64,000 bases of DNA. Origin: Bartonella taylorii. Its GTDB lineage: Bacteria; Pseudomonadota; Alphaproteobacteria; Rhizobiales; Rhizobiaceae. The DNA is taken from the NCBI RefSeq assembly GCF_023920105.1, contig NZ_CP083693.1, positions 1,195,001-1,259,000 on the forward strand, in the 5' to 3' direction. The translations under genes and the position numbers were made by a program. Within the stretch, counting starts at the first letter, position 1. Each line of letters opens with the position of its first letter. This document shows, piece by piece, positions 1 through 64,000 of this stretch. The notes under the pieces are model-generated. The model worked only from the letters and a program-made list of their open reading frames with translations. It was not told the origin of the DNA and made no database searches.

Positions 1-1
1 A

Positions 2-553
2 CAAATCAAGACAACAGATGGACATGTAGTGTGGGACTTCGAACATAATGGTAATAAACCACATCGAGTCCTCAGTGGACAATCAGCAGCTTATATGAAC
101 CAAATGATGGTTGGTGTCACAACACGAGGATCCGGTAAACGTGCTGCTCTCCCCATGACCCTTGTTGCTGGAAAAACTGGAACATCACAATCCTATCGCG
201 ATGCGTGGTTTGTTGGCTTTACTGGTAATTATACTGGGGCTGTATGGATGGGTAATGATAATTTTTCACCGATGAATCGCGCTTTTGGTGGTGGTGTTCC
301 TGCCATGATATGGCATAGCATCATGCTCTATGCACACCAAAATATCATGCTCAAACAACTCTATGGTGTCAAAGATTCGCTTCTCCCTTATCAGCCACTC
401 CCCGATTCCCGCAATGTTTCTGAGTTTTCACCTAAAATATCTTATACACTCTCCCCTGCAACATTGAATATTGTGCGACTGATTAACAAAGATCTGAAAA
501 AGCCATCTGCAATCTCTTTGAAACTGGAAACACTTGGAGCTTTAACGAATTGA
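2..553 (+). CDS. Class A penicillin-binding protein, C-terminal part (partial)
   Basis: This is the 3' end of a bifunctional transglycosylase/transpeptidase that polymerises and cross-links peptidoglycan in the periplasm. The frame is open from the left edge, so the N-terminal transmembrane anchor, the glycosyltransferase domain and the SxxK serine lie outside the window. The visible part carries the transpeptidase KTGTSQ box (K-T-G triad) followed by the usual DAWFVGFT and WMGND blocks. The stop at 551-553 overlaps the start of the next gene, suggesting co-transcription. Which PBP1 paralogue this is cannot be decided from the fragment. Confidence 0.9.
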   Translation, partial: QIKTTDGHVVWDFEHNGNKPHRVLSGQSAAYMNQMMVGVTTRGSGKRAALPMTLVAGKTGTSQSYRDAWFVGFTGNYTGAVWMGNDNFSPMNRAFGGGVPAMIWHSIMLYAHQNIMLKQLYGVKDSLLPYQPLPDSRNVSEFSPKISYTLSPATLNIVRLINKDLKKPSAISLKLETLGALTN

Positions 554-1167
554 ATTCGAAATATTCTACAATGTTTGTTAATATTGCTGTGCTTTTTTTC
601 ATTTCTACTTTTTCCATTTTGTGTGGAACGTTTAGCGTCAATTATATGCTCAATTCCTTCAATAATTTCGGACGTTTTACAATTGGCGAATGGAGTGCTT
701 ACCCAGAAGTAGGAACAACCAACACTGATCCCTATACCCGTGCGCGCACTGCCAAACGAGGTGACATTTCACTCGGATATACAGAAGGGCTTACTTTCCA
801 ACTGTGGAAAGACAACCACGGACATCCGCTACGCCCCCATTGCCATTATTTGCTCAAAGGTCACATCCCTGAAACCCGCCTCTTTACACTTTATACAGCT
901 GACAGATCACTCAAACCGTACACTTCATCTAAAGAAATACCTTTCGAACTCTATACCAACAATGTTACCTATGAAAGTGATGGCTCTTTGCGTATCAACA
1001 TCGCACCAACACCACAAACTGGAAATTGGCTTGCAACGGTTAGTCAAAAAGAATTTGGACTTATTCTTACTTTATACGATACCTCAATCATCTCCGCAAC
1101 GGCATTACAAAAGCTTACAATGCCCTCTGTAGAACAAATCCCATCAGGACAAAAAAGCTGTGACTAG
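550..1167 (+). CDS. DUF1214 domain protein
   Basis: A 205-residue protein with one N-terminal hydrophobic segment (about residues 9-33) and a DUF1214-type beta-rich C-terminal part; recognisable blocks include FTIGEWSAYP near residue 45 and NGLR/NW-like turns ending in ILTLYDT. DUF1214 is commonly encoded next to DUF1254 in rhizobia, as here. The TTG start at 550 overlaps the stop of the penicillin-binding protein gene by four bases; an ATG at 571 in the same frame is the alternative. The protein is probably anchored in the inner membrane and faces the periplasm. Its biochemical role is unknown. Confidence 0.75.
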   Translation: MNSKYSTMFVNIAVLFFISTFSILCGTFSVNYMLNSFNNFGRFTIGEWSAYPEVGTTNTDPYTRARTAKRGDISLGYTEGLTFQLWKDNHGHPLRPHCHYLLKGHIPETRLFTLYTADRSLKPYTSSKEIPFELYTNNVTYESDGSLRINIAPTPQTGNWLATVSQKEFGLILTLYDTSIISATALQKLTMPSVEQIPSGQKSCD

Positions 1168-1699
1168 ATTTATTCATGCCGCGCTTCTTGCAAGCATTGG
1201 TGCTGTTATTGTTCATATTTGCATTTTATTTCTGATCCCCTATTGGATACGAGATAATATATGGATAGAGCTTAAAAAATCGGGAGCTCCTTATCAATTC
1301 ATTGACTTGGATGCTCGTAATCCTATTCAACAGTCCGCTGATCCGCTCTTTCTTCTTAAAGTCTGCAGATTTGATCTCGAAAATGGCCCTGTTCATTTAA
1401 AAACTTTAAAGACAATACAATTTTGGACACTAGCAGCCTACACATACGACGGAATGATTTTCTACAGCCTTAATGACCGAACATCCCCTGATGCTAAGCT
1501 AGATCTTATCATTGGCAAACCGTTACAAATAATAGAACTTAAAAAGCCAAAACCCAAAGACAATGCCAATTCAGTTTTCATCGCTAAAAATGTAAATAAA
1601 GGTTTTGTCGTTTTACGTACCTTTGCTCCTTCTGCACTTGAAAAAAAAGAAGGTGAATCCTTCCTTTCATCTGCCACCTGTCACATATTCAATGGATAA
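1160..1699 (+). CDS. DUF1254 family membrane-anchored protein
   Basis: A 179-residue protein with one N-terminal transmembrane helix (about residues 5-28) and a soluble domain containing DxDARNP and VCRFDLENGPV blocks, typical of the short rhizobial DUF1254 proteins encoded behind DUF1214. A GTG start at 1160 overlaps the upstream stop by eight bases, so the two are probably translationally coupled and may act together at the envelope. The C-terminal 40 residues are Lys-rich and then hydrophilic. No catalytic motif is visible and the function is unknown. Confidence 0.7.
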   Translation: MTRFIHAALLASIGAVIVHICILFLIPYWIRDNIWIELKKSGAPYQFIDLDARNPIQQSADPLFLLKVCRFDLENGPVHLKTLKTIQFWTLAAYTYDGMIFYSLNDRTSPDAKLDLIIGKPLQIIELKKPKPKDNANSVFIAKNVNKGFVVLRTFAPSALEKKEGESFLSSATCHIFNG

Positions 1700-2316
1700 A
1701 AGAACAATAGACAAATGCTTTTTTCTATAAGAGTAAACAAAATATACGCAAAATGGTTATTTTTAATCTCAATTAGTCGAACATCAGAATTAAAATGGAA
1801 TTTTCATTCTAACTTTCAAACAACTGAATTTTTTATTGGGGCCCAAAAACCATTCCATGATCCCCACAATCGTCTTCCATTGAAATATAAATCTTGCACA
1901 CAAATACCTAAAGAACGATATATTGATTATAAATATGAAGAGAATACGACCTCTGTTGCAAATAATCATAGCTTATTCGATAGGAATAACATGCCTTTGA
2001 CCAAAACATAATAGAGATAGCTGAAAACTCTGTACAAACAAACTTGTAGAAACCTTACAGCTTGCCCTCTAAGCTTATTGTTATGTGACGACAAATTATT
2101 CTCATAAAATTGGACCGACACCATGATAAGCTATAGAAAGAATGATTATTGCCCTTAATGAATGCGTTAAAATAATTGCTGGCAACTTGATGAACATCAC
2201 GCATCCTTGACCTCAAAAACAAGTGCTTTACTTTTGTTGTATGACCAGAAGCTTTTAAGATATGAAACCTAGGAAAAAATTTGCTTAGGGTTTACAATTG
2301 AGGGAAAGAAAACTTC
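1700..2316. other. Intergenic, 617 bases
   Basis: AT-rich spacer between the DUF1254 and DUF1499 genes. A 98-codon open frame (1715-2011, plus) has no recognisable motif, no ribosome-binding site and unremarkable composition, so it is not called. It may be decayed sequence. No terminator hairpin was found. Confidence 0.5.
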
Positions 2317-3102
2317 ATGCAAAAAAAATATGTGCGGTTAATTTCAAGAGCAGCGGTATGGTCCCCTCGTTTTGGCGGATTAGCGTTCTTTATTTTGTTA
2401 TTTTCAATCCTTTTACAGCGCTTTTCTGTGATTAATGTCGTTGATTTCATCATTTTAATTGTAATTTCTGCCTGCTGTGTTGCTGTTTCTCTTTTTCTTG
2501 CACTCAAAGCATTTTACAGTTTATGGGAGTATGGTGCTCTGGGGGGAATGAAAGCTTTAAAAGGAATCATTTATTCATTAATAACAGCTACACCATTGGT
2601 GTTATTTTTTGGACTTTGGTTTACCTTACCGGCTCTTCATGATGTTTCTACTGATACACGAAGACCCCCAGCCTTTTTTCGCACGACACGCCCCAGTGAT
2701 GCTTTGCCGCTTAAAAGTGTTTTAACTGAACAAGCAGCATTACAAATATCTGTGTGGCCGGAAATGTCAGGACGTCGTTATGATGGTTCACCTGATCGTA
2801 TTCGTAAATCCGTTCTCAATGTTTTAGCAGCCTATGATTGGCCTGTTGTGGCTCAACGAGAGTTTAAAGGCGAAGAAGATGCGCTTTATATTGAAACAAT
2901 GGCAAAAACTTTTTACCTAGGCTTTATTTCGGACATCATGATACGTTTAACCGATGAAGGGGATACAACTTTTGTTGATATGCGTTCTGCTTCGCGGTAT
3001 ATGCCGAGAGATTTGGGTACCAATGCTGCTTTTATTATCGATTTTATGGATGCACTTGATACAGAAATCGCTTCTCTCCCTCTTTCTCAAGATGATGAAT
3101 AG
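2317..3102 (+). CDS. DUF1499 family membrane protein
   Basis: A 261-residue protein with three predicted transmembrane helices (about residues 18-34, 40-64 and 82-107) followed by a periplasmic DUF1499 domain from about residue 130 to the end. The blocks WPEMSGRRYDGSPDRI, YIETMAKTF, SDIMIRL and VDMRSASRYMPRDLGTNA are characteristic of the family. The function is unknown; the family is widespread in rhizobia as a single-copy gene. The last 367 bases, encoding the C-terminal domain, occur again at 4431-4797 as a pseudogene, so this is the parent of a local partial duplication. The ATG follows the purine-rich stretch 'gagggaaagaaaac'. Confidence 0.85.
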   Translation: MQKKYVRLISRAAVWSPRFGGLAFFILLFSILLQRFSVINVVDFIILIVISACCVAVSLFLALKAFYSLWEYGALGGMKALKGIIYSLITATPLVLFFGLWFTLPALHDVSTDTRRPPAFFRTTRPSDALPLKSVLTEQAALQISVWPEMSGRRYDGSPDRIRKSVLNVLAAYDWPVVAQREFKGEEDALYIETMAKTFYLGFISDIMIRLTDEGDTTFVDMRSASRYMPRDLGTNAAFIIDFMDALDTEIASLPLSQDDE

Positions 3103-3557
3103 AAGCTAGAAGTATAGTAAGTTATATTAGTAAATCAGCTTATCTCAAAAATAAATTTTGAGACACGCAAAAACGAACAAATCAGTTACTGCCTCTCAAC
3201 AGCTTAAGCATACTGACAAGTTCTTTGCCCCCCTAAAAGTAACTTATGGCTTCTTTTTAGCGCGTGACATATATTATCATAAAATATAATATAAGGTAAT
3301 ATATTTACAGAAAAAATCAACAATAAAAACACACTTATTATCGATGATAAAGTTTTACAGATTATTTTAAACTTAAATCATTAAATATTCGAAACAATAA
3401 AATACACATAAATTCATCTGTGTTTTACAATAAATGATTATTGCAATTTCATAAAGAAAATTCATAATAATAAAACAAAAATTATATATAGTTACAAATA
3501 ATAGTAACTTACTTAAATGAAAATCATTTTTTATAAAACATAATTTAAATATAAATA
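3103..3557. other. Very AT-rich intergenic segment at the left edge of the island
   Basis: About 455 bases consisting almost only of A and T after 3260. No open frame with a ribosome-binding site is seen on either strand. It separates the intact DUF1499 gene from the first peptide/membrane-protein cassette and marks a sharp composition change. Confidence 0.5.
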
Positions 3558-3788
3558 CTAATATCTAATATATTTAAAAGCAACATAAATAAAACAAAAC
3601 GCCAAAAATAACAAAAATAACCACCAAAATGTCTTAATCGCTTCCTTTATACTATTTTTCCAACTGTCACCACTGCATCTATAAATTAATGAAAATGAAA
3701 ATATAAAAATAAATATTGAAAATAAAATATCAAAAACATTATCAATTAATAGTGAAATAACATTATTACCAATATACATAATAAACAT
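3558..3788 (-). CDS. Small two-helix membrane protein, candidate immunity protein (cassette A)
   Basis: A 76-residue protein with two strongly hydrophobic stretches (about 8-36 and 52-72) separated by a short basic loop containing DSWKNSIKEAIKT. The other tiny membrane proteins of this island carry the same W-K-x-[SA]-x-K loop, e.g. TWKKSIKLG and SWKHAAKEA. It lies 131 bases downstream of the Gly-rich peptide gene 3920-4216 on the same strand, with a perfect palindrome between them. A start at the fourth codon (3779) is possible, with GGATG just upstream. By position, size and topology it could protect the producer against the neighbouring peptide. That is inference: no family was recognised. 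Confidence 0.55.
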   Translation of the reverse strand: MFIMYIGNNVISLLIDNVFDILFSIFIFIFSFSLIYRCSGDSWKNSIKEAIKTFWWLFLLFLAFCFIYVAFKYIRY

Positions 3789-3848
3789 CCGAAATGAAAT
3801 TTTTTACATAAAATATTATAATGATATATATCTATAAAATAAATAAAA

Positions 3849-3878
3849 TTAGACATATATTTATAAATATATGTCTAA
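3849..3878 (-). terminator. Perfect 30-base palindrome between peptide A and its membrane partner
   Basis: TTAGACATATATTTA is followed immediately by its exact reverse complement. Read on the minus strand it is followed by a T-rich run (TTTTATTTATTTT), as in an intrinsic terminator or attenuator that would reduce read-through from the peptide gene into the membrane-protein gene. Read on the plus strand it is followed by A-rich sequence. Confidence 0.55.
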
Positions 3879-3919
3879 AAAATTGATTTTAAAATATATT
3901 ATTAAGAATTATCTACAAA

Positions 3920-4216
3920 TCAAAAAATGTGAACGCGACCACCACAATCCTGAAACTTGCTTATAGGTCCTATAATAAGCCCTGCATTGCTGCCAAATTT
4001 ATAACCTGTAAATCCACCCGCTACAGCGCCTACAGCCGCACCCCATGGACCACCTCGCGAACCCCGTACTCCTCCATACACAGCTCCCACAGCTCCTCCG
4101 AGGAGTCCTACCTCAGTCTTATCTTTCATCGCGGCATGATAATAATCTTTAATACCACACGCTGTAGTTGAATGTGAGCTACTGTGTGAATCTCTCGATG
4201 AGCTTGAACTACCCAT
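3920..4216 (-). CDS. Glycine-zipper small protein, candidate bacteriocin-like peptide (cassette A)
   Basis: A 98-residue protein. The N-terminal 18 residues are Ser/His-rich and begin MGSSSSSRDSH, identical to the first 11 residues of the protein at 7587-7844. From about residue 38 there is a glycine-zipper region with repeated GxxxG spacing (GGAVGAVYGGV, GAAVGAVAGGF, GSNAG). Two cysteines sit at the flanks (about residues 20 and 91). There is no Sec signal peptide. A good AAAGGAG ribosome-binding site precedes the ATG. Leaderless Gly-zipper proteins of this size next to ABC exporters include Cdz-type bacteriocins; other Gly-zipper proteins are structural. Export and toxicity are inference. 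Confidence 0.65.
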   Translation of the reverse strand: MGSSSSSRDSHSSSHSTTACGIKDYYHAAMKDKTEVGLLGGAVGAVYGGVRGSRGGPWGAAVGAVAGGFTGYKFGSNAGLIIGPISKFQDCGGRVHIF

Positions 4217-4255
4217 TTTATTCTCCTTTAATTTCTCATTATTTCTTAAAATAAT

Positions 4256-4312
4256 GTATCTATATGATACGTTTTAAGTGGTTATCACACGTTTTAGATT
4301 AATGTAAAACAT
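4256..4312 (-). promoter_or_regulatory. Dyad GTATC-N5-GATAC and conserved upstream block, cassette A
   Basis: Directly upstream of the peptide A gene lies GTATC-tatat-GATAC (4256-4270), followed by a block conserved in order with cassette B (GTTTTAAGTGG, TATCA, CGTTTTAGA, AATGT, AAACAT). The same layout occurs at 6452-6510 and partly at 7877-7921, each time just upstream of a peptide gene. Conservation outside coding sequence points to a shared promoter/operator. Confidence 0.5.
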
Positions 4313-4430
4313 ATTTTTAAAAATAATTATAAAATCATAAATACATTATGTATATATTATTCGTGTACATAATGTATAATTTAATTAAATAATAATTCTA
4401 TTTACAATACTGTTGAAATATGAGACATGA

Positions 4431-4797
4431 AGCATTACAAATATCTGTGTGGCCGGAAATGTCAGGACGTCGTTATGATGGTTCACCTGATCGTATTCGT
4501 AAATCCGTCCTCAATGTTTTAGCAGCCTACGGTTGGCCTGTTGTGGCTCAACGAGAGTTTAAAGGTGAAGAAAATTAGATTTATATTGAAACGATAGCCA
4601 AAACTTTTTATCTTGGTTTCATTTCGGACATTATGATACGTTTAACCAATGAAGGAGATACAACCTTTGTTGATATGCGTTCTGCTTCACGTTATATGCC
4701 AAGAGATTTGGGTACTAATGCTGCTTTTATTATCGATTTTATGGATGTCCTTGATACAGAAATCGCTTCACTTCCTCTCCCACAAGATGATGGATAA
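4431..4797 (+). pseudogene. Duplicated 3' fragment of the DUF1499 gene
   Basis: A 367-base copy of 2736-3102, collinear and of equal length, with scattered substitutions. It lacks the first 140 codons and start, and has an in-frame TAG at 4576-4578 where the parent has GCG (the preceding GAT is AAT here). It begins exactly where the non-coding block upstream of peptide A ends, so it marks a recombination joint. Together with the parent it forms a direct repeat flanking cassette A. Confidence 0.9.
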
Positions 4798-5165
4798 AAA
4801 TCAAGAGAGATAAGGCACTTTATTTCATAAAAATTGCTTATTTTTCAATAAATATGATCCATAAGAAGAGAATCACTTTTCAAAAACTATAGACTGACAA
4901 TTCTTATACAAAAGACAATAATCTCAAAACAACCCATTCTTGAAATAATTAAAAAGATTCAAAAATAGGAAATAAAAAACAGAACTCTTGATGATAATGC
5001 TTGATATTAAAGACACTGTCTCACTGTAATCAGTAAACATTTTTTAAAGATAAATAGTATATAAAAATAATAACTATGAAATTATTACAACAAATATATC
5101 TCAATAATAAAAAATAAGTTTTTATTATTTATTAATAAGATATAAAACTAATATTATGATTTATT
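4798..5165. other. AT-rich intergenic segment between the DUF1499 fragment and cassette B
   Basis: About 370 bases without a credible gene, promoter or hairpin. Composition becomes extremely AT-rich towards 5165. Confidence 0.5.
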
Positions 5166-5399
5166 TTATACATTTAATATGTTATTAAATAAATTAAATT
5201 TATAGTATATATTCATAAAAATTATTATAAAAACAATTGCAAAAATTAAACCTATCACTAACAATAATATATTTTTTTTGTATTCTTTTGTATTATAATT
5301 TTTATATTTATTTAGTAACAATAAATAATATATAATTGTAATTACACTTATTATTGAAAATAACATATTTACAACAAAGCTAATAAAATTCATCCACAT
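5166..5399 (-). CDS. Small two-helix membrane protein (cassette B, third partner)
   Basis: A 77-residue protein from the ATG at 5399, preceded by GGTGG; the frame extends to a TTG at 5408. Two long hydrophobic helices (about 4-30 and 45-67) flank a basic loop with KYKNYNTKEYKKNILL. The loop resembles, but only loosely matches, the W-K-x-[SA]-x-K motif of the other small island membrane proteins: tyrosine stands where they have tryptophan. It lies last in a minus-strand row of peptide B and three membrane proteins. The coding strand is almost entirely A/T-ending codons. The function is unknown; an immunity-like role is inferred from context. Confidence 0.4.
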   Translation of the reverse strand: MWMNFISFVVNMLFSIISVITIIYYLLLLNKYKNYNTKEYKKNILLLVIGLIFAIVFIIIFMNIYYKFNLFNNILNV

Positions 5400-5545
5400 T
5401 AATAACAACCACCAAAATAGTTAATAAAAAAATATAAATCATTATAAATAATATAATTATATAAAGTTAATTTCATTTATATAAGATTATATTTGTACGT
5501 AAGCAAGATAACCACTTATAAAATACATAGATATTTTATATAATA

Positions 5546-5725
5546 TTAGTTTATGAAATAATAAAGTCCAAAATATATTATAAAGTATATAATAATTGTA
5601 ATTAATCCTAATTTAATAGACTTTTTCCAAGTAGGAAATTGTAATTTAGAAAAAAATATACTTAAAATTAAAAAAATATTTGTTGCAAGTAACGCATTTT
5701 TAATATTAAATATAATGTCAATCAT
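5546..5725 (-). CDS. Small two-helix membrane protein (cassette B, second partner)
   Basis: A 59-residue protein from the ATG at 5725, chosen because GGAG sits six bases upstream; the frame can extend to a TTG at 5737. Two hydrophobic helices (about 8-27 and 40-57) flank a loop reading FPTWKKSIKLGL, the clearest match to the loop in the cassette A partner (SWKNSIKEAI). The gene follows 5748-5954 on the same strand after a short gap, suggesting one transcript. The function is unknown; it is a candidate immunity-type protein by analogy of size and position. Confidence 0.5.
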   Translation of the reverse strand: MIDIIFNIKNALLATNIFLILSIFFSKLQFPTWKKSIKLGLITIIIYFIIYFGLYYFIN

Positions 5726-5747
5726 AACAAACTCCAACTTAAATATA

Positions 5748-5954
5748 TTAAGTTATATAAAAATTAACTAAAGAAAATAATAAAAAGAAAAATACAAAAA
5801 ATAAACCTATTCTTATAATTGAACTTTTTCTAATATCTTTTTTAAGACAATTTTTATGTTTGTAATATAATTCAAATAAAGATATAAATATTATTAAAAT
5901 AGATATCGACGTAAATAATTCAATTAATTCATTAATAATATGAAAAACACCCAT
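5748..5954 (-). CDS. Small two-helix membrane protein (cassette B, first partner)
   Basis: About 68 residues if translation begins at the ATG at 5954, which gives the same size as the other members of this set; the open frame reaches an ATG at 6044 (98 residues) but shows no ribosome-binding site there. Two hydrophobic helices flank a Lys-rich loop, KHKNCLKKDIRKSSIIRIG, which resembles the W-K-x-S-I-K loop of its neighbours, with arginine instead of tryptophan. It is the first gene downstream of the peptide B gene. The function is not known. Confidence 0.4.
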   Translation of the reverse strand: MGVFHIINELIELFTSISILIIFISLFELYYKHKNCLKKDIRKSSIIRIGLFFVFFFLLFSLVNFYIT

Positions 5955-6095
5955 AACGTATAAAATTTCCAAATTAAAATATAGAGTTAGTATATAACTA
6001 AAAGCCATTTTATCAAGATATATAGATAAGTTAATAAAAAACATGTCTATAAAATTATTATAAACTCAGAGATATATTTCTAAATACTTTATAAA

Positions 6096-6422
6096 TTAAT
6101 AATAGCACGCGTTATACTGAGCATTTAAACCTACACCTACTCCTGCCCCATAGCCAAGACCTACACCGACTCCTGCACCTGGAATTATACCCCATCCGCC
6201 TGATGTAAGACCTCCAACTATACCGCCTACAAATACTCCATCAGTTGTTCCTATATCTCTTCCCACCCCTCCGTATGAATTTGCTGTAGAGAGATAATCG
6301 CCGACAGTACACCCAGGCTGTGATCCACTACTTGAAAAATTAATTGATGAAATATCAGACCAAGCATTAGACGAACTATGAGACAAACCAGTATTAGACC
6401 AACCACTAAGCCAACCAAACAT
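6096..6422 (-). CDS. Glycine-rich small protein, candidate bacteriocin-like peptide (cassette B)
   Basis: A 108-residue protein. Residues 1-36 are Ser/Trp/Asn-rich with no signal peptide. Residues 62-100 form a long glycine zipper (GVFVGGIVGGL, GAGVGVGLGYGAGVGVGL). Cysteines at about 38 and 106 bracket this region, as in peptide A. It has a strong AAGGAG ribosome-binding site and a shared upstream dyad. Sequence identity to peptides A and C is low outside the zipper, but position, orientation, size and upstream region are the same. An exported, membrane-active peptide is the best guess; a structural Gly-zipper protein is the alternative. Confidence 0.6.
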   Translation of the reverse strand: MFGWLSGWSNTGLSHSSSNAWSDISSINFSSSGSQPGCTVGDYLSTANSYGGVGRDIGTTDGVFVGGIVGGLTSGGWGIIPGAGVGVGLGYGAGVGVGLNAQYNACYY

Positions 6423-6451
6423 AAAAATTCTCCTTATTTTATTTAAAATAA

Positions 6452-6510
6452 CGTATCAACATGATACGTTTTAAGTGGCTATCATGCGTTTTAGACAAAT
6501 GTCAAACATA
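6452..6510 (-). promoter_or_regulatory. Dyad CGTATC-N5-GATACG and conserved upstream block, cassette B
   Basis: The perfect inverted repeat CGTATC-aacat-GATACG (6452-6468) is followed by the same ordered block as in cassette A (GTTTTAAGTGG, CTATCA, GCGTTTTAGA, AATGT, AAACAT). Between here and the exporter remnant a second stretch (TATTTACAATACTGTT, about 6606-6621) also matches cassette A (about 4400-4414). Confidence 0.5.
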
Positions 6511-6671
6511 ATTTTAAAATAGTGATAAAATTATTTATAAAATATAAATACATTATGTTTACATTGTATTAATAAAAAATGTATTTTTTATTTAGTAATA
6601 ATACTATTTACAATACTGTTTAAATATGCGACATTAATCGCTCTTTTTCTTAAACAAAATTATAAATTCAA

Positions 6672-7066
6672 ATGAGCAATTCACCCGAAAAGCTAGTATC
6701 CTTCTCTTGGTTTACTCAAACCACCAAGAAATATATTCATTATGTCATCGAACTTTGTTTTGTCGCCATTGTTTTGCGCTTACTTGGCTTGGTCAATCCT
6801 TTTATTTTTCAGGCAATTATTGACCGCATCTTACCCTCCCAGCACGCGGAAAGCCTTTATGCTATTGTTGTCCTTATGATTGCTATCATGCTGTTTAGCA
6901 TTGCTCTTAGCACTCTATCAGGATATTTAGGAGCTTATTTAGCCAATCATCTTACTCTTAGAATTTGGATGTCGCATTTATACACATGTATTAAGCCTCT
7001 CCTTACCCGTTTTACGTACTTGGCAAGTGAAAGAATTGTTCACACGTATCGGAGAAGTTAATATGT
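6672..7066 (+). pseudogene. Type I secretion ABC exporter, N-terminal membrane-domain remnant
   Basis: The frame from ATG 6672 encodes the start of a HlyB/LktB-type membrane domain: FSWFTQ, then LRLLGLVNPFIFQAIIDRIL and two hydrophobic helices. After about 6965 the homology continues in another frame (readable as RIYTHVLSLSLPVLRTW, then FTRIGEVN), so a frameshift is present, and similarity stops near 7066. The rest of the membrane domain and the whole ATPase domain are missing, as is any N-terminal C39-like domain. It stands divergently from the peptide B gene. In bacteriocin loci such exporters normally secrete the peptide; this one cannot function. Confidence 0.8.
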
Positions 7067-7280
7067 TTCTAAAAAATAATATATTAATTTAAAAAACTAA
7101 TAATATAATATAAAAAATATAATCAATTTCATTTCTTTATTTAATTTTTTTCTAATAATTACCTTAACTTTGAACATATAAGTAAAAACAACTAAAAATC
7201 CTAACATGATTGTTGTCAATAATTATTGAATAAAACTATCCATAAAAAAATCAAAAATAGAATATAATTATTATTACTTT

Positions 7281-7469
7281 CTATAAAACAATATATTTAA
7301 TAATATAATCAACAGCATTTATTACTATAAATAATATAATTCCTATTGGCAATGCCTCTTTTGCAGCATGCTTCCAACTATAACTGTTAAATCTATAGCA
7401 CAACATACCTACCCAAATACCCATAATTAGTGGAAGAAATAATTTTATAAGTTTATGAATAATATCCAT
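7281..7469 (-). CDS. Small two-helix membrane protein, candidate immunity protein (cassette C)
   Basis: A 62-residue protein with hydrophobic helices at about 8-26 and 41-60, separated by the loop SYSWKHAAKEALPIG. The loop closely matches those at 3558-3788 (SWKNSIKEAI) and 5546-5725 (TWKKSIKLGL). GGGGGA lies about eight bases before the ATG. It sits downstream of the peptide C gene with a hairpin between them, the same order as cassette A. Function unknown; immunity is inferred from architecture only. Confidence 0.55.
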   Translation of the reverse strand: MDIIHKLIKLFLPLIMGIWVGMLCYRFNSYSWKHAAKEALPIGIILFIVINAVDYIIKYIVL

Positions 7470-7483
7470 AACAAAAATCCCCC

Positions 7484-7515
7484 AGATATCTATTTATCAG
7501 AAATAATAGATATCT
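7484..7515 (-). terminator. Hairpin between peptide C and its membrane partner
   Basis: AGATATCTATT (7484-7494) pairs perfectly with AATAGATATCT (7505-7515) around a 10-base loop. On the minus strand it is followed by GGGGGATTTTTG, which includes the ribosome-binding site of the next gene, so it may act as an attenuator or RNA-stability element rather than a classical terminator. Confidence 0.45.
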
Positions 7516-7586
7516 CCAAAATCAGTCGTGAAATGCTTTTAAATTATGTTACAATATCACTGGCCTCAGAGATATTCAGCATTCTT

Positions 7587-7844
7587 TCACTTTACCAGTG
7601 AAAGCATTATTTCTATCTTATTGATCAAGGCGTTACCACCTTGCTGTGCAGCACCTATTGCCATTCCATGGCCAATGCCAGATAGCCCTTTAGGGATACC
7701 AAGTAGCCCTCCTACTACTGCACCTTTAATACCATTTGCAGCCACGTCATAAGCATAACCATCCACATCACAACTGTCAGAGTGAAACCAACTTGATGGA
7801 TGTGAATGACCGTGTGAATCTCTCGATGAGCTTGAACTACCCAT
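7587..7844 (-). CDS. Glycine-zipper small protein, candidate bacteriocin-like peptide (cassette C)
   Basis: An 85-residue protein that starts MGSSSSSRDSH like peptide A, with about 30 near-identical bases at the start codon. A His/Ser-rich segment follows, then a glycine zipper from about residue 37 (GAVVGGLLGIPKGLSGIGHG, AIGAAQQGG). The C-terminus is short and lacks the second cysteine present in peptides A and B, so it may be truncated. No AAGGAG ribosome-binding site is present, unlike A and B. A small hairpin (CTTTCACT, 5-base loop, AGTGAAAG, 7584-7604) covers the stop codon. Probably a decaying copy. Confidence 0.5.
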   Translation of the reverse strand: MGSSSSSRDSHGHSHPSSWFHSDSCDVDGYAYDVAANGIKGAVVGGLLGIPKGLSGIGHGMAIGAAQQGGNALINKIEIMLSLVK

Positions 7845-7876
7845 TTATTATTTCTATTTATAAAAATAGAACCATT

Positions 7877-7921
7877 ATGATACGCATCGGTGACTATCAC
7901 GCGCTTTAGATAAATATCAAA
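7877..7921 (-). promoter_or_regulatory. Partial copy of the shared upstream block, cassette C
   Basis: ATGATACG, CTATCACGCG, CTTTAGATAAAT and ATCAAA appear in the same order as in cassettes A and B, but the left arm of the GTATC-N5-GATAC dyad has been lost. This is consistent with decay of this cassette. Confidence 0.4.
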
Positions 7922-8145
7922 TAAATCACTCACCCAAAAAACTGGGGTTCTCTCTTAGTTCATAGAACTATAAAGAGAGAGATTTATTATATCACTAAAC
8001 TTAGTCTCCTTATTGCTATTGTTTTGTGCGCACGGACTAGGAAAGCTATTTATTTTTAGATAATTATCGACCGTATTCTCTCCTTACAACACGCGGAAAA
8101 CCTTTATTCTATGTTGTGCTTATAATTTCTGTCACGTTGTTTAGC
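7922..8145 (+). pseudogene. Second, more decayed ABC exporter remnant
   Basis: DNA-level similarity to 6662-6900 of the first remnant: shared blocks include TATTGTTTTGTGCG, TTTATTTTT, ATTATCGACCG, CACGCGGAAA and CCTTTAT. It has many indels and no open frame. It stands in the same position relative to peptide C as the first remnant does to peptide B, showing that the whole unit (membrane protein, peptide, upstream block, exporter start) was duplicated before decay. Confidence 0.75.
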
Positions 8146-8296
8146 TCAGCTAGTAAAAAGCAGCTAATGATAGAATCAATCAAAAAACTATACAAAGCTC
8201 AGAATAGGAAACAACAAATGAATAGACCAAAAGATTCAAGATTTTCAAGTTTTAAAATTCCCGAACTTTTATACAACCTATGATTTGATTAAACAT

Positions 8297-8371
8297 TGGC
8301 TGGGGTACCTGGATTCGAACCAGGGAATGCCGGTACCAAAAACCGGTGCCTTACCGCTTGGCTATACCCCA
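8297..8371 (-). tRNA. tRNA-Gln (anticodon UUG)
   Basis: A 75-base cloverleaf with an encoded CCA end. The acceptor stem TGGGGTA pairs with TACCCCA and the discriminator is G. The anticodon stem CCGGT/ACCGG encloses the loop TTTTGGT, giving anticodon TTG. The T arm is CCTGG-TTCGAAT-CCAGG. The 3' end points towards the accessory island to the left. Confidence 0.97.
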
Positions 8372-9361
8372 AAAGAAAAATATGCTCACAGCCACTTCTG
8401 CACCTTATAGCGATTCCTGTGAATGTGCGCAATATCTGAAAATCAAAGCTTTTACTTTTTTATCATAAAGTTTTGAAGTCTTATTAATACTGCGCTGATG
8501 CAAAATTTGTAACGGAAACTTGTACTTGTTTATAACGCAAATTTATAACGCGAACACAAACAAATTTAACTATCAGTTATTTCGCATTATTCGTATTTGG
8601 TTATTTTATTCATTCATTTCATGGTAGAAAAAATGCAAATTTTGTACTGTATCAATAGATTTAATAGATTATCATGGGTTGCATTTTTTCTGATTCATTC
8701 AAACTCGAAACTCTTTACATGAAACAGGAGAACAAAAGAAATTTATGTGTTGATGATTTTTCATTCTTCAGTTTAAAAACAAGTCATCTTCCCCTACATA
8801 TAGATTAGACCAATAATGCGTAATGAATATAATTAGCCTATCATGGAAAATCCCATTTTGATCAATATGTGCAAACTTACAGTTGTAATTTGATTTATAA
8901 AATGCTTTTAAAGTCAGGGCAAAAATCCATAGTATCTGCAAAAGATAACTGCTAGCATTTCGTTGCAAATACTGTGATAAAAACTAGGGAACACTCATCT
9001 GAATAAGCCAGAAAAGACTTAGCAAAAATTGAAAGCATTTTGTGAGATATTTAAAGAAATATTTTAGGTAATAAAAACAAAGGCTCACAACTGTTTAAAT
9101 TTACTTTTCATTCTTTAAAAAAGATAATCGTATTTTTTGTTAGTCTACATATGTAGAAAATTCTTCAAAAGCAGTAGTTATATAACCTAATGATATTTTA
9201 ATTGCTTAAGCGCATACATCCCCCAAAAGCACCTTCACGAAGAGATAATCATAAAAATTTATTTAATACAAATAGGTATTCAGCATTTGCTTTTATATGC
9301 TGTAAATGGCAAATTAGGTTTGTGGAGTGAGCTTAACAATTAGAATCGAGGAGATTTTTAA
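8372..9361. other. Long intergenic region upstream of sodB
   Basis: About 990 bases without a credible gene. It contains a 14-base perfect palindrome TCTACATATGTAGA (9144-9157) of unknown meaning. The sodB transcript presumably starts near the right end, but no clear -35/-10 pair stands out. Confidence 0.5.
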
Positions 9362-9964
9362 ATGGCTTTTGAATTGGCCCCGTTGCCTTATGATTATGAT
9401 GCCCTTTCACCTTATATGTCACGTGAAACACTTGAATATCATCATGATAAGCATCACCTCGCTTATCTTACCAATACCAATAATTTTGTGAAAGATTTAG
9501 GCTTAGAAAATGAAAGCCTTGAAACTATTGTAAAAAAAAGTTTTGGAACCAATATTGGTTTGTTTAATAACGCAGCACAATACTACAATCATAACCATTT
9601 TTGGCTTTGGATGAAAAAAGGCGGTGGTGGTCAAAGACTACCTGAAAAATTAGCAAAAGCTATTGAAGCTGATCTAGGTGGTTATGATAAATTCCGCGCT
9701 GACTTTATTGCTGCTGCCAGTACCCAATTTGGCTCTGGATGGGCATGGGTTGCTGTTAAAGATGGCAAGCTTAAAATTATGAAAACGCCTAATGGTGAAA
9801 ATCCTTTAGTTCACGATGCTCATCCTATTCTCGGTGTTGATGTGTGGGAGCATTCCTATTACATCGATTATCGTAATGCACGCCCCAAATATCTCGAATC
9901 TTTCGTAGATCATTTAATTAATTGGGACTATGTTTTGAAACTTTATGAAGATTGTGGATTTTAA
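9362..9964 (+). CDS. sodB: Superoxide dismutase (Fe type)
   Basis: Converts superoxide to oxygen and hydrogen peroxide in the cytoplasm. The 200-residue length is normal for the family. Metal ligands are visible: His27 in YHHDKHH, His76 in NHNHFW, Asp159 and His163 in DVWEHSYY. Gln72 in NNAAQYYNH favours the iron-type enzyme. The ATG is preceded by GAGGAG. The gene is monocistronic, facing ptrB, with a strong inverted repeat between them. In a host-associated bacterium it would protect against oxidative stress; that is general inference. Confidence 0.97.
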   Translation: MAFELAPLPYDYDALSPYMSRETLEYHHDKHHLAYLTNTNNFVKDLGLENESLETIVKKSFGTNIGLFNNAAQYYNHNHFWLWMKKGGGGQRLPEKLAKAIEADLGGYDKFRADFIAAASTQFGSGWAWVAVKDGKLKIMKTPNGENPLVHDAHPILGVDVWEHSYYIDYRNARPKYLESFVDHLINWDYVLKLYEDCGF

Positions 9965-9993
9965 ACTGTCTGGGTAGCTTTTTATACCGTATT

Positions 9994-10028
9994 AAAGGCT
10001 CTATGATCTCATGAGTTATAGAGCCTTT
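9994..10028. terminator. Bidirectional terminator hairpin between sodB and ptrB
   Basis: AAAGGCTCTAT (9994-10004) is perfectly complementary to ATAGAGCCTTT (10018-10028). It lies between two convergent genes, so it can serve both. T-rich sequence follows mainly on the minus strand. Confidence 0.75.
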
Positions 10029-10052
10029 CAAAAAGAAGAAAAGATGTTTAAA

Positions 10053-12146
10053 TTAACAGCAGTTTTTTCCCACTATTTTTAGGATATATGCATAGATATA
10101 TGCAACTTCTTCTAGCTTTGAAAAACGTCCAGCCGCGCCGGCATGACCTGAGCCCATATTAATGCGCAATAAAATCGCATTATCGTCTGTCTTTAGGTCT
10201 CGTAATTTTGCCACCCATTTCGCAGGCTCCCAGTAAGTTACACGAGGATCTGTTAATCCTGCGATCACAAGCATAGGGGGATATTTTTGAGCTTTGACGT
10301 TATCATAGGGCGAATAAGATGCGATAAGATTATAATCTTCTTCTGATTCAAGAGGGTTCCCCCATTCCGGCCATTCTGGAGGCGTTAATGGCAGTGAAGC
10401 ATCTAACATGGTAGTTAAAACATCCACAAAAGGCACATTTGCTACGATTCCAGAAAAATCCTGTGGAGCTATATTGGCAATAGCTCCCATCAACATCCCT
10501 CCTGCTGAACCACCATGAGCAATGAGTCGGTCATGGGACGTGAATTTATTGTTTACAAGGTAGCGCCCACAAGCAATAAAATCTGTAAATGTATTGTATT
10601 TAAAGAGGTGTTTTCCTTTCTCATACCATTCAACTCCCTTTTCTTTTCCCCCACGAATATGGGCAATGGCATAAATAAAACCTCTGTTAACCAAAGAAAG
10701 TGCATTGCTATTGAAACTGGCTGGAATGGAGATTCCATAAGCGCCATAACCGTAAAGCAAACAAGGTGCACTACCATCAAGAACAGTAGTTTTGTGATAA
10801 AAAAGCGAAATAGGGATTTTTTCGCCATCGTCTGCACTTGCTGTAATACGTCGTGTTACATACTCATCTTTATTATGCCCAGAAGGAATTATTTGCGTTT
10901 TTAAAAGCACTCGTTTGCGACTTTTCATCTCATAGTCAAACACTTGATCAGGGGTTGTCATAGATGAATAGGAAAAACGAATGGTTTGGCTATTATATTC
11001 TGCAGCACCTTGTAGACCTAAAGAATAAGCATCTTCTGTAAAAGCAATGGAATGAATCTGTTTAGTGGTACGCTCCATTACTTTTATACGAGGAAGCCCC
11101 TCAAAACGTTCGAGCCAGATAAGAAAATCTTGATATGCATCATGGGATAATATCAAACGTCCAAGCTGATGCGACACAAGTTCAGACCAGTTTTCTGATT
11201 GTGGAGATGTGTAAGGCGCTACCATAATCTTGAAATCTTTTGCGTTATCTAGATTGGTCAGAATATAAAAAACATCACCACCTTCTGTAAGTGAATACTC
11301 AATACCTTTTTGTCGCTTTCGTATACATTGGGGGACACTGAGAGGCGCTTCAGCAGGGATCAACCAAATCTCTGACGTTTCATGATCATGAATATTAATA
11401 TAAACCACATCATTAAGCTTAGAACCACTTACGTGTAAAAAAAATCCTGGATTATCTTCACGAAAAATAAGCTTATCTTGCGATTGATCGGTGTTTAATC
11501 GGTGATAATAAAGCTCAGAAGGCCGGTGGTTCTCATCCATCTTAGTATAGAAAAAACCTTCAGAATTAGCATCCCACACAATCTGTCCGGACGTATCGGT
11601 AATTGTATCTACACAGTCAGATAATGTTTCCAAATTACGAATTTTAGCTTTGTAGAATTCTGATCCTTTGTCATCGTAGGTCCATACAACATGTGTATGA
11701 TCAGGAGATTCTTGAACTGAACCAAAATTGAAATATTCTTTGCCTTCAGCCAAAGCATCACCATTAAGGTAAATGTTTTTTTCTCCGCCATTCCTTAGTG
11801 TACGAAAATAATGTGGTTGTTGACCTCCGGTAACATAAGAGAAACCGTAAGCAAAAGAGCCATGCTTTATAGGAACGGAACTATCATTCTCTTGGATGCG
11901 GCTTTTCATTTCGGCAAAAAGCAAATCTTGTAATGGCTTTGTATCAGCCATTTGATCAGCCTGATAAGCATTTTCCTTTTCGAGATGATGTCTAATATTT
12001 TCGTTAAGACAGTTAGGATTCTTAAAAACCTCTTGCCAATTAGATGCACGTAGCCAATGATAAGGATCATCACGACAAATACCGTGATACATTTCTTTAT
12101 GAATGATTTTGGATGCTTTAGGCGGAATTACAGAAGAGCAAGTCAT
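10053..12146 (-). CDS. ptrB: Oligopeptidase B (S9A serine peptidase)
   Basis: A cytoplasmic serine peptidase that cleaves short peptides after basic residues. At 697 residues it is full length. The N-terminal half is a seven-bladed beta-propeller starting with HGICRDDPYHWLR; the C-terminal half is the alpha/beta-hydrolase domain. The nucleophile is Ser547 in HGGSAGGML, followed by the Asp region DPRVTYWEPAKW and the His in GSGHAGAAGR. Oligopeptidase B rather than prolyl oligopeptidase is favoured by the DPYHWLRA and GYGAYG blocks typical of PtrB. The gene stands alone and converges with sodB. Confidence 0.93.
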   Translation of the reverse strand: MTCSSVIPPKASKIIHKEMYHGICRDDPYHWLRASNWQEVFKNPNCLNENIRHHLEKENAYQADQMADTKPLQDLLFAEMKSRIQENDSSVPIKHGSFAYGFSYVTGGQQPHYFRTLRNGGEKNIYLNGDALAEGKEYFNFGSVQESPDHTHVVWTYDDKGSEFYKAKIRNLETLSDCVDTITDTSGQIVWDANSEGFFYTKMDENHRPSELYYHRLNTDQSQDKLIFREDNPGFFLHVSGSKLNDVVYINIHDHETSEIWLIPAEAPLSVPQCIRKRQKGIEYSLTEGGDVFYILTNLDNAKDFKIMVAPYTSPQSENWSELVSHQLGRLILSHDAYQDFLIWLERFEGLPRIKVMERTTKQIHSIAFTEDAYSLGLQGAAEYNSQTIRFSYSSMTTPDQVFDYEMKSRKRVLLKTQIIPSGHNKDEYVTRRITASADDGEKIPISLFYHKTTVLDGSAPCLLYGYGAYGISIPASFNSNALSLVNRGFIYAIAHIRGGKEKGVEWYEKGKHLFKYNTFTDFIACGRYLVNNKFTSHDRLIAHGGSAGGMLMGAIANIAPQDFSGIVANVPFVDVLTTMLDASLPLTPPEWPEWGNPLESEEDYNLIASYSPYDNVKAQKYPPMLVIAGLTDPRVTYWEPAKWVAKLRDLKTDDNAILLRINMGSGHAGAAGRFSKLEEVAYIYAYILKIVGKNCC

Positions 12147-13012
12147 ACACGATCCTATATGAAAAATGTTAATGGTTTCGTTTATATGTTAGAATCATAT
12201 CATTTATGCAAGTGCATAAATCTATAGATCCCGCTCCTTTGCAAAAATGTAGCTGTGATAGTTTCTACAATGATACTATGTACTTCTGTTTATCACATAT
12301 CATAGGTATCATCTTCTATAAGCATAATGCTACTTTTATAAGAGTGACAGGCTAAGAAAATAAGGCTATTTAGTAGTGGAATTAGACTTTTTAAAACAAT
12401 AAAACTGAATTCTATATATACACAATAAAATTTATTTTAGGAATATATTTAGAATATTGATATTACTGGCTAGAAGAAAAAAATTACCTTATCATGATCA
12501 TATAGATAAGTGATTTTTAATTTATTTACCGTATTTTTCTAGTTTAAAAAAATTGTTTAAACTACTTTTTATATTCAAGAAATCTCTTTCATGAGGACAA
12601 ATTTTAAATTCAGAAAGATGAAAATTAATTCATAAATATATAAAATAAAAATCTTAATTTATATATTATAGTGTTATATTTAATATTTTTATTTCTATGT
12701 ACGCTAAAAAAATAAATAACTTTGTGCTATATCATTTTTTATATTTATGATATATTTTATTCCATGCACGATATTTTATAGAACAAAAATATATTCTAAT
12801 AGGTAAGAAACTATTTCTTCTTAATATATATTATGACAAAAAAGAGGTATTTATTTGATTTTTTTGTGTTTTGGCAATTTTATAGAATAATTGAATTGAC
12901 AAAAAAGATTTTTGTACAATATGAAACCTATGTGCATGAGATCTTTGTATCATGAGTATGTGTGCCGTATCTCGATTTTAAATTACTCGATTTTAAATTA
13001 AAGGAAACTAGA
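12147..13012. other. Long AT-rich region upstream of mucR
   Basis: About 865 bases, very AT-rich from 12360 onward, with no credible gene. Proteins of the Ros/MucR family bind AT-rich sites and often regulate themselves, so operators for the downstream gene may lie here. None was identified. Confidence 0.5.
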
Positions 13013-13450
13013 ATGGAACATCGTCCAGTCTTAGAGACTGAAAGCAATTTAGTTATTACATTGGTTGCTGATATTGTTGCTGCCTACGTGAGTAATAATT
13101 CTATCCGACCGACTGAAGTGCCAAGTTTGATTGCTGATGTCCATGCCGCTTTTCGTAAAGCGGGGAATGTAGAATTAACAGAAGTCGAAGTTGAGAAGCA
13201 AAGGCCAGCCGTTAACCCAAAACGCTCAATCTTTCCTGATTATCTTATCTGCCTTGAAGATGGGAAAAAGTTTAAATCTTTAAAACGTCATCTCATGACC
13301 CATTATGGAATGTTGCCTGAAGAATATCGTGAAAAGTGGCAACTGGACAGTTCTTATCCTATGGTGGCACCTAATTATGCAAAAGCACGCTCAGCTTTGG
13401 CAAAGGAAATGGGACTTGGGCGCAAAAGCAAACGGAAGAAAACCAAGTAA
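13013..13450 (+). CDS. mucR: MucR/Ros family transcriptional regulator
   Basis: A DNA-binding regulator of the alphaproteobacterial Ros/MucR family, 145 residues from the ATG at 13013. This start is preceded by AAAGGA and gives the usual N-terminus; an upstream GTG at 12962 in frame is less likely. The C-terminal zinc-finger-like domain has Cys80, then Asp83 where Ros has its second Cys, and His93/His97 in SLKRHLMTHYG. The basic tail ends RKSKRKKTK. Members control surface polysaccharide and virulence genes in rhizobia and Brucella. Targets here are unknown. Confidence 0.93.
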   Translation: MEHRPVLETESNLVITLVADIVAAYVSNNSIRPTEVPSLIADVHAAFRKAGNVELTEVEVEKQRPAVNPKRSIFPDYLICLEDGKKFKSLKRHLMTHYGMLPEEYREKWQLDSSYPMVAPNYAKARSALAKEMGLGRKSKRKKTK

Positions 13451-13552
13451 TCATGTTTTTGAAAAAGTGGGCGTCTGTGATATATAAAAATGCTTTTTAT
13501 CAGACATATTTCTATGGAAGTTTTCTATGGCTTTTGCTACGTGGGGTTAATT

Positions 13553-13963
13553 TTATACATAACTCTCGCTACGAATTCGTTCAATCATTGATTTAAGACC
13601 ATTTGATCGTTGTGGCGTGAGATTTTCGTTTAAACCAAGTATTTTAAAGAGTCCTTCGGCATCCGCATTGCGAATTTCAGAAGCTTTTTTTCCTGAATAG
13701 AAGGCAAGAAGAATATAGATAAGCCCACGCACAATATGGGCATCAGAATCACCTTGAAATGTTAACGTTGGATTTTCTGCATTATTACGTGAAGATAAAA
13801 GCCATACTTGGCTAACACATCCAGGCACTTTGTTAGCATCATTTCGAGCACTTTCGGGAAAAGGCGGTAATTCGTGGCCAAGTTCAATCACATAACGATA
13901 ACGGTCTTCCCAATTATCCAAAAGAGAAAAGTTTTCTATAATATCATTGATTGTTTCTGCCAT
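13553..13963 (-). CDS. sufE: SufE-type sulfur acceptor protein
   Basis: Accepts persulfide sulfur from the cysteine desulfurase SufS and passes it to the Fe-S scaffold. It is 136 residues from the ATG at 13963, chosen because the family starts at this point (MAETINDIIENF) and an AGGAC lies upstream; the frame extends to 14035. The active-site cysteine is Cys49 in VPGCVSQVWL. The GLIYILLAFYSGK and GLNENLTPQRSNGL blocks are typical. The suf operon itself is not in the window. The gene lies next to the DUF5330 gene, 105 bases downstream of it on the same strand. Confidence 0.93.
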   Translation of the reverse strand: MAETINDIIENFSLLDNWEDRYRYVIELGHELPPFPESARNDANKVPGCVSQVWLLSSRNNAENPTLTFQGDSDAHIVRGLIYILLAFYSGKKASEIRNADAEGLFKILGLNENLTPQRSNGLKSMIERIRSESYV

Positions 13964-14068
13964 AATCTCAGTCCTGTTTTGATGATTATGTTGAATACTA
14001 TTGGTTGAAAGATAAGCTCTTGTGCTTCTTAGCATAATACCAATGGCAAACGTTAAAAAATTGTTATT

Positions 14069-14446
14069 TTAAGGTAATGTGGTATGTTTCTGTTTTTGTG
14101 TGGAATCCTGTGTCCCTACATTGGGAGTAACATCTGGAGGAGCTGCCATATTCTTGTTTTCCAATATTCGTCCCAAATATTCGTAAGCTGCTCTTGCACC
14201 ATAACGTGCGCGTTCTCCAAGTGAACTTAAAAAGGATTTTCCAACTTTGCAAACTTCTATATTACGGTCACAGAATGCTCCTAAATCATTTAAAGCTTCC
14301 TTAAAAGCAATAATCACATCACTCGTTGTTGCCTCACTATTTGTTTGGGTAGAGGGATGATGATTGCTCGGTTTTGCTACAAAAAATGAAATGATGACAA
14401 AAACAAAAAACAAAAATAAGAATAATTTAATCAAAAAACGTATCAT
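14069..14446 (-). CDS. DUF5330 family protein
   Basis: A 125-residue protein with one N-terminal transmembrane helix (about 4-26), a low-complexity Ser/Thr/Asn linker, and a short conserved block of about residues 45-95. The block contains FKEALNDLGAFC, NIEVCKVGKSF and ERARYGARAAYEYLG, and its two cysteines could form a disulfide. This layout is typical of the rhizobial DUF5330 family, which is often found next to sufE and a peptidoglycan-binding protein, as here. The soluble part likely faces the periplasm. No function is known. Confidence 0.75.
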   Translation of the reverse strand: MIRFLIKLFLFLFFVFVIISFFVAKPSNHHPSTQTNSEATTSDVIIAFKEALNDLGAFCDRNIEVCKVGKSFLSSLGERARYGARAAYEYLGRILENKNMAAPPDVTPNVGTQDSTQKQKHTTLP

Positions 14447-15420
14447 GGGCAGCCAATGTACCGCAGTTGTAAATGAAACAAAACAGCAATTTATACTCTT
14501 CTTCTTTATAAAAAATTTATAAAATGCGTATTTTATAAAACTGAGTATTTGTTTATCAAATTTATACCGTTCATTATGTTATAATAATTAGGTGATGCAG
14601 CTGTACAAAAACGAGATGCATTATCTTTTCGTTAAAAAATTAACGTCAAAATTAATTGTACAATAAAAAATGCGGGCGTTACAAATATGTAAGCTTGCAC
14701 TTTCACTACATATGATGGAAGCAAATGTAATGCGACAGAAAAAATTATGCGTAATAACCATAGTATTGCGTGAGAGTTACGATACTGTACAACAGACATT
14801 GCAATTTTCTGTTTCATAAAAAAGGATAGATATAAAAAATTATAAGGATTAAGCAGATAGCCTATTTTCCTGCAGATATTTTAAAAATCACTTTCATTGG
14901 TATTTATTGAATATTAGTAGAGTGAATTTATATGAGAACATATATGATATTGAGAGGTAATTATGCTCATCACACCATTGTATGGGAATGTGATTCCGTG
15001 TACATGTGAGATATTTGGAAGAAATACACACCGCTATTAACTCTACAGCATGATAAGCAAATGTGTTACAACTTTATTTCAAATACTACCAAATATATAC
15101 GCAAGAAAAATAAGAAAATGACGTAGCACTTTCAATTTAGATGATGGTATATGTGATAATGTGACTTACAAGCGTAAAAATGCTATCGCATAGATGAAAG
15201 CTCTTAAAAATGCTGTAAAATATAAAACTGAAAAAATTGGATGAAGGTTATTATTGATTTATCAGCTTATACATTTATGTAATGAGATCATTCATTTTGA
15301 CAGTTTGGGAGGAGAGAACAATAATAATAGATGCACCTCCCTCTTGTTGTTGGAAGTGAGAGTAATTTATTTTCGTTTCTATGTAGAAATAACTGTAATT
15401 GGAAATAAAAAATAAAAATA
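14447..15420. other. Intergenic, about 970 bases
   Basis: Spacer between divergently transcribed genes. A 61-codon frame on the minus strand (14632-14817) is hydrophobic but lacks a ribosome-binding site and is not called. At 15309-15314 and 15337-15342 GGGAGG and CCTCCC could pair around a 22-base loop in the leader of the next gene. Confidence 0.45.
15297..15325 (+). promoter_or_regulatory. Candidate sigma-70 promoter for the peptidoglycan-binding protein
   Basis: TTGACA (15297-15302), a 17-base spacer and AATAAT (15320-15325) lie about 95 bases before the start codon at 15421. The -35 hexamer is perfect and the -10 is four of six. Confidence 0.4.
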
Positions 15421-16266
15421 ATGATAAAAAAACGAAAGACACGCAGAACAAAAACCATAAAACAGCGTAAACACTATAGTAGTATTATTATAACACTTAT
15501 TCTCATAAGTGGTCATTTTCTTTTTTGGATTGCAAAAACATTTTATTTCTATACACGTAAAAATGCCTTTTTTTTCATTGGAGCTCTTCTCTTTACTATT
15601 AGCTTTGGATTTGTCGCATTTAATGCCTTATTTTCGCAAATGAAAATGCAACAAAATGTTTTTACTAAAATGAAGTTCACATTCACTCCGCATATAGAGC
15701 AAAATTCTACTTTGTCCAAAAAAGAAGCAAAATTTCGCGCAGTTTCTCGCGTTGCTTCTGTACCTTTTTCAAACCCTCTAAGCAAAAATTCATCTTCACC
15801 CGCTCTGTCAGAAAACACATTAGAAATGCAAAAAAAGTTGGCAAAACTAGGACTTTATGATGGTCCTTTAGATGGGGTAGAAGGACCTAAAATGCGTCGA
15901 GCCATAGCACTATGGAAACAGCAAGCTGTTCACAGAATGCAAAACAATGCTTTACCCAACTCCACGACAGATGAAATTGCAGTATTAATTAAGCAAAACG
16001 AAATGGAAATAGAAAATGAGACAACAAAAACAAGCGATATGCCACGCTCAAAAGAAGCTGTTTTAGAGCCTCCTGTTACAGATATTATACAAGTACAAAA
16101 AGCTTTACGTATTTTTGGTAACAAGGAAGTTCTTGTTACAGGTAAAGAAGATCAAAAAACAACCGAAGCCTTAAAACAGTTTCAGAAAATGTTTGATCTT
16201 CCCATAACAGGTAAGATTGATCACATAATTTTGATGAAAATGCGTGAAGTTGGTTTGTTGAATTGA
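15421..16266 (+). CDS. Membrane-anchored protein with two peptidoglycan-binding domains
   Basis: A 281-residue protein. It has a basic N-terminus (KKRKTRRTKTIKQRK) and two hydrophobic stretches (about 21-42 and 50-69). A Ser/Lys-rich linker follows, then two PG_binding_1-type repeats: residues about 137-160 (MQKKLAKLGLYDGPLDGVEG) and about 225-281 (VQKALRIFGN, then ALKQFQKMFDLPITGKID). It probably sits in the inner membrane with the repeats on the peptidoglycan. No catalytic domain is present. Its neighbourhood with DUF5330 and sufE genes is shared by other Rhizobiales. Confidence 0.8.
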   Translation: MIKKRKTRRTKTIKQRKHYSSIIITLILISGHFLFWIAKTFYFYTRKNAFFFIGALLFTISFGFVAFNALFSQMKMQQNVFTKMKFTFTPHIEQNSTLSKKEAKFRAVSRVASVPFSNPLSKNSSSPALSENTLEMQKKLAKLGLYDGPLDGVEGPKMRRAIALWKQQAVHRMQNNALPNSTTDEIAVLIKQNEMEIENETTKTSDMPRSKEAVLEPPVTDIIQVQKALRIFGNKEVLVTGKEDQKTTEALKQFQKMFDLPITGKIDHIILMKMREVGLLN

Positions 16267-16688
16267 AGGAAAGCATCCACCTTATAAAGCAAACACTGAA
16301 AACATAGCAACAATATCCTCTTCTACCTTATGTTTTTTTCATAAATACATCAAAGGCAGGCTTTTCTCTCTCCCACACATACAACTAAAAGTGTGTCTTG
16401 GAAATTTTAATTTTAGTGAAGGAAATGAAGAGTACATACAATTTATTCTACGCACTTCAAACAATATATTGGTTTATAATAATTAAGCGTTTTTACAGCT
16501 TGAATGAAAATTCCGAATACAGAAATACTTCCTCATTTCAAACTCTTTTATAAAGGAACTTCGCTTGCATGTTACAAGAGAGAGTAGCTTGTGGATAAAA
16601 AATATTTAAGAAAAGAATAAATACACTCACTTCTTATGAACTACCTAAATACAACAATTGCTGCCACACAGTAAAAAACTCGAAATCT
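16267..16688. other. Intergenic between convergent genes, contains a dispersed repeat
   Basis: Spacer between the peptidoglycan-binding gene and ppdK. Its right part (16560-16660) is one copy of a repeat also found at 22181-22280. No classical terminator was recognised. Confidence 0.5.
16560..16660 (+). repeat. Dispersed intergenic repeat, copy 1
   Basis: Aligns by eye over about 100 bases with 22181-22280; conserved blocks are TTCGCTT, ACAAG, TGTGGATAAA, AAGAAAAGA, TTCTTATGAA and TAAATACAA. Both copies are on the plus strand, about 30-40 bases beyond the 3' end of a minus-strand gene (ppdK and ccrM). Confidence 0.55.
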
Positions 16689-19355
16689 TTATGTCTTTTT
16701 TGCAATGGCTGACTGTGCTGCTGCTAAACGCGCAATTGGAACCCGAAACGGAGAACATGAAACATAATCTAGATCATTTTCTTCACATAAAGCAATAGAC
16801 GCAGGATCACCTCCGTGTTCACCACAAATTCCCAGTTTAATGTTTCTACGCTGTGAACGACCACGCTGTGCGGCAATAGAAATAAGCTCCCCTACTCCAT
16901 TGCGGTCAATGGATACGAAAGGATCTTGTTCTAAAAGTCCTTTTTGAAAATATGTTGCCAAAAAAGGAGCAGCATCATCACGTGAAATTCCAAAAGTTGT
17001 TTGCGTTAGATCGTTTGTTCCAAATGAAAAAAATTCAGCAGTTTCTGCAATTTCATCTGCTCGAAGAGCTGCCCTTGGAAGCTCAATCATAGTCCCAACC
17101 ATGTACTGAATATCGCTTCCCTTTTTCTTTATTACTTCATCAGCTACCTGATCAATACGAGCTTTTACAAAATCAAGTTCAGATTTTAGCGCAACAAGCG
17201 GCACCATAATTTCAAGCATAACAGGAGATCCAGATTTTTGAGCAGCGTCTGCTGCTGCTTCAAAAATGGCCCGCGCCTGCATTTCCGCAATTTCGGGATA
17301 AGTAATAGCCAAACGGCATCCTCGTAATCCAAGCATAGGGTTAAATTCGTGCAACTGCTGTGCGCGTTCAGCAAGCACTTCAGTAGAAACTCCCATAGCC
17401 GTTGCAACATCAAGAATTTCCGTATCCGTTTTTGGCAAAAATTCATGGAGGGGTGGATCTAGTAAGCGAATAGTAACAGGCAAACCACGCATAATATCAA
17501 ACAATTCAGCAAAATCTGAGCGCTGCATTGGCAAAAGTTTATCCAGTGCTTTACGACGACCACTTTCATCATTACTTAGAATCATTTCACGCATGGCAAC
17601 AATACGTTCACCAGAAAAAAACATATGTTCCGTACGGCAAAGTCCAATCCCTTCAGCCCCAAAGGAACGTCCCATACGCGCATCAGATGGTGTTTCAGCA
17701 TTGGCTCGAACTTTTATCCGCCGCATCCCATCAGCCCACTCCATTAATTTTGCAAAATCTCCACAAAGCTCAGGTTGTAACATTGCAACCTTCCCTTTGA
17801 AAATTTCTCCACTTCCACCATCAATCGTAATGACATCGCCCTTTTTAAAGCTCTGCGCTGAAGCAATCATTGTGTTTGTTTTATAATCAATCTGCACACT
17901 ACCTGCACCAGAAATACACGGTTTTCCCATGCCACGCGCCACAACAGCAGCATGACTTGTCATACCACCGCGCGTTGTTAAAATTCCTTCTGCAGCATGC
18001 ATACCATGGATATCTTCGGGACTTGTTTCTACGCGTACCAAAATAACTTTGCGACCTTCTGTTGATGCACTTTCTGCCTCTTCCGAAGTAAAAACAATTT
18101 CACCTGTTGCCGCCCCTGGAGAAGCAGGTAAACCACGTGCAACAACAAAACGTGTTGCTTTGGGATCAAGTGTTGGATGTAAAAGTTGGTCAAGCGATTT
18201 TGCATCAATCCGCATCACCGCTTCTTCACGGCTTATCAAGCCCTCCTCAACCATTTCAATTGCCATTTTTAAAGCCGCACGAGCCGTTCGTTTTCCTGAA
18301 CGAGTTTGCAACATCCACAATTTACCTTTTTCAATCGTAAACTCGAGGTCTTGCATATCTCGATAATGCTGTTCAAGCTTTTGCGCAATCTGACACAATT
18401 TTAAAAAAGCTTCTGGCATAATCTCTTCTAAAGATGGCTTATTTGAACCCGCAATAACACGTGCATTTTCAGTGATATTTTGGGGGGTCCGAATGCCTGC
18501 TACAACATCTTCACCCTGCGCATTCACTAAAAACTCACCGTAAAGCTCTTTTTGCCCTGTCGATGGATTTCGTGTAAAAGCAACACCCGTTGCTGAATCT
18601 TCACCCATATTACCAAAAACCATCGCTTGCACATTAACTGCCGTTCCCCAACTTTCAGGAATATTATGTAAACGCCGATAAGTAATTGCACGGGCTGTCA
18701 TCCAACTGGAAAAAACTGCTCCAATCGCTCCCCACAACTGTTGTTCAGGATCTTGCGGAAAAGACTTCCCTAACTTTTCTTCAACATATGCTTTATAAGA
18801 AATAATAACATCTTTCCAATTATCCGCTGTCATTTCTGTATCGAAGGCATAGCCATGGCGTGCTTTTGACTCATCAAGAATCTCTTCAAAATACGAATGG
18901 TCCAATCCCAAAACAACATTAGAATACATTTGGATAAAACGGCGATAACTGTCATAAGCAAAACGTTCATTATTAGCTTGTAGAGCTATTGCTTTTACAG
19001 TCTCATCATTCATACCAAGGTTAAGTACTGTATCCATCATCCCTGGCATAGAAGCCCTAGCTCCTGAGCGAACAGAGAGTAAAAGGGGCCTTTTTTCATT
19101 ACCAAATTCACGCCCTGTTTGTTCACCAACGCGCTTAAGTGCTTGCTTAATAACTTCTCGTAATTCTTCTGGATATGATTTATCATGTGCATAATAAAAA
19201 TTACAAACTTCCGTTGTAAGGGTAAATCCAGGAGGTACAGGCAAACCAAGATTGCTCATTTCCGCCAAATTTGCCCCTTTGCCACCAAGAAGATTGCGCT
19301 TGCTTGCATTTCCCTCCGCACTGCCATCGCCAAAACTATAAACCCATTTTACCAT
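16689..19355 (-). CDS. ppdK: Pyruvate, phosphate dikinase
   Basis: Interconverts pyruvate, ATP and phosphate with phosphoenolpyruvate, AMP and pyrophosphate in the cytoplasm. The 888-residue length is normal. Domains in order are an N-terminal ATP-grasp part (LLGGKGANLAEM and LSVRSGARASMPGMMDT), the swivelling phosphohistidine domain with His468 in GGMTSHAAVVARG, and the C-terminal PEP/pyruvate barrel ending with CGEHGGDP. In a bacterium living on amino acids and dicarboxylates it would supply PEP for gluconeogenesis; that role is inferred. The gene is single and converges with the peptidoglycan-binding gene. Confidence 0.96.
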   Translation of the reverse strand: MVKWVYSFGDGSAEGNASKRNLLGGKGANLAEMSNLGLPVPPGFTLTTEVCNFYYAHDKSYPEELREVIKQALKRVGEQTGREFGNEKRPLLLSVRSGARASMPGMMDTVLNLGMNDETVKAIALQANNERFAYDSYRRFIQMYSNVVLGLDHSYFEEILDESKARHGYAFDTEMTADNWKDVIISYKAYVEEKLGKSFPQDPEQQLWGAIGAVFSSWMTARAITYRRLHNIPESWGTAVNVQAMVFGNMGEDSATGVAFTRNPSTGQKELYGEFLVNAQGEDVVAGIRTPQNITENARVIAGSNKPSLEEIMPEAFLKLCQIAQKLEQHYRDMQDLEFTIEKGKLWMLQTRSGKRTARAALKMAIEMVEEGLISREEAVMRIDAKSLDQLLHPTLDPKATRFVVARGLPASPGAATGEIVFTSEEAESASTEGRKVILVRVETSPEDIHGMHAAEGILTTRGGMTSHAAVVARGMGKPCISGAGSVQIDYKTNTMIASAQSFKKGDVITIDGGSGEIFKGKVAMLQPELCGDFAKLMEWADGMRRIKVRANAETPSDARMGRSFGAEGIGLCRTEHMFFSGERIVAMREMILSNDESGRRKALDKLLPMQRSDFAELFDIMRGLPVTIRLLDPPLHEFLPKTDTEILDVATAMGVSTEVLAERAQQLHEFNPMLGLRGCRLAITYPEIAEMQARAIFEAAADAAQKSGSPVMLEIMVPLVALKSELDFVKARIDQVADEVIKKKGSDIQYMVGTMIELPRAALRADEIAETAEFFSFGTNDLTQTTFGISRDDAAPFLATYFQKGLLEQDPFVSIDRNGVGELISIAAQRGRSQRRNIKLGICGEHGGDPASIALCEENDLDYVSCSPFRVPIARLAAAQSAIAKKT

Positions 19356-19532
19356 TGCACAAGTCCTCTCATATCAGCACCAAAACGCCATTTGATCTAA
19401 GCTCATCATCAAAAGCAATGTTTCGATTCAAATTAGCTAAACCAAAGAAAATATTGCTTCATAAATGCACAAAACTAACCCTCTAAAAAGGAAATAACCA
19501 TAAATATCAAATCCCGTTTTCTGTAAAAAAAA

Positions 19533-20189
19533 TTAGTTTTTAAGGAAACTATCAATCACCGAAAAGAAAGATTCTGCCGTCATAGCACCTTCATACTTAT
19601 TACCATTGATAAAGAAAGTAGGTGTCGCTGTAACACCAAGCTCTTTACCACGTTCAAAAGATGCATTTACTTCATCTAAAATGATCTGATTTTTTAGACA
19701 TGCCTTAAAACTTTCATCCGTAAAACCCGCCATTAAGCTAATTTTCTTCAATGGTGTTACAGCATCTTGCACCCAAGCCCACTCTTGCTGTTTCTGAAAT
19801 AAAACTTCTATCAAAGGAAAATAGCGATCTTCTGATGCACAGCGTGCCAACATAAAACCTGCTGTTGCCCGAGGATCAAAAGCATACTCTCGGAAAATAA
19901 GTTTTACTTTTCCTGTTTTGATATATTTTTTACGAATTTGAGGAAGTACATCATTATAAAAATGTGCACAATGAACACATGTCAATGAAGCATACTCAAC
20001 AATTGTTACTGGTGCATTTTCTTCTCCCTCAAACCTATCCTTAACCTTACCTGATTGAAGAAGTTCAGCCATATCAACAGTTGAAACTGATTTAACTCCA
20101 TTAGCTAAAGCGATAGTTGCACTGATGTGTACAGCTGTTATAAAGAGAAAAATCATCCCGAAAGACAAAAAAGAACGACACTTTACCAT
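19533..20189 (-). CDS. DsbA-family periplasmic thiol-disulfide oxidoreductase
   Basis: 218 residues from the ATG at 20189; a TTG at 20231 in the same frame is less likely. A signal peptide covers about residues 1-29, with hydrophobic core and an ALA-N cleavage site. The thioredoxin-fold active site is Cys71-Val-His-Cys74 in SLTCVHCAHFY, followed by the inserted helical domain and the cis-Pro loop GVTATPTFFING. This is the DsbA/BdbD-like group (DsbA_2/thioredoxin_4), which oxidises or isomerises cysteines in exported proteins. It sits 88 bases downstream of the DUF721 gene on the same strand. Its specific partner (DsbB or other) is not in the window. Confidence 0.88.
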   Translation of the reverse strand: MVKCRSFLSFGMIFLFITAVHISATIALANGVKSVSTVDMAELLQSGKVKDRFEGEENAPVTIVEYASLTCVHCAHFYNDVLPQIRKKYIKTGKVKLIFREYAFDPRATAGFMLARCASEDRYFPLIEVLFQKQQEWAWVQDAVTPLKKISLMAGFTDESFKACLKNQIILDEVNASFERGKELGVTATPTFFINGNKYEGAMTAESFFSVIDSFLKN

Positions 20190-20277
20190 AAATAATACTT
20201 TTCTGTTGTTATTAAACGAATAAGAATCCAACGCTTTCTCATATACTTAAAGGAAAATATATAAAATACCTTGCTAT

Positions 20278-20775
20278 TTATTTATTTTTTTCTGCGAAAA
20301 TGCAACAACCAAGTTTATAAAGTGATTGACGTAAATTTTCATTTTCAACTTCCTCAAGCATTTTTTCTATACGTTTTTTGTCTTTTTCATTTGGACCTAG
20401 CTTTATCGGTAAGTGATTTATTAGAGTAGATACAAAGCTTTGCTCAATCTTTATACGATCAATAGCAACATATCCAAAAAAAACATTAATTCTATGGAGC
20501 AATTCATCTTTTTCATGCATCAATTTTAAGACAGCTCCTCCTTCACACGCCACAACAAGTGTTGCAGGTTGGAAAATTTCTTCTTGATGCACACGATGTT
20601 TCCAAACAATTTTTAACGGCATTGTATGTTCACTGATATCACAGCCTACAATCTGTGACCAATGTTCTATAAGTGCAATATTAATCCCTGTCCGCTTGCG
20701 TAAAACCGGATCAAGCACTTTGAACACCGTCTCAGAAAGAGTATAAAAATGACGTTCTTGAAATTGCTTGCTCAT
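20278..20775 (-). CDS. DUF721 (DciA-like) protein
   Basis: A 165-residue cytoplasmic protein of the DUF721 family. Members of the wider family (DciA) interact with the replicative helicase DnaB in bacteria that lack DnaC. The conserved part is residues about 10-110: LDPVLRKRTG, IEHWSQIVG and LVVACEGGAVLKLMHEKDELLHRIN. The C-terminal third is charged and specific to this lineage. It precedes the DsbA-like gene and is divergent from mutY, the arrangement usual in rhizobia. The helicase-loading role is extrapolated from family membership. Confidence 0.75.
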   Translation of the reverse strand: MSKQFQERHFYTLSETVFKVLDPVLRKRTGINIALIEHWSQIVGCDISEHTMPLKIVWKHRVHQEEIFQPATLVVACEGGAVLKLMHEKDELLHRINVFFGYVAIDRIKIEQSFVSTLINHLPIKLGPNEKDKKRIEKMLEEVENENLRQSLYKLGCCIFAEKNK

Positions 20776-20987
20776 TTTTCTAAATCATCATAAAATCATT
20801 TACTAAATCTATAATAATTTTCTCTTTCATCTAAGTGCTATTTCTCTAAAAACTAATCAAATACCGCTAAATTCCCATATTCATCTAACCAGAAGTCCTA
20901 TAATAAATGGCCAAGGACAAACCATAAGTTGCAAAATAAATGCTTTTTTCTTTTGCATTTTACATCTCTTTATGGTTGAAAACAACT

Positions 20988-22046
20988 ATGCATGAAATCT
21001 CTTCGCACCTCCTTTCTTGGTACGATCAGAAACATCGACGTTTACCATGGCGGATTACTCCTGAAGAACAAGCACAAGGCATCCGCCCTGATCCTTATCG
21101 GGTTTGGCTTTCTGAAATCATGCTTCAACAAACAACTGTCGAAGCTGTAAAGCCTTATTTTCAAAAATTTTTAAAACTTTGGCCTGATCTCTCCTCTTTA
21201 GCGACAGCTTCACAAGATGATATCATGAAAGCTTGGGCTGGTCTTGGCTATTATTCACGTGCACGTAATCTTAAGAATTGTGCTAAGCAGCTTATCGACA
21301 ATTATGGAGGGCAATTCCCCCAATCCGTAAAAGCATTGCGAACTCTCTCGGGTATTGGAGACTACACTGCAGCAGCCATTGCTGCAATTGCTTTTAACCA
21401 CCCTGTAGCGGTTGTTGATAGTAATGTGGAACGCGTGGTCGCCCGCTTATTTGCTATCGCTTCAATATTGCCAAAAGCAAAAACTGAAATTAAGGAAAAA
21501 ACACAAAAAATTACTGCTTTAAAACGCCCTGGTGACTTTGCTCAAGCAATGATGGATCTCGGAGCAACCATTTGTACACCACGTAAACCATCTTGTTACC
21601 TCTGCCCTTTGCAAAGCCTGTGCAGAGCAGCAAAAATGCAAATGACAGAGTCCTTTCCAGTCAAAGCTCCTAAAAAAGAACGCCCTTCAAAAACTGGTGT
21701 TGCTTTTGTTATCCTAAATGAAAATAGACAAATTTATTTAGAAAAACGACAGGGTAAAAAACTTCTAGGTGGAATGACTCAAATTCCTAACAATATTGGG
21801 ATAGACAACGAAAACGGACTCCAAAATGCGCCATTTAGAGCCAATTGGCAATTCAAAGGACAAATTACGCATATTTTTACTCACTTTTCTCTGAAACTCG
21901 ACGTTTACTACACTAATAGTGTTTACGAAATGAATCATGAAAATGGCTGGTGGTGCGACATTCAGTATCTTGCCGAGGAAGCACTTCCTACTGTTATGAA
22001 AAAAGCCATTTCCGTAGCAATTCCAAATTCCTTTAAATTAAAATAA
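20988..22046 (+). CDS. mutY: A/G-specific adenine glycosylase
   Basis: Removes adenine mispaired with 8-oxoguanine during base-excision repair. It is 352 residues from the ATG at 20988, which matches the normal MutY N-terminus (SWYDQKHRRLPWR); an ATG at 20940 would add 16 hydrophobic residues. Catalytic Glu43 lies in SEIMLQQT and Asp144 in VVDSNVERV, with the helix-hairpin-helix at LSGIGDYTAAA. The [4Fe-4S] ligands are Cys196, 203, 206 and 212 (C-x6-C-x2-C-x5-C). The C-terminal NUDIX-like domain that reads 8-oxoG is present but short. Confidence 0.94.
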   Translation: MHEISSHLLSWYDQKHRRLPWRITPEEQAQGIRPDPYRVWLSEIMLQQTTVEAVKPYFQKFLKLWPDLSSLATASQDDIMKAWAGLGYYSRARNLKNCAKQLIDNYGGQFPQSVKALRTLSGIGDYTAAAIAAIAFNHPVAVVDSNVERVVARLFAIASILPKAKTEIKEKTQKITALKRPGDFAQAMMDLGATICTPRKPSCYLCPLQSLCRAAKMQMTESFPVKAPKKERPSKTGVAFVILNENRQIYLEKRQGKKLLGGMTQIPNNIGIDNENGLQNAPFRANWQFKGQITHIFTHFSLKLDVYYTNSVYEMNHENGWWCDIQYLAEEALPTVMKKAISVAIPNSFKLK

Positions 22047-22180
22047 TTCTCTTCACCGGAGAAACGAATTTTTAAATTCAATATGCAATGTTTCATTTTT
22101 ATAAAATACATTGATTTATAATGATAATTTATTGTTTTGTTGATTGAATGAAAACCTCTTATGATGAGCCATAAAAAACG

Positions 22181-22280
22181 TTCGCTTACACATAACAAGC
22201 AGAATTGGTATGTGGATAAAGACATTCAAGAAAAGAGACAATATTCTTCTTATGAAACGTTTAAATACAAGAACAATATT
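22181..22280 (+). repeat. Dispersed intergenic repeat, copy 2
   Basis: Second copy of the repeat at 16560-16660, here between the convergent genes mutY and ccrM. Shared blocks include TTCGCTT, ACAAG, TGTGGATAAA, AAGAAAAGA and TTCTTATGAA. Confidence 0.55.
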
Positions 22281-22319
22281 GGGAGCTGGTAAATATAGTG
22301 ATGATGCCAACTTGCTACT

Positions 22320-23507
<1,188 letters not shown>

Positions 23508-23787
23508 TTATAGGCCCGCATTATTGATCTATATTTACAAAATAGAGTAAACGTATCGTTAAATTCCTACAAAATTGATATTCATTTTTATTTTTTCAAG
23601 AAAAATAAGAGAATTTCACACTGACAAATCCTTATTTTTCTTCCCTTCAACACACTGTCCCCATATCTTTTATTTCGTCAAACGGATAAGAATCACTTTC
23701 AAAGCGTATTTTTATGAAATAAAATCGTTTCAATGGCATTTTCATGAAAGTTTTCAAGCTATAAATAATTATGTAAAGGAATATCTC

Positions 23788-24483
23788 ATGCCTCAGATAG
23801 ATCTCATTATTTTTGATTGTGATGGAGTACTGGTAGACTCTGAATATCTCGCAGCAAAAATTGGATCTCAATTACTGAAACAAATAGGATATGAAATAAC
23901 ACCTGAAGAATTAAGTAAGCGTTATGCAGGACTTATCTTTTACGATATTCTTAAACAAGTTGAACAAGAAACAGGAAAGCCAATTTCTGCTCATCTTATC
24001 GGTCAAATGTCAAATATTTTTCGGACACAAATAAAAACTGAATTACGTGCTATCGATGGGATAAGAGAAGCTATAGAAAATGTTAAATCTCGCTACCCTT
24101 ACTGTATCTGCTCTAATGCAAAAAGCATAGATATAAAAGAAATGCTCACTGCCGTTGATCTCTATGATCTTTTTGAAGATAAAATATTTTCTGCACCTGA
24201 AGTTGGAACGAAAAAAACTAAACCTGCTCCTGATGTTTTTCTTTTTGCTGCACAACAATTACATGCCAAGCCCCAAAATACTATTGTCATAGAAGATTCA
24301 CTTCATGGCGTACATGCTGCAATAGCAGCGGGCATGCGCACCATTGGTTTTACTGGAGGATCGCATAGTTACCTTGGCCACTCTAATGCGCTTGCAGATG
24401 CTGGTGCCGACACGACTATCGCCAAACATGCTTATTTAGGAGAAGTCTTAGAAGCAATGGCAGTATGGCAAGACGTATCATAA
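23788..24483 (+). CDS. HAD-superfamily phosphatase (phosphoglycolate phosphatase-like)
   Basis: 231 residues from the ATG at 23788, preceded by AAGGA. The open frame runs 71 codons further upstream, but that extension is low-complexity and not family-like. HAD motif I is DCDGVLVDSE with nucleophile Asp10 and acid Asp12; motif II is CSNAK; Lys is in TKKTKPAPDVF; motif IV is IEDSLHGVHAA. A four-helix cap lies between motifs I and II. Homologues act on small phosphorylated metabolites such as sugar phosphates; the substrate cannot be read from the sequence. The gene is isolated. Confidence 0.88.
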   Translation: MPQIDLIIFDCDGVLVDSEYLAAKIGSQLLKQIGYEITPEELSKRYAGLIFYDILKQVEQETGKPISAHLIGQMSNIFRTQIKTELRAIDGIREAIENVKSRYPYCICSNAKSIDIKEMLTAVDLYDLFEDKIFSAPEVGTKKTKPAPDVFLFAAQQLHAKPQNTIVIEDSLHGVHAAIAAGMRTIGFTGGSHSYLGHSNALADAGADTTIAKHAYLGEVLEAMAVWQDVS

Positions 24484-25522
24484 AAAAGTTCCTTGAACAT
24501 ATATAAGCTCATAAATTCTCTCAAGTAATATTGTTGCCAAGCTATTCTTCTCTCAATTACAATGTGCTTATAAGAACTAATACATAACTGCATTGGCTGT
24601 ATATAACAAATAGCTCGTATGCGCCTCTACCATTTTTATAATCAGTAAACTACTTTATTCTTATACAATTTAAGCTCTACTTCTTGTGAGAAAAGTATCA
24701 ATTTGTTTTGTCTCTATAATATAGAATTAAATTATTATAATCATAGACATATACATCCATTCATGTGTTTATAACAACGTAGATAAACGTCATAACGGAT
24801 AACTCTTAAACCGTGCTCTCTAGATATAAGTCATAGCAACTCTTGTCACAAATAATATTCTATCAATAAACTTGGTATTGATATATACAGAGAATTCATT
24901 AATGAATCGAAAATCAAAACTTTTAGGCTGTTTATTACATGCACATTGAGAGCTAACTCAAGAATTCACTAAATTTACTCTCTTTAAAGTTTTAAATCAA
25001 AACTTATATCTGAACATATTTCAAAAAAATGTAATGTAATTCGATCTCTTCTATATAATATATTTAATTCCTTTAACATAGATAAACTGAACTATTTTTA
25101 TTATTCTCTCTATAATTAAAATTTTCTAATTACGCGTTCATATTATTATTTAAATATAAATTATCTTCAAAATAATATACAACATACTTATATGTGATAT
25201 GTAAACAAAGCATTTTAAAATATGTATTAAACGACAAAAAAATAATTATTTCTTACAAAATCATCATATTATCACAACAATTTTCTTATTTTATAAATTT
25301 TTAAAATATTTTTTTCAGAATATGAAATACATAATATAACTATATTATGCATCATATTACAACAAATAGTATTTTTCTTGTTGACAAGAAAATACATAAT
25401 GATTTATATTTTTCTTTGAAAGACAAATGATAGTTGAACTTGATATTTTTAAGTGAACTTATCCTCTTTGTAAGTATGTCAATATATCAATGTTAATAAC
25501 AGAAAGTACTTGAGGTAAAATT
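24484..25522. other. AT-rich intergenic region before the small secreted protein array
   Basis: About 1 kb with no credible gene or hairpin on either strand. A/T content rises sharply from about 25000. It probably contains the promoter of the first secreted protein gene near its right end, but no clear hexamer pair was found. Confidence 0.5.
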
Positions 25523-25861
25523 ATGGTAAAGGTGTTTAAAAATTATGTGTTAAGTATTCTTATAGCAACCGCTTTTTCTCTTTCGCAAGTTGCGAATGTT
25601 AATGCAAATTACTTGAAAAACAGCTCTCAACAAGAGGCTTCCTCTGTGTTTGCAGCGAAACAAAAAGCAATCAGTATGGCTACTCTCTATATTCCAAGCT
25701 TAAATTATGAAGTGGGAAATAAAACTACCTTTGAAGGAAAAGTTGAAAAGGTGGTCGAACCCCTCACGGTAGGAATGGGGATAATGATTGCTGGATATGC
25801 AGTAAGTTTCATAAGTTCAATCATAGGATGGATAAAAGACATAGTGTTAATGTTCAAATGA
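25523..25861 (+). CDS. Small secreted protein, tandem paralogue 1
   Basis: A 112-residue protein with a Sec signal peptide (residues 1-28, hydrophobic core then NVNA-N cleavage). The central part contains ISMATLYIPSLNYEVGNK and KVEKVVEPLTVG; a hydrophobic, glycine-containing C-terminal helix (about 83-108) follows. It is clearly homologous to the next two genes. All three start after the same leader, [AG]-AAGTA, TGAGGT and AAATT just before ATG. No family was recognised. The C-terminal helix suggests attachment to, or insertion into, a membrane after export. Confidence 0.7.
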   Translation: MVKVFKNYVLSILIATAFSLSQVANVNANYLKNSSQQEASSVFAAKQKAISMATLYIPSLNYEVGNKTTFEGKVEKVVEPLTVGMGIMIAGYAVSFISSIIGWIKDIVLMFK

Positions 25862-26024
25862 AGCTGTTCACTATTAAATCATAAAGATAGATTCATTATG
25901 TGTTAAAAAAAATCATTATTGGAGTACATAACAGAGCGAATTTTTGTTGCCTTAAATAGTAAATATAGGCAACACGCTCTATCCCTTATGTTTATTTATA
26001 CACTAAAGTATCTGAGGTAAAATT

Positions 26025-26399
26025 ATGACAAAAATGTCTAAAAAATACGTATTAAATATTTTTATAATGATCGTTTTTTTTCTTTCACAAATTGTGAATG
26101 TTAATGCAAATCATTTGAGAAATAACTCTCAAAAAGAGAATATTTCTATTTCCTTAGAAAAGCAGGGAAGAAAAAAGGTAATCAGTATGGCTACTCTCTA
26201 TGTTCCAGATTTAAATTATGGAGTAGAAAACAAAGCTACCATTGAAGGAAAGATTGAGAAGGTACTTGAACCTATCACACTAGGGACTTTCGGTGTTGCG
26301 ATGTTATCTGGGTACGGAACAGCTATAGTAGGTATGGTCATAGGGTGGGTAATAAATTGTATAACAGCACTCATCAAATCCTCACCTAAACATTTGTGA
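26025..26399 (+). CDS. Small secreted protein, tandem paralogue 2
   Basis: A 124-residue paralogue of its two neighbours. The signal peptide (1-28, SQIVNVNA-N) and the central block ISMATLYVPDLNYGV, then IEGKIEKVLEPITLG, are well conserved. The C-terminal hydrophobic stretch (about 90-118) keeps only its character, not its sequence, and contains GxxxG-like spacing. It has the same TGAGGTAAAATT leader before the ATG as paralogue 1. The intergenic gap of 163 bases suggests separate or staged transcription. Function unknown. Confidence 0.7.
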   Translation: MTKMSKKYVLNIFIMIVFFLSQIVNVNANHLRNNSQKENISISLEKQGRKKVISMATLYVPDLNYGVENKATIEGKIEKVLEPITLGTFGVAMLSGYGTAIVGMVIGWVINCITALIKSSPKHL

Positions 26400-26595
26400 G
26401 CTGATAAAGATGGAACTCTTTAAAATATTTCTCAAGCGTAGCCACATTATCTGTTCATTATTGAACAAAAACAATAACCCTCATCACAACCAGTAAGAAC
26501 CACGGACACTTGCACATCTCTTTTAATGTGTTCACTGGCTCCATCTATGCGTTAGATTATCTACGCTGAAATTAGAAAGTATTTGAGGTGAAATT

Positions 26596-26961
26596 ATGAA
26601 CAAAGTACTTAAAAATTATGTGTTAAGTATTTTTATAGCGATTGCTTTTTTTCTTTCACAAGTTGTGAATGTTAATGCAAATCATTTGACAAACACCCCA
26701 CAACAAAAAGATGTTTCCCTTTTTGTAATAGAACAAGGAAAAAAAGAAGCAATCCGTATGGCTGCTCTTTCTATTCCGAGTTTAAATTATGGAATGGGAA
26801 ATGAAAATACCATTGAAGCAAGAATTGAGCACGTATTTGAACCCATTAGACTAGGAACTTTTACCACAATAGGATCCATGGTTTTCGGTTTCTTTACTGG
26901 GTTTGTTATGGCTATATTCAGCGCAATAATCGGTATAGGAATAGGTAAAACAAAAAAGTAA
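26596..26961 (+). CDS. Small secreted protein, tandem paralogue 3
   Basis: A 121-residue third member of the array. The N-terminus is nearly the same as paralogues 1 and 2 (NYVLSIFIAIAFFLSQVV, cleavage after NVNA). The centre reads LSIPSLNYGMGN and IEARIEHVFEPIRLGTF. The C-terminal 40 residues are a glycine-rich hydrophobic segment ending in a basic KTKK tail. The leader TGAGGTGAAATT precedes the ATG. The conserved N-terminus and divergent C-terminus suggest diversifying selection or domain exchange at the membrane-active end. Function unknown. Confidence 0.7.
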   Translation: MNKVLKNYVLSIFIAIAFFLSQVVNVNANHLTNTPQQKDVSLFVIEQGKKEAIRMAALSIPSLNYGMGNENTIEARIEHVFEPIRLGTFTTIGSMVFGFFTGFVMAIFSAIIGIGIGKTKK

Positions 26962-27625
26962 AACTAAAAAACCAGATAATTTCTAAATAATTTAAAGTTA
27001 TCCGATTGTTTTTTCTTTTATTAAAAAAGCCATGTTTATATTGTAACCTGCCTCAAATAATTGGGGTAGGATTTTTTTGTGCTTTTTGTGGAAGATTTGT
27101 TCATTACTAAGAATACGGCATAGAATAAATATAATACCTCTTAGCGTGAAAACAGATAAGTTAAACTGAATGAAGACCTCTTAAAATACACAGTTTACGC
27201 ACAAAATACCATGAAATTACCTCGTAAATCCTCCAACATGTTCATAATATGTTATTTTGCAGAGCCTAATTGTAATATGCATTTTTGGCTATGCAAAGTT
27301 AAAAGCAAAAGATAGATACTAACAAATTAAGTTTCTATAAAAAAGTCTTCAAGCCATACCATCCTGTACATTAATCCAAATATTCAGAAAGCAACACAAA
27401 TTATAAAATAAACTAACGAATAACAGAGTTAAATTTTTCAGATGAAAAAGTTCTTGAATATTCAAAGTGCTGTATCAAAACGTCTAAAGTACCAATGTCA
27501 TTGACACTCCATTATTTATAAGCATAAGCAAACAAACTTTTATTCATTTAATAATTTTAATATTGTTAAAAACATGAAATATAAAATTCCATTAGTTCAC
27601 TGAAAATAAATGAAAGTAAAGATTC
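26962..27625. other. Intergenic region upstream of thrC
   Basis: About 660 bases without a credible gene. A weak stem (GATAA ... TTATC) followed by a T-rich run near 26975-27020 could terminate the secreted-protein array, but the stem is only five pairs. A segment near 27167 (ACTGAATGAAGACCTCTT) resembles the region just before repeat copy 2 at 22145. Confidence 0.45.
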
Positions 27626-29023
27626 ATGAAATATATCAGCACAAGAGGTGAAGCCCCTGCTCTAGGCTTTACTGAAACGATCATGACTGGGCTAGCTAGT
27701 GATGGTGGCCTTTATCTTCCAGAAAAATTTCCTCAATTATCACCCAATGCATTACGAGCGCTCCGCGGACAATCCTATACTACAATTGCTAAAACCATTC
27801 TTTGGCCCTTTATGAATAACGAAATCGAATATAAATCTTTTGAAAATATGATTGCCGAATCTTATGCCACCTTTCGTCATCCAGTAACCTGTCCATTATT
27901 GCAAACTGGAACAGATGAATTTATTCTTGAACTTTTTCATGGTCCTACTTTGGCATTCAAAGATGTCGCAATGCAGTTTCTTTCTAGACTGATGGATTAC
28001 GTTCTCACTAAAAAAAATAGACGCGCAACAATTATTGCTGCCACATCAGGAGATACTGGGGGAGCTGCAATACAAGCTTTCGCTGGAAGAGAACACTCAG
28101 ACATTTTTATTTTGTTTCCTAAAGGGCGCGTATCACCCGTTCAGCAGCGACAAATGACTACCAACCACAGCACAAATGTTCATGCTATAGCCATTGAAGG
28201 AAATTTTGATGATTGCCAAGCACTCGTCAAAGCAATGTTTAACGATCATAATTTTCGACAAAAAAAAGCGCTTTCGGGAGTTAATTCTATAAACTGGGCA
28301 CGTATCATGGCCCAAATTGTTTATTATTTTTCATCTGCTCTTTCCTTAGGTGCTCCTGATAGAGCTGTCTCATTTACTGTTCCTACTGGAAATTTTGGTG
28401 ATATTTTTGCAGGTTATGTTGCTGCCCGTATGGGATTACCCCTTGCCCAATTGGTTATTGCAACAAATGATAATGATATCCTCCCACGCACATTAACCAG
28501 CGGTACTTATGAAACACGACCGATCACCCATACAACATCACCTTCGATGGATATTCAAGTTTCTTCTAATTTTGAACGCCTACTGTTTGAAAGTGGCGAA
28601 CGTGATCCTGTATGGATTCGCAATGCGATGGAAAACTTGAAAAAATCAGGATGTTTTAATCTTAGTGAAAAGCAGCTCAAAAATATTCGTTCTCTGTTTT
28701 CTGCTGGGAAAAGTAACGTGGCTGAAACGGCGCAAATGATTGACCGTGTTTATAAAGAAAACGGCTATCTTGTTGATCCACATACAGCTGTTGCGCTTAA
28801 AGTAGCGCGCGAAAACAAGCAACCATATATTCCAATGATCGTCCTTGCCACCGCTCATCCTGCTAAATTTCCTGATGCCATCAAAAATGCCTGTGGGATT
28901 AATGCCCCATGTCCATCTTGTCTCAATGATTTAATGGAACGCGAAGAACGCTTTATAAGTATTGCTAATGATGAAAAAATAGTAAAAGATTATATTTCTT
29001 TAAAATCACGTGCATCTTATTGA
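27626..29023 (+). CDS. thrC: Threonine synthase
   Basis: A PLP-dependent enzyme converting O-phosphohomoserine to threonine, the last step of the pathway that homoserine kinase (35797-36756) precedes. The 465 residues match the long bacterial/fungal form. The N-terminus MKYISTRGEAPALGFTE is typical. The PLP lysine is Lys112 in HGPTLAFKDVAMQF, and the phosphate-binding loop is TSGDTGGAA. It is followed by the M16 peptidase gene after a hairpin; this thrC-peptidase order is common in Rhizobiales. Confidence 0.96.
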   Translation: MKYISTRGEAPALGFTETIMTGLASDGGLYLPEKFPQLSPNALRALRGQSYTTIAKTILWPFMNNEIEYKSFENMIAESYATFRHPVTCPLLQTGTDEFILELFHGPTLAFKDVAMQFLSRLMDYVLTKKNRRATIIAATSGDTGGAAIQAFAGREHSDIFILFPKGRVSPVQQRQMTTNHSTNVHAIAIEGNFDDCQALVKAMFNDHNFRQKKALSGVNSINWARIMAQIVYYFSSALSLGAPDRAVSFTVPTGNFGDIFAGYVAARMGLPLAQLVIATNDNDILPRTLTSGTYETRPITHTTSPSMDIQVSSNFERLLFESGERDPVWIRNAMENLKKSGCFNLSEKQLKNIRSLFSAGKSNVAETAQMIDRVYKENGYLVDPHTAVALKVARENKQPYIPMIVLATAHPAKFPDAIKNACGINAPCPSCLNDLMEREERFISIANDEKIVKDYISLKSRASY

Positions 29024-29055
29024 AGTTAGTTGCATTAATTCACATCAAGAATATT

Positions 29056-29083
29056 CCAATTGCCCTGATAACGAGGCAATTGG
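29056..29083 (+). terminator. Hairpin between thrC and the M16 peptidase gene
   Basis: CCAATTGCC (29056-29064) pairs perfectly with GGCAATTGG (29075-29083) across a 10-base loop, followed by the short T-containing run cttgttt. It probably reduces read-through from thrC. Confidence 0.6.
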
Positions 29084-29107
29084 CTTGTTTAATGGAGTCG
29101 TAAACAC

Positions 29108-30382
29108 ATGCGTGTAGATATCAGTCGCCTTAGTAATGGTTTGACTATCGCCACACACACAATGCAACAAATTGACAGTGTAGCACTTGGAATATGGGTA
29201 AAAGTTGGCTCACGTAATGAAACCTTCACACAACATGGTATAGCCCATCTTCTTGAACATATGGCCTTTAAAGGAACAGAAAACCGTACAGCCTTTCAAA
29301 TTGCAAGCGATATTGAAGATGTTGGCGGTGAAATCAATGCCACGACCAGCACTGAAACAACTGCCTATTTTGCGCGCGTTCTCAAAAGCGATATCCCGCT
29401 TGCTATTGACATTCTAGCCGATATTTTGATGCATTCAAAATTTGATGACAATGAATTAGAACGAGAAAAACAAGTGGTTTTTCAGGAAATCTGTGCCGCT
29501 CAGGATGTTCCTGATGATATTGTTTTTGATCACTTTACTGAAACAGCATTTCGTCACCAATCCCTTGGTCGCTCCATTTTAGGTACCCAAAAAACAATCC
29601 AATCATTTACATCTGCTGACCTTCATAATTTTATGCATCAACAATACAGTGCAGACCGTATGATCGTGGTTGCAGCAGGAGCTGTACAGCATGAAAATTT
29701 TCTGCAAGAGGTCGAAAGCCGTCTTAGCACTTTTCGCCCTCACTCAACAGCGCCTCTCACCAACCTTGCAAATTATGTCGGCGGCGATTTTCGCGAATAT
29801 CGCGATCTCATGGACACACAAGTTGTTCTCGGGTTTGAAGGGCGTGCTTATCATGCACGAGATTTTTATGCTACCCAGATTCTTTCCATTATTCTTGGCG
29901 GAGGCATGTCATCGCGTCTCTTTCAAGCAGTAAGAGAAAAGCGTGGATTATGCTATTCTATTTATGCTTTTCATTGGGGCTTTTCAGATACCGGACTTTT
30001 TGGAGTTCATGCCGCTACTGGACAAGAGGGGCTAAAAGAACTGCTTCCCGTGATTCTTGATGAGCTTTCTAAGACAAGCAAAAATATTCATGCCAATGAA
30101 CTTCAACGCGCACAAGCACAATATCGCGCCAACCTTACAATGTCACAAGAAAACCCATCTAGTCAAGCACATCTCATTGCCCGCCAAATGCTTCTTTACG
30201 GTCGACCAATTCCAATATCTGAAACAATTGAACGCTTAGATCTCATTACTCCTGCAAGATTAACTGATTTAGCGCATCGTCTTTTTATAAATTCTACTCC
30301 AACATTGGCCGCTGTTGGACCTGTTGGCCCCCTCATGAATTTTGATGATTTAACATCAATTCTTTCATACAAAATCAAGTAA
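29108..30382 (+). CDS. M16 family zinc metallopeptidase (processing peptidase-like)
   Basis: A 424-residue protein of the M16B group, related to the beta subunit of the mitochondrial processing peptidase. The inverted zinc motif HxxEH is at His47-Glu50-His51 in HGIAHLLEHMAFKGT; the downstream glutamate lies in the EREKQVVFQEI region. The second, non-catalytic M16 half starts at about residue 210 and contains the GGGMSSRLFQAVREKRGLCYSI block. There is no signal peptide, so it is probably cytoplasmic. The physiological substrate is unknown. Confidence 0.93.
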   Translation: MRVDISRLSNGLTIATHTMQQIDSVALGIWVKVGSRNETFTQHGIAHLLEHMAFKGTENRTAFQIASDIEDVGGEINATTSTETTAYFARVLKSDIPLAIDILADILMHSKFDDNELEREKQVVFQEICAAQDVPDDIVFDHFTETAFRHQSLGRSILGTQKTIQSFTSADLHNFMHQQYSADRMIVVAAGAVQHENFLQEVESRLSTFRPHSTAPLTNLANYVGGDFREYRDLMDTQVVLGFEGRAYHARDFYATQILSIILGGGMSSRLFQAVREKRGLCYSIYAFHWGFSDTGLFGVHAATGQEGLKELLPVILDELSKTSKNIHANELQRAQAQYRANLTMSQENPSSQAHLIARQMLLYGRPIPISETIERLDLITPARLTDLAHRLFINSTPTLAAVGPVGPLMNFDDLTSILSYKIK

Positions 30383-30834
30383 GATTTAATAGAGTTTTTT
30401 CCAAATGCTTTCATATATATTGGAGATATAGAAAATTGTTTTTAAAAGCAGTGACTTAATACCATGCACAGATTTTATGATAAAATTTACTGCAAAAGTT
30501 TCTCTTACTAAATAAGTTTGGGAAATATTCATCAAAGAGGCGTACAAAACTACCCTATTTTGACTTCATGTGATAAAGTGTTTTGCAAGCGAAGGTATAT
30601 CTATGAAATCTAAAAACTCATGGTTTAATTTTGCCCTACGAAAATATAAAACTCTATCAGCTTCAAACTTTATTGAGGCAAATAGATGTTTCTTTATTTT
30701 TGTATAAAATCGTACAACTTTTCAAAAGAAAATAATAACTGCTTGTTATGCAGGTAAAATTATAAAAGGTAGACGTTTTTTCTAGAAAATCTAAGTTAAA
30801 ATTAAACATCATAAAATATTGAGAGTGGGACATT
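30383..30834. other. Intergenic, 452 bases
   Basis: Spacer between the M16 peptidase and the GGDEF/EAL gene. No credible gene, hairpin or promoter could be identified. Confidence 0.5.
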
Positions 30835-33720
30835 GTGAAGAGTTTGCGTAAAATCATTGACATCATTTTCATTGTAGTCATTAGTTCTTTTGTCCACCCT
30901 ACGTCAGCACAGGCAATTGAGCCCGTTAAAATTTCTTCTCAAGATGCTGCTCTTGACCTCTCAAAAGCGATTGAAATTCATCATACAAACAGCTCTATCT
31001 TTCAAACAAGTACAGCACCAGGACCAGATGGCATTGTATGGCGCATTGAAGTGCAAGCAAAAAGTGAAAAGTTTTCCGGAAACTGGGCAGTATTTTCTCT
31101 TGCAAACCCAACAGATGAACAAATCGATCGTCTTATCGTTGCACCCCATTATCGCATAGCTCATTCAGGCTTTCTTTGGCCAGACCTCGGATCAGCGCGA
31201 ATTCAATCCATAACTCCAAGCGAAGGTTTTTCTCTCGATCGCCAAGCCAGTGCGAACTCTGATATTTTTCGTATTACACTTAACCCTGGCGCTGTCGTTA
31301 CGTTTGTAGCTGAACTTAACTCTGCAAATCTACCACAAATTTATTTATGGCAACCTGAAGCCTATAAGGATGCAATCAATTCTTATACGCTTTATCATGG
31401 TATTCTGCTTGGTATATCAGGTCTTTTAGCACTCTTATTAACTGTTCTCTTCGTCGTCCGTGGAACAGGTCTCTTTCCTGCAACAGCCGCTATCGCTTGG
31501 GCAGTACTCTTTTATATTGGCATCGACTTTAACTTTTTAAATAAATTCTTTGCAGTGACGTTAACAACGCAACCGATCTGGCGTGCCAGTACAGAAGTAG
31601 CACTTGCCGCTACCCTCTTCATTTTCCTTTTTACTTATCTATGCCTTAACCGTTGGCACTATCACTTCAGTTATGGTGCAATTGTCTGGACCATCGCTTT
31701 TTGTGGTTTGGGAGCATTTGCTATTTATGACCCGACCAGAGCCGCTGGTATCGCTCGTATGTCATTTGGCCTCACCGCTGTGCTTGGTATAATTTTAATC
31801 AGCTATTTTTCACTCCGAAGCTATGACCGCGCAATCATGCTTATACCAACATGGTTGCTCATTAGCTTTTGGTGTGTTGGAGCTTATGCCTGCATAGCAG
31901 GGTATTTAAACAATGATATTATCCAACCAGCATTAGCAGGAGGATTAGTGCTCATTGTTCTTCTTATAAGCTTTACTGTCATGCAACAAACTTTTTCCAA
32001 TGACGCTTTCCATGAAGGAATATTTTCTGATCTTGAACAACAAGTACTTGCAGCAAAGGGAGCTGGAAATATTATTTGGGACTGGAATGTTGAACGTGAC
32101 CGAATTGTTGTACACCCAAACATGGCAACCCTCTTTGGTACTGAAACCCACAAACTCAATGGACCTATGAGCAACTGGATTTCAGCCTTGCACTATGAGG
32201 ATCGTGAACGCTTTCAAGCCATATTGGACATCATTCTTAAAAAGAAAAAAGGACGTATCGATCAAATTTTTCGACTCTCTTCTGGTGGTGGTTATTATCA
32301 TTGGTTTTCCCTTCGCGCACGCCCAGCTATGCAAAAAGATGGAAAAATTACCCGTGTCATTGGAACCATTGTAAATATTACCAACCATAAAAAATCCGAA
32401 GAACGCTTATTGTATGATGCAATTCACGACAGCTTAACGGGCCTTCCTAACCAACAAATCTTCTTTGATAGGCTGCAAAATTATACCTCTTTGGCTAAAG
32501 CAAATATCAAAATTAAACCAACTGTCTTTATGATTGACTTTGATAATTTCCGTCAAATTAATCGTAAATTAGGCATAGCTGTTGGTGATACTGTACTACT
32601 TATCATTGCACGCCGTTTGAGCCGTCTTATTAACTTTCAAGATACCTTATCACGTCTTTCCGCAGACCGTTTTGCAATCATTTTACTCAGTGAGACTGAA
32701 CCACAAAAAATTGCAGCATTTGCAGATCACCTGCACAAAACAATCTCAGCACCTATTTCACTTACAGAAAAAAAAATAACACTTTCAACTTCAATTGGAC
32801 TGGTTACATGGAGTGAAAGTAGATCGACCGCTAAAGATATTTTAAATGATAGCGAACTGGCGATGATCCGTGCAAAACAAATGGGTGGCAATCATATTGA
32901 ACCTTTTCGCCCAAATTTTCGTACGTTAGGCATTGAGCATAACACTATGGGGAAAGACATTCATGCTGCCATAAAGCGTAATGAAATAAAAATTCTCTAT
33001 CATCCTATCCTTAATTTATCAGATGGGCATATTATTGGTTTTGAAACAATTGTAGAATGGCATCATCCAAGTTATGGAAATTTAAATGTCTCTGACTTTA
33101 TCAAGATCGTAGAAAATGAAAAAATCGTTATGGATTTGGCAGAATTTATCATCGATAATGCTGTTATTGATCTTACAAATGTACAAGAAAAATTTTCCAA
33201 ACAATCTTTCTTTATTTCAATTAATTTACCAAGCACAGAAATGGTTCATTCTCGCTTTATCAGTCAATTGCGCTCTGCCCTGCTTCGCTACCCACTCAAC
33301 AAAGGGAGCTTGATGATAGAAATATCCGAGTTTGTCTTAAGAAAAAACCCTGAACAATCAGCGCACTTTCTTGAACAAATTAAAGCTCTTGGAATGAATC
33401 TTGCTTTAGATAATTTTGGAACAGGTTATTCATCACTTACTTATCTCGTACGTTATCCATTCGACATGGTTAAATTGGATCGTTCACTTATCTCAATAGA
33501 CTCTCGCAAGAAAAAGCTTGTTCTCAAATCCATAATTAATATGGCAACTGATCTTAATTTGCAAATTATCGCAGAAGGTGTTGAAAATGAAAAAGAAGCA
33601 CTCTTTTTACGCCAAGAAGGCTGTAAATATGTTCAAAGCACATTTGTTACTAAGCCAATTGCCATTGAAGAATTAATCACTCTCGTTCAAAATCATTTCC
33701 CTTATACAATCAAAGCATAA
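30835..33720 (+). CDS. Membrane protein with PAS, degenerate GGDEF and degenerate EAL domains
   Basis: A 961-residue protein, GTG start after GAGAGTGGGAC. Order: signal peptide (1-27), periplasmic beta-rich sensor domain (about 40-180), seven or eight membrane helices (about 185-390), PAS-like domain (about 400-520), GGDEF domain (about 525-690) and EAL domain (about 705-950). The GGDEF signature reads S-A-D-R-F (609-613), so cyclase activity is unlikely. In the EAL domain the signature is E-T-I (737-739) and the DDFGTG loop is Asp859-Asn860, losing one metal ligand. Lys in VKLDRS and Glu in AEGVEN remain. It is perhaps a c-di-GMP sensor rather than an enzyme. Confidence 0.88.
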   Translation: MKSLRKIIDIIFIVVISSFVHPTSAQAIEPVKISSQDAALDLSKAIEIHHTNSSIFQTSTAPGPDGIVWRIEVQAKSEKFSGNWAVFSLANPTDEQIDRLIVAPHYRIAHSGFLWPDLGSARIQSITPSEGFSLDRQASANSDIFRITLNPGAVVTFVAELNSANLPQIYLWQPEAYKDAINSYTLYHGILLGISGLLALLLTVLFVVRGTGLFPATAAIAWAVLFYIGIDFNFLNKFFAVTLTTQPIWRASTEVALAATLFIFLFTYLCLNRWHYHFSYGAIVWTIAFCGLGAFAIYDPTRAAGIARMSFGLTAVLGIILISYFSLRSYDRAIMLIPTWLLISFWCVGAYACIAGYLNNDIIQPALAGGLVLIVLLISFTVMQQTFSNDAFHEGIFSDLEQQVLAAKGAGNIIWDWNVERDRIVVHPNMATLFGTETHKLNGPMSNWISALHYEDRERFQAILDIILKKKKGRIDQIFRLSSGGGYYHWFSLRARPAMQKDGKITRVIGTIVNITNHKKSEERLLYDAIHDSLTGLPNQQIFFDRLQNYTSLAKANIKIKPTVFMIDFDNFRQINRKLGIAVGDTVLLIIARRLSRLINFQDTLSRLSADRFAIILLSETEPQKIAAFADHLHKTISAPISLTEKKITLSTSIGLVTWSESRSTAKDILNDSELAMIRAKQMGGNHIEPFRPNFRTLGIEHNTMGKDIHAAIKRNEIKILYHPILNLSDGHIIGFETIVEWHHPSYGNLNVSDFIKIVENEKIVMDLAEFIIDNAVIDLTNVQEKFSKQSFFISINLPSTEMVHSRFISQLRSALLRYPLNKGSLMIEISEFVLRKNPEQSAHFLEQIKALGMNLALDNFGTGYSSLTYLVRYPFDMVKLDRSLISIDSRKKKLVLKSIINMATDLNLQIIAEGVENEKEALFLRQEGCKYVQSTFVTKPIAIEELITLVQNHFPYTIKA

Positions 33721-33764
33721 TGTATAGGGCATTGTATAAAATCAAAAACTCGGAAAATGACACT

Positions 33765-34349
33765 CTACGCGTGCCCCATTTCAGAAACGAGATAGGTCGG
33801 GTTGATCCCCATGCGGATCAAACTTTCATCGTATTTGCGATTTAAATTACTTTCAAAAAGAAAACTAGGCGATGTGGAGCTAATCAGCCAACCATTCGTA
33901 TAAATTTCTGCCTCGAGCTGTCCGGCTTTCCATCCAGCATAACCTAATGCTATCAATGCATGTTGTGGACCTTGCTCACAACTGATCGCTTTTAATATAT
34001 CAATCGTTGCAGTAAAACAGATCTTATCTGCAATAGAAACAGTTTCTTTACAAGCATAATCGTCCGAATGCAGTACAAAACCACGTGAAGGATCAACAGG
34101 TCCACCATAGCGTACTGGAAATTTTTTTATTGGTTCAGAAAGACCTTTTTTTTGTCCACTGTTTATGACTCCAAGATGAAGCAAAAGCTCCGGAAAATCA
34201 ATATGGTGCAACTGATTGAGAATAATCCCCATAGCACCAGCATCAGAATGCGCGCAAACATAAATAACAGAACGAATAAAGCGTTTGTCATTCATTCCTG
34301 GCATTGCTATGAGCAACTGTCCACCCAAAAAGCCATTACACTGCTTCAT
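33765..34349 (-). CDS. YqgE/AlgH family protein (DUF179)
   Basis: 194 residues from the ATG at 34349, with a GGAG 12 bases upstream; a GTG at 34367 in frame is the alternative. Family blocks are [52 protein letters not shown] and [16 protein letters not shown]. The family is widely conserved in Proteobacteria. In Pseudomonas AlgH affects alginate expression, but the molecular function is not established. It converges with the GGDEF/EAL gene and is divergent from the DsbD-like gene. Confidence 0.9.
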
Positions 34350-34420
34350 CAATCTGTTATTCTCCACAATTTACATAATAAAATTTAACTCAGTTCGTAC
34401 AAAAGGAAAATAAAGCTCTA

Positions 34421-35278
34421 ATGAAAAAAATTCAAATACTTATAAACTTACAAAATAACGCGACTTTCTTTTATAAAAAACTTTTAGTTACTTTAAGCTT
34501 AACATTCATATTTTTAGAATTTATTAACATCCCTGTTAGTGCTCAAACGAAACAAAACGCATATCTTTTTCCAACATCTTGGTATGAATCAGATGGTGGT
34601 TGTATCAGACTAGCTATTACCGAACCCTCTTTTTCTGGAAGAAGAGACGGCATTATTGAAATTCTTCTTAAACCAGGATGGAAAACATACTGGCGCAATC
34701 CAGGGAATTCAGGTTTTGCACCATTTTTTAACTTCAACCAACAAGTCTCTTATGAAATCTTTTATCCCACACCACAGCTTTATGAAACAGAAAATGACTG
34801 GTCATTAGGCTATAAAGATAAAGTAGTATTGCCTTTTAATATTTCCGGTTCAAGCAAAAATTTAAGTGGCACTTTAACTCTTGGATTATGTAATAAAATC
34901 TGTCTTCCGTTTACTGTTAACTTTGATTTTTCTCTATCCGTTCAAAAAAACAAACACCTTCCTTTATCCCTGTTAAAGAAGGCTCAAGATGCCTTACCTC
35001 GTACAACGCATCCTGAATTTCAAATAAGCGCTAAAAAAGAGATAAACACTCTCTTTATCAAAATACAAAATAACAACAAAATCATACCTTCTTCTCTCTT
35101 TTTAGATGGAGGAGAAATGCAAATTGGACCAGCAAAAAAAGTGCGTGAAAATACAGAATATACACTCTTCAGTGCTCCCATCTACTTTATACCAAAGGAA
35201 ACAAATCAAAAAGTTTTTTATACAGTTGCCTTTAAAAATTATGCCTTAAGTGGAACATTCATACTCCATACACAATAA
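34421..35278 (+). CDS. Exported protein with a DsbD-type N-terminal domain
   Basis: A 285-residue protein. The hydrophobic N-terminal segment (about 20-41) ends in VSAQT, a plausible signal peptidase site. Blocks GGCIRLAITEPSF, LKPGWKTYWRNPGNSGF and LGYKDKVVLPF are characteristic of the rhizobial DsbD-alpha-like family. Two cysteines in LGLCNKICLPF correspond to the thiol pair seen in DsbD N-terminal domains. The transmembrane and thioredoxin domains of full DsbD are absent. It probably carries electrons or binds a partner in the periplasm; the precise role is unknown. Confidence 0.8.
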   Translation: MKKIQILINLQNNATFFYKKLLVTLSLTFIFLEFINIPVSAQTKQNAYLFPTSWYESDGGCIRLAITEPSFSGRRDGIIEILLKPGWKTYWRNPGNSGFAPFFNFNQQVSYEIFYPTPQLYETENDWSLGYKDKVVLPFNISGSSKNLSGTLTLGLCNKICLPFTVNFDFSLSVQKNKHLPLSLLKKAQDALPRTTHPEFQISAKKEINTLFIKIQNNNKIIPSSLFLDGGEMQIGPAKKVRENTEYTLFSAPIYFIPKETNQKVFYTVAFKNYALSGTFILHTQ

Positions 35279-35323
35279 AACTCTCTTGATACTCCGTGAT
35301 AAAAGCAAAATATCCCAAAAGGA

Positions 35324-35791
35324 CTATGCTGGAAAGTATCCATTTTCGCGATACTTGGTAATTGCTTTCCGAGCAAGTGCGTCTGCACGCTCATTATCTG
35401 GATGTCCCGCATGCCCTTTTACCCAATGCCATCTGATAGTATGATGAGAACAAGCATCTTCAAGAGCTTGCCATAACTCCATATTTTTCACAGGACTATT
35501 TGACGCCGTACGCCAATGATTTTTCTTCCAAACTTCAAGCCACATAGAGATACCATTGCGGACATACACAGAGTCCGTATAAAGATCGACAGAACAGGGT
35601 TCTTTAAGCGCCTTCAATGCATGAATCGCTGCTATTAATTCCATTTGATTGTTAGTCGTGTGCTCTTGTCCACCATAAAGTTCACGTTCATGACCATTCC
35701 AGCGTAAAACTGCTCCCCATCCTCCAACTCCAGGATTACCAGAGCATGCACCATCTGTATAAATTTCAACGACTTTTTGTTGATTTAACAT
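35324..35791 (-). CDS. rnhA: Ribonuclease HI
   Basis: Degrades the RNA strand of RNA-DNA hybrids. It is 155 residues from the ATG at 35791, the same length as the E. coli enzyme; a TTG at 35800 would overlap the thrB stop. Catalytic acids are Asp13 ([11 protein letters not shown]), Glu51 (NNQMELIAA), Asp73 (YTDSVYV) and Asp137 (NERADALAR), with a histidine in the GHAGH loop. It is last in the ispH-thrB-rnhA operon, an arrangement found across Rhizobiales. Confidence 0.96.
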
Positions 35792-35796
35792 AAAAT

Positions 35797-36756
35797 TCAA
35801 AAACCCAATTCACTAAGTGAATCTATATTACTGAAAAAACAAAGCTTGTGCCAATATTCGCGTGGATCTTTCTTAACCACAAAACTATCCGGCGGTGTAT
35901 TAAACCAATCATAAAGGCGCGTGAGAAGAAAACGTAAAGACGCACCACGCGCTAATAAAATAATTGCCTTTAATTCTAAGGGGAGCAATGGCCTTATTTT
36001 TTGATAATTTTCCAATAACTTACGTGCTTTGGCGAGACTATAGGAATAATCTTGTTCAAAACACCAAGCATTCAAGCAGATAGCTAAATCATAAGCTAAG
36101 AAATCATTACAAGCAAAATAAAAGTCTATAATACCAGAAAGACGATGATTCAAAAAAAACACGTTATCATTAAATAAATCAGCATGAATAATGCCTGTTG
36201 GCAAATTTGACGGCCAATTTTCTTGTAAAAAAACCAATTCCATATTAATTCTTTGCCTAAACTCTTTTAACAACGCATCTTTGCTCATTTGGCAATGTTT
36301 CCACAATAACTTCCAGTCCATAATAGAAAGGGTATTTTTACGGCTGAGTGTAAAATCCCGTCCTGCTAAATGCAACTGCGCTAAACTCGTTCCCACTTCG
36401 CCACAGTGGCATATATTGGGCTGACGAATCCACATCCCTTCCAGAAACGTAATAATAGCAGCAGGGCGTCCTGCTAGTTCACCAATCGTTGTCCCATCAC
36501 TTTGTACTACTGGTTGAGGACAAGGAATTCCACGCTGGCTTAAATGCTGCATCAAGCTACAAAAAAAGGGCAAATCATCTTTTGAAATACGTTTTTCATA
36601 AAGTGTTAGAACAAACTTCCCTTCTGTTGTATACAGTATGAAATTAGAATTTTCTATTCCCTCTTCTATGCCTTGATAAGACAAAAGCGAACCTATCGAA
36701 TAACGTTTCAAAAATACCTTCAAATCATTTGGATGAATATTTGTATAAACGGCCAT
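35797..36756 (-). CDS. thrB: Homoserine kinase (ThrB, protein-kinase-like fold)
   Basis: Phosphorylates homoserine; the product is used by ThrC (27626-29023). The 319 residues belong to the aminoglycoside-phosphotransferase-like ThrB family of alphaproteobacteria and pseudomonads, not the GHMP kinase family of E. coli. The catalytic loop is HADLFNDN (His191, Asp193, Asn198), followed by the metal site IIDFYFA. The ATG shares one base with the ispH stop (TAATG), indicating translational coupling. Confidence 0.95.
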
Positions 36757-37811
36757 TATTTTGCTTTCGTTATAGGCATGCGTGTATTCTGATTTTCATT
36801 TTTCAGCGTCTTAACTCGACCATTAACGAAAGCCATATCTTGAGGTGTCAAAGTAACGTCACGTAATTCGCGACTCACCAAAAATGTTTCCGTTTCTACC
36901 ACTGTTTCAGCCAATTCTATTGTAACATCATAACGCTCGCGAAAAGCTGAGATGATTTCATCAATAATAATTTCGGGAGCAGAAGCCCCTGCTGACAGAC
37001 TTACAACGGAAAGAGCTCCCAGACGATTAAAATCAATTTCATCAGCACGCTGAACTAAAACAGCCCGTTGCGCACCAAACCTTTCAGCAACTTCCACCAA
37101 ACGTCGCGAATTAGAGGAATTCGGCGCTCCAACAATCAAAAACAAATCACTTCCCAACGCTGCTGCCTTAACAGCATCTTGCCTGTTCGTGGTAGCATAG
37201 CAAATTGATTCAGCAGCTGGAGCTTCTAACATAGGAAAACGCCGTTGTAGCACATCGAGAACCTCTGCTGTATCTTCAACAGAAAGTGTCGTTTGTGTAA
37301 CAAATCCTAATTTATCTGGATCATTTGGTTGATAATGTAAAGCATCTTCAATCGTTTCAATTAATGTCACAGCTCCTTTTTCAAGCTGTCCCATTGTTCC
37401 TATCACCTCAGGATGACCAGAATGACCAATCAATATAACATGACGTCCATGACGTTGATGCCGTATCGCTTGTTTATGAACTTTAGAGACCAACGGACAT
37501 GTTGCATCAAGATAAAACAAATTATAGCAGCGCGCTTCTTCTGGTACAGACTTCGGTACACCGTGGGCAGAAAATACAACAGGTTGACAGCGGTGTTTTT
37601 CTGGAATCTCATCAAGCTCTTCAACAAAAACAGCACCATGTTGCTGCAACCCTTCAACCACATAGCGGTTGTGCACAATTTCATGACGAACATAGACTGG
37701 AGCACCATATTTTTTTAATGCAAGAAGGACAATCTGAATAGCACGATCAACCCCCGCACAAAATCCACGCGGACCGCAAAGACGCATTGTTAAAGGAGGA
37801 AGTATAGTCAT
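36756..37811 (-). CDS. ispH: 4-hydroxy-3-methylbut-2-enyl diphosphate reductase
   Basis: The last enzyme of the MEP isoprenoid pathway, yielding IPP and DMAPP by reductive dehydroxylation. It is 351 residues. The three cysteine ligands of the Fe-S cluster are Cys18 (GFCAGVDRA), Cys105 (DATCPLVSKVH) and Cys204 (ICYATTNRQ). The conserved substrate-binding histidines and the glutamate of the GHPEVIGTMGQ region are present. First gene of the ispH-thrB-rnhA operon. It works in the same pathway as dxs and ispE elsewhere in this window. Confidence 0.96.
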   Translation of the reverse strand: MTILPPLTMRLCGPRGFCAGVDRAIQIVLLALKKYGAPVYVRHEIVHNRYVVEGLQQHGAVFVEELDEIPEKHRCQPVVFSAHGVPKSVPEEARCYNLFYLDATCPLVSKVHKQAIRHQRHGRHVILIGHSGHPEVIGTMGQLEKGAVTLIETIEDALHYQPNDPDKLGFVTQTTLSVEDTAEVLDVLQRRFPMLEAPAAESICYATTNRQDAVKAAALGSDLFLIVGAPNSSNSRRLVEVAERFGAQRAVLVQRADEIDFNRLGALSVVSLSAGASAPEIIIDEIISAFRERYDVTIELAETVVETETFLVSRELRDVTLTPQDMAFVNGRVKTLKNENQNTRMPITKAK

Positions 37812-38003
37812 AAATCATCCTTAATATCTTTCACTTTGATCATATGTTCAAAAAAGACTATCTTTATACACTACATAAACAGTATAAAAAGAAAGAATTG
37901 GCAATATCACCCTCTTCCATAATAGTACACCATATAGTGTATTCCTAGAGCATTTTCCTATAGAAAAACGTCTCTTTTAAGTTTGCATTTTCATTTCACT
38001 GTA

Positions 38004-38948
38004 CTAGCGGATAATAAAACACCATACAAGGGATTCAATCAAAAGAACTCCAAAGAGAGCAGCCAAATAAAATAACGAAAAGAAAAATGTTTTTTTCGCC
38101 ATCAAAATAGTTGTGTCACGCGTATCAGCTTTCCACAAACGATAAGAAAAATGTATAAAGATAATGCCCAAAACTGTCGAAAAAATACCATAAAAAATTC
38201 CTCCAAAACCGGTAATATAAGGTCCTGCTGCACATATTGCCATAAGCACAGTATAAAATAAAATCTGTTTTTTTGCTGAAGTTTCGCCCCGTACATTAGG
38301 CATCATAGGAATGCCCGCTGCGTCATAATCAAGAGAAGAAAACAAAGAAAGAGACCAAAAATGCGGAGGAGTCCACATAAAAATGATTAAAAATAACAAA
38401 AAGCTCTCAATACTCACTGTCCCCGTTGCCGCAGCCCATCCAATCATTGGTGGGAAAGCCCCAGATGCACCGCCAATAACAATATTTTGTGGCGTTCTAC
38501 GCTTTAACCAAATTGTATAGATAACGACATAAAAAAAGATTGTAAATGCAAGAAAAATTGCTGAAAACCAATTAATGAAGCTCCCCATAATTAATACAGA
38601 AAGTACAGAAAGAATCATGCCAAAAATAAATGCCTTCCTAGGGCTGATTTTGCCAGTAGGAATGGGGCGATGTTTGGTACGTTCCATCACTGCATCAATG
38701 TCAGCATCATACCACATATTAAGTGCTCCTGCACCACCACCACCTATAGCAATACACAATATTGCTAAAAAACCATAAAATGGATTCATAGAAACAGGTG
38801 ACATCACAAGTCCAACCAAAGCTGTAAATACAACAAGTGACATAACCCGTGGTTTTAATAACGTGATATAATCACCAATGCTGGATTTTGGTGGAGTTGA
38901 TTTATCATTTGCCGCCGATAATTCTCTTAAAACAGACATTCCACTCAA
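38004..38948 (-). CDS. ctaB: Protoheme IX farnesyltransferase
   Basis: Transfers a farnesyl chain to heme B, making heme O for terminal oxidases. The 314 residues contain about nine membrane helices. The prenyl diphosphate site is NMWYDADIDAVMERTKHRPIP, with the second Asp-rich loop SLDYDAAGIPMMPN. The N-terminus up to LLKPRVMSLVVFTALVG is typical for CtaB/CyoE. The cytochrome oxidase subunit genes that usually surround ctaB would lie upstream (right), but are absent: an IalB gene stands there instead, so the cluster is split in this genome. Confidence 0.95.
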   Translation of the reverse strand: MSGMSVLRELSAANDKSTPPKSSIGDYITLLKPRVMSLVVFTALVGLVMSPVSMNPFYGFLAILCIAIGGGGAGALNMWYDADIDAVMERTKHRPIPTGKISPRKAFIFGMILSVLSVLIMGSFINWFSAIFLAFTIFFYVVIYTIWLKRRTPQNIVIGGASGAFPPMIGWAAATGTVSIESFLLFLIIFMWTPPHFWSLSLFSSLDYDAAGIPMMPNVRGETSAKKQILFYTVLMAICAAGPYITGFGGIFYGIFSTVLGIIFIHFSYRLWKADTRDTTILMAKKTFFFSLFYLAALFGVLLIESLVWCFIIR

Positions 38949-39320
38949 AAACCTTTTCCATTTCTATCATCCACAAACAAATATTGTCTGGCATATGGGA
39001 ATGATTAATTAATATCATAGTGTTTTGAGAACATATAGGATATCTTTCTTATACGTATCCCCTAAAAACAGATGGAAATATTTGCAACAAAAATACATTT
39101 TTTCGATGTACATTATTTATTAGATTTATAAACGTACCATAAAAATAATCATACCAAACATCATAAAGCAAGGCTAATAGCCTTTTTTCTATGATATTTT
39201 TTCTACTTTTTTATTTCGTGCATATGGATTAATATGTTTGGGTAGATAATGGTTTTGTGTTATAATCTCGGCTTGAGAATTTGTTTTTTATGTAGAGCTA
39301 CGCATAATAATGCAGTGTTG
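38949..39320. other. Intergenic between ctaB and the IalB-family gene
   Basis: A divergent promoter region of about 370 bases. No clear promoter, operator or small gene was identified. T-rich tracts lie around 39180-39210. Confidence 0.45.
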
Positions 39321-39878
39321 ATGTTGTTAGGGCTTTCTGTGATACTTTATAAATTGCTAAAAAAAACTTTCTTTGTTTGTGTTGTTATTTACACACTCTA
39401 TAGTGCTTCTAACAATCATGCACTTGCACAAACATCTCATGAGCAAAATGTCCCTGCTCCACAAAACTACGGTGCATGGACAAAAGTTTGTTCTCTGCCT
39501 CCAGGTACACCTAATATGCAATGTGAAGTTGTACAAAATGTACATACACAAAATCGCCATGACATTACTCTCCGTGTTACGTTTTATAAACTCCCTAAAA
39601 ATCAAGGAGCTTTGATGCGTGTTTTTGTTCCAATTCGCGTTGAATTGCGCCCTGGTGTTGGCCTTAAAATTGATGATAAAAATATGGGAAGAGTAGAATA
39701 TCGCCGTTGTCTTGGCGATAATTGTGTTGCTGAAGCTGTCCTTAAGGAAGACATACTACAACTCTTTTTTAAAGGTAAAATGGCAACTTACTTTATTTTT
39801 ACAACTCCCGAGCAAGCAGTTGGAGGCCTCGTTGATCTCAATGGTCTTAGTGATGCCTATGCAACTTTACCAACATAA
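39321..39878 (+). CDS. Invasion-associated locus B (IalB) family protein
   Basis: 185 residues from the ATG at 39321; an in-frame ATG at 39249 would add 24 residues, and no strong ribosome-binding site decides between them. A signal peptide has basic YKLLKK, a hydrophobic core and cleavage at ALA-Q. The mature part has NYGAWTKVC, then four paired cysteines including RRCLGDNCVAEA, and the LKLFFKGK-like block typical of the IalB/InvB family. IalB of Bartonella bacilliformis promotes erythrocyte invasion; most paralogues, including this one, are untested. It is probably periplasmic or surface-exposed. Confidence 0.85.
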   Translation: MLLGLSVILYKLLKKTFFVCVVIYTLYSASNNHALAQTSHEQNVPAPQNYGAWTKVCSLPPGTPNMQCEVVQNVHTQNRHDITLRVTFYKLPKNQGALMRVFVPIRVELRPGVGLKIDDKNMGRVEYRRCLGDNCVAEAVLKEDILQLFFKGKMATYFIFTTPEQAVGGLVDLNGLSDAYATLPT

Positions 39879-39984
39879 TAGAATTTACGTACATTAAATG
39901 ATTAAAATCTTATAGCACATTTCACAGCTTCTTAAACAAGACAAATGGGGATTTTCCAAGTTCTCATAAAATAAGGTAACCACT

Positions 39985-41403
39985 ATGAAATCGCTGATTG
40001 ACCATTTTGATATTGCCTCGTCTAAGGTGCAATCACTTGTAAAAGAAACGCTTCATCACGCTGATGATGGTGAACTTTACCTAGAATATACAGAAAGCGA
40101 AACGCTTTTATTTGATAATGGACAGCTTAAAAACGGCTCATTTCATCAGGACATGGGGTTTGGTCTGCGTGTTGTTGCTGGAGAAGCTACTGGATATGCA
40201 CACTCTAGTGAATTATCAGCTGCTGCACTCAAACGTGCTAGTGACGCAGCAAAAGCTGTTACTTATAATAATCATGCAGGTCCTTATAACGCAGCACCTC
40301 AAAAAACAAACAAAAGACTTTATCAACCACATAGCCCGCTTGATGCTCCATCATTTGAGGAAAAAAGTACACTTTTGCAAAAAATTGATGCCTATTTACG
40401 GGCAAAAAATAATAAATTACATCAAGTTACAGTTTCTCTTTCTGGTTCACTACAGCATATAGAAGTTTTACGTGCAGATGAGCATCTGGTTCGTGATATT
40501 CGTCCTCTTGTACGACTTTCTATATCTGTGGTTGCTGCTGAGGGTAATCGGCGTGAAAATGGCTTCTATGGATGTGGTGGGCGGCAAGCATTTGACCAAT
40601 TCATTCATGAAGAAAATTGGAAAATGGCTGCTGATGAAGCCTTGCGTATGGCTCTCATAAACTTAGAAGCAGAAGCAGCGCCAGCAGGGACATTTGATGT
40701 TGTTTTAGCCAATGGATGGCCTGGTGTTATGCTTCATGAAGCAGTAGGCCATGGTTTGGAAGGGGATTTTAACCGCAAAAAAACTTCTGCTTTTGCCGGA
40801 CTTTTGGGCCAACAAATTGCCGCAAAAGGTGTTACAGTTGTTGATGATGGTACAATTCCCCAGTGCCGTGGTTCACTCACAATCGACGATGAAGGCACCC
40901 CTTCAGGATATAATGTCCTTATTGAAGATGGAAAGCTTGTTGGTTACATGCAAGACAGACTCAATGCTCGACTTATGGGGGTTAATCCAACCGGAAACGG
41001 ACGGCGTGAATCCTATGCATATGCACCAATGCCAAGAATGACGAATACGATCATGTTAGGGGGGGACAAAACACCTGAAGAAATTCTATCCTCACTCAAA
41101 AGTGGTATCTATGCTGTTTCATTTGGTGGTGGACAAGTTGATATCACCTCTGGAAAATTCGTCTTTGAATGTACTGAAGCTTACAGAGTGGAAAATGGCA
41201 AAATTGTAGCCCCAATCAAAGGTGCGACACTCATCGGAAATGGGCCGGATGCTATGAAACGTATTACAATGATTGGGAATGATAGCAAACTTGATAATGG
41301 TATCGGTATGTGCGGAAAAGCCGGACAAAACGTTCCTGTTGGCGTTGGACAGCCTCACTTGCGAATCAATAATATGACAATTGGAGGAACAGCTTTTTCA
41401 TAA
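39985..41403 (+). CDS. tldD: Metalloprotease TldD
   Basis: A 472-residue zinc metalloprotease of the PmbA/TldD (U62) family, which acts with TldE/PmbA on unfolded or modified peptides in the cytoplasm. The zinc motif is HEAVGH at His251-His256 in VMLHEAVGHGLEGD. C-terminal blocks GGDKTPEEIL, FGGGQVDITSGKFVFE and CGKAGQNVPVGVGQP are typical. The TldE partner is not in this window. In other bacteria the pair matures microcin B17 and degrades antitoxins; no link to the peptide cassettes at 3558-7844 is implied by position. Confidence 0.95.
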   Translation: MKSLIDHFDIASSKVQSLVKETLHHADDGELYLEYTESETLLFDNGQLKNGSFHQDMGFGLRVVAGEATGYAHSSELSAAALKRASDAAKAVTYNNHAGPYNAAPQKTNKRLYQPHSPLDAPSFEEKSTLLQKIDAYLRAKNNKLHQVTVSLSGSLQHIEVLRADEHLVRDIRPLVRLSISVVAAEGNRRENGFYGCGGRQAFDQFIHEENWKMAADEALRMALINLEAEAAPAGTFDVVLANGWPGVMLHEAVGHGLEGDFNRKKTSAFAGLLGQQIAAKGVTVVDDGTIPQCRGSLTIDDEGTPSGYNVLIEDGKLVGYMQDRLNARLMGVNPTGNGRRESYAYAPMPRMTNTIMLGGDKTPEEILSSLKSGIYAVSFGGGQVDITSGKFVFECTEAYRVENGKIVAPIKGATLIGNGPDAMKRITMIGNDSKLDNGIGMCGKAGQNVPVGVGQPHLRINNMTIGGTAFS

Positions 41404-41468
41404 AATATACCAAATGAACTTGATTTTAAAATTTCTCAAAGAAATTCAGAAAAGCTTTTCAATTTAGA

Positions 41469-42722
41469 CTAAAGCTTCCAACCTCTCTTTACTTTGCGCT
41501 TGCTCAAAACAGCAACAATTTCAACATGTGGTGACCATAAAAATTGATCAATCGGTATGATTTGTTCTACTGTATAACCACCATCAACAAGAAGAGATAA
41601 ATCACGAGCAAATGTAATAGGATTGCACGAAATAGCTATAACACGTGGTATTGTTGCCTTAGCCAATTCACGTGCTTGCTCTTCTGCTCCAGCGCGTGGA
41701 GGATCAAAAACAACACTCTCAAAACACTCAAGTTCGTTCACAGAAAGTGGGCAGCGAAAAAGATCGCGTTTTTCACAGGTTACTGTTTTTAAACCAGTCG
41801 CAAAACGTGCTGCTGAATCTAAATTTGCCAACGCTACTTCATCATTTTCCACCGCATGAACATTCATTTTCTTAGCCATACGCAATGCGAAGGTTCCAAT
41901 CCCTGAAAACAAATCGGCAACATTCTTTGCTTTTTTAAAATGAGTCAAAATAATATTGCTTATAGTATTTTCTGCTTCCAAAGTTGCTTGAAGAAACCCG
42001 CCAGCCGGAAATTCAACACACACATCTCCAAAGTAAATCAATGGTTTTTCTTGTTCAACCAAAACTTCCCCTTCGACAGACAAACGCGTAATCCCAGACA
42101 AAAGGGCTGCACGCACCATTTTCTGGCGAACAGACTCATGGCGTATAACACAACCACTTAACGCAACATCAAACCCATTTTCAACGTGTGTTATCGTGAT
42201 GTGAAACCGTTTTACATGATTGCTTAGAAAAGCACATAGCATCCTCACATCACCCAGCTTAGATATGAGCTCTGGACGACTCACTGGACATTCTTTAAGA
42301 GCCACAATATCATGAGAAAAATGACGATTAAAACCGACTCTCTGACCTTGTAGTGTCATAGATGCTGTTAAAGTAATTCGCCGGCGACTATAGGGTTTAC
42401 ACTCGATTAAAGGTGAAATGGCAACATCAAGCCCATATTCTTTGAGCGCATCAACAACTAACTGTCGTTTCCATACGCTATAAACATCGGTACGCCAATG
42501 CTGAAGTGCACATCCTCCACATTCCCCAAAATGCGGACAAAGGGCATCAATGCGTTCTGGTGATTTTTCCTTTAATGCTATGAGTGTAGCGTATTTTCCA
42601 TGAACAGCGATTTCAGCAAATTCTCTTGGTAAAGTAAAAGGAACATAAACAAACCCATGAGGTGTATTGAAAACACCATGACCGTTCGTTCCAATATGGT
42701 CTATTATGACATTGTCATTCAC
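41469..42722 (-). CDS. RNA 5-methyluridine methyltransferase (RumA/RlmD-like)
   Basis: A 417-residue SAM-dependent m5U methyltransferase acting on rRNA or tRNA. The N-terminal TRAM-like region is followed by an Fe-S motif in CPHFGECGGCALQHW with a further cysteine in ALKECPVS. The SAM site is DLFSGIGTFALRMAK. DPPRAG is followed by the catalytic cysteine in AISCNPITFARDL. The GTG start at 42722 overlaps the tlyA stop by eight bases. The target position cannot be assigned from the sequence; RlmD-like is the closest guess. Confidence 0.9.
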   Translation of the reverse strand: MNDNVIIDHIGTNGHGVFNTPHGFVYVPFTLPREFAEIAVHGKYATLIALKEKSPERIDALCPHFGECGGCALQHWRTDVYSVWKRQLVVDALKEYGLDVAISPLIECKPYSRRRITLTASMTLQGQRVGFNRHFSHDIVALKECPVSRPELISKLGDVRMLCAFLSNHVKRFHITITHVENGFDVALSGCVIRHESVRQKMVRAALLSGITRLSVEGEVLVEQEKPLIYFGDVCVEFPAGGFLQATLEAENTISNIILTHFKKAKNVADLFSGIGTFALRMAKKMNVHAVENDEVALANLDSAARFATGLKTVTCEKRDLFRCPLSVNELECFESVVFDPPRAGAEEQARELAKATIPRVIAISCNPITFARDLSLLVDGGYTVEQIIPIDQFLWSPHVEIVAVLSKRKVKRGWKL

Positions 42723-43464
42723 TCTTTTTTTCCCCGAATAATAAATATTCTAGATTACCATTACCACCCGCAATGGGTGAGGGCAGCAAACCTTTTGCAC
42801 TCCATCCACTTTGCATATTCAGCCAATTAAAAAGTTCTTCAGCAGTTTGTTTAGCCATTGATGGATCTTTTAATACTCCCCCCTTACCAAGATGCTTGCG
42901 GCCAACCTCAAATTGAGGTTTTACCAATAAAACAGCTTGTGCTCCCTTTTTGGCCAAAGATAAAACAGGAGGTAATGCAAGCTTGAGAGAAATAAAACTA
43001 ACATCCGATACTATGAGATTAATTTCTCGGCTGCCTAAATGTTCTTGTTTCAAATCTCTCACATTCAAACCTTCTAGTAAGGTTATAGCACTATTGCCTG
43101 ATAAACGCACATCGAATTGATTATGACCAACATCAACAGCAATAATATGAATCACTCCACGTTCTAAAAGAACTTGCGTAAAACCACCTGTTGATGCACC
43201 AATATCAATGGCAGTCACTTTATCGGTGACAATCGGAAATGCATCAAGTGCACTGATCAATTTTAACGCTGCACGCGAGACATAGTTCTGTGCCGGATCG
43301 CAAACTACAATTTCTGCATCGTTAGAAATAATTTGCCCAGCTTTAATAATTATTTCGCCATTAACCCTAACTGTTTGGCGCATGATAGCATCACGTGCTC
43401 GTGAGCGCGTCGTAAAAAAGTTTTTTTCAACTAAGAGAACATCAAGCCTTTTTCTGACAGACAT
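42715..43464 (-). CDS. tlyA: TlyA-family rRNA 2'-O-methyltransferase / hemolysin homologue
   Basis: 249 residues from the ATG at 43464, one base after the dxs stop; the frame extends to 43545 inside dxs but the family begins at MSVRKRLDVLLVEK. An N-terminal S4 RNA-binding domain (about 1-62) is followed by an FtsJ-like Rossmann domain with the SAM motif DIGASTGGFTQVLLERG. In Mycobacterium TlyA methylates 16S and 23S rRNA. Homologues were also called hemolysins; that label is not supported by anything here. Operon: dxs-tlyA-m5U methyltransferase. Confidence 0.92.
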   Translation of the reverse strand: MSVRKRLDVLLVEKNFFTTRSRARDAIMRQTVRVNGEIIIKAGQIISNDAEIVVCDPAQNYVSRAALKLISALDAFPIVTDKVTAIDIGASTGGFTQVLLERGVIHIIAVDVGHNQFDVRLSGNSAITLLEGLNVRDLKQEHLGSREINLIVSDVSFISLKLALPPVLSLAKKGAQAVLLVKPQFEVGRKHLGKGGVLKDPSMAKQTAEELFNWLNMQSGWSAKGLLPSPIAGGNGNLEYLLFGEKKSE

Positions 43465-43465
43465 C

Positions 43466-45388
43466 TCATACTCGACTTTTCTGCACTGTCCGAATTTTGC
43501 GTCCCAAAGCAGTAAAAACCGTGTTGATAATACCAACAGCATCAAGTCCTATACGTGAAAGAACTTTCTCTGGTGAACCATGATTTAAATATTCGTCAGG
43601 AAGTTTTAATGTACGAACTTTCAAACCATGCTCTAAGAGCCCTTCTTGTGCCAAAAACTGCAATAAGTGCGCTCCAAATCCACCCATTGCGCCTTCTTCA
43701 ATTGTCACTAATACTTCATGTTCACGTGCCAAACGACGCATCAAATCCTTATCCAAAGGTTTTGCAAACCGCGCATCTGCAACCGTCGTAGACAACCCTT
43801 CTTCTTCCAACATACCAGCAGCCATCAACACTTCCGACATCCGCGTTCCAAAACAAACCAAAGCTATCCTGCTTCCTTCACGCAAAATACGCCCTTTTCC
43901 AATCTCTAATAACTCACCACGCTCAGGTAAATCGATGCCAACACCTTCACCACGCGGATAACGAAAAGAAAGTGGCCCCTGATCATAAGCTGCAGCAGTA
44001 CGTACCATATGCATCAATTCAACTTCATCAGAAGGCGCCATAACAACAAATTCAGGAAGAGTGGACAAAAAAACAATATCAAAACTGCCAGCATGTGTCG
44101 CACCGTCTGCCCCTACAAAACCTGCTCGATCAATCGCAAAACGCACCGGTAATTTTTGAATCGATACATCGTGGATAATCTGATCATAAGCACGCTGTAA
44201 AAAAGTAGAATAAATCGCGACAAAAGGCTTATATCCTTCGCAAGCAATGCCAGCAGCAAAAGTTACGGCATGCTGCTCAGCAATACCAACATCAAACATT
44301 CTTTCAGGAAATTTTTCAGCAAAAGCATCAAGGCCCGTTCCAGTAGGCATTGCCGCCGTTATACCTATAATCTTATCATCATGACTGGCTTCCTCTATTA
44401 AAGCCTTAGAAAACACCTTGGTATAGGAAAGAGAATTACTTTGTGTATTGATCTGTTTGCCTGTAACAACATCAAAACTATTAACACCATGATATTTATC
44501 CGATGATGCTTCCGCAGGTGCATAACCCTTACCCTTATGAGTTACTACATGCACCAAAACAGGACCATAAGGATATTCACGAACATTTTTCAAAACAGGC
44601 AACAGATGCTCTAAATTATGACCATCTATTGGTCCAACATAGTAAAAGCCAAGTTCATCAAATAAAGTTCCTCCGACCAAAAAACCACGGGCAAACTCCT
44701 CTGAACGGCGCGCCTTCTCCCCAAAAAACTTTGGCAATTTTTTGCTGAGCACTTTTACCCGTTCACGCAAACTACGGTAAGCGGGACGAGAAACCAACCG
44801 TGCAAGATGAGCACTCATAGCACCCGTAGGAGGCGCAATAGACATATCATTATCATTAAGGATAACAATTAAGCGTGCATCCAAAGCACCAGCATTATTC
44901 ATAGCTTCATAAGCCATACCAGCAGACATAGCACCATCACCAATTACAGAAATAATATTCCGTCTTGTCTCCACCTTCAAAGCACTTGCCACCGACATCC
45001 CAAGGCCAGCTGAAATAGAAGTAGAAGAATGACCAGCCCCAAATGGATCATACACACTTTCTGAACGCTTCGTAAAACCTGATAATCCACCCTCTTGACG
45101 CAATGTGCGAATTTTATCTCTACGCCCCGTCAAAATCTTATGGGGATAGGCTTGATGACCAACATCCCAAATAATCCTATCCTCAGGTGTATTAAAGACA
45201 TAATGCAACGCAACAGTGAGCTCAATAACACCGAGCCCTGCACCAAGATGACCACCTGTTACGGAAACCGCATTAATTGTTTCTGCCCGCAACTCATTAG
45301 CTAATTGTACCAAATCAGACTCAGGTAATGCCCGCAAATCTTGTGGTACACAAATATAGTCAAGCAATGGCGTTAATGGCCTAGACAA
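43466..45388 (-). CDS. dxs: 1-deoxy-D-xylulose-5-phosphate synthase
   Basis: The first enzyme of the MEP pathway, condensing pyruvate with glyceraldehyde 3-phosphate using thiamine diphosphate. The 640 residues show all three transketolase-like domains. The catalytic histidine block is [13 protein letters not shown], the ThDP-Mg motif is [17 protein letters not shown], the pyrimidine-domain block is [15 protein letters not shown], and the C-terminal domain ends with LPDEYLNHG. Downstream tlyA begins one base after the stop. xseB lies 230 bases upstream, the usual rhizobial order. Confidence 0.97.
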
Positions 45389-45618
45389 AAGAAACTCCTT
45401 ATATCTATTTTATCAAGAGAGCGAGATGAAGTTACACACCTTTCCTTACTTTATTCATAGTGTGTTCTATTTTTACTGAAATACTTTATCTGTTTGAAAT
45501 TATCTACAGATTTTCCCGTTTCTAACCCATTTCATAAAAAAGAAACTCCTAAAACCTGTTCTTTGTAAATGAAGTTTTCCCCCTTATAACCCAACAAATA
45601 CAGAAAAATTACTGAATC

Positions 45619-45873
45619 TCATTCAGAATCTAGAGGCTCTACACCTTCCGGAATACCTTTATCTGAAAGCTGAATCTTCTCAACTTTTGCCTCAGCCACT
45701 TTCAAGAGTTTCTCACAATGTTTTTTAAGAGCTTCACCACGCTCATAAATATCAATTGATTGTTCTAAAGGAACATCCCCACGTTCCAAATTCTCAACTA
45801 TAACCTCAAGCTGCTTGAGTGCTTCCTCAAAACTTAATGCAGTAACATCTCCCTTTTGTATCTCTTTTTTCAT
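45619..45873 (-). CDS. xseB: Exodeoxyribonuclease VII small subunit
   Basis: 84 residues from the ATG at 45873, preceded by GAGG; a 14-codon extension would overlap ribB and is unlikely. The family core [25 protein letters not shown] and the coiled [11 protein letters not shown] segment are clear (residues about 14-65). It forms the nuclease with XseA, which is not in this window. It sits between ribB (seven bases upstream) and dxs on the same strand. Confidence 0.95.
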
Positions 45874-45880
45874 ATAAACC

Positions 45881-46987
45881 TCATAAGATATCTGTTCTGG
45901 ATATGCGAATTCCAAAACCCTCTAAACCAACATAATGACGTTCTTTAGAAGCATAAACAATAACGGAACTAATCCCTAAATGTTTTAGAATTTGCGCTCC
46001 TAAACCAATTTGGCGCCATTCTTCTTCGCGTTCAATCGCCTGCACATGGTCCTCTAAACCTCTCATTGCCATTGCCTGACTGTCAATAACTGATTGCACA
46101 CCAATGGATCCTTCACGCAAATAAACAAACACACCACGTTTCTCTTCTTTCACCATACGCCGCATGATAACTGCAATCTCTGAAGATTGACCAAAAACAT
46201 CGTTTATAATGTTTTCGCGATGCAAACGCACAGGAATATCTTCACCATCACGAATATCACCAAAAACGATTGCAATATGCTGAACATTCTCCCAAGGAAG
46301 TTGATAACTTTGAAGAACAGCTGTCCCTGCCAATGTTTCAATAGGCATTTCTCCAACATGCCTAATCAACATCTCTTTACGTTGGCGGTAGGCAATAAGA
46401 TCAGCAACCGTAATCATATGCAATTTGTGATCTTGCGCAAATTTTGTAACCTCATCTCCATGTTTAACACTGCCATCGTCATTAACCAATTCACCGATCA
46501 CGCCAACTTGTGGCAAACTAGCTAATTTACATAAATCAACCGCGGCCTCCGTGTGGCCTGAACGCATAAGGACCCCTCCTTCATGCGCAATCAAAGGAAA
46601 AATATGTCCTGGACGAATAAAATCGCTCGCACCAGCATTTGAGTTCGCAAGATTACGGACCGCTAATGCGCGATCGTGTGCTGAAATACCTGTCGTTATT
46701 CCATGTTTAAAATCAACAGTAACAGTAAATTGGGTGCGGTGCGCTGAATTATTATCTGGTACCATAGGTGCAAGATTAAACCGTTGTGCTTCTTCTTTTG
46801 GCATAGGTGCACAAACAATCCCCGTTGTGTGACGAATGATAAATGCCATCTTTTCTTCTGTACAATGAACAGCTGCAACTGTTAAATCACCTTCGTTTTC
46901 GCGGCCATAATCATCTGTAACCACAACAATTTCACCGCGTTCAAAAGCCCTAATGGCAGAAACAATTTTTTTCTGATCATACGTCAT
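45881..46987 (-). CDS. ribB: 3,4-dihydroxy-2-butanone 4-phosphate synthase with degenerate GTP cyclohydrolase II domain (RibBX type)
   Basis: Makes the four-carbon precursor of riboflavin from ribulose 5-phosphate. It is 368 residues from the ATG at 46987 (AAAGGA upstream). The N-terminal DHBP synthase domain (about 1-205) has ENEGDL near 30-35, RPGHIFPL and [12 protein letters not shown]. The C-terminal half (about 206-368) has the GTP cyclohydrolase II fold ([25 protein letters not shown]), but where the zinc site C-x-T-GD.FGS.RCDC should be it reads [10 protein letters not shown] without cysteines. It is therefore probably not a cyclohydrolase, and a separate RibA is needed. It follows aroC after 10 bases. 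Confidence 0.92.
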
Positions 46988-46997
46988 TACGTTCCTT

Positions 46998-48092
46998 TCA
47001 ACCACAACCAACCTGACCACGATGCCTTAAATAATGATCAGCAATCGCACAAGCAACCATCGCTTCCCCAACAGGAACAGCACGAATCCCCACACACGGA
47101 TCATGACGCCCTTTCGTTATAACATCTACATTATTACCATCAATATCAATTGAACAACGAGGCGTTAAAATTGATGACGTAGGCTTCACAGCAAAACGTA
47201 CAACAATTGGCTGTCCAGTCGATATTCCACCTAAAATGCCGCCAGCATGATTAGATAAAAAAAGTGGTTTCCCATCACTTTCCATACGCATTTCATCTGC
47301 ATTTTCTTCTCCTCTCAGGCGAGCTACTGCAAAACCATCCCCTATTTCAACACCCTTCACCGCATTAATTGACATGAGTAATGATGCAATATCTTGGTCA
47401 AGCTTTGCGTAAATAGGTGCCCCTAACCCCGCTGGAACATTTTCTGCAATAATCTCAATAAGAGCACCAACAGATGAACCAGCTTTCCGTAATTTATCGA
47501 TATAATCACTAAAAACATGCACTATTTCTGCATCAGGTGTAAAAAAAGGATTGTTATCAACTTCTAACCAATCCCAACGATCGCGATTAATATTATGAGG
47601 ACCAATTGCTACCACTGCTCCCCGTATTATCAAACCAGGAACAATTTTACGAGCAACAGCACCTGCCGCAACACGTGCTGCCGTCTCACGCGCTGAAGCC
47701 CGTCCACCACCCCGAAAATCACGGATACCATATTTAATATCGTAAGTATAATCTGCATGACCAGGACGGTACTGATGGGCAATTGAGCCATAATCCTTAG
47801 AACGCTGATCTGTATTTCGAATCAAGAGAGAAATTGGCGTACCCGTTGTCACCAATGTCATCCCATCGTCTTGAACAATAATCCCTGACAGTACTTCTAC
47901 TTGGTCCAGTTCTCGCCGCTGCGTTGTATATTGGGATTGTCCTGGTCTACGTTTATCAAGATAGACTTGAATTTCTGAAAGAGTAAAAGTAATTCCCGGA
48001 GGACAACCATCGATAACACATCCAAGAGCAGCGCCATGACTTTCACCCCATGTCGTTACACGAAACAAATGACCAAATGTATTATGCGACAT
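46998..48092 (-). CDS. aroC: Chorismate synthase
   Basis: Converts EPSP to chorismate with reduced FMN as cofactor, the last common step to aromatic amino acids. It is 364 residues. Family signatures are [18 protein letters not shown], the central [36 protein letters not shown] region and [13 protein letters not shown]. The following gene ribB starts 10 bases later; an FMN-dependent enzyme next to a riboflavin-synthesis gene is a plausible functional link, but is inference. fabI lies upstream on the same strand, 117 bases away. Confidence 0.97.
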
Positions 48093-48209
48093 AAAAAATG
48101 ATCCGCTTCTCCGTCAAATATAAGCAACTACAGCCTTTTTTAAAGAACATCATGGCCGTTTAAATTCAGTTAAATCACCGTTGTCAAAGAAGGTTTTATA
48201 AACCAAACT

Positions 48210-49028
48210 TTATTCTTTAACGACAGAAATGTCTGGTGCATCGACAGCTTTCATACCTATGATATTATAACCTGAATCCACATGATGCACTTCACCCGTA
48301 ACAGAACGAGACAAATCTGAAAGAAAGTAAAGCGCAGAATCACCTACCTCTTCAATTGTCACCGTACGACGTAAAGGAGCATTATATTCATTCCATTTCA
48401 AGATATAACGAAAATCACCAATGCCCGAAGCAGCTAACGTTTTGATTGGTCCAGCAGATAGAGCATTAACACGAATATGCTGAGGACCTAAATCCACTGC
48501 TAGATATTTTACGCTCGCTTCAAGAGCTGCTTTTGCTACTCCCATTACATTATAATTAGGAACAACTTTTTCTGCACCATAATAGCTCAGTGTTAAAATT
48601 GAACCACCGTCCGACATTAATTTCTCTGCACGCTTCACCAAAGCTGTTAAGGAATAAACGGAAATATTCATGGTCATCATAAAATTCGATTCGCTAATAT
48701 CAATATAACGACCACTTAATTCATCTTTATCAGAAAAACCAATAGCATGAACTAAAAAATCGAGTTTGCCCCATTTCCTCTCTATTACTTTAAAGACCGC
48801 ATCAATAGATGCACTATCAGAGACATCACAATGCCCGCAAACTAATCCTTTTACTTCCTCAGCCAAAGGCTCAACACGTTTCCTCATTGCTTCTCCCTGA
48901 TAGGTAAAAGCAAGCTCTGCTCCTGCTGCACTCGCCGCTTTAGCTATTCCCCAAGCGATTGAGCGATTATTGGCCAATCCTAAAATTAAACCACGCTTAC
49001 CGTACAATAAACCATTACCCTTAGCCAT
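48210..49028 (-). CDS. fabI: Enoyl-[acyl-carrier-protein] reductase (NADH)
   Basis: Reduces the enoyl-ACP double bond in fatty-acid elongation. It is 272 residues from the ATG at 49028; a GTG two codons upstream is also in frame. The NADH-binding start is GLILGLANNRSIAWGIAKA, and the active site is Tyr149, Tyr159 and Lys166 (YY-x9-Y-x6-K), the FabI spacing. The C-terminal block ALYFLSDLSRSVTGEVHHVDSG is typical. It is preceded by the DnaJ-type gene and followed by aroC, all on the minus strand. Confidence 0.96.
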   Translation of the reverse strand: MAKGNGLLYGKRGLILGLANNRSIAWGIAKAASAAGAELAFTYQGEAMRKRVEPLAEEVKGLVCGHCDVSDSASIDAVFKVIERKWGKLDFLVHAIGFSDKDELSGRYIDISESNFMMTMNISVYSLTALVKRAEKLMSDGGSILTLSYYGAEKVVPNYNVMGVAKAALEASVKYLAVDLGPQHIRVNALSAGPIKTLAASGIGDFRYILKWNEYNAPLRRTVTIEEVGDSALYFLSDLSRSVTGEVHHVDSGYNIIGMKAVDAPDISVVKE

Positions 49029-49149
49029 CAGCACTGTCCCATTGTTACTTAAAATTAATATTATTTATCTGCCTATGGCATAGGTCAACTTTTTCTTCAA
49101 GCAATTGGTTTAAAATCAAAAAAAACTATGCTTGTATATAATTCAAAAA

Positions 49150-50052
49150 TTAACCTTGTCGCATCTGCAGAAACTGTTCTAATGCTGCATCTCCACCTTC
49201 CGGCAACATAACACGAACATGCACATAAAGATCATCTCTTTTGCCGTTTTTTAAACGAAGTCCTTTTCCTTTCAACCGTAAAACACGATCAGAGCTTGAC
49301 CAAGCTGGAATAGTTAAAACCACGCGCCCTTCCAAAGTCTCAACTTCTTCTTTTGCTCCCAAAACAGCATGTGTAAGGGGAACTGGTAAGTCAAGATGGA
49401 GTGCCCTTCCTTCAACCCGTAAACGAGGATGTTTTTGAATATGTATAGTTACCAACGCATCTCCTGCTTGTCCATAAGCCACCTCTTCTCCTTGGCCTTT
49501 TAAGCGAATAATTTGACCATCTTCAACATAATCTGGAAGTTTAATTTTTAACTTTTTCCCATTAGGAAAAACAGCTTCCACCTTTTCTGCACCAACCATC
49601 TGCTCCAATGTGACGGAAAGATTGGCACGAACATGCGCCCCTTGTTGAGGTCTACTATATTGAGCAGAATTCGAAAAACCTCCTCCTCTTCCAAATAGAT
49701 CGCGAAAAATATCACCCGCATCAAAACCTGCACCACCTGAAGAACCAAAATCAAAACCTTTCGCTCCTCCTGAAAAGGGATTATGACTATTTCTAAAGTT
49801 TTCACCAGTGCCATAGGCTTGGTAAAGTGGTTTTCCCTCCATATCAATTTCACCACGGTCAAATTGTGCTTTTTTGTCTTTATCACCTATAATTTCATAG
49901 GCTTGATTAATTTCAGAAAACTTTTCTTTAGCCTTTGCATCATCCATATTGTGGTCTGGATGATATTTCTTCGCTAATCTTCTGAATGCCGACTTAATCT
50001 CTTGTGGTTTCGCGGTACGTGCCACACCCAGAATCGTGTACGGATCACGCAT
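49150..50052 (-). CDS. DnaJ/CbpA-type co-chaperone
   Basis: A 300-residue J-domain protein. Residues 1-70 form the J domain with the HPD motif ([18 protein letters not shown]); residues about 75-130 form a Gly/Phe-rich linker ([20 protein letters not shown]); and residues about 135-290 are the C-terminal peptide-binding domains. The zinc-finger repeats of DnaJ itself are absent, so this is the CbpA (type II) form that stimulates DnaK. The ATG follows GAGGG. It faces pdxH divergently. Confidence 0.93.
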
Positions 50053-50375
50053 ATTGCCCTCTTTTCAATTTTTGTGTTTTCAAAATATCAACTAATATGT
50101 TTTTCAATATCCCTCACAGCTTCACCAGTCTCTTCTAAAGAATGATTTTTTCTCTCTTTATATGTCTACAAAGAAACCAAAATACCAGATAAAATAAATA
50201 TTTTATTTAATATAGTGCATTGTATTCTACGCTAAAAACAAAAATGATTAAGGAACCATACATAGTATATAACAGCATTGGCTTTTTGAAATAAGAGAAA
50301 AACAGCGCTTTATTCCTTAATGACAAAGTAAGTTAAAGAGTTTCTCATTCATACTCACTGACATTTGGAGATCCT
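50053..50375. other. Divergent intergenic region between the CbpA-type gene and pdxH
   Basis: 323 bases, AT-rich, presumably holding two divergent promoters. GGAGATCCT directly precedes the pdxH start. No convincing hexamer pair or operator was singled out. Confidence 0.5.
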
Positions 50376-50999
50376 ATGAGCAATAAAATACAAACAGACG
50401 ATGATTTTATGCAAATGCAAAAACCTTTTGCACTTTTTGCAAAGTGGCTTGAAGAAGCAACAGTGAGCGAAATCAATGATCCTAATGCTATGGCATTAGC
50501 AACAGTTGATGAAACGGGTTTGCCTAATGTTCGTATGGTTCTTCTCAAAGATTACAGTTCCCAAGGCTTCGTCTTCTACACCAACTATGAAAGCCAAAAA
50601 GGACAAGAAATTTTAAAATCAATGAAAGCATCCTTGGGTTTTCATTGGAAATCGCTTCGTCGTCAGGTCAGAATTCGAGGAGTTGTTGAAAAAGTTAGCA
50701 CTCAAGAAGCAGATGCGTATTTCCAATCACGGCCACGTGGTAGCCGAATTGGTGCATGGGCATCCAAACAATCTCAACCATTAGAAAACCGTTTTGTCCT
50801 CGAAAAAGCAATTGCCCAATATACTACGCGTTATGCAATAGGAAACATCCCGCGTCCACCTTATTGGTCCGGATTTCGCGTTAAACCCCTTTCTATCGAA
50901 TTCTGGCGTGATCGACCGTTTCGTTTACATGACCGCTTGCTTTTTACACGCGATTCTGTTGAATATGATGATTGGCAAAAGCAAAAACTTTATCCCTAA
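50376..50999 (+). CDS. pdxH: Pyridoxamine 5'-phosphate oxidase
   Basis: An FMN enzyme that oxidises pyridoxamine or pyridoxine phosphate to pyridoxal phosphate. It is 207 residues. The FMN-binding blocks [20 protein letters not shown] and [12 protein letters not shown], and the C-terminal [17 protein letters not shown] and RLHDR motifs, are all typical. The start has GGAGATCCT before the ATG. The gene is single, with a 12-bp perfect stem just after the stop. Its product serves PLP enzymes such as ThrC. Confidence 0.96.
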
Positions 51000-51575
51000 T
51001 TTTTCAAACTTTAATTGTTATGAAGATTTTGTTTTCATAACAATTAAACAACTCTTTACAAAATGCAGAATAGATCATTGATTTCAATTCAACTGAGAAT
51101 TACATCTTCACTATGAAATTTAACTGATAACAATCTTTTTTCCACTATACCCTTTTAAAAAAGGTCACAGTTACAAACTCATCCAAGCAAAAATGTGTAT
51201 TCTGTAAAAAAATCGGGAAAGTGTGATCAATAATATGTTAAAATAGAACCAAAAAAATAACATGATCTTGTACGTTTCAAACCTAAATGAAATTAGGTAG
51301 AAATACGTGATTTGAATGAAGATAAGAGTGGTTGATTCAAGTATCCTTATTAAAGTTTGTTTTTAATTTATCCTATAAAAACGAGGAATTCGACAAAATT
51401 GCAATTTTGTTATGAGAAAAAGCTCTAAGTCTGGAATAGAAAAGCTTAGCTATAGATGCAAAAAGACTCTAAAAACTGCAAAAAAAATTTAAAATCTATG
51501 AAAGCATCCTTAACTTTTAATTTCCTTCTCTTCAAGCATCACACAGTATATGATTTTACTTTTAACTTATTGTCA
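51000..51575. other. Intergenic between pdxH and ubiA
   Basis: Contains the pdxH terminator (51013-51045) and otherwise decayed sequence. About 35 bases around 51487-51520 resemble an internal part of pdxH (AATGAAAGCATCC region), possibly a duplication scar. No gene is called. Confidence 0.5.
51013..51045. terminator. Terminator hairpin after pdxH
   Basis: AATTGTTATGAA (51013-51024) and TTCATAACAATT (51034-51045) are exactly complementary around a 9-base loop. No strong T-run follows on the plus strand, so termination may be only partial. Confidence 0.6.
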
Positions 51576-52580
51576 CTAAATGGAAGGATAAAACATCATC
51601 CATATACCGCCGCATACCAAACCAGCAAAAATTATAAAACCAACCAACGAATTTGATTTAAAAAGCCTCAAGCATTGTGAACTGTTATCTATATCAATCT
51701 CTTTAATTTGAATAAACATGTGGATGCTTGCCATAAAAATCCCCAAGAAACTAAGAATAGGGACTTGCGCCAAATAAAATGCCAAGCTAACGAGTACAAT
51801 GAAACTGCTATATAAAAATACCAAAGCACGCTTGGTGCCTTCATCAAAAAGAAGCGCTGTAGAACCTACACCAATCGTAGCATCATCTTCCTTATCTTGA
51901 TGCGCGTAAATTGTATCATATCCTATCGTCCAAAAGATAGAGCCCGCATAAAGTAAAATTGGTGCCCAACTTAAACTTCCAAACACAACTGCCCACCCCA
52001 TTAATGCGCCCCAATTAAATGCAACACCTAAAAAAAACTGCGGCCAATATGTAACACGTTTCATAAAAGGATAGACTGCAACCGCTATCAATGACGAGAT
52101 ACCTAGAAAAAAACTGAACTTATTAAATTGTGACAAGACAGCTAAACCGACCAAACATTGTAAAAATATAAAAATTTTTGCCTGAAATCGACTCACATGC
52201 CCTGTTGGTAATGGACGAGAACGTGTTCTCTCCACCTGAGAATCAATTTTATGATCAATGAGATCATTCCAAGTACACCCTGCACCCCTCATAGCTATAG
52301 AACCTAGAAAAAAAAGAAAGAGATACCAAAACCAATGAAGTAACATTGTTAAAAAAGGATATCGATGCATTTCGTAAGAGAGAAAAGCCATTGTTGTTGA
52401 CCAAAAACACGGCCACATCAACAACTGCCATCCGATAGGCCGATCCCAACGTGCCAATTGAGCGTAAAACCACAATGAAGGGGGAAGAAAATGGTAGACC
52501 CATTGTTTGGAGGAGGCATCCATCACCCGTCCCTGGCTTTCACAGGATTGAATATGTGCAATATCTTTGCTTTTTTTCAT
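51576..52580 (-). CDS. ubiA: 4-hydroxybenzoate polyprenyltransferase
   Basis: Attaches the polyprenyl side chain to 4-hydroxybenzoate in ubiquinone synthesis. It is 334 residues from the ATG at 52580; a GTG one codon upstream is in frame. About eight or nine membrane helices are predicted. The first Asp-rich motif is NDLIDHKIDSQVERTRSRPL and the second YAHQDKEDD, both needed for Mg-diphosphate binding. The prenyl donor would come from the polyprenyl diphosphate synthase at 61766-62782. It is divergent from purD. Confidence 0.95.
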   Translation of the reverse strand: MKKSKDIAHIQSCESQGRVMDASSKQWVYHFLPPSLWFYAQLARWDRPIGWQLLMWPCFWSTTMAFLSYEMHRYPFLTMLLHWFWYLFLFFLGSIAMRGAGCTWNDLIDHKIDSQVERTRSRPLPTGHVSRFQAKIFIFLQCLVGLAVLSQFNKFSFFLGISSLIAVAVYPFMKRVTYWPQFFLGVAFNWGALMGWAVVFGSLSWAPILLYAGSIFWTIGYDTIYAHQDKEDDATIGVGSTALLFDEGTKRALVFLYSSFIVLVSLAFYLAQVPILSFLGIFMASIHMFIQIKEIDIDNSSQCLRLFKSNSLVGFIIFAGLVCGGIWMMFYPSI

Positions 52581-52671
52581 CACATAATTTTACCTTTAGT
52601 CTTGCGATAGAGGCATTTCATTCTTATGACAAGAAAACTCTTTTAATCATCTTCTGCAATAGGAGCAAGCA

Positions 52672-53946
52672 ATGAACATTCTTCTTATCGGCTCAGGTGG
52701 ACGAGAACACGCTTTAGCATGGAAAATAGCAGCATCACCACTGCTAACAAAATTATATTGTGCTCCTGGGAATCCTGCAACAATGGAACTTGGTGAAAAT
52801 ATTGATTTGAATATTGATGATCATCCTCTCGTTATTGATTTTTGTAAAGCACATTCTATTGATCTCGTGATTGTTGGACCAGAAGCTCCATTGGTGGCAG
52901 GTATAACAGACTCCCTTAATAGCGCCAATATCTGTGTATTTGGACCTACTCAAAAAGCTGCTCAATTAGAAGGTTCAAAAGCTTTTACAAAGGATTTATG
53001 TCGTAAAAATAATATTCCTACAGGGACTTACCAATGCTTTAATGATGCTGCAAAAGCCAAAGCCTATATTCATCAACAAGGTGTTCCTATTGTCATTAAA
53101 GCCGATGGCTTAGCTGCCGGTAAAGGTGTTGTTGTTGCAACAACTGTAGAAGAAGCATTTAATGCGGTTGATGCTTGCTTTAAAAGTACATTTGGCAATA
53201 CAGGAAAAAAAATTGTTGTAGAATCTTTTCTTGAAGGTGAAGAAGCAAGCTTCTTCTGTCTTTGTGATGGTAAAACTGCTCTTCCCTTTGGATCTGCTCA
53301 AGATCATAAACGTGTAGGTGATGGAGATACTGGAGCCAATACCGGTGGCATGGGAGCTTATTCACCAGCTCCCATCATGACCGAGGAAATGGTTAGTCGT
53401 ACCCTCAAAGAAATTGTTGAACCAACTCTACATAGTATGAACGAAATGGGAGCTCCCTTTAAAGGTGTTCTCTTCGTTGGGTTGATGATAACGCAAAAAG
53501 GACCTGAATTAATTGAATTTAACGTACGATTCGGCGATCCTGAATGTCAGGTTTTAATGATGCGCTTAAAAGATGATATTCTTCCGCTTCTTCTTGCTGC
53601 AGCTCAAGGAAATCTTGAAAATAAATCCCTTCAGTGGTCTGAAAAAACTGCCTTAACCGTTGTTATGGCTGCTACCGGTTATCCAGACTCTCCCCAAAAA
53701 GGCACTGTTATTCGTAATGTTGATAAAGTGAACACTTTTTCTGATGTGAAAGTTTTTCAAGCCGGCACAGCATTACGCAATGGAGAACTCATTGCTAATG
53801 GTGGACGCGTTTTAAATATAACAGCAATAGGAGAAACTATTACCCAAGCGCAAAAGCGCGCCTATGAAGCTGTTGATTGTATTGATTGGCCAGAAGGATT
53901 TGTTCGCCGCGATATCGGATGGCGAGCCATTGCACGAGAAAGCTAA
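52672..53946 (+). CDS. purD: Phosphoribosylamine-glycine ligase
   Basis: The second step of purine biosynthesis: joins glycine to phosphoribosylamine with ATP. It is 424 residues. The N-terminus [17 protein letters not shown], the ATP-grasp core with [34 protein letters not shown] and the [11 protein letters not shown] metal site are all present. The ATG follows GGAGCAAGCA. About 300 bases beyond the stop lies a decayed 166-base copy of codons from about position 119 on (54255-54420). Confidence 0.97.
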
Positions 53947-54523
53947 ATCTTTTGAGTAGTCTTTTTCATAATTTTATAATTTCACATAGTAGCATGATGC
54001 ACACATCTGCTTACTGTCCTGTATTACTCATGATTTTGGAAAAATACTGGATTTTCTTTTGAAAAACAAAACACTATAAACAAAAATATTCATAAAAATC
54101 ACAAAACAGAGAAGATAGAGAAAATTTCCTGAATATGCAATTGTGATTGTAATCACGTGATTATCTTGTCGCTTATCCAAGCGCTTGAAAACAAGTACCA
54201 TGCACTGTCATTGCCTTTGCATAGAGAAGAGACCATGAAATTTTCTCTATTGTAACTTACCAATGCTTTAATGATGCCGAAAAACCAAAGCCTACATTTA
54301 CCAATAAGGTGTTCCTATTGCCATAAAGCTGATGGCTTAGCTGCTTTGGAAAAAAGGCATTTTCATGGTAACCACAATAGAAAAAACATCTAACGCAGAT
54401 GTCTGCTTTAAACGTATGTTATCAAACAAAGCTCTCATACAGCTAATAAAATGTCACATACAACAATATAGTAAAAAATAAATGCATCTCACAGCACAAT
54501 ATAAAAATAAATGTGCAACAATA
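53947..54523. other. Intergenic beyond purD, holds a purD fragment
   Basis: Apart from the purD-derived fragment (54255-54420) nothing recognisable is present. No terminator with a clear stem was found after purD. Confidence 0.5.
54255..54420 (+). pseudogene. Decayed internal fragment of purD
   Basis: Matches 53026-53195 of purD with indels: shared blocks are ACTTACCAATGCTTTAATGA, CAAAGCCTA, AAGGTGTTCCTATTG and GATGGCTTAGCTGC. It has frameshifts and no start or stop of its own. The orientation is the same as the parent, so it is a direct repeat. Confidence 0.85.
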
Positions 54524-55051
54524 CTACTGTAGCGCAACTCGATTTGAGATCACCAAACGTAAACCCAATGGATTGCTACAACGAAGTGAAAAGTACTTTT
54601 GTTTAGAATGCATTGTCGTACCCAAAAATCGACGTAAATCAGAACGATCTTTGACAACCATAACACTATTATCTTCATTGATCATAAGCATAGGAAGACC
54701 ATAAGTATCCGCCCATAATCGCCAATCCAGAAGAACATTATTCAAATCTCTAGAAACTAAAAGCGGGATGCAAGTTTCCTCATCTGCATGAAACAACTCT
54801 AATGCGACAGCTTTTTCTCCTGAACGCGTTTTTACAGTGCGTGCCGCAATTCCTTTAAAATGATAAGATGGCACTAAACGTGATAAACTCGAGGGAGTAT
54901 CCATTTTTAAAAAAACACCGCGCTCATTTAACGAACAAACTATTTGATTGCCCGTTTTTGATGAAAAATACGCCGTTGTTTGTGGCAAATGGCACGGATC
55001 TAACCGAAATTCAAGCACCGCTTTTGCCTGATTAAAGCATTGATTAGCCAT
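54524..55051 (-). CDS. Rhizobiales hypothetical protein (possibly DUF6101)
   Basis: A 175-residue soluble protein without signal peptide or membrane helix. Recognisable features are an N-terminal LEFRLDPCHLPQ, a central HFKGIAARTV block and LFHADEETCIPLLVSRDLNNVLLDW. Charged and hydrophobic residues alternate as in a small beta-rich domain. A six-residue repeat of basic character near the C-terminus (KDRSDLRRF) may be a helix. I believe homologues exist in Brucella and other Rhizobiales, possibly under DUF6101, but this is from memory and not certain. It stands alone, downstream of the FAD oxidase operon region. Confidence 0.7.
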   Translation of the reverse strand: MANQCFNQAKAVLEFRLDPCHLPQTTAYFSSKTGNQIVCSLNERGVFLKMDTPSSLSRLVPSYHFKGIAARTVKTRSGEKAVALELFHADEETCIPLLVSRDLNNVLLDWRLWADTYGLPMLMINEDNSVMVVKDRSDLRRFLGTTMHSKQKYFSLRCSNPLGLRLVISNRVALQ

Positions 55052-55200
55052 ATATAGTGTCCCAATTTATTTTAATAATATACACCCTTTAACAGCTTTT
55101 CCCCATTGGATTATTAAAAGATTGAATAAAAAACAACTGATTTCTTTTTTGGTTATTGAAATCTAAACAAAAACACGTGACAAAATTCACTTCTCTCGAA

Positions 55201-56616
55201 TTATAATATTTTTCTAGGATTCATAATTCCTAAAGGGTCGAGCATTTTCTTAATCCCTTGCATCATATCCAACGCAACAGGTGATTTGAAAGCACGAAGT
55301 TCCTCACGCTTAAGTTGGCCAATTCCATGCTCAGCAGAAAATGCACCTTGATAATGCATCACTAAACTATGAATCCGATGATTCATTTGTGACCATAATT
55401 GTAAAAATGCTGCAGTATCAACCCCAATAGGCTGCGTAATATTGTAATGAAGGTTTCCATCACCCATGTGCCCAAAACAAACCACCCGTGCTCCTGGAGC
55501 AATATCTTCAACAATACGTGCTGCCTCAGCAATAAAATCAGGAATAGAAGCAAGAGGCACCGCAATATCGTGCTTAATAGACCCTCCCGCTAACTTCTGT
55601 GCAGATGATATACTTTCACGCAATTGCCAAAAAAAATCTTGCTGCTTTAATGATTGTGCAACAACAGCCTCTTCTATCACAGCATTCTTTAAAGATTCTT
55701 CTAAAATAACACTTAGCACTGATAATGCCTCTTCATCGCTCTGCAATGATGAAATATTAATCAATACATACCATTCATGCTTATGCTCAAGAGGTGACCT
55801 CTCACACATTTTGTAGTCTAAAGCCATTTGCAAGCTGAGTTTTCCCATAAGCTCAAAACCAGTCAACATCGCCCCTCCATGACATTGAGCAAAAGATAAA
55901 AACTCAAGAGCCTTCGCTGGACTACATAAACCGACCAAAGAAACTGCTTTTCCTTTAGGCTTCGGAAAAAGCTTTAAAACTGCTGCTGTTATAATACCTA
56001 AAGTGCCTTCCGCGCCAATAAAAAGGTTTTTCAAATCATAGCCGCTATTGTCCTTCTTTACAAAACGCAAATCATCCAAAATACGTCCATCAGGCAAAAC
56101 AACTTCTAAACCAAGACAAAGCTCACGCATATTGCCATACGCTAAAACAGCTGTTCCTCCAGCGTTAGATGAAAGGTTTCCCCCTATCTGGCAGGAACCT
56201 TCTGAAGCTAGAGAAAGAGGAAAAAAACGACCTGATTCATTCACTTTTTTCTGTAAATTTTGTAAAATAACACCAGCTTCCACCACAGCAAAATTACCCT
56301 CAAGATTAAGACATCTAATCTTATTTAATCGTTCCATGGATAAAAGAACGCCACATCCATTTTCATCTGGCTGTTGACCGCCTACGAGACCTGTATTCCC
56401 TCCCTGAGGTACAATCGGCGTGCATGTTTGACTAGCTAACCGCATAATTGATGAGACCTCCGCTGTGGAAGATGGACGTAAAAGCAATGGTGTTTTTCCA
56501 TGAAAAAGCCCGCGTTCTTCAATCAAATACGGTGCAATCGATGCCTGATCCGTTATAGCATGTGCCGCACCGACAATTTTTTTAAAGCTCTCAATTAACT
56601 CCTGCTCCATCTTCAT
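55201..56616 (-). CDS. FAD-linked oxidase (D-lactate / D-2-hydroxyglutarate dehydrogenase-like)
   Basis: A 471-residue flavoenzyme. The N-terminal FAD_binding_4 (PCMH) domain has PQGGNTGLVGGQQPDENG and LASEGSCQIGGNLSSNAGG. The C-terminal FAD-oxidase domain has GHMGDGNLHYNI and FSAEHGIGQLKREEL. Both together identify the GlcD/D-LDH/D2HGDH group, which oxidises D-2-hydroxyacids. The exact substrate cannot be told. It is last in a tightly overlapping operon: its ATG overlaps the sua5 stop by four bases. Confidence 0.92.
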   Translation of the reverse strand: MKMEQELIESFKKIVGAAHAITDQASIAPYLIEERGLFHGKTPLLLRPSSTAEVSSIMRLASQTCTPIVPQGGNTGLVGGQQPDENGCGVLLSMERLNKIRCLNLEGNFAVVEAGVILQNLQKKVNESGRFFPLSLASEGSCQIGGNLSSNAGGTAVLAYGNMRELCLGLEVVLPDGRILDDLRFVKKDNSGYDLKNLFIGAEGTLGIITAAVLKLFPKPKGKAVSLVGLCSPAKALEFLSFAQCHGGAMLTGFELMGKLSLQMALDYKMCERSPLEHKHEWYVLINISSLQSDEEALSVLSVILEESLKNAVIEEAVVAQSLKQQDFFWQLRESISSAQKLAGGSIKHDIAVPLASIPDFIAEAARIVEDIAPGARVVCFGHMGDGNLHYNITQPIGVDTAAFLQLWSQMNHRIHSLVMHYQGAFSAEHGIGQLKREELRAFKSPVALDMMQGIKKMLDPLGIMNPRKIL

Positions 56617-57575
56617 TCCTCCTTTGGAGCTGCAGCACGTATCAAACGATCATTAATAGCCTCACCTAATCCGTATAACGGAATAGGTTCCACTGCAATA
56701 CATCTCACCTTGAGTGCATCCAATTCCTTCATGTATTGAAATAAATGAGAAGCAGCTTCTTCCAACTGCCCTGTTTCGCTAAGATTTAACACAGAAACGG
56801 CGTTTTCAATATGCGCAATGCGTTTAGGCCCAAATGCTAAAAGCGCTTCACCACTTTCTACCTTTTGCACATTTAAACGCACCGCAGCACTGGGTGCATA
56901 ATGCGATCTTAACATACCTGGTGCCTCAATCGCAGCCCGTTGATCTATCCGTTTCAGTGATTTTCCTACAACTTTTTCAATCTCTTCAGACGAAAGCCCT
57001 CCAGGACGCAAAAGATAAATATCTTCATTACAAACCTTAATAATCGTTGATTCAAGCCCTATTTTAGAAGGTCCTCCATCAAGTATCAGAGGAACAGCCC
57101 CTCCTAAAGATGCAAAAACGGCTTCAGCCGAAGTAGGACTAAGACATCCCGATTGATTCGCACTAGGAGCAGCGAGAGGTTGACCAAAACATTGTACAAC
57201 TTCTGCAAAATGGCTATCTGGAAAACGAACAGCCAATGTATTCAAACCAGAAGTGGTTAAAGGATGGATATTATGTTGTGCCTTTAAAGACAGAACTAAC
57301 GTCAAGGGCCCTGGCCAAAATACTTCCATCAATCGACGTGAAAGAAAATCAATTTCAACGTAGCGTTCCGCCATGCTGATACTGCTTACATGCACAATAA
57401 GAGGATTAAATTGTGGACGCCTCTTTGTGAAAAAAATAGAAGATACTGCCCTCCCATTGGTTGCATCACCTGCCAATCCATAGACAGTTTCTGTCGGTAA
57501 AGCCACTAACTTCCCCTGCTTAAGAAGTGCAACTGCCTCTTTTATCGAAGCACTATTGAAAGGCAGAATCGTCAT
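56613..57575 (-). CDS. L-threonylcarbamoyladenylate synthase (Sua5 type)
   Basis: Makes the threonylcarbamoyl-AMP needed for t6A37 modification of ANN-decoding tRNAs. At 320 residues it is the long Sua5 form: an N-terminal YrdC domain (about 1-205) with [30 protein letters not shown] and [10 protein letters not shown], followed by the Sua5 C-terminal domain ([11 protein letters not shown] to the end). Overlap of four bases with rnhB upstream and with the FAD oxidase downstream shows a translationally coupled operon. Confidence 0.95.
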
Positions 57576-58213
57576 GAAATATCATCCCTGTAGCGCTCTT
57601 TAAGTGGCGCAAAACTATAACGATGTAATCCCCCAACTGGCCCATATTTATCAAGAGCTGCACGATGCATTAGCGTTGCATAACCTACATGCTTTTCTAA
57701 ACCATAACTTTTATAAACCTGTCCTGCACACTCCATCATCCGATCACGCGTCACTTTGGCAATAATAGATGCTGCTGCAATTGAAACCGAACGCTGATCG
57801 CCTTTAATCAAAGCAGTTGCCGAACATGGTAGCTCAGAAGGAACATCACGTCCATCAATGAGTGCATAGTGAGCTGGAATTGCTAATCCTGTAATACAGC
57901 GACGCATCGCTTCTAAAGTTGCTTTTCTAATATTAGACTGATCAATCGTACGGGCGCAAAGACTAGCAACAGAAATCGCTAATGCACTTTGCAAAATTTT
58001 ATTATACAGCTTCTCACGTTGTAGAATAGAAAGCCTTTTTGAATCATTCAGCCCATCAGGAATATGGTCTTTATCCAAAATGACTGCTGCTGTCACGACA
58101 GGCCCTGCAAGAGGTCCACGTCCGACTTCATCAACACCCGCTATATGAAAAAAACCCTGTTTCTGCAAATCCAATTCACATGCAAAATTTGGCTGAAACG
58201 GTAAACTAAACAT
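57572..58213 (-). CDS. rnhB: Ribonuclease HII
   Basis: Removes ribonucleotides from DNA. It is 213 residues. Catalytic acids are Asp28 and Glu29 ([12 protein letters not shown]) and Asp120 (LIDGRD), with further blocks [21 protein letters not shown] and [11 protein letters not shown]. It is the first gene of the rnhB-sua5-FAD oxidase operon. Together with rnhA (35324-35791) the window encodes both RNase H types. Confidence 0.96.
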
Positions 58214-58514
58214 CTTTCATAAATCACTAATACCATAAAACCTGCATCAATTTTCATAGCTTGCCTCTTTTCTGCAAGCCTTACAGAGTAAAAATAGCTC
58301 ACCAAACATTTTAGTTAATTATTGCACAAGTATAAAAATAAAAGAACTAAATACGGAATATTCTGCACTGCATTCGATTCCTCTTTTAGCGTATTATCCT
58401 AGCATGTGCTAACTTGATCTGGAAAACAAAAAACGCCCATTCCCTTGCTTAATCCTTCTATTATACATAACAGAATCGTTACCAAGCAAATATTTGACCT
58501 TTATACTTTATCTC
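58214..58514. other. Intergenic between ispE and rnhB
   Basis: 301 bases on the minus strand between the two genes. No clear hairpin, small gene or promoter was identified. Confidence 0.5.
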
Positions 58515-59423
58515 TCAAGTCTTTCCTAAAGTCATGATAGGTTTCACAAACCAATTTGGATGCATCGATTTGATAAAAAGAGCTGCCTTTTGAGCTGCTT
58601 GTTGATCTTTAAAAATACCAAAGCAAGTCGCCCCCGTCCCAGACATACGAGAGAAAAGAGAGCCACATTCATCTAATGTAGATAATACTTGCGTTAATTG
58701 AGGTGCAATCTTTAAGGCAGGAGCAAAAAGATCATTACGCGTTTCTTGTAAAGTTTCAACCAATGAATCAACAGTCTTTAAGGCTACGGGATCAATTTTC
58801 AGAGGAGAATGATTGCGATTTTCCAAAGCCTTGAAAACAGCTTTCGTTGCAATTTGCTGACCATGATTAACCAATACCATTGCAAGAGAACAAGCTTCTT
58901 TTAGTCGTGTAATATCCTGCCCAATTCCTTTCACAAAAAGTGGCTGCTGATATTCCAATGCAAAGAGACACATTGGTACATCGGCACCAAGCTCTAAACT
59001 CATTTCTGCTAATTCTTCACAAGAACAATCAAGATTCCACTGTTGACGCAATATACTCAGAACAGCGGACGCATCTCCAGAACCACCACCAACGCCTGAA
59101 GCAACAGGTAACGTTTTAATAAGCTGAAAAAAAGCAGGTTTAGCGCTTTTAGGAAATTTTTTGCGCATAAAATCACGTGCACAAATAACCAAATTATCTG
59201 AATTAGAAACAAGCCTATCCGCAAAGGGACCCGTTAAAATGAAGTGATCCCTTACACAAGATGCATAACCTAAACAATCACCGCTAAGACTAAAATAAAC
59301 CAAACTTTCTATTAAATGATAACCATTAGAGCACTGACCTACAATATGCAAAGCCAAATTCAATTTAATAGGTGTAAATACATAAGAATGCTCTTTGAAG
59401 GGAGCCTGTACATCCGATATCAT
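58515..59423 (-). CDS. ispE: 4-diphosphocytidyl-2-C-methyl-D-erythritol kinase
   Basis: A GHMP kinase acting in the fourth step of the MEP pathway. It is 302 residues. The catalytic Lys is in [12 protein letters not shown], and the ATP-binding loop is [15 protein letters not shown], with Gly-Asp where most homologues have Ser-Asp. The conserved [12 protein letters not shown] block is near the end. Its ATG overlaps the stop of the 59-codon gene at 59420-59599 (ATGA), so the two are co-translated. dxs and ispH in this window belong to the same pathway. Confidence 0.95.
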
Positions 59424-59599
59424 TTGACGTCATATTCACCTGTGTAAGGATCTTTTACCAATGTGCCCCTTTCACCCATATTTGGCTTAACCTCTGTACA
59501 ATCAATACCCTGTAATATTTTCTGCAATCGTTTCCTCAATAAACAATAAAGAGGAAGAGCTATAATACACAACAAACCAAATGCAATCATTCGCACCAT
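59420..59599 (-). CDS. Small conserved membrane protein of 59 residues upstream of ispE
   Basis: A small gene with a perfect AGGAGGAA ribosome-binding site before the ATG at 59599. The protein begins with a transmembrane helix (about residues 3-20, [18 protein letters not shown]), then a basic patch (LRKRLQK) and the C-terminal block [16 protein letters not shown]. That TLVKDPxTGEY ending is common in small alphaproteobacterial membrane proteins of unknown function, as far as I recall. Its stop overlaps the ispE start by four bases (ATGA), strong evidence that it is translated. Confidence 0.75.
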
Positions 59600-59679
59600 T
59601 TCAAGTCTTTTCCTCCTAACAAACGTTTTTATGCAAAATTATTAATATTATTGAGTATCTATCGAATTATACTTCCTAA

Positions 59680-60531
59680 TTACAAACCATAACGCTGCCA
59701 AAGCGCTCGCTCTTGTGCTGCCATCAACGCACTATCAGCTGCCGCATAAACTGCATTAGCAGTAATGCCTGAAGGAGTTTTGGGTCCTAGAAGGCTTTTT
59801 GGAGGAGTAATTAATCGAAGTTTCGTATCACGTCCAAACCGCTCTTTAATAGTAGAGCGTACATCACCTAATCCATCAATTAAGCCTAGCTCAACGCCCT
59901 TCTTTCCGCCCCAAAACATTCCTGTAAAAATATCTGGATCATTTGATAACTTCGCTCCACGCCGTTCTTTAACTAAATCGATAAAAGTTTGGTGAACTTC
60001 AAGTTGTAGAGATTTTAAATGCTCAATATCTGCCTTCTTTTCTGGCTGAAATGGATCCAATGCAACCTTGTTCTTTCCTGCTGTATAAACACGCCGTTCG
60101 ACGCCAATTTTCTTCAAAAGCTCGGGAAAACCAAAGGAAGCTGAAACAACACCGATAGAACCAACAATCGAAGAAGGGTCAGCAAAAATTTCATCTCCAG
60201 CACAAGCAATCATATAACCGCCTGACGCTGCTATATCTTCAATAAATACGAGAACCTGTTTCTTTTTTTCCTCTGCCAAATCACGAATACGTTTGAAGAT
60301 AAGACGCGATTGTACAGGCGAACCACCTGGAGAATTAATAATAAGTGCAATAGCCGGTGCTTTTTTATAGGCGAAAGCCTTGTCTAAAAGATTTGCACAT
60401 CTGCCCAACGAAAGGGTACGTGCAATCAATGAAGTTGAATCCAGAATTGCTCCATGAAGACGCACAACAGGAATTTCAGGTTTACTGGAATAAAAACGGT
60501 TTGGAATAAGATTTTTGATAACATCCATCAA
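59680..60531 (-). CDS. sppA: Signal peptide peptidase SppA/SohB-type (S49 serine peptidase)
   Basis: A 283-residue S49 peptidase, the short single-domain form. The catalytic Ser-Lys dyad is Ser103 in IAASGGYMIAC and Lys155 in TAGKNKVALDPFQ. The oxyanion block INSPGGSP is at about 66-72. There is no obvious N-terminal membrane helix, so the protein may be peripheral on the inner membrane or use the hydrophobic surface around residues 60-68. It would degrade cleaved signal peptides; that role is from the family. It is preceded by a possible leader peptide (60551-60649). Confidence 0.92.
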   Translation of the reverse strand: MMDVIKNLIPNRFYSSKPEIPVVRLHGAILDSTSLIARTLSLGRCANLLDKAFAYKKAPAIALIINSPGGSPVQSRLIFKRIRDLAEEKKKQVLVFIEDIAASGGYMIACAGDEIFADPSSIVGSIGVVSASFGFPELLKKIGVERRVYTAGKNKVALDPFQPEKKADIEHLKSLQLEVHQTFIDLVKERRGAKLSNDPDIFTGMFWGGKKGVELGLIDGLGDVRSTIKERFGRDTKLRLITPPKSLLGPKTPSGITANAVYAAADSALMAAQERALWQRYGL

Positions 60532-60550
60532 AATAGACTTTCCTTATAAG

Positions 60551-60649
60551 TTAGGGGAAAAGGCAGGGGAATAAAAACGGGAGAGCATAACCGCACACAA
60601 AAGTGCATATACAGCTCCAAAATCCAAACTCACACCCGATTTCATTCAT
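60551..60649 (-). CDS. Possible 32-residue leader peptide upstream of sppA
   Basis: A short frame with TAGGAG about nine bases before its ATG at 60649, ending 20 bases before the sppA start. The peptide is hydrophobic with five cysteines and ends in PFLFPCLFP. The good ribosome-binding site and position suggest a translated leader, but codon use gives no further support and no homologue was recognised. Confidence 0.3.
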   Translation of the reverse strand: MNEIGCEFGFWSCICTFVCGYALPFLFPCLFP

Positions 60650-60717
60650 AAAAAAATCTCCTAAAAAAGCTAAGAGCTTAGATTGAATTTAAATAATAAA
60701 CTGAAAAATACAAGATA

Positions 60718-61509
60718 TTATTTAAAAAGTTCCCACAAGCTTATACGCCCATTATTGATTGCATCAATCCGTGATGAAAAAGCGTGACCTTCACCTTCAT
60801 GTATAACTAATGCCGGTAATATAGATAAAGCAGCTCTGCTTCCTCGTTTTGCATAAAATAAAAGGCGAATTGCTGCTGTTGTCGCACGCGCGTGAACGGG
60901 AATTATACATATACTGCCAAAACGTCCTTCTAAAGCATGCAAGATATCATTCAACGATTGTGGACGTGCAATTAGCCCTAAATATCCACCTGGCTTAACA
61001 ATTGCTGCTGCACTCCGCAACCAATTATCAAACATCGCTTCAGGCATAACATGTGCCTCGGACTTTTGCTTATCAGGTGTTTTGCGATCTGCAGGACTAT
61101 TAAAAGGCGGATTCATAATCGCAAAATCAAAAGAATTATCCACCAATCCTGCTTTCAAGCGACTCTTGCCTTTTAAAGTAACATCTGCTTCTAACAAAAA
61201 AATGCGCTCAACAAGTTTTTCATTTTGTTTTAGCATAAGCGTTTTTTGTGCGTAAGATGCCATAAAGGCTGAACGTTCAACCAACGTAACATGAACTTTC
61301 AAACAACGCGAAGCAACCGCCAAACCCGCTGCTCCAGCACCAGCACCTAAATCAACAACCTTTCCTTTTAAATTTTTGGGAACTAAACTGGCTAATAACA
61401 TAGCGTCCATGCCAGAGCGATGACCATATTTACGTGGCTGAACCAAATAAAACTTTCCACGATGAAAACTGTCAATTGTTTCATCATTTTGATTCGTTAT
61501 TTCGTCCAT
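60718..61509 (-). CDS. SAM-dependent methyltransferase, TrmN6/YfiC-like
   Basis: A 263-residue N6-adenine methyltransferase of the small-RNA group. The N-terminal block FYLVQPRKYGHRSGMDAMLLA is followed by the SAM motif VVDLGAGAGAAGLAVA and the catalytic motif NPPFNSPADRKTPD (N-P-P-F), typical of adenine-N6 transfer. The C-terminal half is shortened compared with longer relatives. tRNA1(Val) A37 is the usual target of the family; the target here is inferred. It is divergent from the polyprenyl synthase gene. Confidence 0.88.
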   Translation of the reverse strand: MDEITNQNDETIDSFHRGKFYLVQPRKYGHRSGMDAMLLASLVPKNLKGKVVDLGAGAGAAGLAVASRCLKVHVTLVERSAFMASYAQKTLMLKQNEKLVERIFLLEADVTLKGKSRLKAGLVDNSFDFAIMNPPFNSPADRKTPDKQKSEAHVMPEAMFDNWLRSAAAIVKPGGYLGLIARPQSLNDILHALEGRFGSICIIPVHARATTAAIRLLFYAKRGSRAALSILPALVIHEGEGHAFSSRIDAINNGRISLWELFK

Positions 61510-61765
61510 TTGAAAACCTAATGTTTATCTTTATAAACTGCACTTTTTCCTATCACTTGCTGTTAAACAAAATTGTTTTAAATTTTTCTCACAACTCCAT
61601 AACAACAATATTACACAAGCTTGTACAATATTCCTTACCAACATCATCCAAGACTTCTGCTTCAAAACAACCATCAAAAGCTTGAGTCAAAACAAAAGCC
61701 CCTTTATGCTAGTAGACAAAATAGAATTCATATATGTCCATTGCAATACTCTAGGAGCAAACACA

Positions 61766-62782
61766 TTGAGTGTAGCCACAAAACTAAATCAAACAAGAAA
61801 TAATCAAATGTCTCTCCAATCCCTTATCAATCTTACCCAGTATGATATGGAGCGCGTAAATCAATTTATCCTCTCTATGGCAAAATCAGAGGTTGAAATG
61901 ATCCCTGAAATTTCCAACCATCTTATTTCATCAGGTGGAAAGCGATTACGCCCAATGATCACATTAGCTTCCGCTCATATGTTTGGTTATCAAAACGACG
62001 GGCATATAAAACTTGCAACCGCTGTTGAATTTATGCATACAGCAACCTTGTTACACGATGACGTGATTGATGAAAGTAATTTACGACGCGGAAAATCTAC
62101 TGCACGAATGATTTGGGGGAATCAAGCAAGCGTACTTGTTGGTGATTTCCTGTTGGGACAAGCTTTTAAAATGATGGTCGATGTTGGTTCTATAGAAGCG
62201 CTCTCTGTCCTAGCAAACGCTGCTGCAATTATTGCTGAGGGGGAAGTTATGCAACTTTCTGCAGCCAAAAATATACAAACCAGTGCTTCGGACTATCTTA
62301 AAATCATCAACGCAAAAACAGCAGCACTTTTTTCAGCGGCTGCTGAAGTTGGACCAATTATTGCAGGTTATAAAGATAAAGAGCGTTCTGCATTGCGTGA
62401 ATATGGAACATTGTTAGGACTAGCTTTCCAATTGATTGATGATGCACTTGACTATGGTGGCGCTGCTAAACATTTAGGAAAAAATATAGGAGACGATTTT
62501 AGAGAAGGCAAAATCACAATGCCTGTTATCCTCGCATATGCACGCAGTAATACGGTAGAAAAAGCATTTTGGGAACAAGCTCTTGAAAACGGCAATAACA
62601 ATGATGAAGCTTTCGCACATGCGCAATATTTAATAGAAAAATATGATAGCCTCTCAGATACAATAGAGCAAGCACGCATCTATGGAACACGTGCAACCAA
62701 TGCTCTTGCTTCAATGAACAAAAATCTCGCTCACAATGCTCTCGTTGAGACTGTTGATTTTTGTATTGCGCGCGTAAACTGA
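61766..62782 (+). CDS. ispB: Polyprenyl diphosphate synthase (octaprenyl type)
   Basis: Elongates farnesyl diphosphate with IPP to the long ubiquinone side chain. It is 338 residues from the TTG at 61766, chosen because AGGAG lies seven bases upstream and the N-terminus then fits relatives; an ATG at 61808 is also in frame. The first Asp-rich motif is Asp98-Asp99-Val-Ile-Asp102 in LLHDDVIDESNLRRG; the second is Asp225-Asp226-Ala-Leu-Asp229. The chain length cannot be proven from the sequence, but UbiA in this window would use the product. Confidence 0.93.
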   Translation: MSVATKLNQTRNNQMSLQSLINLTQYDMERVNQFILSMAKSEVEMIPEISNHLISSGGKRLRPMITLASAHMFGYQNDGHIKLATAVEFMHTATLLHDDVIDESNLRRGKSTARMIWGNQASVLVGDFLLGQAFKMMVDVGSIEALSVLANAAAIIAEGEVMQLSAAKNIQTSASDYLKIINAKTAALFSAAAEVGPIIAGYKDKERSALREYGTLLGLAFQLIDDALDYGGAAKHLGKNIGDDFREGKITMPVILAYARSNTVEKAFWEQALENGNNNDEAFAHAQYLIEKYDSLSDTIEQARIYGTRATNALASMNKNLAHNALVETVDFCIARVN

Positions 62783-62875
62783 TTATTTGCAAGAATCAGA
62801 TATTTTTCAACAAAGTAATTAGATATGATCTATAAACCACAAAATCTATTGATTATCTTGAAAAGGACTAGCTCT

Positions 62876-64000
62876 ATGCACAATGCAACAGTATCCCGCT
62901 TTTTTACTCTCTTTATTGCGGGTATCATGTTAATGCCTTCAGCTACCTACAGCAAAATAAACGCCACTATAAATACAACTTCATTTACAGGCGCCTATTT
63001 AGCTGGGAGAGTCGCAAATCATGAAAATAAAACAGATCTTGCTATAAATTATTTTAAACAAGCACTCGCTCATAAACCTGATAACATTGAAACACAAAAA
63101 GAGCTCCTTGAAGCCATGCTTTCTGTAGGAACATTCAAAGAAGCTGTTCAGCAAGCAAAAAAACTAAAAGAACAAGATATTATAACTCCCTTTGTTTCCT
63201 TGACATTATCGGTAGAAAGTCTCATAAGGAGAGATTACGAAAATGCCAAACTTCTTTTACAATTAAAAGTACCTCCAGAATCCAATAATCCAATAATTGA
63301 ACTCATTGGTGCATGGGTTACATTCGGATCTGGACAAAAATCTCAAGCAATCGCTGATCTTGAAAAAATCAAAGGGCCTGCTTGGTACGACCTTTTTATA
63401 CGTTATCATCTCGCACTCATGAGCGATCTAGCAGGACGTACACAAGACGCAAAAAAATATTTCATTCAAGCACTCAATAACAAACAGGGGACTCTTATCG
63501 CCCCTAATACCTATGAACGTATTATCATAGCTTACGCTTCATTCCAATTGCGCCATAAGATGCGCAATCAAGCTCTTCAGACTCTCAAGCATGGAGAACA
63601 AATGTTGTCAGGCCGAGAAGCACTCAAAAACATACGAGAAAAAGTTGAAAAAAACGCTTCCTTAGAAAAGTTAGTAAAAACACCTCAACAGGGAGCGGGC
63701 GAGGTATTGTACAACTTTGGAACAGCCCTCAACTACAAAAACTCAGGACAAATTGCACGTATTTTCAAACAGTTGTCTTTCGCCCTGTACCCTCAAAATG
63801 ATGCAACATTGTTTCAATTGGCAAATATTTCTACTAAATTGGGGAATCCTAATCAAGCCATTAAACTTTACCGTGCTTTACCATACCAATCCCCTTATTA
63901 TAGAGATGGACAACTTCAACTTGCATTTCTTCTTGCAAATAATAATAATTATAGTGAAGCCATCAAATTACTCTCGTCATTAAAGAAAAAATTCCCCAAC
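62876..64000 (+). CDS. TPR-repeat protein, partial at right edge
   Basis: An open frame from the ATG at 62876 (AAGGA upstream) to the end of the window without a stop: at least 375 residues. A signal peptide covers about residues 1-26 (FFTLFIAGIMLMPSATYS). From residue 40 on there are helical repeats of TPR type (AINYFKQALAHKPDN, AKKYFIQALNN, AIKLYRALPY). It is probably exported to the periplasm or anchored at the outer membrane. Rhizobial homologues of this layout lie downstream of ispB. The C-terminal end is unseen. Confidence 0.85.
   Translation, partial: MHNATVSRFFTLFIAGIMLMPSATYSKINATINTTSFTGAYLAGRVANHENKTDLAINYFKQALAHKPDNIETQKELLEAMLSVGTFKEAVQQAKKLKEQDIITPFVSLTLSVESLIRRDYENAKLLLQLKVPPESNNPIIELIGAWVTFGSGQKSQAIADLEKIKGPAWYDLFIRYHLALMSDLAGRTQDAKKYFIQALNNKQGTLIAPNTYERIIIAYASFQLRHKMRNQALQTLKHGEQMLSGREALKNIREKVEKNASLEKLVKTPQQGAGEVLYNFGTALNYKNSGQIARIFKQLSFALYPQNDATLFQLANISTKLGNPNQAIKLYRALPYQSPYYRDGQLQLAFLLANNNNYSEAIKLLSSLKKKFPN

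Follow-up and report, generated by a model that had tools for sequence, protein, structure and literature searches.

In Caulobacter crescentus, the Cdz system (CdzABCDI) uses Gly-zipper proteins of 86 and 84 amino acids (aa); the text available from PMC5380434 describes a processed form and leaders that end in G[G/A/S]. Neither HlyC nor acyl appears as a word anywhere in the paper. Class II microcins of the MccV type combine a small peptide, an adjoining inner-membrane immunity protein and type I export that requires a peptidase-containing ABC transporter, and Serratia microcin loci include a possible modification gene resembling a toxin-activating lysine-acyltransferase (available sections of PMC13101503). 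HlyB, HlyD and HlyC are also the components of the HlyCABD and ApxCABD operons, which serve RTX proteins. In Class IV CDI, a HlyC-family enzyme (CdiC) belongs to an antibacterial system, as described in the accessible part of PMC8510554, and it provides a precedent for acylation in bacterial competition. Microcin C operons, a different kind of system, are reported from Bartonella in the portion seen of PMC10949449. Among the papers listed in the literature searches, and in the available portions of PMC2697382, PMC9336547, PMC11466379 and PMC8386478, we found none that describes a Bartonella system of the type I, HlyC or Gly-zipper kind.

The window studied here is a 64,000-nucleotide stretch of the Bartonella taylorii genome. 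Its minus strand carries three units, each composed of a peptide gene (98, 108 and 85 aa) with at least one gene for a tiny membrane protein downstream (Table 1). The ORF coordinates bear out this layout, which was proposed in a preliminary description of the sequence. The membrane proteins, given there as about 59-77 residues, are 76 aa in unit 1, 98, 63 and 80 aa in unit 2 and 62 aa in unit 3 as listed, and inner ATGs bring those of unit 2 into that range. As also described, 5' pieces of a HlyB-type gene diverge from the peptide genes in two of the three units (units 2 and 3); in unit 1 a partial DUF1499 copy stands in their place. Given the divergent exporter, we considered a toxin-antitoxin or holin module unlikely. 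An Rfam scan of positions 2000-9500 matched a tRNA only. The longer hlyB piece is not a working exporter.

Table 1. Features of the three-unit locus, in window positions; L numbers denote loci used for comparison
Feature	Positions	Strand	Remarks
t76, 76-aa membrane protein, putative immunity partner of p98	3558..3788	-	also first after the p98 class in L091 and L093
p98, 98-aa Gly-zipper peptide	3920..4216	-	Ser-rich N-terminus, CGIKDYYHAA, terminal KFQDC
Divergent putative regulatory region	4217..4440	.	aligns to the upstream regions of other peptides and of the unbroken exporter; closest is L017 8236-8445
Incomplete duplicate of the DUF1499 gene at 2317-3102	4425..4797	+	92% over 300 nt; occupies the HlyB position of the other units
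t80, membrane protein (80 aa as listed)	5166..5408	-	in p108 cassettes of the window, L072, L092, L094
t63, membrane protein (63 aa as listed; 59 from ATG at 5725)	5546..5737	-	in p108 cassettes of the window, L072, L080, L092, L094
t98, membrane protein (98 aa as listed)	5748..6044	-	first after p108 in 6/8 p108 cassettes with a classified partner
p108, 108-aa Gly-zipper peptide	6096..6422	-	GCTVGDYLSTA, terminal QYNACYY, zero lysines
Divergent putative regulatory region, p108 to HlyB piece	6423..6671	.	
5' piece of hlyB, residues 1-130 of 555	6672..7061	+	frame change near 6962; 88-91% to HlyB of L017
t62, 62-aa membrane protein, putative immunity partner of p85	7281..7469	-	first after p85 in 5/5 p85 cassettes with a classified partner
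p85, 85-aa peptide	7587..7844	-	C-terminus differs from those of relatives
Decayed 5' piece of hlyB, internal stops	7964..8131	+	contig positions 1202964-1203131 of the same genome

All three peptides had been described as Gly-zipper proteins, and this holds for two of them. GxxxGxxxG-type spacing exceeds that of same-composition shuffles in the 98-aa (p=0.0004) and 108-aa (p=0.0002) peptides but not in the 85-aa peptide (p=0.16), so the label is weak for unit 3. Pfam Gly-zipper families match p98 below cut-off. Among ten window proteins searched against Pfam and NCBIfam, no peptide or membrane protein passed a curated cut-off; the peptides thus matched no known structural or envelope family at that level, and no bacteriocin family was matched in either database, the latter counting against the reading favoured below. 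Searches with six proteins returned nothing from PADLOC and only weak matches from PHROGs, between the 98-aa peptide and long phage proteins, and an AlphaFold model of p108 (pLDDT 34) was unusable. By eye, the N-termini are often Ser-rich, GG pairs sit within the zipper, and no leader ending in G[G/A/S] is clear among the peptides and their relatives. The C-termini share a motif: K-x3-C occurs in 27 of 47 peptide ORFs (at most 8 in shuffled tails) and K/Q-x3-C in 34. In size and motif, the peptides of units 1 and 2 fit the Cdz cargo range (60-151 aa, one or two Gly-zipper motifs); a class of relatives, pLong, reaches 281 aa and lies outside it.

The reading frames of units 1 and 2 are open, and ribosome-binding sites precede both peptide genes, AGGAG in the case of p98. 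The t76 class shows a SWKxSI-type motif (alignment A1). Unit 3 looks to be decaying: the C-terminus of its peptide differs from those of the relatives and does not have the terminal Lys-x3-Cys that they carry, the HlyB piece beside it is decayed, and a clear ribosome-binding site is missing ahead of the peptide gene.

An unbroken HlyB-HlyD-HlyC operon (locus L017), free of internal stops, lies about 63 kb from the locus in the same genome, which also has two genes for OEP-family outer-membrane factors. Its HlyB is 555 aa long and lacks the N-terminal peptidase-like domain: Pfam places ABC_membrane from residue 30, followed by ABC_tran, and a peptidase family is absent among the 21 listed. Against a 694-position HlyB model, the alignment of the window piece pairs its residue 8 with position 124. 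HlyC matches PF02794 (E=1e-32, 113 bits against a cut-off of 25) and ApxC 4whn (E=8e-19), and keeps His31 and Asp101 at the catalytic positions. In three comparisons, dN/dS was 0.06-0.09 for HlyB and HlyD and 0.11-0.24 for HlyC. A Cdz-like system is expected to have its type I exporter within 10 kb; the window has only hlyB pieces, and in relatives such as L072, L075 and L079 the exporter adjoins the cassettes.

Across 71 Bartonella genomes, HlyC-like sequence is found in 31, solely as broken or partial copies in 11 of these. No RTX repeat (PF00353, E<=0.001) was detected in this genome or in the other 30 with HlyC; the 12 genomes that do contain the repeat do not overlap with them. Relatives of p108 occur in 15 genomes, all with HlyC, and p108 or pLong is present in 25 of the 31 genomes with HlyC versus 3 of the 40 without (Fisher p=3e-10, a value that ignores shared ancestry). 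The remaining six HlyC-containing genomes have neither class, and G026, G056 and G068 have a pLong-type match without a HlyC match; both observations speak against the reading favoured below. The tally for the 98-aa peptide, 19 of 71 genomes, is overstated, with E below 1e-20 in four (G000, G031, G032 and G066). A survey for an intact exporter was proposed earlier, and of the 37 loci fetched, 11 hold a stop-free full HlyB-HlyD-HlyC set, representing 10 genomes besides this one. Exporters are often broken in the genus, which counts against the reading favoured below. Of 25 stop-free HlyC pieces outside this genome, which include two same-genome pairs (L020/L081, L024/L090) and two partial pieces, 14 have His at the catalytic-His position and 11 have Tyr; the Tyr pieces likewise count against that reading. 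The HlyC of locus L168 also has Tyr there, by eye. Asp is kept in all 23 pieces that cover its position.

The window genes have relatives in other species at 49-92% protein identity, and dN/dS, a crude measure in AT-rich genes of this kind, is below 1 in 27 of 32 comparisons of peptide or membrane-protein genes, which argues that these ORFs are not due to chance. The five comparisons above 1 are a further observation that counts against the favoured reading. Co-occurrence of the membrane proteins with the peptides, raised as a check in the preliminary description, is found in other genomes: in 35 of 40 cassettes the first membrane partner is the one that recurs with that peptide class, against 25 in the best of 20,000 shuffles, which ignore shared ancestry, some pairs owing their match to common descent alone. 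Hand-picked seeds defined the classes, and every ORF went to the seed with which it scored best; two of the 35 agreements are single-member classes (pTTT and pPro) and locus L090 contributes four pLong pieces. The count leaves out seven of the 47 peptides, which have no classified membrane gene within reach, and weak 98-aa matches in L100-L103 (21-22 bits). The pairs occur in differing orders and at three chromosomal sites.

Recurring pairings beside an exporter with a fatty-acid-attaching enzyme look like bacteria-killing peptides with matching self-protection. The pairing, the unbroken type I exporter and the co-occurrence of peptides with HlyC across the genus back the earlier proposal of a bacteriocin-immunity architecture, and we consider it probable that the cassettes pair bacteriocins with immunity proteins and rely on a type I exporter that lacks the peptidase-like domain and is linked to HlyC. 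Each cassette would encode a small Gly-rich, membrane-active peptide and at least one tiny inner-membrane protein that protects the producer from that peptide. The peptides may leave the cell in trans, through the exporter about 63 kb away (peptidase-less HlyB, HlyD and a TolC-type outer-membrane factor), after the HlyC-type lysine acyltransferase has probably added a fatty acid to at least some of them. The acyl group would aid insertion into the envelope of a neighbour, and toxicity would presumably be exerted on contact or at short range. Lysine is absent from 8 of 10 p108 ORFs, the window copy among them, so lysine acylation cannot apply to all cargo. For this reason, and because p85 varies, we rejected the idea of one conserved lysine, placed where the zipper begins, as the acylation site. 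The local HlyB pieces may be leftovers of a duplicated segment made up of a cassette, a divergent promoter and the 5' end of hlyB.

The resemblance to Cdz, as far as the available text of PMC5380434 describes it, lies in small Gly-zipper proteins, divergent type I exporter genes, a small multi-spanning membrane immunity protein (putative here) and an alphaproteobacterial host. However, assignment to Cdz itself is not supported, because the transporter lacks the peptidase-like domain, no G[G/A/S] leader is clear and the operon includes an acyltransferase; the Ser-rich N-termini and common C-terminal K/Q-x3-C also differ. We propose a mode of working like that of Cdz but do not assign membership. 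Class II microcins share the small peptide, the adjoining immunity protein (putative here) and type I export but, in the sections available of PMC13101503, need the peptidase domain that the Bartonella HlyB lacks. The RTX operons have homologous HlyB, HlyD and HlyC, whereas the Bartonella operon has the order B-D-C, a short HlyB and small cargo. In Class IV CDI the effector, CdiA, is large, leaves by two-partner secretion and comes from another family (PMC8510554, accessible part).

The window cassettes could instead be functionless relics of an exporter locus lost from this site. The presence of only hlyB 5' pieces, the damage in unit 3, the partial duplication of DUF1499 and the broken exporters of many relatives all fit this, but the open frames and ribosome-binding sites of units 1 and 2, the unbroken exporter elsewhere in the genome and the prevalence of dN/dS below 1 make it quite unlikely. 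Potentially the Gly-zipper proteins could form a cell-surface matrix for adhesion, with the small membrane proteins as assembly helpers; such proteins are able to aggregate, and CdzC does so on the surface of its producer (PMC5380434, in the part available). A fibre needs no matched membrane protein for each variant, however, and here several cargo classes each have their own recurring partner, so we regard a surface fibre as very unlikely.

Peptides directed at the host or vector, acting on erythrocytes, endothelial cells or the arthropod gut, with membrane proteins that protect the producer or aid export, appear unlikely. It is established that HlyC and HlyB elsewhere serve RTX toxins active on animal cells, and that blood and vectors are the habitat of Bartonella. 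Nevertheless, self-toxic bacteriocins need a matching membrane protein for each peptide class, as seen here, genome G023 has only a partial, diverged HlyC, and related short HlyB-HlyD-HlyC operons occur in the plant symbiont Sinorhizobium meliloti (Ak57) and in another non-Bartonella genome, next to a CPBP-family gene. The latter locus also has a Gly-rich peptide gene and a membrane gene of 13% GC; it follows the logic of the Bartonella cassettes and thereby supports the bacteriocin-immunity reading.

Beyond bacteriocin-immunity cassettes as such, we tentatively suggest, as a possibility that we think somewhat doubtful, a new lipidated bacteriocin class. HlyC-acylated Gly-zipper peptides would be exported by a peptidase-less HlyB-HlyD that reads the C-terminal K/Q-x3-C, and cassettes (immunity genes, peptide, divergent promoter and the first 130-150 codons of hlyB) would move between at least three chromosomal sites in Bartonella. 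With mobile units of this kind, a single distant exporter could serve orphan cassettes, and the arsenal could be reshuffled between species. If the cassettes work as bacteriocin-immunity systems, HlyC-type acyltransferases, best known from RTX cytotoxins, would be tied to small antibacterial peptides. There would also be an explanation for the gene annotated by NCBI as toxin-activating lysine-acyltransferase in several Bartonella, even though the 31 genomes with HlyC-like sequence yielded no RTX repeat. Blood- and vector-borne Bartonella would gain a system for bacterial competition, with a bearing on multi-species co-infection of one host or flea. The small size of the genes makes the pairing and acylation claims directly testable.

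Neighbourhoods outside the genus were hand-picked, 15 places from one search and 8 of 30 from another. In favour of the bacteriocin-immunity reading, the eight class-level HlyC loci inspected include seven with an RTX protein beside HlyC, and where HlyB is whole, in five loci, it is 707-738 aa long.

The cassette locus in the window comprises three minus-strand units, each with a gene for a small peptide and, downstream of it, genes for small membrane proteins, and is bounded by a DUF1499 gene and a tRNA-Gln gene (see table). The window is positions 1195001-1259000 of the single 1,939,282-base contig of the genome. The unit coordinates and order of the preliminary description were correct. HlyB 5' pieces are placed divergently from units 2 and 3, and unit 1 has a partial DUF1499 copy in place of the HlyB piece, beside the same divergent region. 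By eye, this copy joins the region at about 5 shared bases, a junction that looks like a recombination trace. The Gly-zipper spacing proposed for all three peptides exceeds composition in the 98- and 108-aa proteins, but the 85-aa protein shows no excess; the C-terminus of its gene appears damaged. Peptide genes have 44-55% GC, against AT-rich membrane genes, both in the window and in a locus outside Bartonella (L168). Those of the window, at 15% GC vs 37% for the window as a whole, are extremely rich in AT.

Positions of features in the window, elsewhere in the genome and in related loci
Feature	Sequence	Position	Strand	Content
DUF1499 gene	window	2317-3102		flank of three-unit locus
Unit 1	window		minus	98-aa peptide, 76-aa membrane protein
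Unit 2	window		minus	108-aa peptide, three membrane genes
Unit 3	window		minus	85-aa peptide, 62-aa membrane protein
Partial second DUF1499 copy	window	4425-4797		
Membrane genes	window	5166-6044		
tRNA-Gln	window	8297-8371		other flank
Long HlyB copy	own genome	G000:C1:1132475		
Pro/Cys-rich ORF	exporter site (L017)	8008-8235		75 aa
Similar peptides and membrane proteins	third site (L018)	600-5500		
Cassettes	genome G056	C3:3675-4106		pLong and pSHM types
Tiny membrane ORF	L168	14100-14298		13% GC within 57% GC stretch

These are orphan cassettes, one of them decaying. They belong to a real multi-site system of the genus that is linked to a HlyC exporter and has a putative bacteriocin-immunity function. 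The observation is more than a local oddity. Searching the genome with the window HlyB piece identified one long HlyB copy ~63 kb from the window. Its operon encodes a 555-aa HlyB (ABC_membrane/ABC_tran), a 441-aa HlyD (HlyD_3) and a 154-aa protein matching HlyC (1e-32), with ApxC (4whn) as a solved relative. This HlyB has no N-terminal peptidase-like domain: ABC_membrane starts from residue 30, and in the HlyB model (694 positions) residue 8 of the window piece already aligned at position 124. Two outer-membrane factor genes (OEP family) are also present in the genome. Divergently opposite the operon are a p108 relative without the usual start and a 75-aa Pro/Cys-rich ORF, a possible non-Gly cargo. 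The latter lies behind a divergent region common to the unbroken exporter. The third site carries further peptides and membrane proteins, plus a decayed HlyB. Among them are several MGSSTTTYDTHGS peptides that resemble one another and membrane proteins with the SWK motif. By eye, alike stretches are repeated from one inter-unit gap to the next and have the look of terminators or points of recombination.

HlyC-like matches occur in 31 of 71 Bartonella genomes, as one open piece in 20 (in G054 truncated where the contig stops) and broken or partial in 11; in G023 HlyC is only partial and diverged. Named species with HlyC include B. tribocorum, B. vinsonii, B. senegalensis, B. elizabethae and 'Ca. 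B. washoeensis'. The HlyB-HlyD-HlyC set is complete and stop-free in 11 of 37 fetched loci, own set not counted, and broken, partial or absent in the rest. Among 40 loci, flanks are of the window-site type (DUF1499/sodB) in 24, the second-site type (cpdR-rpsI-rplM-recJ) in seven, the third-site type (leuS) in two and none of these in seven. In 6/40 (the window locus, L074, L077, L089, L091 and L092), cassettes adjoin additional N-terminal pieces of HlyB, which stop at residues 128-152.

Class p108 peptides, named after that of the window, occur in 15/71 genomes, every one HlyC-bearing, and another class, pLong, in 20, of which 17 are HlyC-bearing. One or the other is present in 25/31 genomes with HlyC vs 3/40 without (G026, G056 and G068; Fisher p=3e-10), and six of the 31 have neither. 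The pLong- and pSHM-type cassettes of G056 and L104, in a genome without a HlyC match, would be either orphans or served by another exporter. RTX repeats (PF00353) were found in 12/71 genomes and in none of the 31 with HlyC, so in HlyC-bearing genomes no substrate of the usual HlyC type was found.

The window peptides and membrane proteins have relatives in other Bartonella genomes, and their genes are not a product of chance. Relative to the window copies, dN/dS was 0.28-0.96 in 27/32 comparisons and >1 in five with few changes, the highest being p108 of L094 (14 nonsynonymous vs 2 synonymous). Three comparisons each indicate strong constraint on HlyB and HlyD (0.06-0.09) and constraint on HlyC (0.11-0.24, including L075, with Tyr at the catalytic-His position).

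We sorted 47 peptide ORFs into eight hand-seeded classes; a classified membrane gene lies downstream in 40. The first such gene is the class's commonest partner in 35/40, against a maximum of 25 in 20,000 shuffles, uncorrected for ancestry (p85-t62, 5/5; pLong-tYTF, 15/17; p108-t98, 6/8; p98-t76, 3/4; pGAS-tIFL and pSHM-tDIH, 2/2 each; two further classes of one member each). Cassette order varies among species (window locus, L092, L093). Such class-specific pairing is what cognate immunity, the putative role of the membrane proteins, predicts.

The middle part of the peptides varies between classes. At least 8 serines fall within the first 40 residues in 28 of the 43 ORFs of at least 60 aa. 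A C-terminal K-x3-C motif is present in 27/47 ORFs (maximum of 8 for K in shuffled tails), and K/Q-x3-C in 34/47. Ten of the 13 ORFs without the latter are, by eye, short/truncated, pTTT or pPro; the others are the window p85, the L093 p108 and the L077 pLong. For a transporter without a peptidase-like domain, a signal at the C-terminus would fit. The motif lysine doubles as a candidate site of acylation; in 7/10 p108 ORFs, Gln stands in its place.

The dyad of the own HlyC is His31 and Asp101. In 25 HlyC pieces of relatives that contain no stop, the His position holds His in 14 and Tyr in 11 (L021, L022, L024, L025, L027, L031, L035, L037, L038, L041 and the L042 piece); Asp is retained in all 23 that reach its position. 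In a study of CdiC, both His and Asp mutants were deletion-like in competition, and the His mutant still partly modified the substrate, whereas the Asp mutant did not (PMC8510554). The dyad, Asp retention and these mutants make putative acylation by Bartonella HlyC plausible.

The Bartonella system would work like Cdz, of which it may be a member, and like class II microcins, but departs from the definition of the latter in that HlyB has no peptidase domain, and from that of an RTX operon in its substrate. An acyltransferase-type enzyme beside microcins has already been noticed, as Serratia microcin genes include one similar to toxin-activating acyltransferase (PMC13101503).

PF02794 occurs in 51/397 genomes of the order. 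One of 15 inspected neighbourhoods (L168) was of the Gly-rich peptide type, six had a large RTX protein and the remaining eight had neither of these. L168 combines a short HlyB-HlyD-HlyC with a Gly-rich peptide of 100 aa, a tiny membrane ORF and a Rce1-like (CPBP) gene; CPBP proteins are tied to bacteriocin immunity in Gram-positives. pSymB of S. meliloti Ak57 encodes a 566-aa HlyB, HlyD and HlyC; upstream of them are small ORFs that lack annotation and whose significance is uncertain. Class-level HlyC loci had an RTX protein in 7/8 inspected, and HlyB is 707-738 aa in the five of eight where it is whole.
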